38,548 nt of DNA, taken from positions 1 to 38,548 of the forward strand of contig JALFAW010000119.1 of NCBI GenBank assembly GCA_022773305.1, given 5' to 3'. This stretch comes from Spirochaetia bacterium. Its GTDB lineage: Bacteria; Spirochaetota; Spirochaetia; Treponematales; Treponemataceae. This document shows positions 1 through 38,548 of this stretch, one piece after another (positions within the stretch are counted from its first letter, which is position 1; each line of letters begins with the position of its first letter). The notes beneath the pieces are model-generated. The model saw nothing but the letters and a program-made list of their open reading frames with translations. It did not search any database and was not told the DNA's origin. A program made the translations under genes and the position numbers.

Positions 1-15
1 TGTAAAACCTTTAAA

Positions 16-648
16 TTATGAAATTTGTTTATATATTATCGCACAAACATCATCAATCGTCAAGTTAGAAGTGTCAATATATATTGCATCTTTTGCAATC
101 TTTAACGCTCCTTCCTTTTTATTTTTATCGATGTTGTCACGCTCAATAATTGACTGTTTAATCTGATCTAAAGTCATATCACTTACACCCTGATCAAATC
201 GTCGTTTTGCTCGTACTTCTGCACTAGCATCTAGATATATCTTATACTCTGCATCAGGAAATACTACCGTTGTCATATCACGACCTTCACAAACGATACT
301 TAATGATTTTGTGATTTCTCTCATTAAATCATTTACTAAATGTCTGATTGAAACAATTGCACTTACCTGTGCTACATTTTTTGCCACCCTGTCATCATGA
401 AGATGAGATGTAACATCATTTCCATTTAAAATAAAATGACTGTCAGCTGTATATTCAATCTTTTGATTTTTGCAGAATTCAAAAGTTTTTTCTTCATCGC
501 TATAATCAATACCGGCGTCCAATATTGCAATTGTTAAAGTTCTGTAGAATCCACCGCTATTCAAAAAAGTTATGTTAAGCTTCTTTGCAATCATCGAAGC
601 GATTGTACTTTTACCAGTTCCTGCAGGACCGTCAATTGCTATAATCAT
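16..648 (-). CDS. cmk: (d)CMP kinase (cytidylate kinase)
   Basis: Cytosolic kinase that transfers phosphate from ATP to CMP or dCMP for nucleotide synthesis. The 210-residue product has the P-loop GPAGTGKS at residues 7-14, directly after the first strand, and the CEGRDMTTVVFPDA segment typical of bacterial Cmk (nucleotide monophosphate binding). Length is close to the usual 220. The ATG at 648 has a GAGGA ribosome site 7-8 bases upstream. It is the last gene of the recA-folK-scpA-scpB-rluB-cmk unit; cmk next to scpAB/rlu genes is a common bacterial arrangement. The gene ends 15 bases from the window edge, so what follows is not visible. Confidence 0.95.
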   Translation of the reverse strand: MIIAIDGPAGTGKSTIASMIAKKLNITFLNSGGFYRTLTIAILDAGIDYSDEEKTFEFCKNQKIEYTADSHFILNGNDVTSHLHDDRVAKNVAQVSAIVSIRHLVNDLMREITKSLSIVCEGRDMTTVVFPDAEYKIYLDASAEVRAKRRFDQGVSDMTLDQIKQSIIERDNIDKNKKEGALKIAKDAIYIDTSNLTIDDVCAIIYKQIS

Positions 649-690
649 TTTAGTATCCTCATTTTTGTAATAAAACTTATCTTTAATATA

Positions 691-1482
691 CTATAAATTT
701 TTGTTTTCGCATAGAGATATTAAGCGTTGAATTTCAAATTTTGTTAAATCTCTAAATTCTCCAGGTTTTAATTCATCAAGCTTGACATTACCAATACGAA
801 CTCTGACAAGTGATTTTGTTCCGATATTCTGAGATTCTAAAACATTTCTAATTTCACGGTTTTTTCCTTCAATTAAAACGATTTTTATTTTTCTTGGTTT
901 TAAAATCTCACAGTGAAGACATTTATAAAATTTTCCTTCAACACGAATGCCTTTTTCAAATTTCTCTGGAAAATCTTGAGGAATATCTTGGCTAGTTTCT
1001 ACTATATACTCTTTTTCTATTTGACTCGATGGATGTGATAACTTAGCTGCAAATTCTCCATCATTTGTAAAAATTATCATACCCTTGCTGTACATATCAA
1101 GTCGACCGACATTATATAATCTTTCTGAATATTTTTCTTTCAGTAAATCCCATGCACAGGCACGACCTTTTTCATCTGAAGATGAACAGACAAATCCAGC
1201 AGGTTTATTTAATAGAACATAACGTTTATTTTCTTCAAGTCTGATTTTTTTTCCATCAACTAGAACATCATCATCATCACTAACTTTTGTTCCAAGTTCT
1301 CTTACAATCTGCCCATTTACAGAAACACGTCCTTCCTGAATGATTTTTTCTGAAGCTCGTCTGCTTGCTACACCACAATGTGAAAGATAAACCTGAAGGC
1401 GAATCTGTTTTTCTTCACTCTGTAATTCTGATTTATTTATAAACTTATCTTGCAAGTTCAAACCTCTCTTGTTCGTCTTCAT
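691..1482 (-). CDS. rluB: 23S rRNA pseudouridine synthase, RluB/RsuA family
   Basis: Isomerises a uridine in 23S rRNA to pseudouridine. The 263-residue protein has an N-terminal S4 RNA-binding domain (about residues 28-75, with SHCGVASRRASEKII) followed by the RsuA-type catalytic domain; the catalytic aspartate lies in GRLDMYSKGM (D129). The usual motif is GRLDxxTSGL, so YSKG is slightly divergent. The first ATG overlaps the end of scpB by 38 bases. The first ~27 residues are not part of the S4 domain, so a later start is possible, but no better one with a ribosome site is evident. The RluB rather than RsuA assignment rests on the scpB neighbour and is moderately sure. Confidence 0.88.
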   Translation of the reverse strand: MKTNKRGLNLQDKFINKSELQSEEKQIRLQVYLSHCGVASRRASEKIIQEGRVSVNGQIVRELGTKVSDDDDVLVDGKKIRLEENKRYVLLNKPAGFVCSSSDEKGRACAWDLLKEKYSERLYNVGRLDMYSKGMIIFTNDGEFAAKLSHPSSQIEKEYIVETSQDIPQDFPEKFEKGIRVEGKFYKCLHCEILKPRKIKIVLIEGKNREIRNVLESQNIGTKSLVRVRIGNVKLDELKPGEFRDLTKFEIQRLISLCENKNL

Positions 1483-1984
1483 CGAGTTTTGGAAGTTCAG
1501 ATATGGAATTGAGTCTGAACAGTTTTAAAAATTCTTTTGTAGTACCAAAAAGAACAGGTCTTCCTGGCGCTTCTTTTTTGCCAACTTCTTTTATCAGATT
1601 TCTTTCAATCAACAGTCTGATCATATTATCCACACCAACACCCCTTATCTGTTCAATTTCAGCACGAGTTATTGGTTGTGAATAGGCTATAATAGCAAGA
1701 GTTTCCATTGCCGATTTTGAAAGTTTTCCTTCACGTTTTGAACCATACACTTCTTTTAAAACATCCCAATATTCTTTTTTTGGTGTAAGAGTCCAGCCTC
1801 CAGTTATCATTGCAAGTTCAATTCCAGAATCATTTGCTTTATATTTTTCTTTTAACCTTTCAATACATTTTTCCACAACTTCTTCTGATAATTGAGCTTT
1901 ATTTGAAAGCATTTTGACAGTTAAAGGTTCACTTTCCAAAAATAAAACAGTTTCACACAATGCTGTTTCTTTTTCAAATTCCAT
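1445..1984 (-). CDS. scpB: Segregation and condensation protein B
   Basis: ScpB forms the SMC-ScpA-ScpB condensin that compacts and segregates the chromosome. It consists of two winged-helix domains; the conserved segment is visible as LSKSAMETLAIIAYSQPITRAEIEQIRGVGVD split across the middle, followed by GRPVLFGTTKEFL. The upstream ATG at 1990 is possible, but an AGGA ribosome site overlapping the scpA stop is better spaced (7-8 bases) from the ATG at 1984, giving about 179 residues. The stop is inside the start of rluB, so the two genes overlap by 38 bases. scpA lies 9 bases upstream, indicating coupled synthesis of the complex partners. Confidence 0.93.
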   Translation of the reverse strand: MEFEKETALCETVLFLESEPLTVKMLSNKAQLSEEVVEKCIERLKEKYKANDSGIELAMITGGWTLTPKKEYWDVLKEVYGSKREGKLSKSAMETLAIIAYSQPITRAEIEQIRGVGVDNMIRLLIERNLIKEVGKKEAPGRPVLFGTTKEFLKLFRLNSISELPKLDEDEQERFELAR

Positions 1985-1993
1985 TTTCATATC

Positions 1994-2800
1994 CTAATTT
2001 GTTGTAAGTTCTTCTTCAGAAGGAATATAACCTTCTTCTTTTGGGCGTGCACAAATTTTTATATCACCAAAAAGCTTATTCTGCATTATACGAATCATAT
2101 TGAATTTCACAGCCTCTAGGATTGCCATAAATGCACAGATAACATCCATTTCATTTCCAGGTCTAGTCAATAAATCCGTAAAAAGACATTCTTTATGACT
2201 TTCTAGCAATTCATTTAACAATGTTATTTTTTCGTTCACAGAAATTTCTTCATACATATTCAAAATTTTTTCATTTGAATATTGATTCATAATTGACTTG
2301 AAAATACTTTGCATCTGCTGAAGCAATTCCCAGGTATCTACCTCTTCCCACATTGATTCATTTTCATCAAAAGGGAGAACTCTTTGAATCTTTTTTCTTT
2401 CAAAATTCCATTCAGAATCATCTTCCTGCTCTTCCATAAGTGATGAAAGTTTTTTAAACTTCTGATATTCAATCAATTTTTCCACTAATTCCTGACGCGG
2501 ATCTTCCTCATCTTCATCATCATAAGCAACTTCTACTGGAAGAAGCATACGGCTTTTTATATAGATAAGTTTTGCAGCCCAACTATAAAATTCTGACAAA
2601 TCTCCCAAATCAGTTTGAACTGCGTAATCCAAATATTCAAGATATTGTTCTGTAATCTGGGCAATAGGAATATCGTAAATATTTACTTTGCTTTCACGAA
2701 TTAATGTCCACAATAAATCTAGAGGTCCTTCAAATTCTCCTGCCTTATAAGCATGTTTCACCATTGTTTGAGTTTCTGCAACACTGTTCTTCTGTTCCAT
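1994..2800 (-). CDS. scpA: Segregation and condensation protein A
   Basis: Kleisin subunit of the SMC-ScpAB condensin. The hallmark GEFEGPLDLLWTLIRE is at the N-terminus, followed by the DIPIAQITEQYLEYL segment; the C-terminal winged helix (TLLNELLESHKECLFTDLL and following) binds the SMC head. The reading frame is open to 2842, but the ATG at 2800 is preceded by AAAGG at about 9 bases, giving 268 residues. An ATG at 2764 would also keep the kleisin motif but has no ribosome site. The start at 2800 overlaps the end of folK by 56 bases. The middle is very acidic (DDEDEEDPRQE), common in this family. Confidence 0.94.
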   Translation of the reverse strand: MEQKNSVAETQTMVKHAYKAGEFEGPLDLLWTLIRESKVNIYDIPIAQITEQYLEYLDYAVQTDLGDLSEFYSWAAKLIYIKSRMLLPVEVAYDDEDEEDPRQELVEKLIEYQKFKKLSSLMEEQEDDSEWNFERKKIQRVLPFDENESMWEEVDTWELLQQMQSIFKSIMNQYSNEKILNMYEEISVNEKITLLNELLESHKECLFTDLLTRPGNEMDVICAFMAILEAVKFNMIRIMQNKLFGDIKICARPKEEGYIPSEEELTTN

Positions 2801-3332
2801 AAGCTTCTGCCTTTGTAAAAGAATAGATTTTCTGCACATCATCTACGCTGGTATTCTTTTTAATTTCATCAAGATAACATGCAAACTTCTTTCTTATTAA
2901 TTCATCGGCAGGTTTTGTTAAAACCTCAAGAGAAGGTATTAAAACAAATGCTCTTTCACTTAGTCTTTTATGGGGGATTTCAAGAACCTGAGTGCAGACA
3001 ACATCATCTCCAAATAACTCAATGTCAATATCCAAAGAACGCGGTCCGTTTCTAAATTCTTTTTTTCTATCTCTTCCATATTTTGCTTCTATCTGATTTA
3101 TAGTTTTTAATAACTCAAAAGGATTTTTATCATCGTTTACATATCCTGCAGCAACCATATTATAAAAATCCTGTTGGTTTTCGTAATACATTGCTTTAGT
3201 TCTGTATACAGAAGAAAACTCACAATCTAAAAGGACAGAAAGGAGCTCCTTTCTTGCAAAAGAAAGAAGCTCAAATGAAGTATAGCTTTTATATGGTCTA
3301 TTCGAACCTAATCCCAATAGAACACGTTTCAT
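2745..3332 (-). CDS. folK: 2-amino-4-hydroxy-6-hydroxymethyldihydropteridine diphosphokinase (HPPK)
   Basis: Folate biosynthesis enzyme that pyrophosphorylates 6-hydroxymethyl-7,8-dihydropterin. The HPPK signature is complete: LGLGSNRP at residues 6-13, YRTKAMYYENQQDFYNMV, and the catalytic block GPRSLDIDIELFGDD with the two metal-binding aspartates, then IPHKRLSERAFVLIPS. At 195 residues it is slightly longer than the usual ~160 because of a C-terminal tail that overlaps the scpA start. There is no clear ribosome site; the ATG lies 3 bases after the recA stop, so translation is probably coupled to recA. folP and folB are not in the window. Confidence 0.93.
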   Translation of the reverse strand: MKRVLLGLGSNRPYKSYTSFELLSFARKELLSVLLDCEFSSVYRTKAMYYENQQDFYNMVAAGYVNDDKNPFELLKTINQIEAKYGRDRKKEFRNGPRSLDIDIELFGDDVVCTQVLEIPHKRLSERAFVLIPSLEVLTKPADELIRKKFACYLDEIKKNTSVDDVQKIYSFTKAEAYGTEEQCCRNSNNGETCL

Positions 3333-3335
3333 TTT

Positions 3336-4469
3336 CTAAAAAAGTCCATTTTGCAAATCAGCGTTTATTTCAGTATCTGCTGACTTCTTAGAAGTTTTCT
3401 TTTCTTTTTCAGCAGAAATCTCTTCTTCTTTTTGTTTTAACACTTGACCAGGAAATACTTCGGCACGAATTTTCTTTTCGATTTCTTTTGTAAGTTCAAC
3501 ATTCTGCTCGATATAATTTGTAGCGTTTTCTTTACCTTGACCAATTTTTTCTTCACCCATCGTATACCATGCACCACGTTTATCAATTATTCCGTGTTTT
3601 ACAGCAGAATCAAGAAGACTTGCACTCGCAGAAATACCCTTACCAAAATAAATATCAAGTTCACACTTCCTGAAAGGAGGTGCAACCTTATTTTTTACAA
3701 TCTTTACACGAACACGGTTTCCAACTGCATCTTCGTCACCTTTACCATCAATTGTTTCAACTCTACGAATTTCCAGTCTCACCGAAGAAAAGAATTTCAA
3801 AGCCTGTCCACCAGTTGTAGTTTCAGGACTTCCAAACATAACTCCAATCTTCATACGAATCTGATTAATAAAAATAACAATACAATTTGATTTTCCGATA
3901 ATCGCTGTTAATTTTCTCAATGCCTGACTCATTAATCGTGCCTGCATACCCATTACAGCATCACCCATTTCTCCTTCAATCTCTTTCTCAGGAGTCAAAG
4001 CCGCAACAGAATCGACAACTATAATATCCACAGCACCACTTCTAACAAGATTTTCAGTAATCTCCAAAGCCTGCTCACCAGTATCTGGTTGAGACACCCA
4101 TAATTCATCAATATTTACACCAAGATTCTTAGCATAAACAGGATCTAAAGCATGCTCCGCATCCACAAACGCAGCAACACCACCAAGTTTTTGAGACTCA
4201 GCTATAGCATGTAAAGCCAAAGTAGTTTTTCCAGAACTTTCAGGACCATACATTTCAATAATACGTCCTTTCGGATACCCACCAATTCCAAGTGCTTCAT
4301 CAAGCAGAATAGAACCAGATGGAATAACTTCAATTCCAGTAACATCAGCCTTATCACCAAGCTTCATAATTGCACCTTGACCAAATTGTTTTTCAATCTG
4401 AAGCCGAGCTGCTTCCAACGCTTTCATTTTTTCCGATAATTCCATCGGAGTAGAATTTGAATTAGACAT
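3336..4469 (-). CDS. recA: Recombinase RecA
   Basis: DNA-dependent ATPase for homologous recombination. Walker A is GPESSGKT (residues 75-82 from this start), Walker B is in [12 protein letters not shown], and the L2 loop region [22 protein letters not shown] is present in pieces as expected. Length is 377 residues, with a lysine- and glutamate-rich C-terminal tail. The frame is open seven codons further upstream to a TTG, but that stretch is itself the GGAGGAAGG ribosome site of the ATG at 4469, which fixes the start. It is the first gene of the recA-folK-scpA-scpB-rluB-cmk unit. No recognisable LexA box was seen upstream; TATAAAAT near 4521-4528 on this strand is a weak -10 candidate. Confidence 0.98.
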
Positions 4470-4833
4470 AAAAAGCCACCTTCCTCCCAATATATAATAT
4501 GGCTCAAACCAAAAGATTTTATACCAAAAAAATTAAAAAAAAAATATATTTTATACATTTTTTTATTTTTTATTCACATTGACCTTTATATCAATCAAAA
4601 AAAAATGCCTTATTCGTCACAATACTCTACCCACAGTTTCACATACTTCATTAATCCAGCAATACAATTTTGCATACGTCACGAGCAGTAGCAAAGAGAG
4701 CAAATAGTAATTCAGAAAATGCTAACCTTTTCAGAAGAATTGCATAACTTTTCTAGCCTTATTTTATGAAATGAAACGTAACAAAACAGGAAAAAAAATT
4801 ACATTTTACATAATAATTTTACCATATTTTTTG
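4470..4833. other. Intergenic region between recA and the upstream TPR gene
   Basis: No convincing gene, RNA or dispersed repeat was recognised in these 364 bases. The recA-proximal 100 bases are extremely AT-rich with long A/T runs and must hold the recA promoter; TATAAAAT on the minus strand (about 4521-4528) is one -10 candidate without a matching -35. The remaining part is ordinary AT-rich sequence. Confidence 0.5.
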
Positions 4834-5925
4834 TTAATTATAAACACTCTGATAAACCGAACGACCTTTTAATAGAATTTTTCCATCTTCTAATGCAATT
4901 TGTGCTAAAACTTTCACATATTTATTCGGATCAATGTTCACTGCTGAATCAAAATGAACACGAACAGTACCTTCATATCTAGAAAGAGATTCATCTCCAA
5001 CAAGTAAATCACAATCAAAAGAACCGTTTTCGTAAGTTTTCAGATTAGCAATTTTTCCACCCCAGTCAACCCAACAATCAATATAAAGATAATTATTCTT
5101 TCCAACACTAGAAAAAGATGGAACATCAGAAATTGAATCAAAATCAGGAATTTCAAAATATGTCATAAGCATGGAAGCTTTATTTTTGATTGAAACAGAT
5201 GCATTCGAGTTTAAAATATAATTCACTTCAATTTGAGCTGCATTATCTTTGTGATTCTGAAAACAGTTTAAAGCATTCTGATATTTTTTTGTTATTTCTT
5301 TTGATGATAAAATGAAATTAAAACTCTGTGTAGACAAATCCTTTTCTGTTGCCTGATTTTTTTCACTAGAAGAAAGTTCAAGAATAGACAAATCCTGTCG
5401 CAAATTAAAAACTTTTTTGTGAGAATTCAATAAAGAAAAAGCAAAAACACAACCAGCTATACAAGCTATTGTCACATAGCAGACAAGTCGCACTTTTTGA
5501 GGATTAATACCAAGCGGAGGATAAAATTGTTCAATTCTACCAGTATCAACCCATCTGCAAATCGTATCATAATCACCATGAATTCTTATAAATTCCATTG
5601 CAGATACCGCTATTTTATTTTGAGGATCATTTCCAAGAATTTCAAGATAATATTGTATTGCCCTTGCTGTATCACCACGACGAAGAAAAATTGCTGCTTG
5701 TCCAATAAGAAGCCTTGTATCAGTTAGTTTTATTTTACGAGCCATCTGAAAATATGAAGAAGACGCACCTATATCACCCACATAAAGACAAGCAATTCCT
5801 AAAGTAAGATAATATTCAAAATTTTCTTCATAAACATCAGCTCTGGATTCCAAACGCTTGATTGCCGTAGCAAAATGACGGCATTTCATATCATTCCAAG
5901 CCAAAGAAAGTGCATCTTTTGCCAT
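4834..5925 (-). CDS. TPR-repeat membrane-anchored protein, function unknown
   Basis: A 363-residue protein. Residues 1-130 are helical repeats of TPR type (YYLTLGIACLYVGDIGASSSYFQMA and ARAIQYYLEILGNDPQNKIAV, in pieces). One hydrophobic segment at about residues 147-166 (LVCYVTIACIAGCVFAFSLL) predicts a single membrane span, leaving the N-terminal TPR part probably cytoplasmic and the C-terminal ~200 residues outside the membrane. The C-terminal part has no motif I recognise and ends in beta-rich sequence. The ATG at 5925 has GAGG unusually far upstream (12 bases). It stands alone between the recA operon and a repeat-rich gap. Such TPR membrane proteins are common in treponemes; function is not inferable. 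Confidence 0.7.
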   Translation of the reverse strand: MAKDALSLAWNDMKCRHFATAIKRLESRADVYEENFEYYLTLGIACLYVGDIGASSSYFQMARKIKLTDTRLLIGQAAIFLRRGDTARAIQYYLEILGNDPQNKIAVSAMEFIRIHGDYDTICRWVDTGRIEQFYPPLGINPQKVRLVCYVTIACIAGCVFAFSLLNSHKKVFNLRQDLSILELSSSEKNQATEKDLSTQSFNFILSSKEITKKYQNALNCFQNHKDNAAQIEVNYILNSNASVSIKNKASMLMTYFEIPDFDSISDVPSFSSVGKNNYLYIDCWVDWGGKIANLKTYENGSFDCDLLVGDESLSRYEGTVRVHFDSAVNIDPNKYVKVLAQIALEDGKILLKGRSVYQSVYN

Positions 5926-6016
5926 ATTATGATTTTACCTCAAATTCATTTCAGTTTACAAGAAAAATTGACAAAAATCTAGCAATTTTTTGTATTATTT
6001 ATTTCTATAAAAAAAT

Positions 6017-6331
6017 AAGGTCTGTCCCTGTTTTTTTAACATCAAGGTCTGTCCCCCATTTGAAAAATAAGGTCTGTCCCTGTTTTCAGAATATCAGCAA
6101 AGTGCAGTTAGTCAGTCGCCTTCCGCCACTTCGCTATCGCTTCGGTCTTACAGACCCGCCAAAGGCGGTGGCTCCACGCTCGGTGCGCTGTTTTTATTAC
6201 AATCTGCACTTCACATTTCAAACTGGCGAACTTAGGTCTATTCCTCGCTAAAAACAAGATGTGTCCCTGTTTTGAATAATCAAGGTCTGACCCCATTTAA
6301 TAAAAAAATCCATCAACTAGGTCTGTCCCCC
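6017..6331 (+). repeat. Cluster of seven AAGGTCTGTCCC direct repeats
   Basis: The motif AAGGTCTGTCCC(CC) occurs at 6017-6028, 6044-6057, 6069-6080, 6282-6294 (one change) and 6319-6331, with degenerate copies at 6234-6244 and 6257-6268. All copies point the same way and most are followed by a T-rich run. Spacing is irregular. Two further copies, in opposite orientation to each other, lie at 27549-27562 and 27733-27745. The GGGGACAGACC complement contains GGAC, which resembles the tetranucleotide of REP sequences used by REP-associated (RAYT) transposases; that link is an inference. Confidence 0.8.
6100..6211. repeat. GC-rich hairpin block bounded by an 8-bp inverted repeat
   Basis: AAGTGCAG (6100-6107) and CTGCACTT (6204-6211) enclose about 96 bases that are much richer in GC than the surroundings and contain short palindromes such as CCGCC-AAA-GGCGG. 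It splits the run of AAGGTCTGTCCC motifs. No coding sequence is supported. The size resembles the insertion at 27040-27149 behind gap, which is also bounded by a short inverted repeat. Confidence 0.55.
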
Positions 6332-6369
6332 TTTTCATCAGTTCTAATCATTGAGTTAAAATACGTCGA

Positions 6370-6434
6370 GTCAAGGCACGCTAACGCTTAAAGCCTTGAC
6401 TTCGCCGTTTTGAGGGGTTGTATTACCCCCTCAA
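6370..6434. repeat. Two adjacent hairpins downstream of the lipoprotein gene
   Basis: GTCAAGGC (6370-6377) pairs with GCCTTGAC (6393-6400), and TTGAGGGG (6410-6417) pairs with CCCCTCAA (6427-6434). They lie 65-130 bases beyond the stop of the lipoprotein gene on the minus strand. No U-run follows on either strand, so they are not classical intrinsic terminators, but they could stabilise mRNA ends or act as a repeat element. Confidence 0.6.
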
Positions 6435-6498
6435 TCATAAATTTGAAATTATCAAATCAAGGAGAATAATTGTAAAATCTTGGGAAATTCAAAAATAC

Positions 6499-7797
6499 TT
6501 ATTTTCTACGCAAAACCGAGAGAATATAATCAAGTTCTGCATTCAAAAGAAGAATCTCATCTCTGTTTGCTGCAGAAGAATCTTTTTCAAGTTCATTAAT
6601 ACGGTTTAAAAGTCTATCCACATATTGAGGAGTTAATTTTTCACGGGAAATACTATTAACATTAAACTCGACTCTTGGCGTTTCTTTCTTTTCTGATTCT
6701 TCAGTCAACACATTCTTTATATTTTCATCGTCATCATCATTCAAAACATTAGATTCAACTATATTCTCTGCATTTTCAGTTTTTATTTTTGGATTTATAT
6801 CAATATTTGGAACTTTTTGTGCTAGTTCCTTTGTTTTTTCAGCATTTACTTTTGAAGGAATTCCATAAACAAGATTTTCACCACAAGGTTCATCTCCGTC
6901 AACAGCTATACTTATATAATGAATTATATTAGTCGATTGATTAGGCATCAATTTTTCTGTAGGCCATATCACTCCAATACTTGAATTATTATAAGACAAA
7001 ACTGTATCAAAAGCTCTATATGATAACATATCCGGTTCCCAAGTATTTTTCGTAAGAGTTGAATTATTTGCAAGTGCTAAAATTTCAACTGGAGTGGTAT
7101 CACCTCCATCAAATAAAAACTGTACCGAAGCATAATTATTTTTTGAAATAACCCATTTTTGATTTTGCATTGTTCTATACATAACCTCATTTCTTACAGG
7201 ATTATTTTCTGATGTATAAAAATGAGTTTGTGTAGTTTCTCCTAACACAGTATCATAAATAGCTTTTAGTGAAAAATCTTCTTTTTTTGTTCCTTTGTTT
7301 GTAATTGAATAAGTAACTTTTAAAGTATCATAATCATTCTCAGAAGAAGAATGTAAAAACTTGAAATTCGCTTTAACTTCACAGATTTTTGGAATATCAT
7401 AAATCACTGTCATGCTATTATCATTTTTTAAAAGCGAATAATTTACATTTGAATCCGAAACCAATTTGTAAACCTTTTTTTCAGTTTTTATCTGTAAATT
7501 TGTAGACGTATATTCATTTGAAGTTGATAATAAAGGGATACATTTATCTTTTTTGTTGATTGCACAAATATTAAATGAACCTAAATTTGGTTTTACTTTA
7601 ACCTGCACAATGCCTTTTGATAATTCAATCTCTTTTTTTGAAGTGTCTATCCATCCTACATAATTTTTTTTATCATTATTTTCCACAGAAGATAAATTTC
7701 CATTTTCTTCTAGATTTTTCTTTGTATCAGATGACTTACAAGAATTCAGAAAAAGGAAAAAAATTAAAAATATGCATGAATAAATATTTTTTTTCAT
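6499..7797 (-). CDS. Putative lipoprotein, function unknown
   Basis: A 432-residue protein with a lipoprotein signal peptide: MKKN, a hydrophobic core (residues 5-17) and the lipobox LNSC with the lipidated cysteine at residue 20. The mature part begins with a low-complexity Asn/Lys/Ser linker, followed by a beta-rich domain to about residue 300 and an acidic linker, and ends in a short helical segment (YVDRLLNRINELEK and following). I do not recognise the domain; the repeated beta-strand pattern and YDTVLGE segment may indicate an outer-surface domain. The ATG is one base after the stop of the upstream TPR/coiled-coil gene, with GGAG inside that gene, so the two are surely co-transcribed and may act together in the envelope. 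Confidence 0.75.
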   Translation of the reverse strand: MKKNIYSCIFLIFFLFLNSCKSSDTKKNLEENGNLSSVENNDKKNYVGWIDTSKKEIELSKGIVQVKVKPNLGSFNICAINKKDKCIPLLSTSNEYTSTNLQIKTEKKVYKLVSDSNVNYSLLKNDNSMTVIYDIPKICEVKANFKFLHSSSENDYDTLKVTYSITNKGTKKEDFSLKAIYDTVLGETTQTHFYTSENNPVRNEVMYRTMQNQKWVISKNNYASVQFLFDGGDTTPVEILALANNSTLTKNTWEPDMLSYRAFDTVLSYNNSSIGVIWPTEKLMPNQSTNIIHYISIAVDGDEPCGENLVYGIPSKVNAEKTKELAQKVPNIDINPKIKTENAENIVESNVLNDDDDENIKNVLTEESEKKETPRVEFNVNSISREKLTPQYVDRLLNRINELEKDSSAANRDEILLLNAELDYILSVLRRK

Positions 7798-7798
7798 T

Positions 7799-8893
7799 TT
7801 ATTTCGTCTCCTCTAGAATTCTCTGGGCTTCCAAAGCTTTCTCTTTTAGCTTTTTGATTTGCTGTGCAGTTTCGTCAAAAGGTTCTTGATTTGGAACATC
7901 TACTTCATTTGATGTTTTATCAGTTTTTTTATCTTCAAAATAAGAATTTTCTTTTATAGAAGAATTATTGATATTTTGTTTTGCCCCTGTTTGTTCAAAT
8001 AGTTTATCATTGTATTCTATTCCATTAAGTAACTGATTTTCTGTATTATTTGAATTTTCAGATTGATTCTCAAGCAAATTTTCAAGAGATTCATTTTGAG
8101 CATAACTTTCTGCTAACATCGAAATCCGCTGTTCATTTTCAGCCTTTAAACTTGCAATCTCCATCTGCAAATCTGCGATCTGTCTTTCTAGTTCTTCATT
8201 TCTAATCTGAGTTTCTTGAAGTTTCTGACGTGTCAAGGCTACAGATTCTGAATTATACTGACGAAGCTGCTTTTCATAATCTTCTTTTGCAGAAAGATAT
8301 TCTTCTCCAGTTTGTTTTAAAAGATAAAGTAATTTTTCTTCCCGAGAACGCTGCGAAATTGATTCCATTTTGTATTTTGCAGCAGAAACTTTTTCAAATT
8401 CAGGAAATTCAGTTACAATTCTATCATAAATCTCAAGTGCATCATCATATCTGTAACCTTCATATAATGCTTCTGCAATATAAAACAAGGCAAAAGGATA
8501 TAATTCACTGTTTTCATTTTGATGACAAAAATCACTTAAAGCAATAATGGATTTTTCATATTCACCAAGATTATATAAAAGTTTTCCTTTTTGATAGCTT
8601 ATTCTAGGATAATAAATTGATTTTTTAAAATTTTCAAGATAATAATTGCAGTCTTCAAGAGCTCCTTTATAATCACCAGCGTTAATTTCAGCAGAGATAA
8701 GCATATAATAAGTATCAGCATTCTGATTTTGAGCATAAGACACAGCTTTTTTCAGCATAATTTTTGCAGAAGACCAGTCACCCATTGAATACGCTTTGCA
8801 ACCTTCAACAAAAGCTATTGAAGCAGATTCTGATGAAAAAGCAAAAATTGAAAAGGAATAAATTAAAGCTAATACTGCAATAATTTTCTTCAT
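7799..8893 (-). CDS. Exported TPR/coiled-coil protein (YbgF/CpoB-like organisation)
   Basis: A 364-residue protein with an N-terminal signal peptide (MKKIIAVLALIYSFSIFAF, cleavage around residues 19-24). Residues 25-185 contain TPR repeats, including SIYYPRISYQKGKLLYNLGEY in pieces and SELYPFALFYIAEALYEG, the tol-pal YbgF-like type. Residues 185-270 form a coiled coil (QKLQETQIRNEELERQIADL). The C-terminus is charged and helical. It is probably periplasmic, serving as a protein-interaction scaffold; YbgF-like is a fold-level statement, and order (TPR first, coiled coil second) differs from CpoB, whose coiled coil is N-terminal. Lies between rpe (7 bases) and the lipoprotein gene (1 base). Confidence 0.72.
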   Translation of the reverse strand: MKKIIAVLALIYSFSIFAFSSESASIAFVEGCKAYSMGDWSSAKIMLKKAVSYAQNQNADTYYMLISAEINAGDYKGALEDCNYYLENFKKSIYYPRISYQKGKLLYNLGEYEKSIIALSDFCHQNENSELYPFALFYIAEALYEGYRYDDALEIYDRIVTEFPEFEKVSAAKYKMESISQRSREEKLLYLLKQTGEEYLSAKEDYEKQLRQYNSESVALTRQKLQETQIRNEELERQIADLQMEIASLKAENEQRISMLAESYAQNESLENLLENQSENSNNTENQLLNGIEYNDKLFEQTGAKQNINNSSIKENSYFEDKKTDKTSNEVDVPNQEPFDETAQQIKKLKEKALEAQRILEETK

Positions 8894-8900
8894 AAAAATT

Positions 8901-9545
8901 TTAACTCCACTTTAACGTGTTGTTAAAAAAAGCAGAACCAGAAACGATAATATCGGCACCAGCAGATTTTACACTCTCCAAAGTTTGTGAATTCACACCG
9001 CCGTCTACAGAAATCAGATAATTATATCCTTTCTCCTCACGAATTTTCTTTAATTCAGCAATCTTTTCAACACAGGACTGAATAATTTTTTGACCGCCCC
9101 AACCTGGATTTACAGTCATTACTAATATAATATCGGCACATTTTAGTATTTCCGATAGCAAATTAATTGGTGTTCCTGGACAAATTGACACCCCGGCAAG
9201 TTTTCCTTTTTCATGAATCATTTGAATAAGCCTGTGTGCATGATTCGTAGCTTCGTAATGGAACGTAATCCAGTCAGCACCGGCATCTACGAAACTATCT
9301 ATTTTGTTTTCTGGATTTTCTACCATTAAATGTACATCGAACGGTAGTTTTGTAAGTTTTCTGATAGAACGCACAACTGGTTGACCGTATGTAATTTCTG
9401 GAACAAACTGACCGTCCATAACATCAATATGAACGACAGAACCACCATTCTCTTCTATTTGTTTAATTGCATTTTCTAAACTGCTAAAATCGGCTGAAAG
9501 TAAAGATGGAGCCAACGCAGGTAATCTCAAATCTTTTATCATCAT
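8901..9545 (-). CDS. rpe: Ribulose-phosphate 3-epimerase
   Basis: Interconverts ribulose 5-phosphate and xylulose 5-phosphate in the pentose phosphate pathway. The 214-residue TIM barrel carries the expected metal ligands: H39 and D41 in VVHIDVMDG, H72 in FDVHLMV, and D181 in ISVDGGV; MTVNPGWGGQ is the phosphate-loop signature. No ribosome site precedes the tandem ATGs at 9545 and 9542, and a -10/-35 pair is placed so that transcription would start at the first ATG (see promoter entry). It is the first gene of the unit with the TPR and lipoprotein genes, and is divergent from deoC, another pentose-phosphate enzyme. Confidence 0.96.
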   Translation of the reverse strand: MMIKDLRLPALAPSLLSADFSSLENAIKQIEENGGSVVHIDVMDGQFVPEITYGQPVVRSIRKLTKLPFDVHLMVENPENKIDSFVDAGADWITFHYEATNHAHRLIQMIHEKGKLAGVSICPGTPINLLSEILKCADIILVMTVNPGWGGQKIIQSCVEKIAELKKIREEKGYNYLISVDGGVNSQTLESVKSAGADIIVSGSAFFNNTLKWS

Positions 9546-9580
9546 AGAATAAAAATATCAAAAATAACTGAATTTTACAA
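9545..9580 (-). promoter_or_regulatory. Promoter for rpe with predicted leaderless start
   Basis: On the minus strand, TTGTAA (9575-9580) and TATTTT (9552-9557) are separated by exactly 17 bases. The -10 ends 7 bases before the A of the first rpe ATG, so a transcript would begin at or next to the start codon. The sequence before the ATG has no Shine-Dalgarno motif, in agreement. Hexamer matches are only 4 of 6 each. Confidence 0.5.
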
Positions 9581-9599
9581 TGGGATACTTGTTTGCCGA

Positions 9600-9635
9600 T
9601 TGAAAAAAGCATGTCTAACTGTTATTATTAAATTA
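9600..9635 (+). promoter_or_regulatory. Promoter for deoC with predicted leaderless start
   Basis: TTGAAA (9600-9605) and TATTAT (9623-9628) are separated by 17 bases, a good sigma-70 type promoter. The -10 ends 7 bases before the A of the deoC ATG at 9635, so transcription is predicted to start at the ATG itself. There is no ribosome-binding sequence upstream. The -35 is 19 bases from that of the divergent rpe promoter. Confidence 0.65.
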
Positions 9636-10366
9636 TGACAAAAAAAGAATTAGCGTCGTATATAGACCATACACTTCTAGCCCCTCAAGCCGGTATTGAT
9701 GAGATAATCCAGTTATGTCAGGAAGCAAAACGATATAATTTTGCATCAGTATGTGTTAATCCGGTTTATGTTTCAACAGTTTCTACAGAACTTAGAGATT
9801 CAAATATAAAAACTTGCACAGTCGTTGGCTTTCCTTTAGGTGCTGTTACAACAAAAGACAAAATAAATGAATCTTTGAATGCAATTTCTAATGGCGCAGA
9901 TGAAATTGATATGGTAATAAATATTGGTGCTGCAAAAGACGGAAGATTTTCTGAAGTCGGTACAGATATTTTTGATGTTGTAAATGCAATAAAACAAGAA
10001 GGAAATAAAAAAGGCAAAACAATTCTTGTAAAAACCATTTTGGAAACATGCTTTTTGGATGATACTGCCATAGAAACATGCTGTTTAAGTGCAAAAAAAG
10101 CTGGAGCTGATTTTGTTAAAACTTCTACAGGTTTCGCAACTCCAAAAGGCATTGCAGGAAATCCACTTCCAAATGGAGCTAGCGAACATCATATAAAACT
10201 GATGAGAAAAACTGTTGGTCCAGAACTGGGAGTAAAAGCATCTGGTGGAATTCGTTCTCCAAGGACTGTTATCACAATGCTGGAAGCTGGTGCAAACAGA
10301 ATTGGAACTTCAAGTAGTGTCCACATCATTGAAAACTGGGACGAATCAGTTCAAATTAAGTTATAG
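9635..10366 (+). CDS. deoC: Deoxyribose-phosphate aldolase
   Basis: Cleaves 2-deoxyribose 5-phosphate to glyceraldehyde 3-phosphate and acetaldehyde in deoxynucleoside catabolism. The 243-residue class I aldolase starts with the family motif IDHTLLAPQA; the Schiff-base lysine is K162 in DFVKTSTGF, the partner lysine is K201 in VKASGGIR, and the catalytic aspartate is in DEIDMVIN. After TSTGF there is an insertion of roughly eight residues (around ATPKGIAGNPLPNGA) relative to the usual TSTGF(S/G)GGAT sequence. Single-gene transcription unit, ending two bases from the convergent MBL-fold gene. No ribosome site; probably leaderless. Confidence 0.95.
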   Translation: MTKKELASYIDHTLLAPQAGIDEIIQLCQEAKRYNFASVCVNPVYVSTVSTELRDSNIKTCTVVGFPLGAVTTKDKINESLNAISNGADEIDMVINIGAAKDGRFSEVGTDIFDVVNAIKQEGNKKGKTILVKTILETCFLDDTAIETCCLSAKKAGADFVKTSTGFATPKGIAGNPLPNGASEHHIKLMRKTVGPELGVKASGGIRSPRTVITMLEAGANRIGTSSSVHIIENWDESVQIKL

Positions 10367-10367
10367 A

Positions 10368-11366
10368 TTATTCAGTATAAAAATAAAGTCTGTTTTTTTC
10401 GATTTTCATTTTGATTTCTTTAGCGTCGTGCATTACAGAAAGATAAGAACGGACGGTTGAATTGATTAATGCGTACTGCCCCATTGCCATATCAAGATTA
10501 TTTTTATCTGCAACATATTTTACAATTTCTTCGATTGTCAGGGGCTTTTTTTTCAATGCTTCGAAGATGCACATTCTAGTTGATAAAATGGCAATCTTAT
10601 TCAATTCTGCAGTTTCAGATAAATTTTTTGAAAGAAAATCACCGTGACTTGGAATGCACCACAAAACATCAGGAATTGAAGTTAAAACATCAAGAGAATC
10701 CATAAATTCCACAGGATTAATAATTAATGGAATCCAATATTTTCCAATCTCTGCACGAGGAAAAATTGAATCTCCAGAAAATATAATTTTTTTCCCATCT
10801 TTATAATTAACGATAATTGAAATCGAACATTGACTATGTCCATGCATTTCTAAAAAAGTGATTTTTCTTTCGCCGCTCAACATATATTCATCTTTTTGGG
10901 AAAAAGTAAAATCAACAGAAGTTTTTTCAGGTTTAAAATATAAGGTTCTAAGTTCATGAGGAGGATAACCACCCCACAAAGTTGCACTTTGCAAAAGAGG
11001 AGTTTCCATTCCCCATTTTTCGTTTTCATGTGAAAAGATTTTGCAGCCGGTCTGCTGTTTTATAAAATTGTGACCGCCAACATGGTCTGCATGGCAATGT
11101 GTTGAAAAGATTGCTTTAACGCAAAAACTTTCCTGTTGACGTTCAAAAAAATCTTTTAAAACATCAAGGATATATTCCCCATCGATTTCAGAAGCTCCAG
11201 AATCCACAAGAATTATCTGATTTTTGTATTCATTTTGATTTTCAGTTTCGGTTCCAAAAAATTCTTTTTCAAAGTTTTGAGTTATTATGACACCGACATT
11301 AGTATTTCCGGGAATCACAAAAACACCATCAGAAAGTTCAACCATTTTTGTTGAAAAGTTTTCCAT
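10368..11366 (-). CDS. Metallo-beta-lactamase fold hydrolase with C-terminal helical/winged-helix domain
   Basis: A 332-residue protein of the MBL superfamily. The metal-binding motif is intact: HCHADH at residues 90-95 (THCHADHVGGHNF), with later ligands in LEMHGHSQCS and FSGDSIFP, and a terminal histidine in IPSHGDF. After the hydrolase domain (to about residue 235), a C-terminal region with EALKKKPLTIEEIVKYVADK looks like a small winged helix, as in many lactonase/LACTB2-like proteins. The substrate cannot be told; glyoxalase II-like or lactonase activity is possible. The ATG at 11366 has GGAG 6 bases upstream. Convergent with deoC, standing alone. Confidence 0.8.
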   Translation of the reverse strand: MENFSTKMVELSDGVFVIPGNTNVGVIITQNFEKEFFGTETENQNEYKNQIILVDSGASEIDGEYILDVLKDFFERQQESFCVKAIFSTHCHADHVGGHNFIKQQTGCKIFSHENEKWGMETPLLQSATLWGGYPPHELRTLYFKPEKTSVDFTFSQKDEYMLSGERKITFLEMHGHSQCSISIIVNYKDGKKIIFSGDSIFPRAEIGKYWIPLIINPVEFMDSLDVLTSIPDVLWCIPSHGDFLSKNLSETAELNKIAILSTRMCIFEALKKKPLTIEEIVKYVADKNNLDMAMGQYALINSTVRSYLSVMHDAKEIKMKIEKNRLYFYTE

Positions 11367-11478
11367 TTTTCACTCCAAACTTTGGGAAATAAGTCTGAAG
11401 AAAAGTAAAACTAATTCTTCAAACTTATTTCAAACTAATCAAGAATTTTCTAAATCTATTTCTTTGTGATTAAGAAAA

Positions 11479-14190
11479 TTAAATATCTTTAGCCTTTGAA
11501 ATGTTTTTTACAGTGTAATCATATTTGTGTTCATTAATTGTGAACTGTAAAATATCACCTACTTTTTTGTTCAAAATAGCATCACCAAATGGAGCCATGT
11601 AAGAAATTACGTTGTTATCAGGATCTGATTCCCAAGGTCCCAAAATTGTGTATGTTTCTTCGTTTCCAGTCTGATTGTCTTTCAAACTTACTACAGTTCC
11701 AAAAGAAATAATTGCTGTTGTGCTTGTTGTTGGGTCAAATACCACAGCACGATTAAGCTCATTCTGAAGATTTGTAAGTTTGAGATTAAGGAAGTGCTGC
11801 TCTTCTTTTGCTGATTTATATTCCTGATTTTCTTTCAAGTCGCCTTTTGCTTTTGCATCAGCCACTTCTGCAGCATTCTTTGGAATAAGAACATTTTGAA
11901 TTTCATCAACTTCAGCTTTCTTTTCAGCAAGTTTTTTAGCTGTCACAATCAAGCCAACTGACTGCTGCTTCTTTTCTTCAGAAACGCGGAATTTGAAATC
12001 TGGATATTTTTCCAAAATCTTGTTTCTTGCAAGAGCTTTGTATGAAGGGTCAATGTCGGAAATATCATCAATGAGTGTATACATTTTTTTGACTGCATCT
12101 TCACCATTTGCAAACATATAATTGAAAATTGCGTCTGTTTTGAACAACAAATCAGTTGCATTTTTATTGATTTTCTTGTTTTCTGTAGAATTAACATGAT
12201 TGTTAATTTCACGGAAAGTAAGTTCAATAATATTGATAAGAGTTATCAACTGCTTTTCGTAAGAAACGCCAGCTTCGTTGAACCAGTCTTTATCCTGACA
12301 TTCTTTGAAGAAGAACAAAACAGTCTCACGGAAATCTTTAAAAGCTTCAAAACTTGTTCGGACTAATTTTTGAACATCTTCAACATGTCCTTCTTTAATT
12401 AAATCGTTCAAAAGTTCTTCTTTAAGCACAATTGGGAAAAGTTTTACATATTCTTCGTTCCAGTTTGGAAGAAGTTTTATGCATCTGATAAAATCATCTT
12501 TGAAATGTGTAGATTTTGAGTCTTTAAGCAAAAGGTAAATTTCTTTTGGATCTTCTATTCTATTGTAGATTTCGGCAAAAGTTTCTTTCACAGGGAAAGC
12601 AAACTGTTTATCGATTGCAGAAATTGAACGAACAAGAAGATAAGATGCCAAAACCTGTTCATTCACTTTCGAAATGTTTTTAAGATATCCTGTGAAATAT
12701 GAATACATCTCTGCAAAAAGTTCACTTGAATTATCAGTGTCATCACTTTCAAAGAATTTTACCAAAAGGTCAGCACGTGCAAAGAATTGTTTTTGAGCTT
12801 TAAATTCGTTTGAAATTTTTTCTTCTGGAGAAATATTTCCGTCACGAACAGTGTACATTGAAATATCATTTGGATTTACACCAAAACTTGAATCTGTTTC
12901 AAGAATTCTCTTTGCTGCAGAATTCCAAGAAGTCCATTCACCTGGAGTCAAAATTGAAGGTACGAGTTCTGCCTTGATGCGTTTGAAATCACAATTGTTA
13001 TCAAAACTACGAATAATTATTTTCAAAGTTTCAGCCTTATCAGCTTTTACAGATTTGATTAAATCTTCTTTCTGCATTGTAGCTTTCAATACCCAAATAT
13101 GATCTTTTGCAAGAGGTTTCAACGCAGTTACAGCCATAGAAAGTTTCATTTCTTTTATGCCAACTATGCGACCAAAATTGATTGTCAAAGTATCGCCTTC
13201 AAGTTTTCTGATGCGACCAACACCCCAATTTCTGTGGAACACATAACTTCCTTTATCAAAAGCAATGTGTTTTTCAAAATCATTGATTGCCTCAAAAACA
13301 TTTCGATAGCTTTGTGTCAAATTTGATGTACGAATATATTCTTCAAGATGACTGTGTTCTTTATATTTCCCACGGAAACAGTCTGCTATTTCTTTTCTTG
13401 CCCAAATATCTTTTGGTTCAACTTCAAGATTTTGTTTAAGAATCGTAATTGCAACATCCCAATATTCTTTTTTAGATGGAGCATTATCTTTGTACCAGTT
13501 GTAAAGTTCCTGCATCAATGTTGTTGTGCGAATATCCCCCATCTGTTTAGAAATTTTTCTTCGTAAAAGCTGGAAGAAATCAATTTCCTGAGGAATATAC
13601 TGAATAAGCTTTGACCAAACTTCCTTAATTGCATTGTAATTTGAATTGTTGATATAACGAAGAATTGCTTTTTTGTAATAACTTATAGTCAAATCAACAT
13701 CCCCAGCTTCTTCGTAATGTTCAGCCAAAAGTCTTGCAAGATCAGCTTCTTCAAAGTCAATTTTTACAATATGAGCATATAAATCCCAATATTTTTCATT
13801 ACCTTCTGCACGATAACCTTCAGCCAAAGTTCTTAATGCAAATTTATTGTTTGGATCATCTTCAAGAATACTCTCACATAAATAAGTTACGATAGGTTCC
13901 TTGTGATTATTCTTAAAAATGTCAACTAAAGTTACCAAAGAAGAATTATCAAGCGAACCTTTCTGTAAATCAAGAACTCCGCAGATATAAAGAGCAATAA
14001 TACTGTCTTTTGAATGAGACAAATGTTCCTGACATATGTCATAAATTTCGTCTGCACAATTTTCACTGTGTGCTTTTTCAACAATATTTGCAAATTCTTT
14101 CAAATTGTTTTGTGTGTAATTGCTAATTGTTGCACGTGTCCAAGTTTCTTCTTTCAGCATGTCCTGAACTGACTGAACTAATTCTGCCAT
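11479..14190 (-). CDS. greA: Long spirochaetal GreA: TPR-like region, CarD/Tudor-like segment and C-terminal GreA domain
   Basis: GreA rescues backtracked RNA polymerase by stimulating transcript cleavage. Here the GreA domain is only the last ~155 of 903 residues: its coiled coil carries the active tip GDLKENQEYKSAKEEQ (the D and E that position Mg2+), and the C-terminal FKBP-like part follows (GTVVSLKDNQTGNEETYTIL in pieces). The first ~330 residues are TPR-like helical repeats; around residue 345 lies VFHRNWGVGRIRKLEGDTLTI, resembling a CarD/Tudor-like RNA-polymerase-interaction fold. The frame is open to 14250, but AGGAG 8 bases before the ATG at 14190 fixes the start. A GreA of this length is known in Borrelia and treponemes, which supports the spirochaete assignment. 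The function of the long extension is not known to me. Confidence 0.9.
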   Translation of the reverse strand: MAELVQSVQDMLKEETWTRATISNYTQNNLKEFANIVEKAHSENCADEIYDICQEHLSHSKDSIIALYICGVLDLQKGSLDNSSLVTLVDIFKNNHKEPIVTYLCESILEDDPNNKFALRTLAEGYRAEGNEKYWDLYAHIVKIDFEEADLARLLAEHYEEAGDVDLTISYYKKAILRYINNSNYNAIKEVWSKLIQYIPQEIDFFQLLRRKISKQMGDIRTTTLMQELYNWYKDNAPSKKEYWDVAITILKQNLEVEPKDIWARKEIADCFRGKYKEHSHLEEYIRTSNLTQSYRNVFEAINDFEKHIAFDKGSYVFHRNWGVGRIRKLEGDTLTINFGRIVGIKEMKLSMAVTALKPLAKDHIWVLKATMQKEDLIKSVKADKAETLKIIIRSFDNNCDFKRIKAELVPSILTPGEWTSWNSAAKRILETDSSFGVNPNDISMYTVRDGNISPEEKISNEFKAQKQFFARADLLVKFFESDDTDNSSELFAEMYSYFTGYLKNISKVNEQVLASYLLVRSISAIDKQFAFPVKETFAEIYNRIEDPKEIYLLLKDSKSTHFKDDFIRCIKLLPNWNEEYVKLFPIVLKEELLNDLIKEGHVEDVQKLVRTSFEAFKDFRETVLFFFKECQDKDWFNEAGVSYEKQLITLINIIELTFREINNHVNSTENKKINKNATDLLFKTDAIFNYMFANGEDAVKKMYTLIDDISDIDPSYKALARNKILEKYPDFKFRVSEEKKQQSVGLIVTAKKLAEKKAEVDEIQNVLIPKNAAEVADAKAKGDLKENQEYKSAKEEQHFLNLKLTNLQNELNRAVVFDPTTSTTAIISFGTVVSLKDNQTGNEETYTILGPWESDPDNNVISYMAPFGDAILNKKVGDILQFTINEHKYDYTVKNISKAKDI

Positions 14191-14333
14191 ATTATTACTC
14201 CTAAAAAAAATTCTGCATTGGTGGTTCGCTAAATCTTCATAATAATGCAAAAAGCAAATTCATGATATCTGCAATAAACTCACAACAAAAGCAGCTGTTT
14301 CTTCTATTTTTTATACCATCTCTCTGGTAACAT

Positions 14334-15263
14334 TTACTTTATATAAGCATCGTATACCGATGAATCTAAAACTTTTATTTTTATAAGCATTTCATTAATC
14401 TTTGCAGGATTTTCTCTTGACAATTCATAATGATCCATAAGCCAAAAATAATTATTCAACAGTTTTGGAACAATAACTTCACTGTTACAAGCCGGATCTT
14501 TATATTCCATTTCCATTGCATAAATATCTTTTTTTAAACGTGCTACTTCTACAGAAGTTAGCTCCCTTTTTATATTCAAAACTCCACTCAAAACACCAAA
14601 AACTGGAATCCAGTAGTGAAGAACTTTTCCAGTAAAGCCTTTTTCTTTTGTTTTAGAAATAAGACATCTTATCAATTCAGAATCAAGAAAATCTAAATCA
14701 ATATCCTCAGGTCCTATGAAAAATGCTTCTCTAAAAAACAGTTTTGCATATTTATCTTCACCACACAAAGCAAGACAATCTGCAAGTTCTGCAATAACTT
14801 CAGACAAACCAGGATAAATCTTGTTTGCTTCTGACAAAAAAGCTTTAGCATTCACAAAATCACCAAGTTTTTTATAGCATATTCCTGCATTCTTAAAAAC
14901 TTCAGCTCGCTGCAAAGCATCTTTCACTTCTACAAATTTTGTAAATTCTTTCAGTGCATTTGAAAAAAAACCATACTGCATTGCAAAAAAAGCTGGTTCA
15001 TAAGTTTCTTCTTTTGAAATATAACTTTGAAAAGTTTTCCATTCCAAAAGAAGTGCTTCACTTCGCTCAAAAACATCTTTGATGTAATTCAGGCGTTTTA
15101 TGGATTCAACCCAGAAAACACAACATTTATTAGTATAATTTAATTCATAAGAATCTAAATCATTTTCAAAAAGAGAACTAATAATACTTTGTGCGTCAAA
15201 AGGATTTCCTTGCCTTAAAAGCTCTAGAACTTCCTTTAATTTAGCTTCTGTTTGAATATTCAT
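14334..15263 (-). CDS. TPR-repeat protein, function unknown
   Basis: A 309-residue, probably cytoplasmic protein without signal peptide or membrane segment. Helical repeats are seen throughout; the clearest TPR is at about residues 118-150 (LQRAEVFKNAGICYKKLGDF and VNAKAFLSEANKIYPGLSEV), followed by another (ADCLALCGEDKYAKLFFREAF). The ATG at 15263 has no ribosome site and TATAAA lies 16-21 bases upstream, so the leader would be very short. The gene precedes greA by 143 bases on the same strand, and the GreA protein itself has a TPR-like N-terminus, which may mean a common role; that is speculation. Confidence 0.68.
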   Translation of the reverse strand: MNIQTEAKLKEVLELLRQGNPFDAQSIISSLFENDLDSYELNYTNKCCVFWVESIKRLNYIKDVFERSEALLLEWKTFQSYISKEETYEPAFFAMQYGFFSNALKEFTKFVEVKDALQRAEVFKNAGICYKKLGDFVNAKAFLSEANKIYPGLSEVIAELADCLALCGEDKYAKLFFREAFFIGPEDIDLDFLDSELIRCLISKTKEKGFTGKVLHYWIPVFGVLSGVLNIKRELTSVEVARLKKDIYAMEMEYKDPACNSEVIVPKLLNNYFWLMDHYELSRENPAKINEMLIKIKVLDSSVYDAYIK

Positions 15264-15414
15264 AAGTTATATTTTGATTTTATAGAAAAAAAGGGAATTA
15301 ATCAATAAAGATTATGAATTTTTATGAATTTTGGAACAAAACTTATACAACGAAACAAGAAATCTGTCAAGCATTTTTTTTGATTTATTTTTTTTATTCA
15401 TTATCTTTCATTTT

Positions 15415-16995
15415 TTACATAGAAGGTTCATTTCTTCTTTTTATTATACCCCCCTCCACCTTAATATTTGACAATTCTTTTATAATGTCCTGCAGTCTAT
15501 AAATTACTTTAGTCTTATGAATTCCTGAATAACCTGTTTGTTCAGCAATATGGTAAAGATATTCATTACAAGCCATAACTAATTCAGGTCTACGAAACTC
15601 AAGCAAAAGTTTTTCAGCAGTATTTTTATATAAAAAAGCTAATCCGTCTTCATTAACTGTCAAATTATAATCACCCCACACTTTGTCATAAGGTACAAAA
15701 TAAAAATTTTCATAATTTTCAAGAAAATAAATTATATTTTTCAAGTGCATTACATAAGTTTCTATTGTGTAACATGGATAATCTTCAAAAAGTTTTATAG
15801 GGGACATAATCGGGACTTTTCCTTCAATTATGTCATTTATTTTCGGAAGTTTAGTCATATACAAAATTTTATGTTCGTTTAAATATTCTTCAAAAAATGT
15901 AGTTTTTTCAAGAAAAAAATTTATTTCCTCAAAAAAACCACTTTTCAATTTTTTATTTTCTAAAATTTTCTCAAACACTTCCTTTGGAATTGCACTTGGA
16001 GGAAGCACTGTTGAAAGACTTATCTGATTCCCATTTTTATTAAAAAACTCAATAAAACTTTTTTTAGATTCTTCATAAGATCTAAAAACATTTATTGCTG
16101 GGCGACACATTGAAAGCATTTGGTTAAACTGCCTTGAAGTTGCATTTATAAGTTCTGTATTAGTTGAAAATAAAGTCACATCGCTTTCACTGTCAAGTCC
16201 AATCGAATTTGAAATTCTTACTGCTTCGTTTGGAATTATGAAAACTGAACGCCTGTAAAGATTATCTCTTAATCTTGGATAATAAAACACTTTCACTCGC
16301 CCCGTACTGTACATTGGAAGCCAAAATCTAAGCGAATCTGTATATCGAGGTAAAAAATTTATAGCAGGCATAATTTGATAGAATGTAAAACCTTTTTCCA
16401 AAATTGTAATAATCTGGGACTGAATTTTTTTTGTCAGAGAATAATCATATAAAAGCCATTCAAGATTATCATCTGAAGTTATAAAAATATCACAAGGTTT
16501 TTCCATAGAAAGAAGTTTATCAGAAATAATCTGAATCACTTTACGTCGGCCTTCATCTCCAAAAAAAAATTCTGATTCTACATTTGATTGAAAATCACCC
16601 TGAGTATTACGTTGAATATTATTCATAGAAAAAGAATCATTATTTTCTGTAGGTTGATCAATATTTTCAAGGATATTTTCCATTAAATCACTTCTATCAC
16701 CATCATTTAGTAGCCAGTTTTCCAAATATTTTGCAAGCATTTGATTTGGCATAGAAGAACTGATAGAAGCTTTTCCTAACATTTCAGAAATTGCGTTTCT
16801 TTGAAACTCTGCCTGACTTTTTTTTGCAAAGAATTCCGCCATGTTCACAATATGCTGATAATTGTGTGGCTTTTTTCTATTTCCTGATTTTAAATGGCTG
16901 ATTAATGAAGGATCTACATAAATACTTTTTGCAAGTTCTTTATTTGAAGTCTGTGTAATATTCATCAAAAAAATTAATTTACTGTTAAAATCCAT
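15415..16995 (-). CDS. HTH (XRE-like) DNA-binding protein with large unknown C-terminal domain
   Basis: A 526-residue protein. Residues 1-60 are a Cro/CI-type helix-turn-helix (TSNKELAKSIYVDPSLISHL, then KSGNRKKP). A polar linker with Asn/Ser-rich sequence (about residues 105-150) leads to a long C-terminal domain of mixed alpha/beta character (for example WLLYDYSLTKKIQSQIITIL and RVKVFYYPRLRDNLYRR), which I do not recognise by name; it may sense a ligand or cell state. The ATG has GAGG 6-7 bases upstream. It is divergent from the HPt-DUF342 genes; tandem TGTCAT palindromes upstream are probable operators, likely for autoregulation. A T-rich stretch follows the stop. Confidence 0.72.
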   Translation of the reverse strand: MDFNSKLIFLMNITQTSNKELAKSIYVDPSLISHLKSGNRKKPHNYQHIVNMAEFFAKKSQAEFQRNAISEMLGKASISSSMPNQMLAKYLENWLLNDGDRSDLMENILENIDQPTENNDSFSMNNIQRNTQGDFQSNVESEFFFGDEGRRKVIQIISDKLLSMEKPCDIFITSDDNLEWLLYDYSLTKKIQSQIITILEKGFTFYQIMPAINFLPRYTDSLRFWLPMYSTGRVKVFYYPRLRDNLYRRSVFIIPNEAVRISNSIGLDSESDVTLFSTNTELINATSRQFNQMLSMCRPAINVFRSYEESKKSFIEFFNKNGNQISLSTVLPPSAIPKEVFEKILENKKLKSGFFEEINFFLEKTTFFEEYLNEHKILYMTKLPKINDIIEGKVPIMSPIKLFEDYPCYTIETYVMHLKNIIYFLENYENFYFVPYDKVWGDYNLTVNEDGLAFLYKNTAEKLLLEFRRPELVMACNEYLYHIAEQTGYSGIHKTKVIYRLQDIIKELSNIKVEGGIIKRRNEPSM

Positions 16996-17031
16996 GTTTA
17001 ACCTCTCAAAAGCATAAAAATAAAATCAAAC

Positions 17032-17160
17032 TGTCATTTATTATGATATGTCATTTTTTATGACAATTCAAGTTTTTTTATTGTTTTTTTCTACTATAAA
17101 TTATAATATGACAAATAACACATTATTTTATTTGTAATTTTGGTGTCATTTATTTTGATA
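17032..17160. promoter_or_regulatory. Three 17-bp palindromic operator candidates (TGTCAT-N5-ATGACA)
   Basis: A perfect-arm palindrome TGTCATTTTTTATGACA lies at 17049-17065. Directly abutting it on the left, 17032-17048 reads TGTCATTTATTATGATA (one arm mismatch), and a third copy TGTCATTTATTTTGATA lies at 17144-17160. A lone half-site ATGACA is at 17108-17113. The sites start 37 bases upstream of the ATG of the divergent HTH gene at 16995. Two abutting copies suggest cooperative binding by a dimeric regulator, most simply that HTH protein. Confidence 0.6.
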
Positions 17161-17198
17161 CTAAAATATACAAAACTCTTTTTTAGACTTAATATATT

Positions 17199-17432
17199 AG
17201 GTTCAATTTCGAGTATTTGATTTACAAACCGTGGCAAGGATTGTAAGGGCTGGCGAAGCCAGTTCCGAAGCGTAGCGAAGGAATGAAGGTAGCACGAAGT
17301 GCGTACGTAACCCTGGAAAGCGCGAGTTTGCAGTGCAAACTCGGGACGAGAAATGCATAGCATTTCTCGCATTTTTTGCGAAGCAAAAAGCCACCCTAAA
17401 AATAAAAAAATTCAAAACTCGACATTTGTCCT
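17199..17432 (+). mobile_element. MITE-like element, copy 1 (full length)
   Basis: A 234-bp non-coding element that begins AGGTTCAATTTCGAG and ends CTCGACATTTGTCCT; the ends form an imperfect terminal inverted repeat (about 16 of 22 positions). It is flanked by ATT on both sides (17196-17198 and 17433-17435), a probable 3-bp target duplication. Inside are perfect hairpins, for example GAGTTTGCA-G-TGCAAACTC and GAGAAATGC-ATA-GCATTTCTC. No ORF for a transposase, so it is non-autonomous. It ends 17 bases before the HPt start codon, so it lies in the leader or promoter region of that operon. Confidence 0.8.
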
Positions 17433-17449
17433 ATTAACTTGGAGAATAA

Positions 17450-17818
17450 ATGAATTTACAAGATTTTTTTACTGTGTCTGGTTCCAGTTATGAAGAAATT
17501 CACAATCGTATATCTAGTGATTCATTATTAAAGAAATTTCTTAGACAGTTTTTGGAAGATACTACTTTTAAAAGTTTAGAACAAGCTATTTCAAAAAAAG
17601 AATATAAAAATGTATTTTTTGCCTCACATTCATTAAAAGGTGTATGTTCAAATCTTGGACTTTCAAACCTTGAAAAAAAATTAATTGTTCTTTTAGAATA
17701 TTTACGAACAAACTCTGAAAATCCCAATATTGATGAAAAGTACTGCAATGATTTGTTTTATCAAATAAAACAAGACTATGAAAAAGTAACAAACGCAATT
17801 AAAACTCTAGAAAACTAA
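17450..17818 (+). CDS. HPt-domain phosphotransfer protein
   Basis: A 122-residue protein that is essentially one histidine phosphotransfer domain, a four-helix bundle that relays phosphate between response-regulator receivers. The phospho-accepting histidine is H60 in ASHSLKGVCSNLGL, which fits the HxLKGxxxNxG consensus. No other domain. GGAGAA lies 6 bases before the ATG. It is 20 bases upstream of the DUF342 gene and in the same run as a receiver/HD-GYP gene, so a relay ending at that regulator is plausible. The partner hybrid kinase is not in the window. Confidence 0.88.
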   Translation: MNLQDFFTVSGSSYEEIHNRISSDSLLKKFLRQFLEDTTFKSLEQAISKKEYKNVFFASHSLKGVCSNLGLSNLEKKLIVLLEYLRTNSENPNIDEKYCNDLFYQIKQDYEKVTNAIKTLEN

Positions 17819-17838
17819 TCATTATATCTGAGGGGTCG

Positions 17839-20025
17839 ATGAATAGTAATGAATCAAATTTTAATATAAATGATTTTTCCAAAAGCCAGCTCGAAGAAAT
17901 TCAAAAAGGACTTGAACAAAAATTAAATGTGTCTGTTTATGCAAAAAAAGAATTTCTTGCCATTCAGATGCGGCAAATTCGACTTGGACTTCAAGATAAA
18001 CTTCCTGTAGAAAAATATGCAAATCCTTCTTTTGATTGGTTTCAAATGGAACAAATTCGAATGGGACTAAAAGATGGAATTGATATCTCAAAATATGCAA
18101 AACCTGAAATATCGTATGACAGAATGCAACAAATCCGCCTTGCTCTTTTGGATAACATTGATTTATCTGCTTTCACTAAACTAGAAGCCGGCATATTAAA
18201 GCAACTTCATTTGGGCATAAAGAATAATGTCCGCATAGTTCCATACATCACTCAAGGCTACGATGATGAACAACTTGAAGCAATTCGTGAAGCAATGGAA
18301 AAAAAGCTGCCAATTGATGAATATGTGAACAAAACATTTCGTGGCATTGCTCTAAAAGAAATCTTTACAGGTCTTGAACATAATGTTGATGTTAAAGAAT
18401 ATGCAAAACTTAATCTAACTTGGCAACAAATGAGAGAAATCAGACTTGGTCTTGAACATCGTGTAGATGTGAGTCAATATAATAATCATCTTTATTCTGC
18501 AAAACAAATGAAAGAAATCAGGCTTGGACTCGAAGAAGGACTTGACGTATCTTATTACAAAAGTCCAATTTTTGCTGCCAAAGATATGTATAAAAAAAGG
18601 CTGGAACTTCTAGATAATCCAAAACTTGCAATAGAAACTAACAATAAAAATGAACCATCCAAAACAGAAACTCAATTTCTTCAAAAAATAAACATTTCAC
18701 TTTCTCCTGATGAAATGGAAGCCTACCTTCAGATTGACAAAAAATACATTCCAGGAAGAATCAACATAATCATCGCGCTCACTGACAAAGGAATAAAAAA
18801 CGGCATTGACTTCGAAATGGTAGATGCAGTTTCAAAAGGTGAAATTGACCAAAGTAGCGTGATTATTGCAAAAGGAACACCATGCATTGACGGAAAAGAC
18901 GGATGGTATGAATTTTATTTTCAAACTAAATCAGATAACTATGAAGAACTTCTAGAACAAGATAAGATTAAGTTTTCACAGATCGAATGGTTTGAAACTG
19001 TCAACAAAGACCAACAGCTTGCTTATTATCACAAATCAATACCTGGAAAAGACGGAACAACTGTAACTGGTAAAAAAGTATATGCAAAACGTTGTAAAGA
19101 ACTTCCACTCCTTTCTGGCACTGGAATTAAAAAACAAAAAGACAATGTAACTTACATTGCAAATCAAAACGGTGTAATTATGCTTGACGGTTACACACTC
19201 AAAGTAACTCCACTTTTAAAACTTAAAGAGGTTACAGCATCCACAGAAATAAACTTTACTGGAAATATTATTATTGAAGGAAACGTGAAATCTGGTGCAA
19301 AAATTCATGCAACTGAGGATGTTCTGATAAAAGGAACTGTAGAATCTGCACAAATCAACACAGAAGGAAACTTGATTCTGCAAAAAGAGTTTATAGGATA
19401 CAAAGATGCCACAATCAGAGCTAAAAAAAATGTTATTGGTCCAGATTTTGAACTTGTAGAAATTTATGCCAGCCAGAAAATTATCGGAAATAAGTTTAAA
19501 AACTGTATTTTATATGCACAAGGTCAAGTAAAAACTGTAGGACAGGATGGAATGATAACTGGCGGTTCAATTTGTGCAGAAAACGGAATAAAAACCGTAA
19601 ATCTTGGCACACAAGAACGCATACCAACATTCATAAAAATCGGCAAAATAGAAAGATTTAAGCAGCGGGAAAACAATTACAATTCTATTATTCGCGATGT
19701 AAGTCAGGAACTTTTTACTCTTCAAAATGCTCTCAAAGAATTTCAAAAAAGGTTTTCTCCTGAACTTCGAAACAAAATGGAAATGTATTTAAAAATAGAA
19801 AATGCCATTTACACAAAAGAACGAGAAATGGAAAATATTTTGAAACAAAAACACGATTTACTTGAAGAAATCAATAAATCTGAAACAGCCTGCGTAGAAA
19901 TAACTGATATTTTATATGAAGGAGTTACTGTGGAAATAGACGGAACAAAATATCAGTCCCAAAAAACAAAAGGTGTGATTCTGCAGAAAAATGGAAAAGT
20001 TATAGACGAAGTTTATGTAAAATAA
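17839..20025 (+). CDS. DUF342/FapA-like protein with ten N-terminal ~25-residue repeats
   Basis: A 728-residue cytoplasmic protein. Residues ~8-260 consist of about ten tandem repeats of 24-26 residues with the pattern QM.QIRLGL..G.DVS.YA.P (for example MRQIRLGLQDKLPVEKYANP). Residues ~290-650 match the DUF342/FapA family: DGKDGWYEF and PGKDGTTVTGKKVYAK are its typical glycine-rich motifs, followed by a right-handed beta-helix (EINFTGNIIIEGNVKSGAKI, EDVLIKGTVESAQINTEG). The C-terminus (~residues 610-690) is a coiled coil. DUF342 proteins are thought to be polymerising or regulatory proteins; exact role unknown. The start has TGAGGGG 6 bases upstream. Co-directional with HPt and HD-GYP genes. 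The repeat type is known from gut-bacterial proteins, where it is also unexplained. Confidence 0.82.
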   Translation: MNSNESNFNINDFSKSQLEEIQKGLEQKLNVSVYAKKEFLAIQMRQIRLGLQDKLPVEKYANPSFDWFQMEQIRMGLKDGIDISKYAKPEISYDRMQQIRLALLDNIDLSAFTKLEAGILKQLHLGIKNNVRIVPYITQGYDDEQLEAIREAMEKKLPIDEYVNKTFRGIALKEIFTGLEHNVDVKEYAKLNLTWQQMREIRLGLEHRVDVSQYNNHLYSAKQMKEIRLGLEEGLDVSYYKSPIFAAKDMYKKRLELLDNPKLAIETNNKNEPSKTETQFLQKINISLSPDEMEAYLQIDKKYIPGRINIIIALTDKGIKNGIDFEMVDAVSKGEIDQSSVIIAKGTPCIDGKDGWYEFYFQTKSDNYEELLEQDKIKFSQIEWFETVNKDQQLAYYHKSIPGKDGTTVTGKKVYAKRCKELPLLSGTGIKKQKDNVTYIANQNGVIMLDGYTLKVTPLLKLKEVTASTEINFTGNIIIEGNVKSGAKIHATEDVLIKGTVESAQINTEGNLILQKEFIGYKDATIRAKKNVIGPDFELVEIYASQKIIGNKFKNCILYAQGQVKTVGQDGMITGGSICAENGIKTVNLGTQERIPTFIKIGKIERFKQRENNYNSIIRDVSQELFTLQNALKEFQKRFSPELRNKMEMYLKIENAIYTKEREMENILKQKHDLLEEINKSETACVEITDILYEGVTVEIDGTKYQSQKTKGVILQKNGKVIDEVYVK

Positions 20026-20058
20026 AAACTTGTGATTAAAAACTTAATGGAGGTGTAA

Positions 20059-20090
20059 TTGCCAGTTCTCATTTCATTGATAACTGGCAA
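20059..20090 (+). promoter_or_regulatory. Perfect hairpin overlapping an alternative TTG start
   Basis: TTGCCAGTT (20059-20067) and AACTGGCAA (20082-20090) form a perfect 9-bp stem with a 14-base loop. A strong GGAGGTG ribosome site at 20049-20055 lies right before it, and the first stem triplet TTG would be an in-frame start for the response regulator gene, 29 codons before its ATG at 20146. The hairpin is followed by A residues, so it is not a rho-independent terminator on the plus strand. It may influence translation of the next gene. Confidence 0.5.
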
Positions 20091-20145
20091 AAAAAGTCAT
20101 TCGATTGTTGAAACAATCTTCTTGATTTTTTTATATGAAGAAAAC

Positions 20146-21240
20146 ATGCGAAATAAAATCTTGATTATTGACGATATTGAATTAAACAGAACTCTTTTAT
20201 CAGAAATGCTTAAAGAAGACTTTGACATATTGGTTGCACAAGAAGGCAAAGAGGCACTCCAAGTTCTTGATGAAAATCACGATGATATTGCACTCATTCT
20301 TTTGGATTTAATCATGCCACAAATGGACGGTTTTCAAGTGCTTGAAGAAATCAAAAAAAGACCATGGAGTTATCACATTGCTATAATGATAATCAGCAGT
20401 GAAACAACAGACAAAATTGAAACAAAATGTTTTGATTATGGTGTTTCAGATTTCATCCATAGGCCATTTGACGAACGTCTTGTAAAACGACGTGTTTCAA
20501 ATGTATTTGCACTTTATCAGTATCAGGCTGGACTCGAACTCAAAATCAAACAACAGACAAAAAAACTCAATGATCAATTTCTGTTACTTCAAAAACAGGC
20601 AGAACAGTTAAAAAACAGCAAACAAAATGTCATTGATATCTTAGGAACAGTCGTAGAATACAGAAATCTTGAAAGTGGTGAACACATCAAACGAGTAAAA
20701 AGTTATACTCAAATTCTTGCAACACAAATTATGCATGATTACCCTGAATACAATCTGACAAAAGAAAGAATAGATGTAATTGTTTCAGCAAGTGCGCTTC
20801 ACGACATCGGAAAAATTGCAATTCCAGATTCTATTCTAATGAAACCAGGCAAACTCACTCCAGACGAATACGACTTTATGAAATCCCACACCACACGAGG
20901 ATGCGAAATTCTTGAGAATATCGAAAACGCATGGGATGCGGAATATGGTAAAGTAAGCTACGAAATCTGCCGTCATCATCATGAACGATACGATGGGAAC
21001 GGCTATCCAGATAAACTCAAAGGAGAAAAAATACCAATTTCAGCTCAAATTGTGTCACTTGCTGACGTTTACGATGCACTAGTTAACGAACGCGTCTACA
21101 AAAGTGCCTTTTCAAAAGAAAAAGCATTCCAAATGATAACAACTGGAGAATGTGGAATTTTTTCACCAAAACTTTTAGACTGCCTTTGGAATGTTAGAAA
21201 GGAATTTGAACAGATAGCAGACCAGAATCACACAGAATAA
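20146..21240 (+). CDS. Response regulator with HD-GYP c-di-GMP phosphodiesterase domain
   Basis: A two-domain regulator of 364 residues from this start. The receiver domain (1-120) has the acidic pair IIDD, the phosphorylated aspartate D54 in ILLDLIMPQMDG, and a threonine/serine and lysine-type switch region (MIISSE). A coiled linker (QQTKKLNDQFLLLQKQAEQL) leads to a complete HD-GYP domain: LHDIGKIAIPD, the KSHTTRG helix, HHHERYDGNGYP and SLADVYDAL. All metal-ligand positions expected for an active c-di-GMP hydrolase are present. The start is uncertain: a TTG at 20059 with a strong GGAGGTG site would add 29 residues, but alignment to receivers favours the ATG at 20146, which has only a weak site. 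It lies in the HPt-DUF342 run. Confidence 0.88.
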   Translation: MRNKILIIDDIELNRTLLSEMLKEDFDILVAQEGKEALQVLDENHDDIALILLDLIMPQMDGFQVLEEIKKRPWSYHIAIMIISSETTDKIETKCFDYGVSDFIHRPFDERLVKRRVSNVFALYQYQAGLELKIKQQTKKLNDQFLLLQKQAEQLKNSKQNVIDILGTVVEYRNLESGEHIKRVKSYTQILATQIMHDYPEYNLTKERIDVIVSASALHDIGKIAIPDSILMKPGKLTPDEYDFMKSHTTRGCEILENIENAWDAEYGKVSYEICRHHHERYDGNGYPDKLKGEKIPISAQIVSLADVYDALVNERVYKSAFSKEKAFQMITTGECGIFSPKLLDCLWNVRKEFEQIADQNHTE

Positions 21241-21294
21241 AACCAATTGTGTCAGGCTCTTTTTTTTTCAAACAAAATGGGATATACTATTTTT

Positions 21295-21951
21295 ATGCAG
21301 ATTTTTTCATGGAATGATATTCAAACATCACTGAACACAGGAAAAGAAAATTCTTTTTTTTCTGAAGGATGTGGTATTTGCATCGGCAGTTTTGATGGAC
21401 TTCATAAAGGTCATCAGTTTTTGCTCAAAAAAATGATTGATTCATGTCAAAAAGATGGAATAAAAGCAGGAGTTTTAACATTTACACGCCCATTACCAGC
21501 AATCAAACATCCAAAAGATTACAAAGGAGATATCTGCACTCTGGACCAAAGAATTTCGCGATTACAAAGAATGGGGCTTGATTTTTTAATTCTAGTAGAT
21601 TTTGACGAAACATTTGCTTCTATGCTTGGCTCAGATTTTTTTACAATCCTTCTGAATGTATGCAACCTCAAACTTGTTGCAGAAGGATGCGATTTTCGTT
21701 GTGGTTACAAAGGCGCAATGGACGTACAGGCTTTAAAATATTATTGTGAAAGAAACAAAATCAAATCAATATTCATAGATCCAGTTTATTATGACAGCGA
21801 AAATGCAAAAATCTATACACCAGATGATGCCAATTATAATGAAATTATTTCAAAACCATCAGAAACAATCCAAAGAGTCAGTTCTTCGCACATACGAGAA
21901 CTATTACAAAAACAATTCCACACAACAGCAAATTTACTTCTCAGTTTTTAA
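21295..21951 (+). CDS. ribF: FAD synthetase (RibF N-terminal domain only)
   Basis: FMN adenylyltransferase that makes FAD. The nucleotidyltransferase signature is GSFDGLHKGHQFLL (residues ~32-45) and the second conserved region is RVSSSHIREL near the C-terminus. At about 218 residues the protein has only the adenylyltransferase half; the riboflavin kinase domain of bifunctional RibF (about 310 residues) is missing, and the frame ends soon after the SSSxIR motif. The open frame reaches 21247 (TTG), but the ATG at 21295 suits the family; TATACT ends 7 bases before it and no ribosome site is seen, so it may be leaderless. A separate riboflavin kinase is expected elsewhere. Convergent with the HD gene, 5 bases apart. 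Confidence 0.83.
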   Translation: MQIFSWNDIQTSLNTGKENSFFSEGCGICIGSFDGLHKGHQFLLKKMIDSCQKDGIKAGVLTFTRPLPAIKHPKDYKGDICTLDQRISRLQRMGLDFLILVDFDETFASMLGSDFFTILLNVCNLKLVAEGCDFRCGYKGAMDVQALKYYCERNKIKSIFIDPVYYDSENAKIYTPDDANYNEIISKPSETIQRVSSSHIRELLQKQFHTTANLLLSF

Positions 21952-21956
21952 AAAAA

Positions 21957-22598
21957 TCATTTATTACTGTCAGCACTTGAAGTTTCTTTATGCCTGTTAT
22001 CAAAATATCCGCCATCCTCAAGATACCGTCTGCGCGTCATAATCAAATTAATCAATTCCTGATACATATTAAAATCAATCTCAAGTGACATCGGCAAAAG
22101 AAAAAACTCAGTTTCATCACAATATCGTTCAATAAATTTCGGGTCAGTTACATATCCAAGCGAAATCATATTTGAAATTCTGTCAGCACATTTCAAAATT
22201 TTTGCTTTTTGACTTCCAGTGTCAAGAATTCTATGCAAAAAAGCACGCTTATCTTCATTAGAACGGCGAGTCACTTCCATAACCAAATCCAAAACCTGCT
22301 GTCCTTCCTCATCCGCATTAATAATCTGGTTTTTATCAAAATCAGGAATATCCTCAACAGTATCATGCACAATCGATGCTTTAAGTAAAACAGAATCGAT
22401 ATAACCGTAATCAATCAAAATGGCAAGAGTATCCATTTGGTGACGAAACATATTTCCACCGGCATGACGGGCTTTTCCAATCAACCCGGTAGCAAGCTGC
22501 ATATATGGAGCAAGTCGCATATCGCTAAGTTTTTGCATTTTCTGCAAATCCATTTTTTGAGAACGTTCAACATTCATGACATACTTTTGTTTTACCAT
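21957..22598 (-). CDS. HD-domain protein resembling the RelA/SpoT hydrolase domain
   Basis: A 213-residue protein. The HD phosphohydrolase pattern is visible: H in MFRHQMDTLAIL, the HD pair in KASIVHDTVED, and the final aspartate in ILKCADRISNM. This spacing and the VHDTVED sequence match the (p)ppGpp hydrolase domain of RelA/SpoT and its small stand-alone relatives, so ppGpp or another nucleotide is a possible substrate. No synthetase or TGS domain. AAAGGAG lies 8 bases before the ATG. It is downstream of valS on the same strand, separated by a 120-base hairpin-rich repeat. Other HD-domain activities cannot be excluded. Confidence 0.7.
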   Translation of the reverse strand: MVKQKYVMNVERSQKMDLQKMQKLSDMRLAPYMQLATGLIGKARHAGGNMFRHQMDTLAILIDYGYIDSVLLKASIVHDTVEDIPDFDKNQIINADEEGQQVLDLVMEVTRRSNEDKRAFLHRILDTGSQKAKILKCADRISNMISLGYVTDPKFIERYCDETEFFLLPMSLEIDFNMYQELINLIMTRRRYLEDGGYFDNRHKETSSADSNK

Positions 22599-22620
22599 AT
22601 GCGAAACTCCTTTAAAATTC

Positions 22621-22716
22621 AGGAGGGAGAAGTTTCTCCCTCGCGTCAGCCCAAAGGGCTTCTGCTACCCTCTCTAGCGGGGCAAAATTTAAATAGTTCC
22701 TGCCCCGCAACGCCCA
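22621..22716 (-). repeat. GC-rich multi-hairpin intergenic repeat (GGGCGTTGCGGGG family)
   Basis: Between valS and the HD gene lie three consecutive hairpins: GAGGGAGA/TCTCCCTC (22623-22642), AGCCC/GGGCT (22648-22660) and GCGGGGCA/TGCCCCGC (22677-22708). Read on the minus strand, the block begins GGGCGTTGCGGGG, the same 13 bases found at about 27589-27601, where a related hairpin block follows. Composition is far more GC-rich than flanking genes. No U-run, so not a normal terminator, though it may limit read-through between the two genes. Confidence 0.7.
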
Positions 22717-22720
22717 GATT

Positions 22721-25429
22721 TTATTTTAACTCTTCAATATATGCAGCAAGAGTTGCAATCTTCTTTTGACTTTCAGCAAGACGAGCTTTTTCTTCATCTA
22801 CAAGGTTTTGAGGAGCATGTTTTGCAAAATTACCATTGAGTTTATTTTCACTCATTTTTGCATATCCCTGTTCTTTTTCCATAGCTTTCTGGAAACGAGA
22901 AAGGAGCTGTTCTTTGTTTATGCTTTCGTCCACAAGAACAAAAGCTTCAAATCCTTTTCCTACAGTTCCAATAGACGAAGCAGGTTTTGATTCCACAAAT
23001 TCCACTTTTGCAACACCTGCCAAAAGCTGAATCATTTCTACCTTTTCTTTTGCAACTTCTGCAGCACTGCCCTTTTCTGTTTTAATAGCAATATTAATCT
23101 TTACAGCAGGGTCAATTCCACAATCAACTTTTGCAGCACGAACTTTTGCAATCAAATCTTTAAGAGCATCAAAACGTTCCTGTATTCCATCATTTTCACG
23201 TTCTGTAACAACTTCAGGGTAAGGTGCATTTATAAGCATGCCGACATAATTTGAGTTTGTAATAATTTTTCCTTTTCGGGTTGAAACAAGTTCAGCAAGC
23301 GGAAGTTTCTGATAAATTTCTTCTGTAACAAAAGGAATGTAAGGATGCAGCAATCTTAAAGATTCTTCAAGAATATTCATCAAAACTGTAGCCTGACGGT
23401 CTTTTTCCTTATCATCACCATTTTTGAAATTAATTTTTGTAGCTTCAACATACCAGTCACAAAATTCATTCCAGAAAAATTCCATAAGAGCACTAGCTGC
23501 ATCATTATATCGGTAACTTTCCAACGCTTCTCTTGCAATTTTTGCAGCATTATTTAATCGTGCATAAATCCACAAATCAAGTTCAGTCAAATCTTCATCA
23601 CAAACTGGAACAAGATTTCGTCCTTCAAGATTTCCCAAAAGATAACGGCTTGCATTCCATACTTTATTGCAAAAACGTGAACCAAGTTTAAACGAATCTT
23701 TATCAATCAGAATATCCTGACCTTGTGCACACATGAATCCGAGAGTAAACTTCAGCGCATCAGCACCGTACATATCAATAATCTCAAGAGGATCCATTCC
23801 ATTTCCAAGAGATTTAGACATTTTGCGTCCCTGCTTGTCGCGAACAAGACCGTGAATGTAAATGTCATGGAACGGAGCTTTGCCTGTGAACTCAAGTCCT
23901 GCCATTATCATGCGGCTTACCCAGAAAAAGATAATGTCGTATGCAGTAACAAGGGCAGTTGTCGGGTAGAATTTTTGTAAATCTGGAGTATTTTCTGGCC
24001 ATCCCAAAGTTGAAAAAGGCCACAACCATGAACTAAACCAAGTATCAAGAACATCAGGATCCTGAGTAAGATTTTTTGATCCGCATTTAGGACAACAGTC
24101 AGGATCTTCACGACTTACAATTGTTTCTCCACATTCACAATACCATGCAGGAATTCTGTGTCCCCACCAAATCTGACGGCTTACACACCAGTCTCTGATG
24201 CCTGTGAGCCAATGTTCGTAAGTATTTTCCCATTTGCGTGGGTAGAAAACAATTTCACCTTTTTTCCATGCTTCAAGCGCTTTGTCTGCCATTGGTTTCA
24301 TTTTGACAAACCACTGTGCAGAAAGATAAGGTTCAACAACAGTTTTACAGCGGTAACATTTTCCTACTGAGTGATTCATCTTTTCTTCACTTTTGAAAAG
24401 ACCTGCATTTGTTAAATCTTCGATTACGAGAGCTCTTGCTTTTGCACAAGTTAATCCACGATATTTTTCAGGAACATTTTCGTTTAAGGTTCCATCTGGA
24501 TTTAAAAGATTTATTACTTCAAGATTATGTCTTTTTCCAACTTCCCAGTCATTTGGGTCGTGAGCTGGTGTGATTTTTACCATACCTGTTCCAAATTCCA
24601 TATCAACATATTCATCAGCAATAATTGGAATTTCTTTGCCAGTTAAAGGAAGTTTTATTTTTTTACCCACAATTGATTTATAGCGCTCATCATTTGGATT
24701 AACTGCAACAGCTGTATCACCAAAGAAAGTTTCAGGACGAGTTGTTGCAACTTCAATCTTTCCGCTTCCATCAGCATATTCATAATAAAGATGATACATA
24801 GCTCCAGCAGTATCTTCATGGTCAACTTCATCATCAGCAAGAGCCGTTCCACAACGAGGACACCAGTTTACAAGTCTGTTTCCTTTATACATCAAACCAC
24901 GTTCATAAAGCGTTACAAAGACATCTCGAACTGCTTTTGACAGTCCTTCATCATAAGTAAAACGTTCACGTTCCCAGTCAGTTGAGTTTCCAAGTTTTCT
25001 CTGTTGTTTTACAATAATATTGTGATGGTCTTCTTTAACTTTCCATGTGCGTTCCAAAAACTTTTCACGTCCCAAATCATTTCGAGTTAAACCTTCTTTT
25101 TTGAGTTGACGTTCAACAACGTTTTGAGTAGCGATTCCTGCATGGTCTGTTCCAGTTACCCAAAGTGTATTATCGCCTTTCATTCGATGATAGCGAACTA
25201 CAATATCCTGAAGAGTATTGTTAAGACCGTGTCCCATGTGAAGAACACCAGTTACGTTTGGAGGAGGAATGACGACTGTATAATTTCCCTGACACTTATC
25301 ACACTGACAGTGTACTGGCGAAGATTCATCGCTTGAAGGTTTGAAATAACCTTTAGATTCCCAATCGTTGTAGATACGATCTTCAAAAGATTTAGGATCG
25401 TATGCCTTTTCAAGTTCAATTGCTTTCAT
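22721..25429 (-). CDS. valS: Valyl-tRNA synthetase
   Basis: Class I synthetase that charges tRNA-Val. The 902-residue protein has the HIGH-type motif HMGH at residues 64-67, KMSKS at 536-540, the CP1 editing domain (ATTRPETFFGDTAVAV; GTGMVKITPAHDPND), and a C-terminal coiled-coil arm (last ~70 residues) typical for ValRS. Cysteine pairs CPRC (190-193), CECG and CCPKC around 431-450 probably bind zinc. An additional cysteine cluster, CQCDKC (41-46), sits just before the first catalytic motif, which is unusual to me. GAGGAA lies 5 bases before the ATG. A promoter candidate is at 25452-25479. It is divergent from gap, with a MITE copy between. Confidence 0.97.
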   Translation of the reverse strand: MKAIELEKAYDPKSFEDRIYNDWESKGYFKPSSDESSPVHCQCDKCQGNYTVVIPPPNVTGVLHMGHGLNNTLQDIVVRYHRMKGDNTLWVTGTDHAGIATQNVVERQLKKEGLTRNDLGREKFLERTWKVKEDHHNIIVKQQRKLGNSTDWERERFTYDEGLSKAVRDVFVTLYERGLMYKGNRLVNWCPRCGTALADDEVDHEDTAGAMYHLYYEYADGSGKIEVATTRPETFFGDTAVAVNPNDERYKSIVGKKIKLPLTGKEIPIIADEYVDMEFGTGMVKITPAHDPNDWEVGKRHNLEVINLLNPDGTLNENVPEKYRGLTCAKARALVIEDLTNAGLFKSEEKMNHSVGKCYRCKTVVEPYLSAQWFVKMKPMADKALEAWKKGEIVFYPRKWENTYEHWLTGIRDWCVSRQIWWGHRIPAWYCECGETIVSREDPDCCPKCGSKNLTQDPDVLDTWFSSWLWPFSTLGWPENTPDLQKFYPTTALVTAYDIIFFWVSRMIMAGLEFTGKAPFHDIYIHGLVRDKQGRKMSKSLGNGMDPLEIIDMYGADALKFTLGFMCAQGQDILIDKDSFKLGSRFCNKVWNASRYLLGNLEGRNLVPVCDEDLTELDLWIYARLNNAAKIAREALESYRYNDAASALMEFFWNEFCDWYVEATKINFKNGDDKEKDRQATVLMNILEESLRLLHPYIPFVTEEIYQKLPLAELVSTRKGKIITNSNYVGMLINAPYPEVVTERENDGIQERFDALKDLIAKVRAAKVDCGIDPAVKINIAIKTEKGSAAEVAKEKVEMIQLLAGVAKVEFVESKPASSIGTVGKGFEAFVLVDESINKEQLLSRFQKAMEKEQGYAKMSENKLNGNFAKHAPQNLVDEEKARLAESQKKIATLAAYIEELK

Positions 25430-25451
25430 TCACATTCCTCACAACAAAATA

Positions 25452-25479
25452 ATTATCATTAACAATCAGTCCGCACCAA
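25452..25479 (-). promoter_or_regulatory. Promoter candidate for valS
   Basis: On the minus strand TTGGTG (25474-25479) and GATAAT (25452-25457) are separated by 16 bases; transcription would start about 16 bases before the valS ATG, leaving room for its GAGGAA ribosome site. This lies between the MITE copy at 25543 and valS. Confidence 0.4.
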
Positions 25480-25542
25480 ACAGACTTTTTGTACAGTCAG
25501 ACAGTTTAACTTTTCCCATGCTAAAACTGTTTTTTTCGTAAT

Positions 25543-25774
25543 AGGTTCAATTTCGAGTATTTGAATTACAAACCGTGGCAAGGATTGTAAGGGCTGGCGA
25601 AACCAGTTCCGAAGCGGAGCGAGGGAATGAAGGTAGCACGAAGTGCGTACGTAACCCTGAAAAGCGCGAGTTTGCAATGCAAACTCGGGACGAGAAAATG
25701 CTATGCATTTCTCGCTTTTTTTGCGAAGCAAAAAGCCACCCTAAAAAAAAAATTCAAAACTCGACATTTGTCCT
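25543..25774 (+). mobile_element. MITE-like element, copy 2 (full length)
   Basis: A 232-bp copy of the element at 17199-17432, same orientation, with the same ends and more than 90% identity by eye; differences are single changes and one or two indels. It is flanked by AAT on both sides (25540-25542 and 25775-25777), a 3-bp target duplication that differs from that of copy 1. It lies in the divergent valS/gap intergenic region. No ORF of its own is supported. Confidence 0.8.
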
Positions 25775-25952
25775 AATAATATATAGGAAATTGGAGAGTT
25801 ATGCAAGAAAATGTATTTTTTTATCTATTATTTAGTTTTTATTTTGAGATTTATCATAATTCTTTTATTTTTATTTTACTGTAGACTATTTTAAAAAAAT
25901 GCGTTATTCTTATAGTAATTAATCTTTAATCTAATTTTTTAGGAGATATAAA

Positions 25953-26984
25953 ATGGCAGTTAGAGTTGCTATTAATGGTTTTGGCCGTATTGGTCGTTTG
26001 GCTTTCCGTCAGATGTTTGAAGCTGATGGTTATGAAGTTGTTGCTATCAACGATTTGACAAGCCCAAAAATGCTTGCTCACCTTCTTAAATATGATACAG
26101 CTCAGGGTGGATTCATGGGTCGTATTGGTGAAGGAAAACACACTGTAGAAGCTACAGAAGATTCTATCATTGTTGATGGAAAAGAAATCAAAATCTCTGC
26201 TGAAAAAGATGCAGCTAACTGTCCATGGGCAGCAAACAAAGTTGACGTAGTTCTTGAATGTACAGGTTTCTATTGTGCAAAAGATAAGGCTGCTGCTCAC
26301 ATTACTGCAGGTGCTAAAAAAGTTGTAATTTCTGCTCCAGCTGGAAATGATCTTCCAACAATCGTTTACAATGTAAACCACAAAACTCTTACAAAGAACG
26401 ACAATATCATTTCTGCTGCTTCTTGTACAACAAACTGTTTGGCTCCAATGGCTAAAGCTTTGAATGATTATGCTCCAATCGCTTCTGGTATCATGTCTAC
26501 AATTCATGCTTACACTGGTGACCAGATGATTCTTGATGGTCCACAGCGCAAAGGTGATCTCCGCCGTTCACGTGCTGGTGCTCAGAACATCGTTCCAAAC
26601 TCAACAGGTGCTGCAAAGGCTATCGGTCTTGTAATTCCTGAATTGAATGGAAAACTTATTGGTTCTGCTCAGCGTGTTCCAACACCTACAGGTTCTACAA
26701 CTATCCTTACTGCTGTTGTAAAAGGTAAAGATGTAACAAAAGAGGGAATCAATGCTGCAATGAAAGCTGCTGCAACAGAATCTTTCGGATACAACGAAGA
26801 TGAAATCGTTTCTTCTGACGTTATCGGTATGAAATATGGTTCTTTGTTCGATGCAACACAGACTATGGTATCAAAAATTGATGATGATACATATCAGGTA
26901 CAGGTTGTTTCTTGGTACGATAACGAAAACAGCTATACATCACAGATGGTAAGAACAATTAAATACTTCGCTGAAAACTGCTAA
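25953..26984 (+). CDS. gap: Glyceraldehyde-3-phosphate dehydrogenase, type I
   Basis: Glycolytic enzyme: oxidises glyceraldehyde 3-phosphate to 1,3-bisphosphoglycerate with NAD+. The 343-residue protein has the NAD-binding N-terminus [16 protein letters not shown], the catalytic C158 in [12 protein letters not shown], the partner histidine H185 in [10 protein letters not shown], and the C-terminal [13 protein letters not shown]. It is slightly longer than usual (about 335). AGGAG lies 8 bases before the ATG. Codon use is strongly biased (repeated GCT, GGT, AAA, CGT), as expected for a highly expressed gene and visibly different from its neighbours. A perfect terminator follows, then two decayed copies of a gap 3' end. 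Confidence 0.98.
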
Positions 26985-26999
26985 GTTTTAGTGTAAACT

Positions 27000-27031
27000 A
27001 AAAAAGACCTTCTTTGGAAGGTCTTTTTTTT
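27000..27031 (+). terminator. Rho-independent terminator of gap
   Basis: GACCTTC (27006-27012), loop TTTG, GAAGGTC (27017-27023), preceded by six A and followed by eight T; the A and T runs extend the stem. It begins 16 bases after the gap stop codon. Confidence 0.95.
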
Positions 27032-27039
27032 ATGTCTGC

Positions 27040-27149
27040 AGCTGTTTTCGTTATCGTTCGATTTTACTAGTCGCTTTCTTGCTTTGCAAAAAGCTCCTGC
27101 ACGACCATACGCACCTGCTTTGGTCGTGGGTACTCTCACGAAAACAGCT
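27040..27149. repeat. 110-bp insertion bounded by inverted gap-derived sequence
   Basis: AGCTGTTTTCG (27040-27050) and CGAAAACAGCT (27139-27149) form an 11-bp inverted pair enclosing GC-richer DNA. The left arm extends to a 17-base inverted copy of gap positions 26918-26934 (CGATAACGAAAACAGCT). The right arm is the beginning of the gap 3'-end fossil that follows. No ORF is supported. Confidence 0.6.
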
Positions 27150-27199
27150 ACACTAGCCAGATGGTTAGAACAATTAAGTACTTCGCTTAAAACTGCTAA
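27137..27199 (+). pseudogene. Remnant of the 3' end of a second gap gene (fossil 1)
   Basis: The frame reads [17 protein letters not shown], stop, NC, stop, which is the gap C-terminus ([20 protein letters not shown]) with one nonsense change (GAA to TAA). Five codons differ from gap synonymously (TAT/TAC, ACA/ACT, TCA/AGC, GTA/GTT, AAA/AAG). The TCA to AGC serine change needs all three bases, so the source is likely a diverged but formerly functional gap gene, not a recent copy of the present one. Its own terminator follows at 27216-27250. Confidence 0.75.
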
Positions 27200-27215
27200 G
27201 GCTTAGTTTGTATGA

Positions 27216-27250
27216 AAAGGCATTCAAGGAAACTTGGATGCCTTTTTTTT
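27216..27250 (+). terminator. Terminator belonging to gap fossil 1
   Basis: AAAGGCATTCAAG (27216-27228), loop GAAA, CTTGGATGCCTTT (27233-27245) with one G-T pair, followed by more T. It lies 17 bases after the fossil stop codon, the same distance as the true gap terminator from gap. Confidence 0.85.
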
Positions 27251-27259
27251 GCTTTTATC

Positions 27260-27400
27260 GTACTTAATTGTTCTTTCGGTTGAATACTCGGTCGATTAAT
27301 CGCCCTCGTGTGCCGATTTTTAGGAGGAACCTAAACAAACCGCTTTGCGCTTTGTTTTTAACGGTTCTTCAATTCTTGGCAGGTTAGAACAATTATGTAC
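27260..27400. repeat. Second insertion bounded by inverted gap-derived sequence
   Basis: GTACTTAATTGTTCT (27260-27274) is the exact reverse complement of 27167-27181 in fossil 1, and pairs with AGAACAATTATGTAC (27386-27400) in fossil 2 with one mismatch. The enclosed ~110 bases contain no gene and have scattered short hairpins. Structure mirrors the insertion at 27040-27149. Confidence 0.5.
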
Positions 27401-27482
27401 TTCGCTGACCCTCCAGTCGCGTAAGCGACTATTTTAATAACTTCCTTAATGGGCTCGGTATGAAGTACCGTATAACTGCTAA
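27380..27482 (+). pseudogene. Second gap 3'-end remnant, interrupted (fossil 2)
   Basis: Positions 27380-27408 read as the codons Q-VRTI-M-YFA of the gap C-terminus (ATG of QMV missing) and then break off; AACTGCTAA, the last gap codons and stop, resumes at 27474-27482. About 65 bases intervene, with GAAGTAC (27462-27468) forming another inverted match to GTACTTC (27398-27404). It shares the GTT codon with fossil 1, so it probably arose from fossil 1 or the same source. Confidence 0.6.
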
Positions 27483-27503
27483 ATATCACTTGATTAATTT
27501 TAT

Positions 27504-27536
27504 GACATCTAAGGAAACTTAGGATGCCTTTTTTTT
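27504..27536 (+). terminator. Degenerate terminator of gap fossil 2
   Basis: GACATCTAAG-GAAA-CTTAGGATGCC followed by eight T. It is recognisably the fossil 1 terminator (same GAAA loop and CTT(A/T)GGATGCC arm) with one base lost from the left arm and a G to A change, so the stem is imperfect. Confidence 0.6.
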
Positions 27537-27548
27537 GCTGAAAATAAA

Positions 27549-27745
27549 GGGGGACAGACCTTGTTTTTGTTTTTGTGTAATTTTTTGGGGGCGTTGCGGG
27601 GGTGTCCCCCGCAGAAGGGGTGGCGGACAAGCAACAAAGCGGAGAGAATCGGCACTGCTTGCAGGGACGATTCTTGGAGCGACTTGCTTGGGAGACAGGG
27701 GAAGGCTTTCCCCTTCAGAAATACTAAAATCTAAGGTCTGTCCCC
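27549..27745. repeat. GC-rich hairpin block between two inverted AAGGTCTGTCCCC motifs
   Basis: AAGGTCTGTCCCCC lies inverted at 27549-27562 and direct at 27733-27745. Between them is a GC-rich block that contains GGGCGTTGCGGGG (about 27589-27601), the hairpin TGCGGGGG/CCCCCGCA, and several further short palindromes; it belongs to the family at 22621-22716. Open frames across it are low-complexity translations of the repeat and are not genes. Confidence 0.7.
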
Positions 27746-27769
27746 TTTTTTAGCTTTTGTTGATTTTTT

Positions 27770-28711
27770 TTATTTTCCAGAATAATAATCCAGAACTTTT
27801 CGGGCGAAGTGCCAGGCATTTTTTACATCGGTGTAGTTTTCAAAATAATGTTTTTTGTAAATCATGCGGCCGTCGAAAAATTCTTTTAATTCCTGGATTG
27901 TAATTTCTTTTATTTTTGGGGACGAAATCAATTTTGTATAAACACTAAGCATCACGGCAAAATCGTTGAGTAGCGGAACTTTCATGCAGTTTGAGATTAT
28001 TCCATTTGAGATTCCAAGATTTCCGCCTAAAAGTTCAAAGCTTGTTTCTAAATCGGGGTTAAACCGCTGATTTGACTTAAAAGATGTCAGAAGGCAAAGA
28101 TTATGGGCGCAGGCATTACGGAGACGGCGTACTGAATCGAAATGTTTTGTGTATTCGCAATCGAGTTTCATGTAATCATAATAAAAAGCATAAAAACTGA
28201 TAAAATCGGCAAAGTTCAACATTTCAACAAAATTCCAGACGGCTGGAAGTGATGAATATTTTTCGAATGTATTTTCGCCATAAGTAACGGTTCTGTTGGT
28301 TTGCAAAATATTTTCTTTGATTTTTGGATGTTTTTCAAGGAACTGCTGCACAACTTCGTAGCCGTCGTCACAAGGATTATTCTGGCATGTATTTACGAGT
28401 TTGACTTTGAGATAATGTTCCAGGTCGATTGTCATTTTGAGCAAAAGTTTTCTAAGGAACATATCTATGGTAGAAAGCTCAACAAGATGTCCAAAATCAA
28501 GACCAATATACTTGCCGTTCATTGTCTGCCCAGTACAAACTGAACAATACTGTTTTAAGCGGAAGAAAAAATTGTTTTTTTCAAGGAAGGTTTTTGCTTT
28601 TTCTTCATCCATCAAGTTGAATGTGATGCCGAGTATATTTTTATAATAGTCAATGATTTCCGGCACGGTGAGTTTTGGTGATTTTTTACATTCATTTGTA
28701 TTTTTTTTCAT
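27770..28711 (-). CDS. Abi_2 (AbiD/AbiF-like) family protein with HEPN motif
   Basis: A 313-residue protein of the Abi_2 type, a family in which members cause abortive infection against phages. The conserved N-terminal half includes DFGHLVELSTIDMFLRKLLL and IDLEHYLKVKL; the C-terminal half carries RNACAH (R198-x4-H203), the HEPN ribonuclease motif, within VRRLRNACAHNLCL. This suggests RNA cleavage on activation, as in other HEPN toxins; the trigger is unknown. AAAGGA lies 9 bases before the ATG, and an extended -10 TGTTATAAT (28730-28738, minus strand) just upstream makes it a single-gene unit. Whether it acts alone or with neighbours cannot be told. Confidence 0.82.
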   Translation of the reverse strand: MKKNTNECKKSPKLTVPEIIDYYKNILGITFNLMDEEKAKTFLEKNNFFFRLKQYCSVCTGQTMNGKYIGLDFGHLVELSTIDMFLRKLLLKMTIDLEHYLKVKLVNTCQNNPCDDGYEVVQQFLEKHPKIKENILQTNRTVTYGENTFEKYSSLPAVWNFVEMLNFADFISFYAFYYDYMKLDCEYTKHFDSVRRLRNACAHNLCLLTSFKSNQRFNPDLETSFELLGGNLGISNGIISNCMKVPLLNDFAVMLSVYTKLISSPKIKEITIQELKEFFDGRMIYKKHYFENYTDVKNAWHFARKVLDYYSGK

Positions 28712-28729
28712 ATTGATATCCTTTAGAAT

Positions 28730-28738
28730 ATTATAACA
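28730..28738 (-). promoter_or_regulatory. Extended -10 promoter element of the Abi_2 gene
   Basis: TGTTATAAT on the minus strand (TG one base before a perfect TATAAT), about 19 bases upstream of the ATG at 28711. No convincing -35, as expected for extended -10 promoters. Confidence 0.5.
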
Positions 28739-28845
28739 TATTATTTGCAGAGTTTACTCTTTTTTTTCGCAGTATAAAATAAGGACGGCGTTCTATTTGC
28801 TTTAGGTAAAGGTACTCTTTCTTGTAAGGCGCTTTGAATGACGGT

Positions 28846-29064
28846 TCAGTTTTGATATTCAACTTTTTCATCAACTATCAGCCCATACACATACAACGCA
28901 CTCTGACCGTACAACCCCATAGAATCTTCTTCCAAAAGCGGCGCAATCGGGGACTCGTAAATCGTGCGTAAGGCTTCATCTTCCGAAAGTCCTTTGTTCT
29001 TCATCAGAAGCTCTGCGACCTGTGGAATTAAAATTGTTTTTATAAGATGATGCGTGTCTGCCAT
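28846..29064 (-). CDS. Small protein of the DUF3990 operon (72 aa), possible antitoxin
   Basis: A 72-residue, mostly helical protein (VAELLMKNKGLSEDEALRTI, then GLYGQSALYVYGLI). I do not know a named function; the sequence type recurs next to DUF3990/DUF3791 genes in gut bacteria as far as I recall. The frame is open further upstream, but GGAGGG 8 bases before the ATG at 29064 sets the start. That ATG shares one base with the TAA stop of the DUF3990 gene (TAATG), so translation is coupled. Such tight overlap with a putative toxin gene fits an antitoxin or a subunit of the same complex. Confidence 0.72.
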   Translation of the reverse strand: MADTHHLIKTILIPQVAELLMKNKGLSEDEALRTIYESPIAPLLEEDSMGLYGQSALYVYGLIVDEKVEYQN

Positions 29065-29582
29065 TAAAAATCCCTCCAGTTTACGTTTTTTGCGATATAA
29101 CTTTCTTTGAAAGAAATCGATTCTAGTGCCTTTTGTGTGCAGAAACAAATCTGATTGTTGATTTTTTCAAAGCGAAGCCGTTCAACCGCATCTTCTTTGC
29201 GCATGATTCCTGCAATCACATATTGCAGGGTTTCCCCAACATTATCGTTTGCGATTTTTCCAGAAACGATATCAAATCCGTGGCGGAAATCCAAGTCCGA
29301 GCGACATTTTATAACGAGTTCCAGCCATTCAAAATCTGCATTGGGAAGAGATTTTGTATTCAAGCCCTTCGCAAGGTTTTCATCAAATTCGTACACATTC
29401 ACGACGGCATTTTCATTTTTATCCGTTATCCGAGAGCGTAGTCCGGCAGTGCGAATTGCCCATCGTTCCGCCTGCTGTTTTATTGTAGTTGTATAAAATC
29501 CGAAACCAAAATCCCGCCCTTTTTCCTGCGTGATAATCCGAGGTTTTTCAATTACCATGTTTGAGCCGTGATATAAAATCAT
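29064..29582 (-). CDS. DUF3990 protein, probable ADP-ribosyltransferase-like toxin
   Basis: A 172-residue protein. It starts with ILYHGSNMVIEKPRI and continues with DFGFGFYTTTIKQQAERWA, the DUF3990 signature. The order YHG, then GxGFYTT, resembles the H-Y part of the ADP-ribosyltransferase fold, so a toxin that modifies a cellular target is likely; this is an inference from fold pattern. The start at 29582 (not the longer frame to 29603) overlaps the upstream gene's TGA as ATGA. It is embedded between two small coupled genes, the layout of a toxin-antitoxin operon. Confidence 0.8.
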   Translation of the reverse strand: MILYHGSNMVIEKPRIITQEKGRDFGFGFYTTTIKQQAERWAIRTAGLRSRITDKNENAVVNVYEFDENLAKGLNTKSLPNADFEWLELVIKCRSDLDFRHGFDIVSGKIANDNVGETLQYVIAGIMRKEDAVERLRFEKINNQICFCTQKALESISFKESYIAKNVNWRDF

Positions 29583-29779
29583 TTTTGTACCTCGCAAAAC
29601 CACTGGTCAAAATAATCCATCAAATACTCTTTTCCCATTCCGTGCAAATCCTCGTAGTCGGTTTCAAGGTGCTTTAAAAGCCTAGAATTCAAGAATTTTT
29701 CAAAAACCGCTGACGAGGATAGATTTTTATATTCAGCATAATTTTCTATACAATAGACTTTAAATGAAAGTTCCGACAT
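29579..29779 (-). CDS. DUF3791-like small protein (66 aa), possible antitoxin
   Basis: A 66-residue protein with the pattern of DUF3791: YCIENYAEYKNLSSSAVFEKF followed by YEDLHGMGKEYLMDYFDQW (split). DUF3791 proteins are regularly encoded next to DUF3990, probably as partner or antitoxin. GAGGTG lies 5-6 bases before the ATG. The stop overlaps the DUF3990 start (ATGA). An additional 50-codon ORF ends 8 bases upstream. Confidence 0.75.
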   Translation of the reverse strand: MSELSFKVYCIENYAEYKNLSSSAVFEKFLNSRLLKHLETDYEDLHGMGKEYLMDYFDQWFCEVQK

Positions 29780-29787
29780 ATTTCACC

Positions 29788-29940
29788 TCAATCTCGCTCA
29801 AAATAATCAGGAATCTTCCCGATTTTCTCTAAAAATTCATAGTTTTCCTGCCATAGTTCATAGCAACCATCATAGTTTAATTCGCCATCAATGCAAGTGT
29901 ACTCAAAACAATATAGGTTTATTATATCCTCGCTTTTCAT
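29788..29940 (-). CDS. Small ORF (50 aa) heading the DUF3990 operon
   Basis: A 50-codon ORF that starts MKSEDIINLYCFEYTCIDGE and ends GKIPDYFERD. It is tyrosine-, aspartate- and glutamate-rich and its stop lies 8 bases before the next start, within the leader holding that gene's GAGGTG site. The upstream ribosome site is weak (TAGAAA). The spacing, strand and acidic small-protein character suggest a fourth member of the operon; it is too short to be sure. No family recognised. Confidence 0.5.
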   Translation of the reverse strand: MKSEDIINLYCFEYTCIDGELNYDGCYELWQENYEFLEKIGKIPDYFERD

Positions 29941-30170
29941 ATTTTTCTACAACATATAGATGATGTATGATAATTCAACTGAATGGACTTAATTTTTTTA
30001 AAGTAAAGTTAAGATTTTCGAGAGGTTTGGAGATGAACTGAATTTTGGAGCGTATCCAGTTTAAGTTTTCCACTTAGGGCAGAAATGCTCTTAATGATTA
30101 CAATGTAGTATTAGGATAACCTATCGAAAAAAATTAAATATTTTTAATTTGCTAAAATAATATTCCTTGA

Positions 30171-30767
30171 TTATTTATCTGTAGAATTTGTTACTGTATT
30201 ATTTTCAAGCTTTAATTTTTCATAGAAATTTACCATTGTTGCATTAATATATGGATTTACATAAATCACAGCGATTCCAAAAGTAATAAAACAAAGTAAA
30301 TACCACCAGAAAAAACTAAATAAAAGAACAAATAATTCCCATTTATGTCCAATCATCATTTCTTTTGATTTTTTTATTGCAGCGCTTCCTGACATTTCTG
30401 AATTATCAGCAAGAATATAATAAGTTAAAGAATATCTAAAACATGCAATAATTCCTGGAATTACAAACAAACAACTCCAAAGACTGATGAAAATACTCAT
30501 CAATAAAGTAGCTACAAATGAAGAACCAAACTGCTTAAATCCTGCAAACCCAGTATTGAAATTGCCTTTCTTAGTTCTAACTACTTCAATCATAAACAAT
30601 GTAAGTCCGAGTTCTAATGATACAGCTAATAAAAGTGGTCCAATTACAACAAATGATGAAGCACTTAGAATAATTCCAAGTACAAATGATAAACCAAAGA
30701 ATGTCCAAACATTCCCTTTGATTTGTTCTTTTGCTAAACTCTTTAGCTCAGCTCTGTTAATTGCCAT
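30171..30767 (-). CDS. DUF975 family integral membrane protein
   Basis: A 198-residue membrane protein. It starts with MAINRAELKSLAKEQIKGNVW, a typical DUF975 N-terminus, followed by about four to five hydrophobic spans (around residues 22-42, 44-62, 88-112, 146-170). The segment CFRYSLTYYILADN and later KKSKEMMIGHKWELF are characteristic of the family. Function unknown. GGAGG lies 8 bases before the ATG at 30767; the longer frame to 30830 lacks such a site. A long perfect-arm hairpin precedes it. Single gene without obvious partners in the accessory region. Confidence 0.85.
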   Translation of the reverse strand: MAINRAELKSLAKEQIKGNVWTFFGLSFVLGIILSASSFVVIGPLLLAVSLELGLTLFMIEVVRTKKGNFNTGFAGFKQFGSSFVATLLMSIFISLWSCLFVIPGIIACFRYSLTYYILADNSEMSGSAAIKKSKEMMIGHKWELFVLLFSFFWWYLLCFITFGIAVIYVNPYINATMVNFYEKLKLENNTVTNSTDK

Positions 30768-30794
30768 AAAAATCCTCCGTAGATTTTTTTGATT

Positions 30795-30831
30795 TTTGGG
30801 CGAAGTCGAGTGTAACAAGACTTCGTCCAAA
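30795..30831. promoter_or_regulatory. 13-bp stem hairpin upstream of the DUF975 gene
   Basis: TTTGGGCGAAGTC (30795-30807) and GACTTCGTCCAAA (30819-30831) pair over 13 positions with one G-T pair and an 11-base loop. On the minus strand it lies 28 bases before the DUF975 start, just 5' of its ribosome site, so it would be part of the leader if transcribed. On the plus strand it is followed by TTTTT and could act as a weak terminator. The rest of 30832-31079 is AT-rich with nothing recognised. Confidence 0.5.
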
Positions 30832-31079
30832 TTTTTAAAAATGTTTATCTATAAAAAAAATATTTAATTCTTATCATAAACAATTAACCTGGCAATATTT
30901 CTGTCATAGTCAATGTATTCTTGTTTCTACAATACACACATTATAAATCATAAGTCATGGCAAATAATGTCGTGTTGATTTATATCCGAAAAATTCAGCT
31001 AAAAATTAAAGAATAACGCAGTGTGTTCTTATGAATATAAAGTGCATAAAAACCGTTTTGCTTGAGCAAAGGGAAGAAT

Positions 31080-31473
31080 TCAATACTCGTCTGCTTCTGC
31101 AGAATAAAAATCAATATTCCAAACCAGATAAAGCGGAAGGCTTACAGTTTTTGTTCCTTCACAATCATTTATAATTTTTTAAAGAAAGTCCAAGTTTCCT
31201 GAGCAAAAGCCCACAATCTGCCATATAAACCTTAAAATAAGTTGCATCGGCATTTGAAGATAAAGGAATTTGTGCATTCTGAACAAGTCCCGCATTTTTC
31301 AGCCACTGTAAAACAACTTCAAGCTCGTGAGCGCGTTTTCCTTCTTTTACATGTGAAAAAACAAATTTGCTGTTTTCTTTTACAAGCTGTTTCGGAATTG
31401 AATCCCATACCATTCTGATTTTTTCAATTTCAGTTACTGGCGCATGAATACAATAGTCATAGGACTTTTGCAA
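31080..31473 (-). pseudogene. DUF4143-type ATPase remnant
   Basis: The first part reads ITEIEKIRMVWDSIPKQLVK-like sequence, then HVKEGKRAHELEVVLQWLKNAGLV and YFKVYMADCGLLLRKLGLS, the central DUF4143 region of AAA+ ATPases of about 400 residues. The frame stops at 31165; after a frame change it resumes as EGTKTVSLPLYLVWNIDFYS and ends at 31080, which looks like the C-terminus of the same family. The N-terminal P-loop half and roughly 150-180 residues of the C-terminal half are missing. Two copies of CAAAAGTCCTATGA, 32 bases apart (31457-31470 and 31489-31502), sit at the 5' break and may mark a deletion. Confidence 0.75.
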
Positions 31474-31704
31474 ATAAAACTACATTTTTCATAGGACTTT
31501 TGTAAAAAACTGAAACTGCATTCAAGGAACTTTTTTTTAAGATAAATACTGCGCTATTTCAGTGGATTTTATCTTATTATGAATCTGAATATATCGATAA
31601 TAACAGGAGAAAACATTTTTTTTCATACAAGGATTATCAGAGTAATATTTGTATTTTTTTTCTCTTACCCCCTTTTCAATTCCTAAAAACATTCAAATCC
31701 AAAT

Positions 31705-32877
31705 CTACATATCTCCCTGAATTAATTTATCAAAACTATTCAAAATAAATTCCTGTTTTACTTCAGCAATGAATTTTTTATCATTTATCAATCTTAAAAG
31801 AGTAACAATTAATCCTCCAATATCTGCCTTTCGTAAACTTTTTTGTATCAAATCTGGATTATTTGTTGCTGCCCCAATAGCACTTCCAACTGCAACTGCT
31901 ATTACATTACTAATAGATGCAATAACATTTGAATAAGTAACAACTTTATGTGTACGAACTTGAAATAAATCTATATTGCCATCTGTTTCCTGATTATATG
32001 TAAGTCTATGAATCATAGAAATCAGAATGTTAATTAAAATTGTAAAAGTTGCTTGTTTACCAACTGTCAGAATATTAGCCATATCAAAACCATAATTGGC
32101 TAGTGATGATGCCAATTCTGGACTGAAAACTGAGATTACTGGAATAGGTAAACTATTTGCTGTTCCAATATCAGACTTTAAATGGATTGCTTCTTTTACT
32201 ATGGATGCTCCTATTTTTATTTTCCCTTCTTTTCCTTCATTTAATAGCTTATCGAATGTATAAGACATTACTTTAAATGTATCAGCATGTTCTGTAAGTC
32301 TGTCTATATTATTTCCAACTTTATTTTGACCAGTTTTAATATGATAAGAAGAAAAAGTGTAATCAGTTAATGTACTCGTTGCTATATTTGCAGTACCAAA
32401 AATCCAACCTAGAAGAGGATCATGACCCAATGTCGTATATCGATGCCCACCATGCCTAGCAATATCACTTCCAATATCAGGTGCCCCGAAGGTAGTATCA
32501 AAAGGAACTGGATTTGTAATTATTTCATCAAGCGAAGGATTATAGTAACGATGAGTTCTTGATGAATGTTCTTTTGTGTGTCCTTTTGTATTTTCTGCTG
32601 CTTCCTGATCTCCAATTCTTTCCTTAAAATCTGTAAGAAAATACTGTCGAATGCACTGTAAAGCTGTAGCAAAAAACAAGAATCCAATATCTTTTCCTCG
32701 AAGTTTTGTCTGAGCTTCAAATTCTTCATCTAAGTTTTTCATAATCCTATCAGAGTTATGTGCAACATTGGCTACTCTGATACTTTCATGGGCAATATCT
32801 TTCATATTTGATATTGTTTTTTCATATTTTGAATCTAATAAAGCTCGTCTTGCTCTTAATTCATCTAATCTTGACAT
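31705..32877 (-). CDS. Uncharacterised 390-aa protein, last gene of the zinc-ribbon cluster
   Basis: I do not recognise this family. The N-terminus is a charged helix (LDELRARRALLDSKYEKTI). A striking central motif is RHGGHRYTTLGHDPLLGWIFG followed by TANIAT, with three histidines, which looks conserved or catalytic. The C-terminal half is helical with moderately hydrophobic stretches (ATFTILINILISMI, residues ~275-290; VIASISNVIAVAVGSAIGAA, ~325-345) that could be membrane-associating or amphipathic. GGAGAG lies 4-5 bases before the ATG, 8 bases after the preceding gene. Together with four zinc-ribbon proteins it forms an apparent operon; it may be the effector. Confidence 0.7.
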   Translation of the reverse strand: MSRLDELRARRALLDSKYEKTISNMKDIAHESIRVANVAHNSDRIMKNLDEEFEAQTKLRGKDIGFLFFATALQCIRQYFLTDFKERIGDQEAAENTKGHTKEHSSRTHRYYNPSLDEIITNPVPFDTTFGAPDIGSDIARHGGHRYTTLGHDPLLGWIFGTANIATSTLTDYTFSSYHIKTGQNKVGNNIDRLTEHADTFKVMSYTFDKLLNEGKEGKIKIGASIVKEAIHLKSDIGTANSLPIPVISVFSPELASSLANYGFDMANILTVGKQATFTILINILISMIHRLTYNQETDGNIDLFQVRTHKVVTYSNVIASISNVIAVAVGSAIGAATNNPDLIQKSLRKADIGGLIVTLLRLINDKKFIAEVKQEFILNSFDKLIQGDM

Positions 32878-32885
32878 AATCTCTC

Positions 32886-33755
32886 CTACGATTTTAACAA
32901 GTTAAGTTGATTATAAGTTTCTTTTATTCTTGTAAGTCTACTATCATATTCTTTTGAATTAGTATTTTCTAATAGAACTTCATATTCTTCAATTGTTTTT
33001 TCATATTCATCAAGAAGTTGCCGATATTCAACTTTTTGGTTTTCAACATTTTTTATTTGCATCAAAAATTTGTCAGCCTGTTTCCGAAGTTTTATTTCAT
33101 ATTCACGTGAACAACGATTATAACCGTTTCGTTGCCCGTCCATATATGCCTTCCTGTTACCTTGTCCAAAAATTCCATTAGTATATCCACTATCTGAACT
33201 ATTTGTGTATGATGTATCACATTGTTTATCAATTTCTAAAATTTTTTCTAATAGTTCTTTTAATGGTTCTGATTTCCAACAAACAGAAATTTCTTTTGAC
33301 ATGTTATTTCTCAAATATAATCTTAAACTGTCGTATGAAACCACATTCATAGAAGAAATATCTGAATAGCGAAAAAAGTGTGCTCTACCAAGAGGTAAAT
33401 CTTTTACATATATTCCAGATAACATAAAAAGCATACCTTCTGTGCAATTATGTGTAATAGATTTATCATACATATATACAAAGTCATCAACATAAAGATT
33501 TTTATCAAATTTTAATAGATTCTTTTTTTCTTTATCAGTTATGCTTTCAAAACTTATTTGTGTTCCATACCAATATGTTGGAATTTTATTAGCATATTTA
33601 CTAGCAAGTTTTGCAATTTTTGTCCGTTTTACTTCTGGATTAACCTCAATTCTTGATCCGCATGATGGACAAAATTTTGAAGATACATCCAAATCTGAAT
33701 TACAACGAGAACATTTTAATACTCTAAGTTCTTGTCTTTGAAGTTTTATTTCCAT
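32886..33755 (-). CDS. Zinc-ribbon protein with PH-like domain and C-terminal coiled coil
   Basis: A 289-residue protein. Residues 15-32 form a zinc ribbon (C15, C18, C29, C32). Residues ~55-175 appear as a beta-rich module that resembles a bacterial PH-like domain (MLFMLSGIYVKDLPLGRAHF, FRYSDISSM) ending in a helix (EPLKELLEKILEI). A Gly/Asn/Ser-rich linker (SYTNSSDSGYTNGIFGQG) follows, then a coiled coil (~215-289). The layout is similar to the first gene of the cluster (35849-36619), which has the same kind of middle module. GGAGAAAGG precedes the ATG. PH-like is by eye only. Confidence 0.72.
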   Translation of the reverse strand: MEIKLQRQELRVLKCSRCNSDLDVSSKFCPSCGSRIEVNPEVKRTKIAKLASKYANKIPTYWYGTQISFESITDKEKKNLLKFDKNLYVDDFVYMYDKSITHNCTEGMLFMLSGIYVKDLPLGRAHFFRYSDISSMNVVSYDSLRLYLRNNMSKEISVCWKSEPLKELLEKILEIDKQCDTSYTNSSDSGYTNGIFGQGNRKAYMDGQRNGYNRCSREYEIKLRKQADKFLMQIKNVENQKVEYRQLLDEYEKTIEEYEVLLENTNSKEYDSRLTRIKETYNQLNLLKS

Positions 33756-33775
33756 AATACCTTTCTCCTTCTATT

Positions 33776-34519
33776 TTAATCAGGTAAAATAATACTTTTA
33801 ATTTCATCACAATCATCGAACATACTGATTACCATAGAAAAATAATCTTCATCTAAATCATTTTCTGATGCTAATGATTTATCAATTTTATTGAAATCGA
33901 ATGTTTCAGAAAATTTATTTAATATGTAAATTAAGTATTTTTTAGTTTCTACATCGATTTTGGAGAAATTTATTTTTTCTAGTTTTTCACAACCTCGAAA
34001 CATATACCAATAATTATCAACATTTTCTGTAGTAAATACTGATAAATTTAATTCTTTTAGATTTGTGCAATTAGCAAACATTTCGCTCATGTTTTGAACT
34101 TTTGATGTATTAAAATTCAAAAGATTTATTTTTTCCACATCTGAATCACTAAACATATTTGAACAATCAGGATTTGCATATATCTGAGCTTTTGAGCATA
34201 TGTAAATGTCCAAAATATCTTTATCCTGATTTAAAACATGAACATAGATTTTCACTAAATCTGGATTTTCCGCATATTTAATTTCATCTTCATCAACTAA
34301 ATCTTTGAGAGAAAAAGTTTTCCAGTTTGGATTATTTGGACTATAAGCATTTGGAATATCATAACCAAATGAAATTTCCCTTCCTTCCCTAAAATACATT
34401 CCTGGTGGCAACAGAACTTTTCTTATGTCATTTATTTTCTGTTCAAGATATGCTCCGCATTTGCCACAAAATTTTGCACTATCTTTATTCATAAATTCAC
34501 AATTCAAGCATTTCTTCAT
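33776..34519 (-). CDS. Zinc-ribbon protein with BspA-type leucine-rich repeats (247 aa)
   Basis: Residues 4-21 are a zinc ribbon (C4, C7, C18, C21). After a beta-rich middle part starting VLLPPGMYFREGREI come BspA-like (DUF285) repeats of about 22-25 residues: LLNFNTSKVQNMSEMFANC, LKELNLSVFTTENVDNYWYMF. The last 60 residues are acidic. There is no signal peptide or anchor, although BspA repeats normally occur in surface proteins; a cytoplasmic place is implied by the zinc ribbon. It is a tandem paralogue of the next gene upstream (34546-35466). GAGAGGTG lies 4-5 bases before the ATG. Confidence 0.78.
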   Translation of the reverse strand: MKKCLNCEFMNKDSAKFCGKCGAYLEQKINDIRKVLLPPGMYFREGREISFGYDIPNAYSPNNPNWKTFSLKDLVDEDEIKYAENPDLVKIYVHVLNQDKDILDIYICSKAQIYANPDCSNMFSDSDVEKINLLNFNTSKVQNMSEMFANCTNLKELNLSVFTTENVDNYWYMFRGCEKLEKINFSKIDVETKKYLIYILNKFSETFDFNKIDKSLASENDLDEDYFSMVISMFDDCDEIKSIILPD

Positions 34520-34545
34520 TTTTCACCTCTCAATACTAATCATTT

Positions 34546-35466
34546 TTATTTTGGATAATATGGAAAAATTCCCATAAAATACTTGATAGTCTTTTCATTA
34601 TCATTTTTGTTATACCATGATACTTTGTTTCCATATGGACACTCTCCAAATCCTTCCTTTGAAAACATAAAATCATACTCTGCATTATCTGAAACTGAGT
34701 CTGGTAAAACTAAATCTGTCAATGAAACACAATCCACAAACATAAAGCTCATATCAACTTTCATATACATTCCAATATCAACATATTTCTTTATTATAAA
34801 GTTTGAAAGGTTCAGATTATTTAATTCCAAACAACAACTAAACATTCCTTCCATAGTTTTCACTTTTGATGTATTAAAACTTGATAAATTTATTTTTTTT
34901 AGTTTTCTGCAATTTGCAAACATTCTAGACATATCTTTTACTTTATCAGTTCTAAAATGAGATAAATCAATTTCTTTTAATTCCATACAAGAAAACATAA
35001 ATTTCATATTTTCAACTTTTGAAGTATTGAAATTTGATAGTGATATTTTTTCAACATTTAAAAAATCTGCGAAAAGCCAGCTAGAATCTTTGTTAGCATA
35101 GATTGTCACAGGCGAATATAGATAAACTTTTTCATAATCTCCATAAATATATGCACTTAACAACGATTTATCTGAAAGTTCTTCTTCTTTTCCTTCCATA
35201 AAATCACACGCATCAAGTTTTTTCCAGTTTGAATTATTTACAGAATAATCTTTAGGAATTGTAGAAACAAAATAGAATTCTTTAGCGTCACTTAAACCAT
35301 TAAAACAACTTCCTTCTGGTAAAATAAGTTGAATATTATTAGAATCAGTTTGTTTCATACTAGATGAAAGATTTGACTCTACAAGTCTTGTACCGCAATT
35401 AGGACAAAACTTTTCATTTCCTCGAATCTCTTTTTGACAATTTGGGCATTTACTGTTACTGTTCAT
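34546..35466 (-). CDS. Zinc-ribbon protein with BspA-type leucine-rich repeats (306 aa)
   Basis: Zinc ribbon at C7, C10, C21, C24, then a linker, a module starting LILPEGSCFNGLSDAKEF that parallels the 247-aa paralogue, and about four BspA-like repeats (LSNFNTSKVENMKFMFSC, LSHFRTDKVKDMSRMFANC, LSSFNTSKVKTMEGMFSCC). A C-terminal cap follows. No signal peptide. The frame is open to 35499, but a strong GGAAGGAGG before the ATG at 35466 sets the start. Sequence similarity between the two paralogues covers the complete length, which indicates tandem duplication and later divergence. Confidence 0.8.
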   Translation of the reverse strand: MNSNSKCPNCQKEIRGNEKFCPNCGTRLVESNLSSSMKQTDSNNIQLILPEGSCFNGLSDAKEFYFVSTIPKDYSVNNSNWKKLDACDFMEGKEEELSDKSLLSAYIYGDYEKVYLYSPVTIYANKDSSWLFADFLNVEKISLSNFNTSKVENMKFMFSCMELKEIDLSHFRTDKVKDMSRMFANCRKLKKINLSSFNTSKVKTMEGMFSCCLELNNLNLSNFIIKKYVDIGMYMKVDMSFMFVDCVSLTDLVLPDSVSDNAEYDFMFSKEGFGECPYGNKVSWYNKNDNEKTIKYFMGIFPYYPK

Positions 35467-35525
35467 AAAAACCTCCTTCCTTTTTTTACTTTCAAACATT
35501 TTTCAAAAATTATATAAAAAGAATT

Positions 35526-35804
35526 TTAGATCCATTTTATTTCAATGTGATTTCCACCATAGCAAGTACATAAAGCACTGTTATTCTGAGATACTTCAAA
35601 ATGTATAGGATTAACTTCATATTCTTTATGACCTTGCAATAATCTAACAATTTCATCATCTTCAAAAATCAGATAATAGGTATTTTCTTTTTCTTCAACA
35701 ATTACTTTACTTGGTTTTGAATAGACACTTCCAATGTTTACAATCGCATTGGTTTTGTTTTTCTTAATAATATTAAAATAGTTACATAATTCATCGATAG
35801 TCAT
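35526..35804 (-). CDS. Small uncharacterised protein (92 aa) in the zinc-ribbon cluster
   Basis: A 92-residue protein of unknown family. The sequence alternates short helices (ELCNYFNIIKKN) and beta-strands (SKVIVEEKENTYYLIFEDDE), and ends with CTCYGGNHIEIKWI. Size and alpha/beta pattern resemble immunity or adaptor proteins, but no motif proves it. AAAGGA lies 10 bases before the ATG. It lies between the triple-ribbon/PH-like protein gene and the BspA-type genes, with gaps of 44 and 59 bases, on the same strand. Confidence 0.6.
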   Translation of the reverse strand: MTIDELCNYFNIIKKNKTNAIVNIGSVYSKPSKVIVEEKENTYYLIFEDDEIVRLLQGHKEYEVNPIHFEVSQNNSALCTCYGGNHIEIKWI

Positions 35805-35848
35805 AGTTTAAATTCCTTTAATCAAATATTTACTGTATTTTATAAAAA

Positions 35849-36619
35849 TTAAATTATTGCATATATTTCATCCAGACAGTCCTTTAATGCTGGAATATTA
35901 TAAAAACTATTATAGACTTCGCAATCCCTGCCTTTAGCTAATCCTGTACCACAATCTTCAGTTCCTCCAAATGTGATTTGTTTCCCATTTGATTTCATTC
36001 TTCCCATACGATGATATGGAATTTTAAAACCAGAAACACTCCCTTTTTCATACAAAGCAGATGTTGTAAATACTAATCCAGCTTTTCCTTTTCCTATAAT
36101 TGTAGTATCAATAAAACCAATGATTTCTGATTGTCTCGCATCTTTTGCAATTTTAGAACGAACGTTTTGAAATACTTGAAAATATTCCGAATCGGCACAG
36201 CCTGCGGAACTATACCAAAAACAATCTTTTGAAATTTTATCAATATATTTGTCAACAATCTTTCTTATTTTTTCTTCTTTCGTTTCCTCTTCTACATATT
36301 CGTTTTCATTAACATATTCTTCATAACCATCTGATTCATCAGAATACGAAGCATTTTCTTCTTCATAAGAGTAAGTGTTTTCATCCTCATTATCTGATTC
36401 ATAGGAAATTTCTTTATAATCATCAGTGTCACTCTCATTACATACTGACGAATAAGTAAAAAGGTTGAAACCACACTCTGTACAGAACTTTGGAATTCCC
36501 TCAAGCTTAGCACCACACTCTGGACAAAACTTTGGAACTTCAATTAATTTGCTTCCACACTCCTCACAAAATTTTCCTGAATCACTATTTTCGTGACCAC
36601 AATTTTGACAAATATTCAT
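35849..36619 (-). CDS. Tandem zinc-ribbon protein with acidic linker and PH-like C-terminal domain
   Basis: A 256-residue protein. Four CxxC knuckles at residues 4-7, 18-21, 32-35 and 46-49 make two zinc ribbons. A very acidic, Tyr/Ser-rich linker follows (about 60-115; SDNEDENTYSYEEENASYSD). The C-terminal ~140 residues are a folded alpha/beta module (KAGLVFTTSALYEKGSVSGF, IPYHRMGRMKSNGKQITFGG) that resembles PH-like domains seen in bacterial proteins with zinc ribbons. The open frame reaches 36730, overlapping the WYL gene, but AGGAGA before the ATG at 36619 fixes the start. It begins the apparent six-gene run; the WYL regulator ends 100 bases upstream. Confidence 0.75.
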   Translation of the reverse strand: MNICQNCGHENSDSGKFCEECGSKLIEVPKFCPECGAKLEGIPKFCTECGFNLFTYSSVCNESDTDDYKEISYESDNEDENTYSYEEENASYSDESDGYEEYVNENEYVEEETKEEKIRKIVDKYIDKISKDCFWYSSAGCADSEYFQVFQNVRSKIAKDARQSEIIGFIDTTIIGKGKAGLVFTTSALYEKGSVSGFKIPYHRMGRMKSNGKQITFGGTEDCGTGLAKGRDCEVYNSFYNIPALKDCLDEIYAII

Positions 36620-36719
36620 TTTTATTCTCCTTACCAATAATTTTATTCTACCTCTATCCCCATGACATCTAATGTCGGGAATAAAAAAAATGTACTTTGT
36701 TATCTCCACTTTGTAAAAA

Positions 36720-37709
36720 TCACGTTTCAATTTCTTTGTATAGTTCTTCCGTTTTTTTTAGTTCCACCTTAATCTCTTCAACAAGTTCCTGCGGGGAAAG
36801 GACTTTTACTGTGTGCCCTTGCCCTAAAATAAAGCGAATCAGTTCTTTTTTTTGTGTCGTTTTAAACTTCAGATAAACGCTTCCGTCCTTTAATTCCTGC
36901 ATTATCTGTTCGCTGTGCCATATTCGGGTTGTAACATAAGTTCCGATTTCTTTATCAAACAAAAGTTCTACTTCAAGTGGAGTTCTGTCGCTAAGCCATA
37001 CGCCCATTTCTGAATCAAAAAAATCTGATGTGTTAAAATCTTTTGGAACGTTGAATTTTGTTCCTTTTATAACGGCATTTTTCATTCTGCCAAAAGAAAA
37101 AATCCTGACATCACCTTTATCATGACATTTTCCGATTACATACCAGTTTCCTTTTTGACAGACTGCATGATAAGGATCTATCGTTCGTTCCATAAAAGAA
37201 GATTTTTGAAGCGGACGATAATCAAACTTAAGTGATTGGCAATTTTTCATTGCATCAAAAACAGTATTAAAAAGTTCCTGATTTATTTTTTCTTTAATAT
37301 CTGGAATAAATGTAATCTTTGGATTTAGAAAAGTTGTATCTATAGTTACTTTTTCAGGCAGAGAGTTTGTGATTTTTTGAAAGACAGACCTTAACTGGTT
37401 TTCAATCGGAGTATTACGATATTGTTCCAAAAGAGGATTCAAAACAGCGACAGAAAAAACTTCTCCTTCTGTAAGCGGAATACTTTTTATAAAAAAATTT
37501 TTTTCGTAATACCTGTAGCCCTGACTTCCACTTTCTATAGGAGCATTCATAGTATCACGCATATATTCCAAATCCCGCTGAATTGTCCGCGAACTATAAC
37601 TTCCGTCAACAGCCTGCGCAATCTCCTTTGCAGTATACCATCTGCCAGTTTGCAAAAGTTCATCAATTTTTATAATGCGCCAGTTATTAACTTTTATCTG
37701 TCTCTCCAT
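36720..37709 (-). CDS. WYL-domain transcriptional regulator
   Basis: A 329-residue regulator. An N-terminal winged HTH (residues ~8-60; ISELLQTGRWYTAKEIA-like sequence, SSRTIQRDLEYMRD, recognition helix) precedes a WYL domain (~150-235; IDPYHAVCQKGNWYVIGKCH, with W-Y-V in place of W-Y-L) and the WCX C-terminal extension. WYL domains bind ligands, probably nucleic acids or nucleotides, and many defence islands have such regulators. It is on the same strand as the zinc-ribbon cluster, 100 bases upstream of it, and divergent from an XRE regulator. Likely controls one of these, not proven. Confidence 0.88.
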   Translation of the reverse strand: MERQIKVNNWRIIKIDELLQTGRWYTAKEIAQAVDGSYSSRTIQRDLEYMRDTMNAPIESGSQGYRYYEKNFFIKSIPLTEGEVFSVAVLNPLLEQYRNTPIENQLRSVFQKITNSLPEKVTIDTTFLNPKITFIPDIKEKINQELFNTVFDAMKNCQSLKFDYRPLQKSSFMERTIDPYHAVCQKGNWYVIGKCHDKGDVRIFSFGRMKNAVIKGTKFNVPKDFNTSDFFDSEMGVWLSDRTPLEVELLFDKEIGTYVTTRIWHSEQIMQELKDGSVYLKFKTTQKKELIRFILGQGHTVKVLSPQELVEEIKVELKKTEELYKEIET

Positions 37710-37749
37710 AATTTTCTGATTTTCCTTAATTTCATTAAACTTTTATTTA

Positions 37750-37910
37750 AAATGTCGAGTTTGATTTTTTATTATTTTTTTGGGTGGCTTTTTGCTTCGC
37801 AAAAAACAGGCTATCCGGGGTTCCGCTATCGCTGCATTCCTTCGCTACGCTTCGGAACGGCTTCGCCGCCCCTACTATCCTTGCCACGGGAAAGTCTAAA
37901 TCGCACTTTT
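37750..37910 (-). mobile_element. MITE-like element, variant copy (inverted)
   Basis: Inverted relative to copies 1 and 2. The right end (AATGTCGAGTTTGATTTTT), the GGTGGCTTTTTGCTTCGC block and the CTTCGC...CCTTGCCACGG block are retained; the hairpins with GCACGAAGTGC and GAGTTTGCA are absent and the left end after CCTTGCCACGG has diverged. With the copy at 38430 it forms a shorter subtype (both have GCTATCGC/GCGATAGC). It lies between the WYL and XRE genes. Confidence 0.65.
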
Positions 37911-37964
37911 TTAGTGTTAATCAAAACTCAAAATCAAAAAAGATGTTTTATTATACACCCTTAA

Positions 37965-38007
37965 ATGTCATATTACAACACTTTTTTAATTATAATGTCG
38001 TATACAA
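37965..38007. promoter_or_regulatory. Direct repeat ATGTC(A/G)TAT(T)ACAA overlapping a TATAAT box
   Basis: ATGTCATATTACAA (37965-37978) and ATGTCGTATACAA (37995-38007) are direct copies 30 bases apart, about three helical turns. The second overlaps a perfect TATAAT at 37991-37996, so a bound protein would block transcription of the XRE gene at 38046. No good -35 was found at normal spacing. Confidence 0.45.
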
Positions 38008-38045
38008 TTATTCAAAAAGTCCGCTTATAGTTTAAAAATAGAAGA

Positions 38046-38375
38046 ATGACTTGTGATGACATAAAAAAAAGACTTGGAGAGAATGTAAAACGCATACGAA
38101 AAGAACAAAAACTTACTCAATTTCAGCTTGCAGAAAAAGCAGAACTTTCGGAAGAAACTGTTAAAAACATCGAACTTTCAAGGTGCTGGACCAGCGACAA
38201 AAATCTTGCAAAACTTACAAAAGCACTTGAAGTTGACATTCACAGTCTTTTTTTGCCGGTCAGCACATCCTTTGACAGCGATTCAAAAGATTCTGTCATA
38301 ATCAAAAATGCAATAGCAGAAAACCTTAAACATTATGTAGATTCCGTCTTGAAAGAAATTACAAAAAATAACTGA
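38046..38375 (+). CDS. XRE-family transcriptional regulator
   Basis: A 109-residue protein. Residues ~8-65 form a Cro/CI-type helix-turn-helix (RKEQKLTQFQLAEKAELSEE, TVKNIELSRCWTSDKNLAKL), and the C-terminal helical tail (~80-109) may serve for dimerisation. The recognition helix SEETVKNIE is typical for XRE proteins. A weak AGAAG is the only ribosome site. It lies between two MITE-like copies in inverted orientation, with repeats upstream that may be its operator. No target gene beyond itself and the divergent WYL gene is visible. Confidence 0.85.
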   Translation: MTCDDIKKRLGENVKRIRKEQKLTQFQLAEKAELSEETVKNIELSRCWTSDKNLAKLTKALEVDIHSLFLPVSTSFDSDSKDSVIIKNAIAENLKHYVDSVLKEITKNN

Positions 38376-38429
38376 TTTTGCGATTAGCCGAGATGCTTGG
38401 AAACTTTACTAACTAAGGTACTTTTTATG

Positions 38430-38548
38430 AGGTTCAATTTCGAGTTTTTTAATTTTAAACTGTGGCAAGGATTGTAAGGGCTGGCGAAGCCAGTTCCGAA
38501 GCGGAGCGAAGGAATGAAGCGATAGCGTAACCCTGAAAAGCCTGATTT
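38430..38548 (+). mobile_element. MITE-like element, variant copy (cut by window end)
   Basis: Begins AGGTTCAATTTCGAG like the full copies and continues through GTGGCAAGGATTGTAAGG, GGCTGGCGAAGCCAGTTCC and GAAGCGGAGCGAAGG. It then reads GCGATAGCGTAACCCTG and AAGCCTGATTT, so it is the shorter subtype. Right end lies beyond the window. Its left end faces that of the inverted copy at 37750-37910, with the XRE gene between. Confidence 0.75.

Follow-up and report, generated by a model that had tools for sequence, protein, structure and literature searches.

Candidate autoregulatory operators between the gene of an unnamed helix-turn-helix regulator and a divergent HPt-FapA-HD-GYP run in a gut Treponema

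Why does a short intergenic region of a gut Treponema carry three copies of one palindrome, and which protein might read them? The window (the whole stretch of DNA analysed, 38,548 nucleotides) comes from contig C199 of a gut Treponema assembly. All three copies lie between two divergent genes, one encoding a 526-aa helix-turn-helix (HTH) protein (15415-16995, minus strand) and the other a 122-aa HPt protein (17450-17818, plus strand; Pfam Hpt, E=3.5e-7). The original prediction described one perfect and two near copies of a 17-bp palindrome, TGTCAT-N5-ATGACA, with two copies abutting, and this was confirmed. Candidate operator B (17049-17065, TGTCATTTTTTATGACA) showed no mismatches, candidate operator A (17032-17048, TGTCATTTATTATGATA), which directly abuts B, showed one, and candidate operator C (17144-17160, TGTCATTTATTTTGATA), located 95 bp from B or about nine helical turns, showed two. 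Also on the plus strand are the genes for a 728-aa FapA (DUF342-type) protein (17839-20025; Pfam FapA, E=1.1e-37) and a 393-aa response regulator with an HD-GYP-type HD domain (20059-21240; Pfam Response_reg and HD_5). Judging from the sites and their surroundings, we consider it likely that the divergent 526-aa HTH protein uses A, B, and C as its operators; it would repress its own gene and set the expression of the HPt-FapA-HD-GYP run. Elsewhere in the window, a 923-aa protein (11479-14250) has a C-terminal GreA domain and matches NCBIfam PRK14720.

The palindromes had also been predicted to exceed chance. This held for their clustering, for the perfect copy, and for their conservation, but not for the raw count in the window, where five matches at up to two mismatches against 3.18 expected from shuffles are not significant on their own. 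In the genome from which the window was taken, 18 places matched at up to one mismatch, compared with 14 for a reversed control pattern. Four of the 18 formed two tandem pairs, one at the window locus and one in a second copy of the region on contig C40, and the remaining 14 equaled the control, so that outside the locus and its second copy the palindrome was at background level and not frequent. The form TGTCA-N7-TGACA showed no genome-wide excess in Treponema (3, 8, and 4 matches against 6, 6, and 4 for the controls in G000, G006, and G131, respectively), and a genome-wide regulon in Treponema was rejected on these counts. In ten Bacillota genomes, the same form summed to 79 matches against 31 for a reversed control that may fit the composition poorly; at least about 14 of the 79, among the matches listed, were local to the locus.

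A scan upstream of orthologous genes found the palindrome conserved in both Treponema and Bacillota. Sites A, B, and C were all kept in every Treponema copy (the window, the C40 copy, G006, and G131) with B-to-C start spacings of 95, 95, 94, and 95 bp, respectively, while much of the intervening DNA was changed. B was perfect in three of these four copies and carried one asymmetric change in G006. The C40 copy (G000:C40:14874-15192; L128 9875-10193) lies at a contig end and comprises the operator region and the first HTH codons; it was 98.4% identical to the window over 319 bp and then diverged. Because this copy faces an AMP-ligase-like gene (a name read from the sequence, without database support) and not an HPt gene, the HTH/HPt pairing is not obligatory. 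A collapsed duplicate, a strain variant, and a mobile unit would each account for the C40 copy equally well. In G131, pieces of the HTH gene lie on two contigs (L125 1-531 and L126 2312-3562) with a common 55-bp end, and they are not equally similar to the window (86% against 95% identity), which suggests gene conversion or the presence of two copies. Close to its 3' end, the HTH gene contains a C/G homopolymer tract (window ~15448-15460; L008 ~1540) that is longer in G131, where the reading frame stops early.

For the homologues, 46 upstream loci were collected, and 44 were retained after exclusion of L056 (start missing) and L009 (distant). Removal of seven near-duplicates (L006, L041, L010, L069, L076, L060, and L082) left 37, or 36 for the Bacillota-only test, and consequently placed two of the L102, L103, and L105 group outside the upstream counts. 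Only the test of the window palindrome used a pattern fixed beforehand. As first written, the palindrome was perfect in 4 of the 36 Bacillota upstreams (0.005 in shuffles) and present at up to one mismatch in 8 of the 36 (0.035 in shuffles). In an unbiased search for inverted repeats with perfect 5-bp arms, a gap of 7 was the commonest (23/37 upstreams, with a shuffle mean of 9.96 and a maximum of 16), followed by a gap of 5 (22/37). The pattern TGNCA-N7-TGNCA, with half-sites 12 bp apart, was picked after inspecting the sequences; it occurred in 22 of the 37 nonredundant upstreams against a shuffle mean of 0.14 and a maximum of 2; among 604 control 200-mers taken from these loci, 0.8% contained it. 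TGNCA pairs with symmetric arms were found in 18/37 (0.02 in shuffles), and in 26/37 when one mismatch was allowed (0.9 in shuffles). These counts point to TGNCA, paired at N7, as the putative half-site. Eleven of the 37 upstreams had no site even at one mismatch. By eye, L046, L047, and L078, which belong to one clade, showed a weaker TGTCA-N7-TTAC form, and no site was found in the HPt-paired relatives L048 and L111.

Next, we examined the position of the sites relative to promoters, which were identified as consensus matches and not as mapped transcript starts. The predicted sigma-70 promoter of the HTH gene (17043-17071, minus strand) consists of TTGAAT (17071-17066), a 17-bp spacer, and TATCAT (17048-17043), with 9 of 12 consensus matches. 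The spacer is exactly site B, and the complementary strand of A's ATGATA arm (17043-17048) supplies the -10 box. To judge from the letters, A may be imperfect because these six bases would have to fit both the TGTCAT of an operator arm and the TATAAT of a -10 box. The location of B and A inside the predicted HTH promoter fits autoregulation and thereby supports the autoregulated switch that had been suggested. Relative to the predicted own start, the operator centre was at -21 in seven of 43 homologues (three Treponema sequences, L043, L044, L055, and L074) and at -49 to -52 in twelve; in 18 of the 43, the exact site was not found within 170 bp.

On the other side, the predicted HPt-ward promoter (17081-17107, plus strand) consists of TTGTTT (17081-17086), 15 bp, and TATAAT (17102-17107). 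In the window its -35 box is poor and its spacer is 15 bp, and its TATAAT was identical in all four Treponema copies of the alignment. The predicted HPt start in Treponema is preceded by B at about 58 bp and followed by C at about 37 bp. The distance from the B-type operator centre to the best predicted divergent start was 57 to 60 bp in all seven loci of the spacer class, which represent about four independent groups. In the shuffle control, 14 to 44 of 300 sequences per locus (5 to 15%) fell within 56 to 61 bp, an interval set after the values had been seen. In three further homologues (L102, L103, and L105), each of the two divergent genes has a perfect palindrome next to it, the two palindromes being at a distance of 107 bp from each other.

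An HPt gene was divergent to the HTH gene in 11 of the 48 stretches scanned, in both phyla (the window, G131, L043, L101, L109, L111, L048, L124, L112, L046, and G006); in G006, a contig break places the HPt gene on a separate contig from the HTH gene. Longest-ORF calls missed the HPt genes of L048, L112, L124, and L046, which were recovered with the HPt profile in six frames. Other divergent neighbours encode an RR-EAL-GGDEF protein in L102 and, by similarity, in L103 and L105, as well as histidine kinases (L091 and L108), a GGDEF protein (L090), and an SLH-domain protein (L096). In L112, a perfect palindrome is located on the HPt side, and in L101 there is one on each side. As a control, 27 HPt genes of Treponema loci lacking the HTH gene were fetched of 33 matches, and TGNCA-N7-TGNCA was found upstream of none (0/27); the control is imperfect because these HPt genes are distant (27-39% identity). 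The FapA gene of G006 (L127 508-2645) is split over frames with internal stops, and the signalling module may be decaying in this genome.

The original prediction further held that the switch might control the HPt-DUF342-HD-GYP run. The divergent HTH/HPt arrangement kept across phyla, the extra palindrome copies near the divergent gene, and the constant distance between B and the divergent promoter argue for this part, and from them we infer that the run is likely to be under operator control as well. It could instead be that the sites serve the HTH gene only and that the divergent HPt operon is a bystander. This would explain why A and B fall within the HTH promoter and why the divergent neighbour is an unrelated gene in the C40 copy and in some homologues. 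However, it does not sit well with the HPt pairing across phyla, the retention of C in all Treponema copies, the constant promoter distance, or the palindromes found on the HPt side in L112, on both sides in L101, and at each gene in L102, L103, and L105, and we regard it as rather unlikely. That another host-resident regulator binds the palindromes is improbable, since sites of this class accompany the HTH gene in both phyla and show no enrichment at other places in the Treponema genome, even if the link between the HTH protein and the sites is one of association. RNA hairpins (a terminator or attenuator) or chance dyads, to which the A+T-rich region and the near-chance two-mismatch count in the window would lend themselves, are the least credible source and highly improbable, because the predicted HTH transcript would begin downstream of B, fixed-spacing conservation and recurrence in Bacillota oppose chance, and the terminator reading was rejected after a terminator scan flagged only a different site (17347-17369).

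The adjacent HTH protein is thus the favoured reader of the sites. Searches of Pfam and NCBIfam with the 526-aa regulator returned no matching family, no Pfam HTH scored above the cut-off for its family, and a sequence search of solved structures gave no meaningful match. In the predicted structure (mean pLDDT of 76 for the full-length model), an N-terminal lambda-repressor-like HTH is followed by two PLD-like lobes. The predicted helices at residues 3-72 aligned to 7p4a, 7t5u, and 3jxb with Z scores of 8.8-9.6 (P22 c2, 8.8; CapH, 8.9; SaPI repressor, 9.6), and the regulator matched PHROG 1124 (E=5e-5). Residues 133-301 were PLD-like, with Z scores of 12-14 to PLD4, TrmBL2, NucT, and TrmB; a comparison with TrmB and TrmBL2 gave 11.6-13.2 (TrmB 3qph, 12.3; TrmBL2, 13). 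The C-terminal half, folded alone (pLDDT of 85), was also PLD-like but weaker, with a best Foldseek E value of 1.5e-3 and Z scores up to 11 (8.7-10 to TrmB-family PLD-like domains). Unlike phospholipase D enzymes, 42 of the 43 homologues lack the catalytic H-x-K-x4-D pattern, which was present in one. A Pfam scan of eight family members, up to E=5, did not find the TrmB winged-helix domain. No title or abstract opening in the literature search dealt with this regulator family or its operator. Altogether, the palindromes very likely represent the autoregulatory operator of a regulator family that is so far undescribed.

The HTH gene was present in 3 of 196 Treponema genomes, plus one remote match of 20% (4/196 in the genus and 4/274 in the family). 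The Bacillota homologues of the regulator were 41-48% identical to it and were sparse in three Bacillota families (12/349, 10/397, and 13/300 genomes at E<=1e-60, centre genomes included). In a midpoint-rooted tree of 42 rows, the Treponema sequences were nested within Bacillota beside a Eubacterium sequence with support of 96/94, which points to horizontal transfer of the HTH gene. No relatives of the regulator were found in viral contigs. FapA of the window type occurred at 86-89% identity only in G131 and G006, with the other matches listed for the genus at 29% or less, whereas the FapA beside HPt in L101 of Bacillota was 60% identical to the window FapA over 173 aa. Thus, the HTH, HPt, and FapA genes were probably shared together, and the regulator appears to have moved from Bacillota to the spirochaete along with HPt and FapA.

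Operators of the lambda/P22 repressor type are clustered 17-bp dyads that overlap the regulator's own promoter. The Treponema locus shares the lambda-type HTH and the clustered 17-bp dyads over the own promoter, but it is not a phage locus, its putative half-site is TGNCA, and the C-terminal part of the protein consists of two PLD-like lobes instead of a cleavable or oligomerization domain. In GalR-type systems, paired operators flank a promoter. Here, the predicted HPt promoter is likewise flanked by two candidate operators, with a spacing of 95 bp (107 bp in L102, L103, and L105), but a site would also serve the regulator's own divergent promoter, and any loop is conjectural. As in autoregulated divergent regulator-target pairs, a divergent candidate target gene, HPt, is conserved, in this case in both phyla. 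Archaeal TrmB/TrmBL regulators combine a DNA-binding domain with a PLD-like domain. The present regulator has the same combination at the fold level; it differs in being bacterial, in carrying a lambda-type HTH in place of the TrmB winged helix, and in having two PLD-like lobes, which by analogy with TrmB probably sense a ligand. A review on the archaeal regulators is listed as PMC4158304.

We propose that, when bound at B and A, dimers of the HTH protein would span the spacer, -10 box, and start of the HTH promoter, thereby repressing the protein's own gene. With B about 58 bp before the predicted HPt start and C about 37 bp after it, the protein could also set the expression of the HPt-FapA-HD-GYP run: B might serve as an activating site, B and C might be joined by a loop, or each mode might operate in a different ligand state. 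More tentatively, and with clearly less confidence, the locus may be a horizontally shared module in which one dimer provides both an autorepressor site (-21) and an activator site (-58), a second site beyond the target promoter acts as a loop anchor or brake, and the PLD-like lobes link a small ligand to the output of the phosphorelay. Such a module would combine the HTH/double-PLD-like sensor with HPt-FapA-HD-GYP or, in relatives, with histidine kinase or EAL-GGDEF proteins, the divergent genes served by the -58 activator site being phosphorelay or c-di-GMP genes. The protein would be a bacterial regulator that unites a lambda-type HTH with a double PLD-like sensor and is positioned ahead of such genes. 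A family left unnamed by Pfam and NCBIfam here is now tied to a DNA site, a geometry, and candidate targets, which makes the regulator's function testable with single-site mutations.

Finally, repeats were noted in the window and in G006. The dispersed repeat GCGAAGCAAAAAGCCACCC is present three times exactly in the window (17378-17396, 25723-25741, and 37782-37800), where 0.01 would be expected at up to three mismatches, and one copy falls between site C and the HPt gene, in a stretch absent from G131. In G006, both contigs break near a common ATTAATCAGTGGTTCCTTAA repeat (L012 ~33-60 and L041 ~36-60). Provided that the HTH and HPt genes are adjacent in G006, the two repeats are in opposite orientation, and they are possibly the ends of an inserted element.

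Follow-up and report, generated by a model that had tools for sequence, protein, structure and literature searches.

The window, as we call the whole 38,548-nt stretch of DNA that was analysed, contains four copies of a repeated, hairpin-rich element (Table 1). Copies 1 and 2 are 94% identical to each other and, as an earlier sequence-only reading had claimed, possess common ends (AGGTTCAATTTCGAG / CTCGACATTTGTCCT) and lie between ATT/ATT and AAT/AAT, respectively. That reading had also listed two shorter copies. The left end of the one at 38430 is perfect, but the window itself ends inside this copy, and its duplication is unreadable because the contig end at 38548 cuts the copy. The one at about 37.75 kb is inverted, as described, and its core is conserved, but its left end is unrecognizable and its right end degenerate.

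Table 1. Coordinates of the elements in the window and of transposase loci elsewhere in the analysis.
Feature	Position	Strand	Details
MITE copy 1	17199..17432	+	234 bp; modules a1-b1-c2-D-e1
Target duplication, left flank of copy 1	17196..17198	.	ATT
Target duplication, right flank of copy 1	17433..17435	.	ATT
Left end of copy 1	17199..17213	+	AGGTTCAATTTCGAG
Right end of copy 1	17418..17432	+	CTCGACATTTGTCCT
Hairpin core of copy 1	17231..17394	+	from GTGGC (17231-17235) to GCCAC (17390-17394)
Inner closing helix of copy 1 core	17246-17249 with 17311-17314	+	AGGG pairs with CCCT
Exchangeable cassette C in copy 1	17289..17307	+	form c2, GTAGCACGAAGTGCGTACG; alternative form, CGATAGCG
Exchangeable cassette D in copy 1	17322..17370	+	49-bp double hairpin, GCGAGTTTGC..TTTCTCGC
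MITE copy 2	25543..25774	+	232 bp; AAT at 25540-25542 and 25775-25777
Old core copy	37782..37889	-	decayed ends; short form without cassette D
MITE copy 4	38430..38548	+	short form, cut by contig end
Truncated IS982-family transposase	L141 (contig C177) 1069-1922		PF13612, 1.3e-26; NCBIfam NF033520, 2.9e-34
Internally deleted IS982-family copy	L159 (contig C229) 16161-16814		
RAYT-like transposase gene with flanking second repeat	L127 (contig C227) 4300-5270		gene of 248 aa; PF01797

Ends, target sites and distribution of the family

The source genome is a Treponema draft of 3.1 Mb in 321 contigs, in which copy 1 as a query gave 61 matches. Allowing up to 2 mismatches, the left end has 212 and the right end 188 occurrences in this genome, compared with four for each of the reversed control patterns; the abundance of these ends is far above chance, and the genome contains about 200 copies of the element. 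We collected 81 complete, distinct copies of 107–308 bp, none of which contains a protein-coding gene and all of which keep imperfect terminal inverted repeats of about 15–18 bp. The 3-mers flanking the copies are identical in 52 of the 81 (64%), whereas 3000 shuffles of the flanks gave 13.4 on average and never more than 26, and flank repeats of 2, 4, 5 or 6 bp occur at the chance level; the other 29 copies do not have a perfect 3-bp duplication. The duplicated triplet is chiefly ATT or AAT and is preceded by T in 45 and followed by A in 45 of the 52 cases, which gives T-AWT-A as the consensus of the target. Copies with two left-type ends and no right end occur as well (L121 4632-4805 and L023 1330-1561), therefore the left and right ends seem to be interchangeable.

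The genome-wide survey of copies that the sequence-only reading had proposed thus returned defined ends and the 3-bp duplication; it had also proposed a search for empty sites in close strains. When the sequences on either side of copies 1 and 2 were joined and used as queries against ten related genomes, the site of copy 2 was empty in one of them (G172), where a single AAT is present and the sequence reads TTTTTCGTAATAATATATAGG, and was occupied at the orthologous position in another (G111), showing both the duplication and the precise insertion. The element is also absent from the copy 1 region in G169, but the site itself has diverged there. With defined ends, a fixed 3-bp duplication, an empty site in a relative and presence/absence variation, the element is a MITE, a non-autonomous DNA transposon without genes, in agreement with the initial description of it as MITE-like.

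The copies had also been said to sit by divergent genes, which is true in the window only. Genome-wide, 30 of the gaps holding copies are co-directional, 12 divergent and 7 convergent, and 30.6, 10.1 and 8.2 are expected from intergenic length. There is no sign of a host function for the MITE, since the copies are spread over intergenic DNA as its length would predict and are randomly oriented. Of 160 termini of 80 whole contigs, 49 fall inside an element, and many contigs start or stop 120–150 bp within one, indicating that the family itself fragments the assembly.

Beyond the source genome, the left end was detected with at most 1 mismatch in 88 of 196 genomes of the genus, some of these matches being at chance level according to the controls. 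The same ends with 3-bp duplications enclose unrelated interiors in other Treponema (L262, L279, L280, L285, L286, L291, L295-L297). Scanning contigs of public genomes for the right end together with its target yielded 24 loci. Of these, 22 come from MAGs labelled Treponema, Spirochaetes or Spirochaetia and one from T. zioleckii kT3, and the remaining one is a chance-level match elsewhere. A lone right-end match in a Gastranaerophilales contig (L241) was set aside, as it is at the chance level for a 19-base pattern in 257 Gb.

Alternative modules around a paired hairpin core

The interior of the element is composed of modules that occupy fixed slots in alternative forms. The left arm is a1, a2 or a3, the core hairpins are b1 or b2 and the right arm is e1 or e2; the cassette C slot holds c1 (CGATAGCG) or c2 (GTAGCACGAAGTGCGTACG), and the next slot holds the double hairpin D or, in copies without D, CTG. 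A 73-bp cassette F is present in some copies and absent from others. The single-strand fold of copy 1 is better than that of each of 200 shuffles, both as DNA (z = -5.1) and as RNA. The 4-bp closing helix covaries genus-wide, with 11 different fully paired quartets, and 94–100 of 115 extracted rows are paired per position as compared to 67–72 after shuffling, counts that include some spurious matches and are inflated by the relatedness of the sequences, so that the shuffles overstate covariation. The hairpin core is found throughout the genus, in other species also without these ends.

The compensated quartets, the conserved linkers and the occurrence of the core without these ends could mean that the core is above all a structured RNA of Treponema, or else a structure of single-stranded DNA under selection, which was captured between transposon ends and in which the cassettes are tolerated stem replacements. 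However, no Rfam family matched the core, its copies are not placed or oriented in any consistent way with respect to genes, and the replacement of whole cassettes would suit a specific RNA function poorly. We therefore regard a primary role as structured RNA or DNA as unlikely and favor a MITE in which a paired core and the string of hairpins around it, found across the genus, lie between the transposon ends. Near-threshold matches to the Rfam TD-1 and TD-2 RNAs of Treponema were observed on opposite strands of an intergenic region (L099 475-618), about 1 kb from a core copy; these RNAs are likewise hairpin-rich and intergenic, but differ from the MITE core in sequence and place.

Ends in common with IS982-family elements

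Within the 1.09 Mb of the source genome that was read, no intact transposase gene was reached from a MITE end, and in a search of 19 other genomes no long end pair enclosing a transposase was among the matches listed, which stop short of G199 and some others. Self-comparison of the source-genome contigs exposed a repeated IS, and IS982-family sequences were identified at two loci, one encoding a truncated transposase (L141) and the other internally deleted (L159). The truncated protein scored 118.7 bits against NF033520, the IS982 model, which is below the cut-off of 130. Homology between the two loci stops at inverted ends, which in L159 are AGTCTGAATTTCGAGTTT and AGCCTGAAATTCGAGTTT, each with a single mismatch to AGGNYVAANDTCGAGTTT, the consensus of the MITE ends that had been drawn before the IS was seen. 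Along one strand of 508 kb, 38 windows lie within 2 mismatches of this consensus, nearly all of them MITE ends, with another 29 at 3 and 254 at 4 mismatches. In relatives (L246, L097 and L229), the ends of MITE-core elements grade toward the IS ends. A third IS982-family copy is interrupted, about 62 bp from its end, by a MITE (L144 16090-16322 in contig C58 and L089 1-247 in contig C66), and the two contigs are apparently the two sides of this interrupted copy.

A genome-wide search with PF01609 revealed one IS982 locus only, and every IS982 copy found in the source genome is defective. The MITE, which has no transposase, also differs from the IS in its outermost bases, AGG..CCT as compared to AGT/AGC, and in its 3-bp duplication, which in the only clean IS982 copy is better read as 4 bp (AAAT). 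The transposon with the same ends that had been predicted was thus found in part, as defective IS982-family elements with ends one mismatch off but not as an intact copy with exact AGG ends in the 1.09 Mb read. With outer bases that differ and no intact copy among them, none of these elements could be named as the exact partner, and an intact IS982 element could sit in the part of the genome beyond this 1.09 Mb. Judging from the shared ends, an IS982-family enzyme is the most likely mover of the MITE.

The duplications of ISL2 elements have the form ANT, and an ISL2-type transposase was accordingly the first guess from the 3-bp duplication; this candidate was dropped since PF13359 is absent from the source genome. 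More broadly, the mover could be an IS5-family transposase of the ISL2 or IS1031 group, which make 3-bp duplications like those of PIF/Harbinger, in which case the likeness to IS982 ends would be coincidental or secondary. The length of the duplication fits this idea, as canonical Harbinger elements, which are related to the IS5 family, generate 3-bp duplications (PMC12730594). For such an enzyme the profiles PF13359 and PF01609 were searched. PF13359 had only 3 matches in the 196 genus genomes, the non-IS982 matches of PF01609 lack MITE ends in their vicinity, and the IS982 ends match those of the MITE on both sides, making an IS5-type mover improbable. The DDE_Tnp_1 candidates named ISAs1-like and IS1182-like by reading of their sequences were rejected, as no MITE ends lie near them.

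Taken together, we consider it likely that the MITE was moved in trans by an enzyme most probably of the IS982 family, that its target is T-AWT-A and that its cassettes were later exchanged in place. A DDE transposase supplied in trans would recognize the imperfect inverted ends and insert the element at intergenic T-AWT-A sites, with a stagger of 3 bp that would leave AWT on either side. The later exchange of hairpin cassettes between copies in place would most simply proceed through short-tract homologous gene conversion or template switching restricted to the interior, so that the arms stay linked while the cassettes reassort.

Cassette exchange and comparison with other hairpin repeats

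In 58 classifiable copies, 22 full module combinations were counted. The left and right arms are linked to each other (r = 0.72, p = 6e-10); cassette C is independent of both arms (r = -0.04 and 0.03) and is linked only to its neighbor D (r = 0.75). Linked arms with a free middle cassette match the prediction of interior exchange. Orthologous sites were also compared between species. In genomes G021 and G047, two orthologous insertions (L287/L290 and L285/L291) have nearly identical flanks and arms, and a short hairpin in one is replaced by a hairpin of about 50 bp in the other. In G169 and the source genome (G000), two orthologous core copies carry D or CTG(A) in surroundings that are 97–99% and about 88% identical, and in one case (L185) the neighboring base typical of D-bearing copies moved along with the cassette change. 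Cassettes were thus exchanged in place after landing at four orthologous sites, for which short-tract conversion or template switching would be the simplest mechanism. Independent transposition of a few ancestral combinations, with no exchange in place, could also create a mosaic and would agree with some combinations being common (10, 9, 5 and 5 copies). It is nevertheless very improbable, given that orthologous copies in two species are distinguished by entire cassettes and that the middle cassette is at equilibrium with either arm while the arms are linked.

Cassette D was also observed by itself, interrupting hsdM in five species (L104 1501, L105 1501, L109 111, L114 347 and L115 263 in G041, G142, G150, G116 and G009, respectively). 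It lies at the same place in each, replacing the CTG of GAAATCTGGTACTGG and bringing a stop and a frame change, with the protein sequence conserved on both sides. As two of the five genes have additional lesions, an exchange of pseudogenes between species is a likelier reading than translational bypassing. In a further locus (L103 1501, G096), D lies close to the hsdM start. The triloops of the two hairpins in D (L001-L193) come in reverse-complementary pairs, AAT/ATT and ATA/TAT, as if single hairpins had been flipped. Tentatively, the cassettes may be exchangeable structural parts under selection: the multi-branch core with its covarying closing helix would take up entire new hairpins in place through copying that depends on structure (hairpin-induced template switching), with D also able to leave the element and enter unrelated sites such as hsdM, although we would sooner doubt this reading than adopt it.

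Like other bacterial MITEs, the family is short, gene-less and present in high copy number, with terminal inverted repeats, a target duplication of fixed length and ends in common with an insertion sequence of the same genome. It differs from them in that its interior consists of reassorting hairpin cassettes and in that, of its autonomous partner, the genome contains only defective relatives whose outer bases are slightly different. Cassette D resembles the double-hairpin elements of fungal and algal mitochondria as a mobile-looking hairpin pair in differing contexts, but it is a module inside a bacterial MITE, and the likeness is one of form and not shown as descent. No published Treponema MITE was found in the open-access literature searched; the MITE class is already known, and the family and its cassette shuffling appear to be undescribed in that literature. 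This very abundant family of gut Treponema, which is tied to IS982 and breaks draft assemblies, is noteworthy for the behavior of its cassettes, as the amount of in-place hairpin exchange is unusual. Orthologous copies that differ only in a cassette, together with linked arms and free cassettes, offer a concrete system for how dispersed bacterial hairpin repeats become mosaics.

REPINs and BIMEs, the GTAG- and CGTC-tagged palindromic repeats, are likewise dispersed intergenic hairpin repeats of mosaic composition, and the CGTC type has been reported from Spirochaetes (PMC3733652); unlike them, the MITE has a fixed target duplication and defined transposon ends, and no RAYT adjoins its copies. 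The strong hairpins, the GTAG ahead of the closing helix in many cores and the RAYT-like gene of the source genome would suit a REP/REPIN-like repeat moved through single-stranded hairpins by a tyrosine transposase (RAYT). This reading is hardly credible, since the fixed 3-bp duplication would be unexpected from such an enzyme and the repeat that flanks the gene, GGGACAGACC, is a different one. Integron attC sites were considered as well, and no core sites were noticed. In the window, a second repeat, AGGTCTGTCCC / GGGACAGACCT, is present at 6011-6096, 6301-6334 and 27546-27579; it flanks the RAYT-like gene in contig C227, and is probably the REP-like repeat of that enzyme. Three copies of another sequence, GGTTAGAACAATTAAGTACTTCGCT, spaced by about 217 bases, follow the glyceraldehyde-3-phosphate dehydrogenase gene at 26948-27406 of the window.
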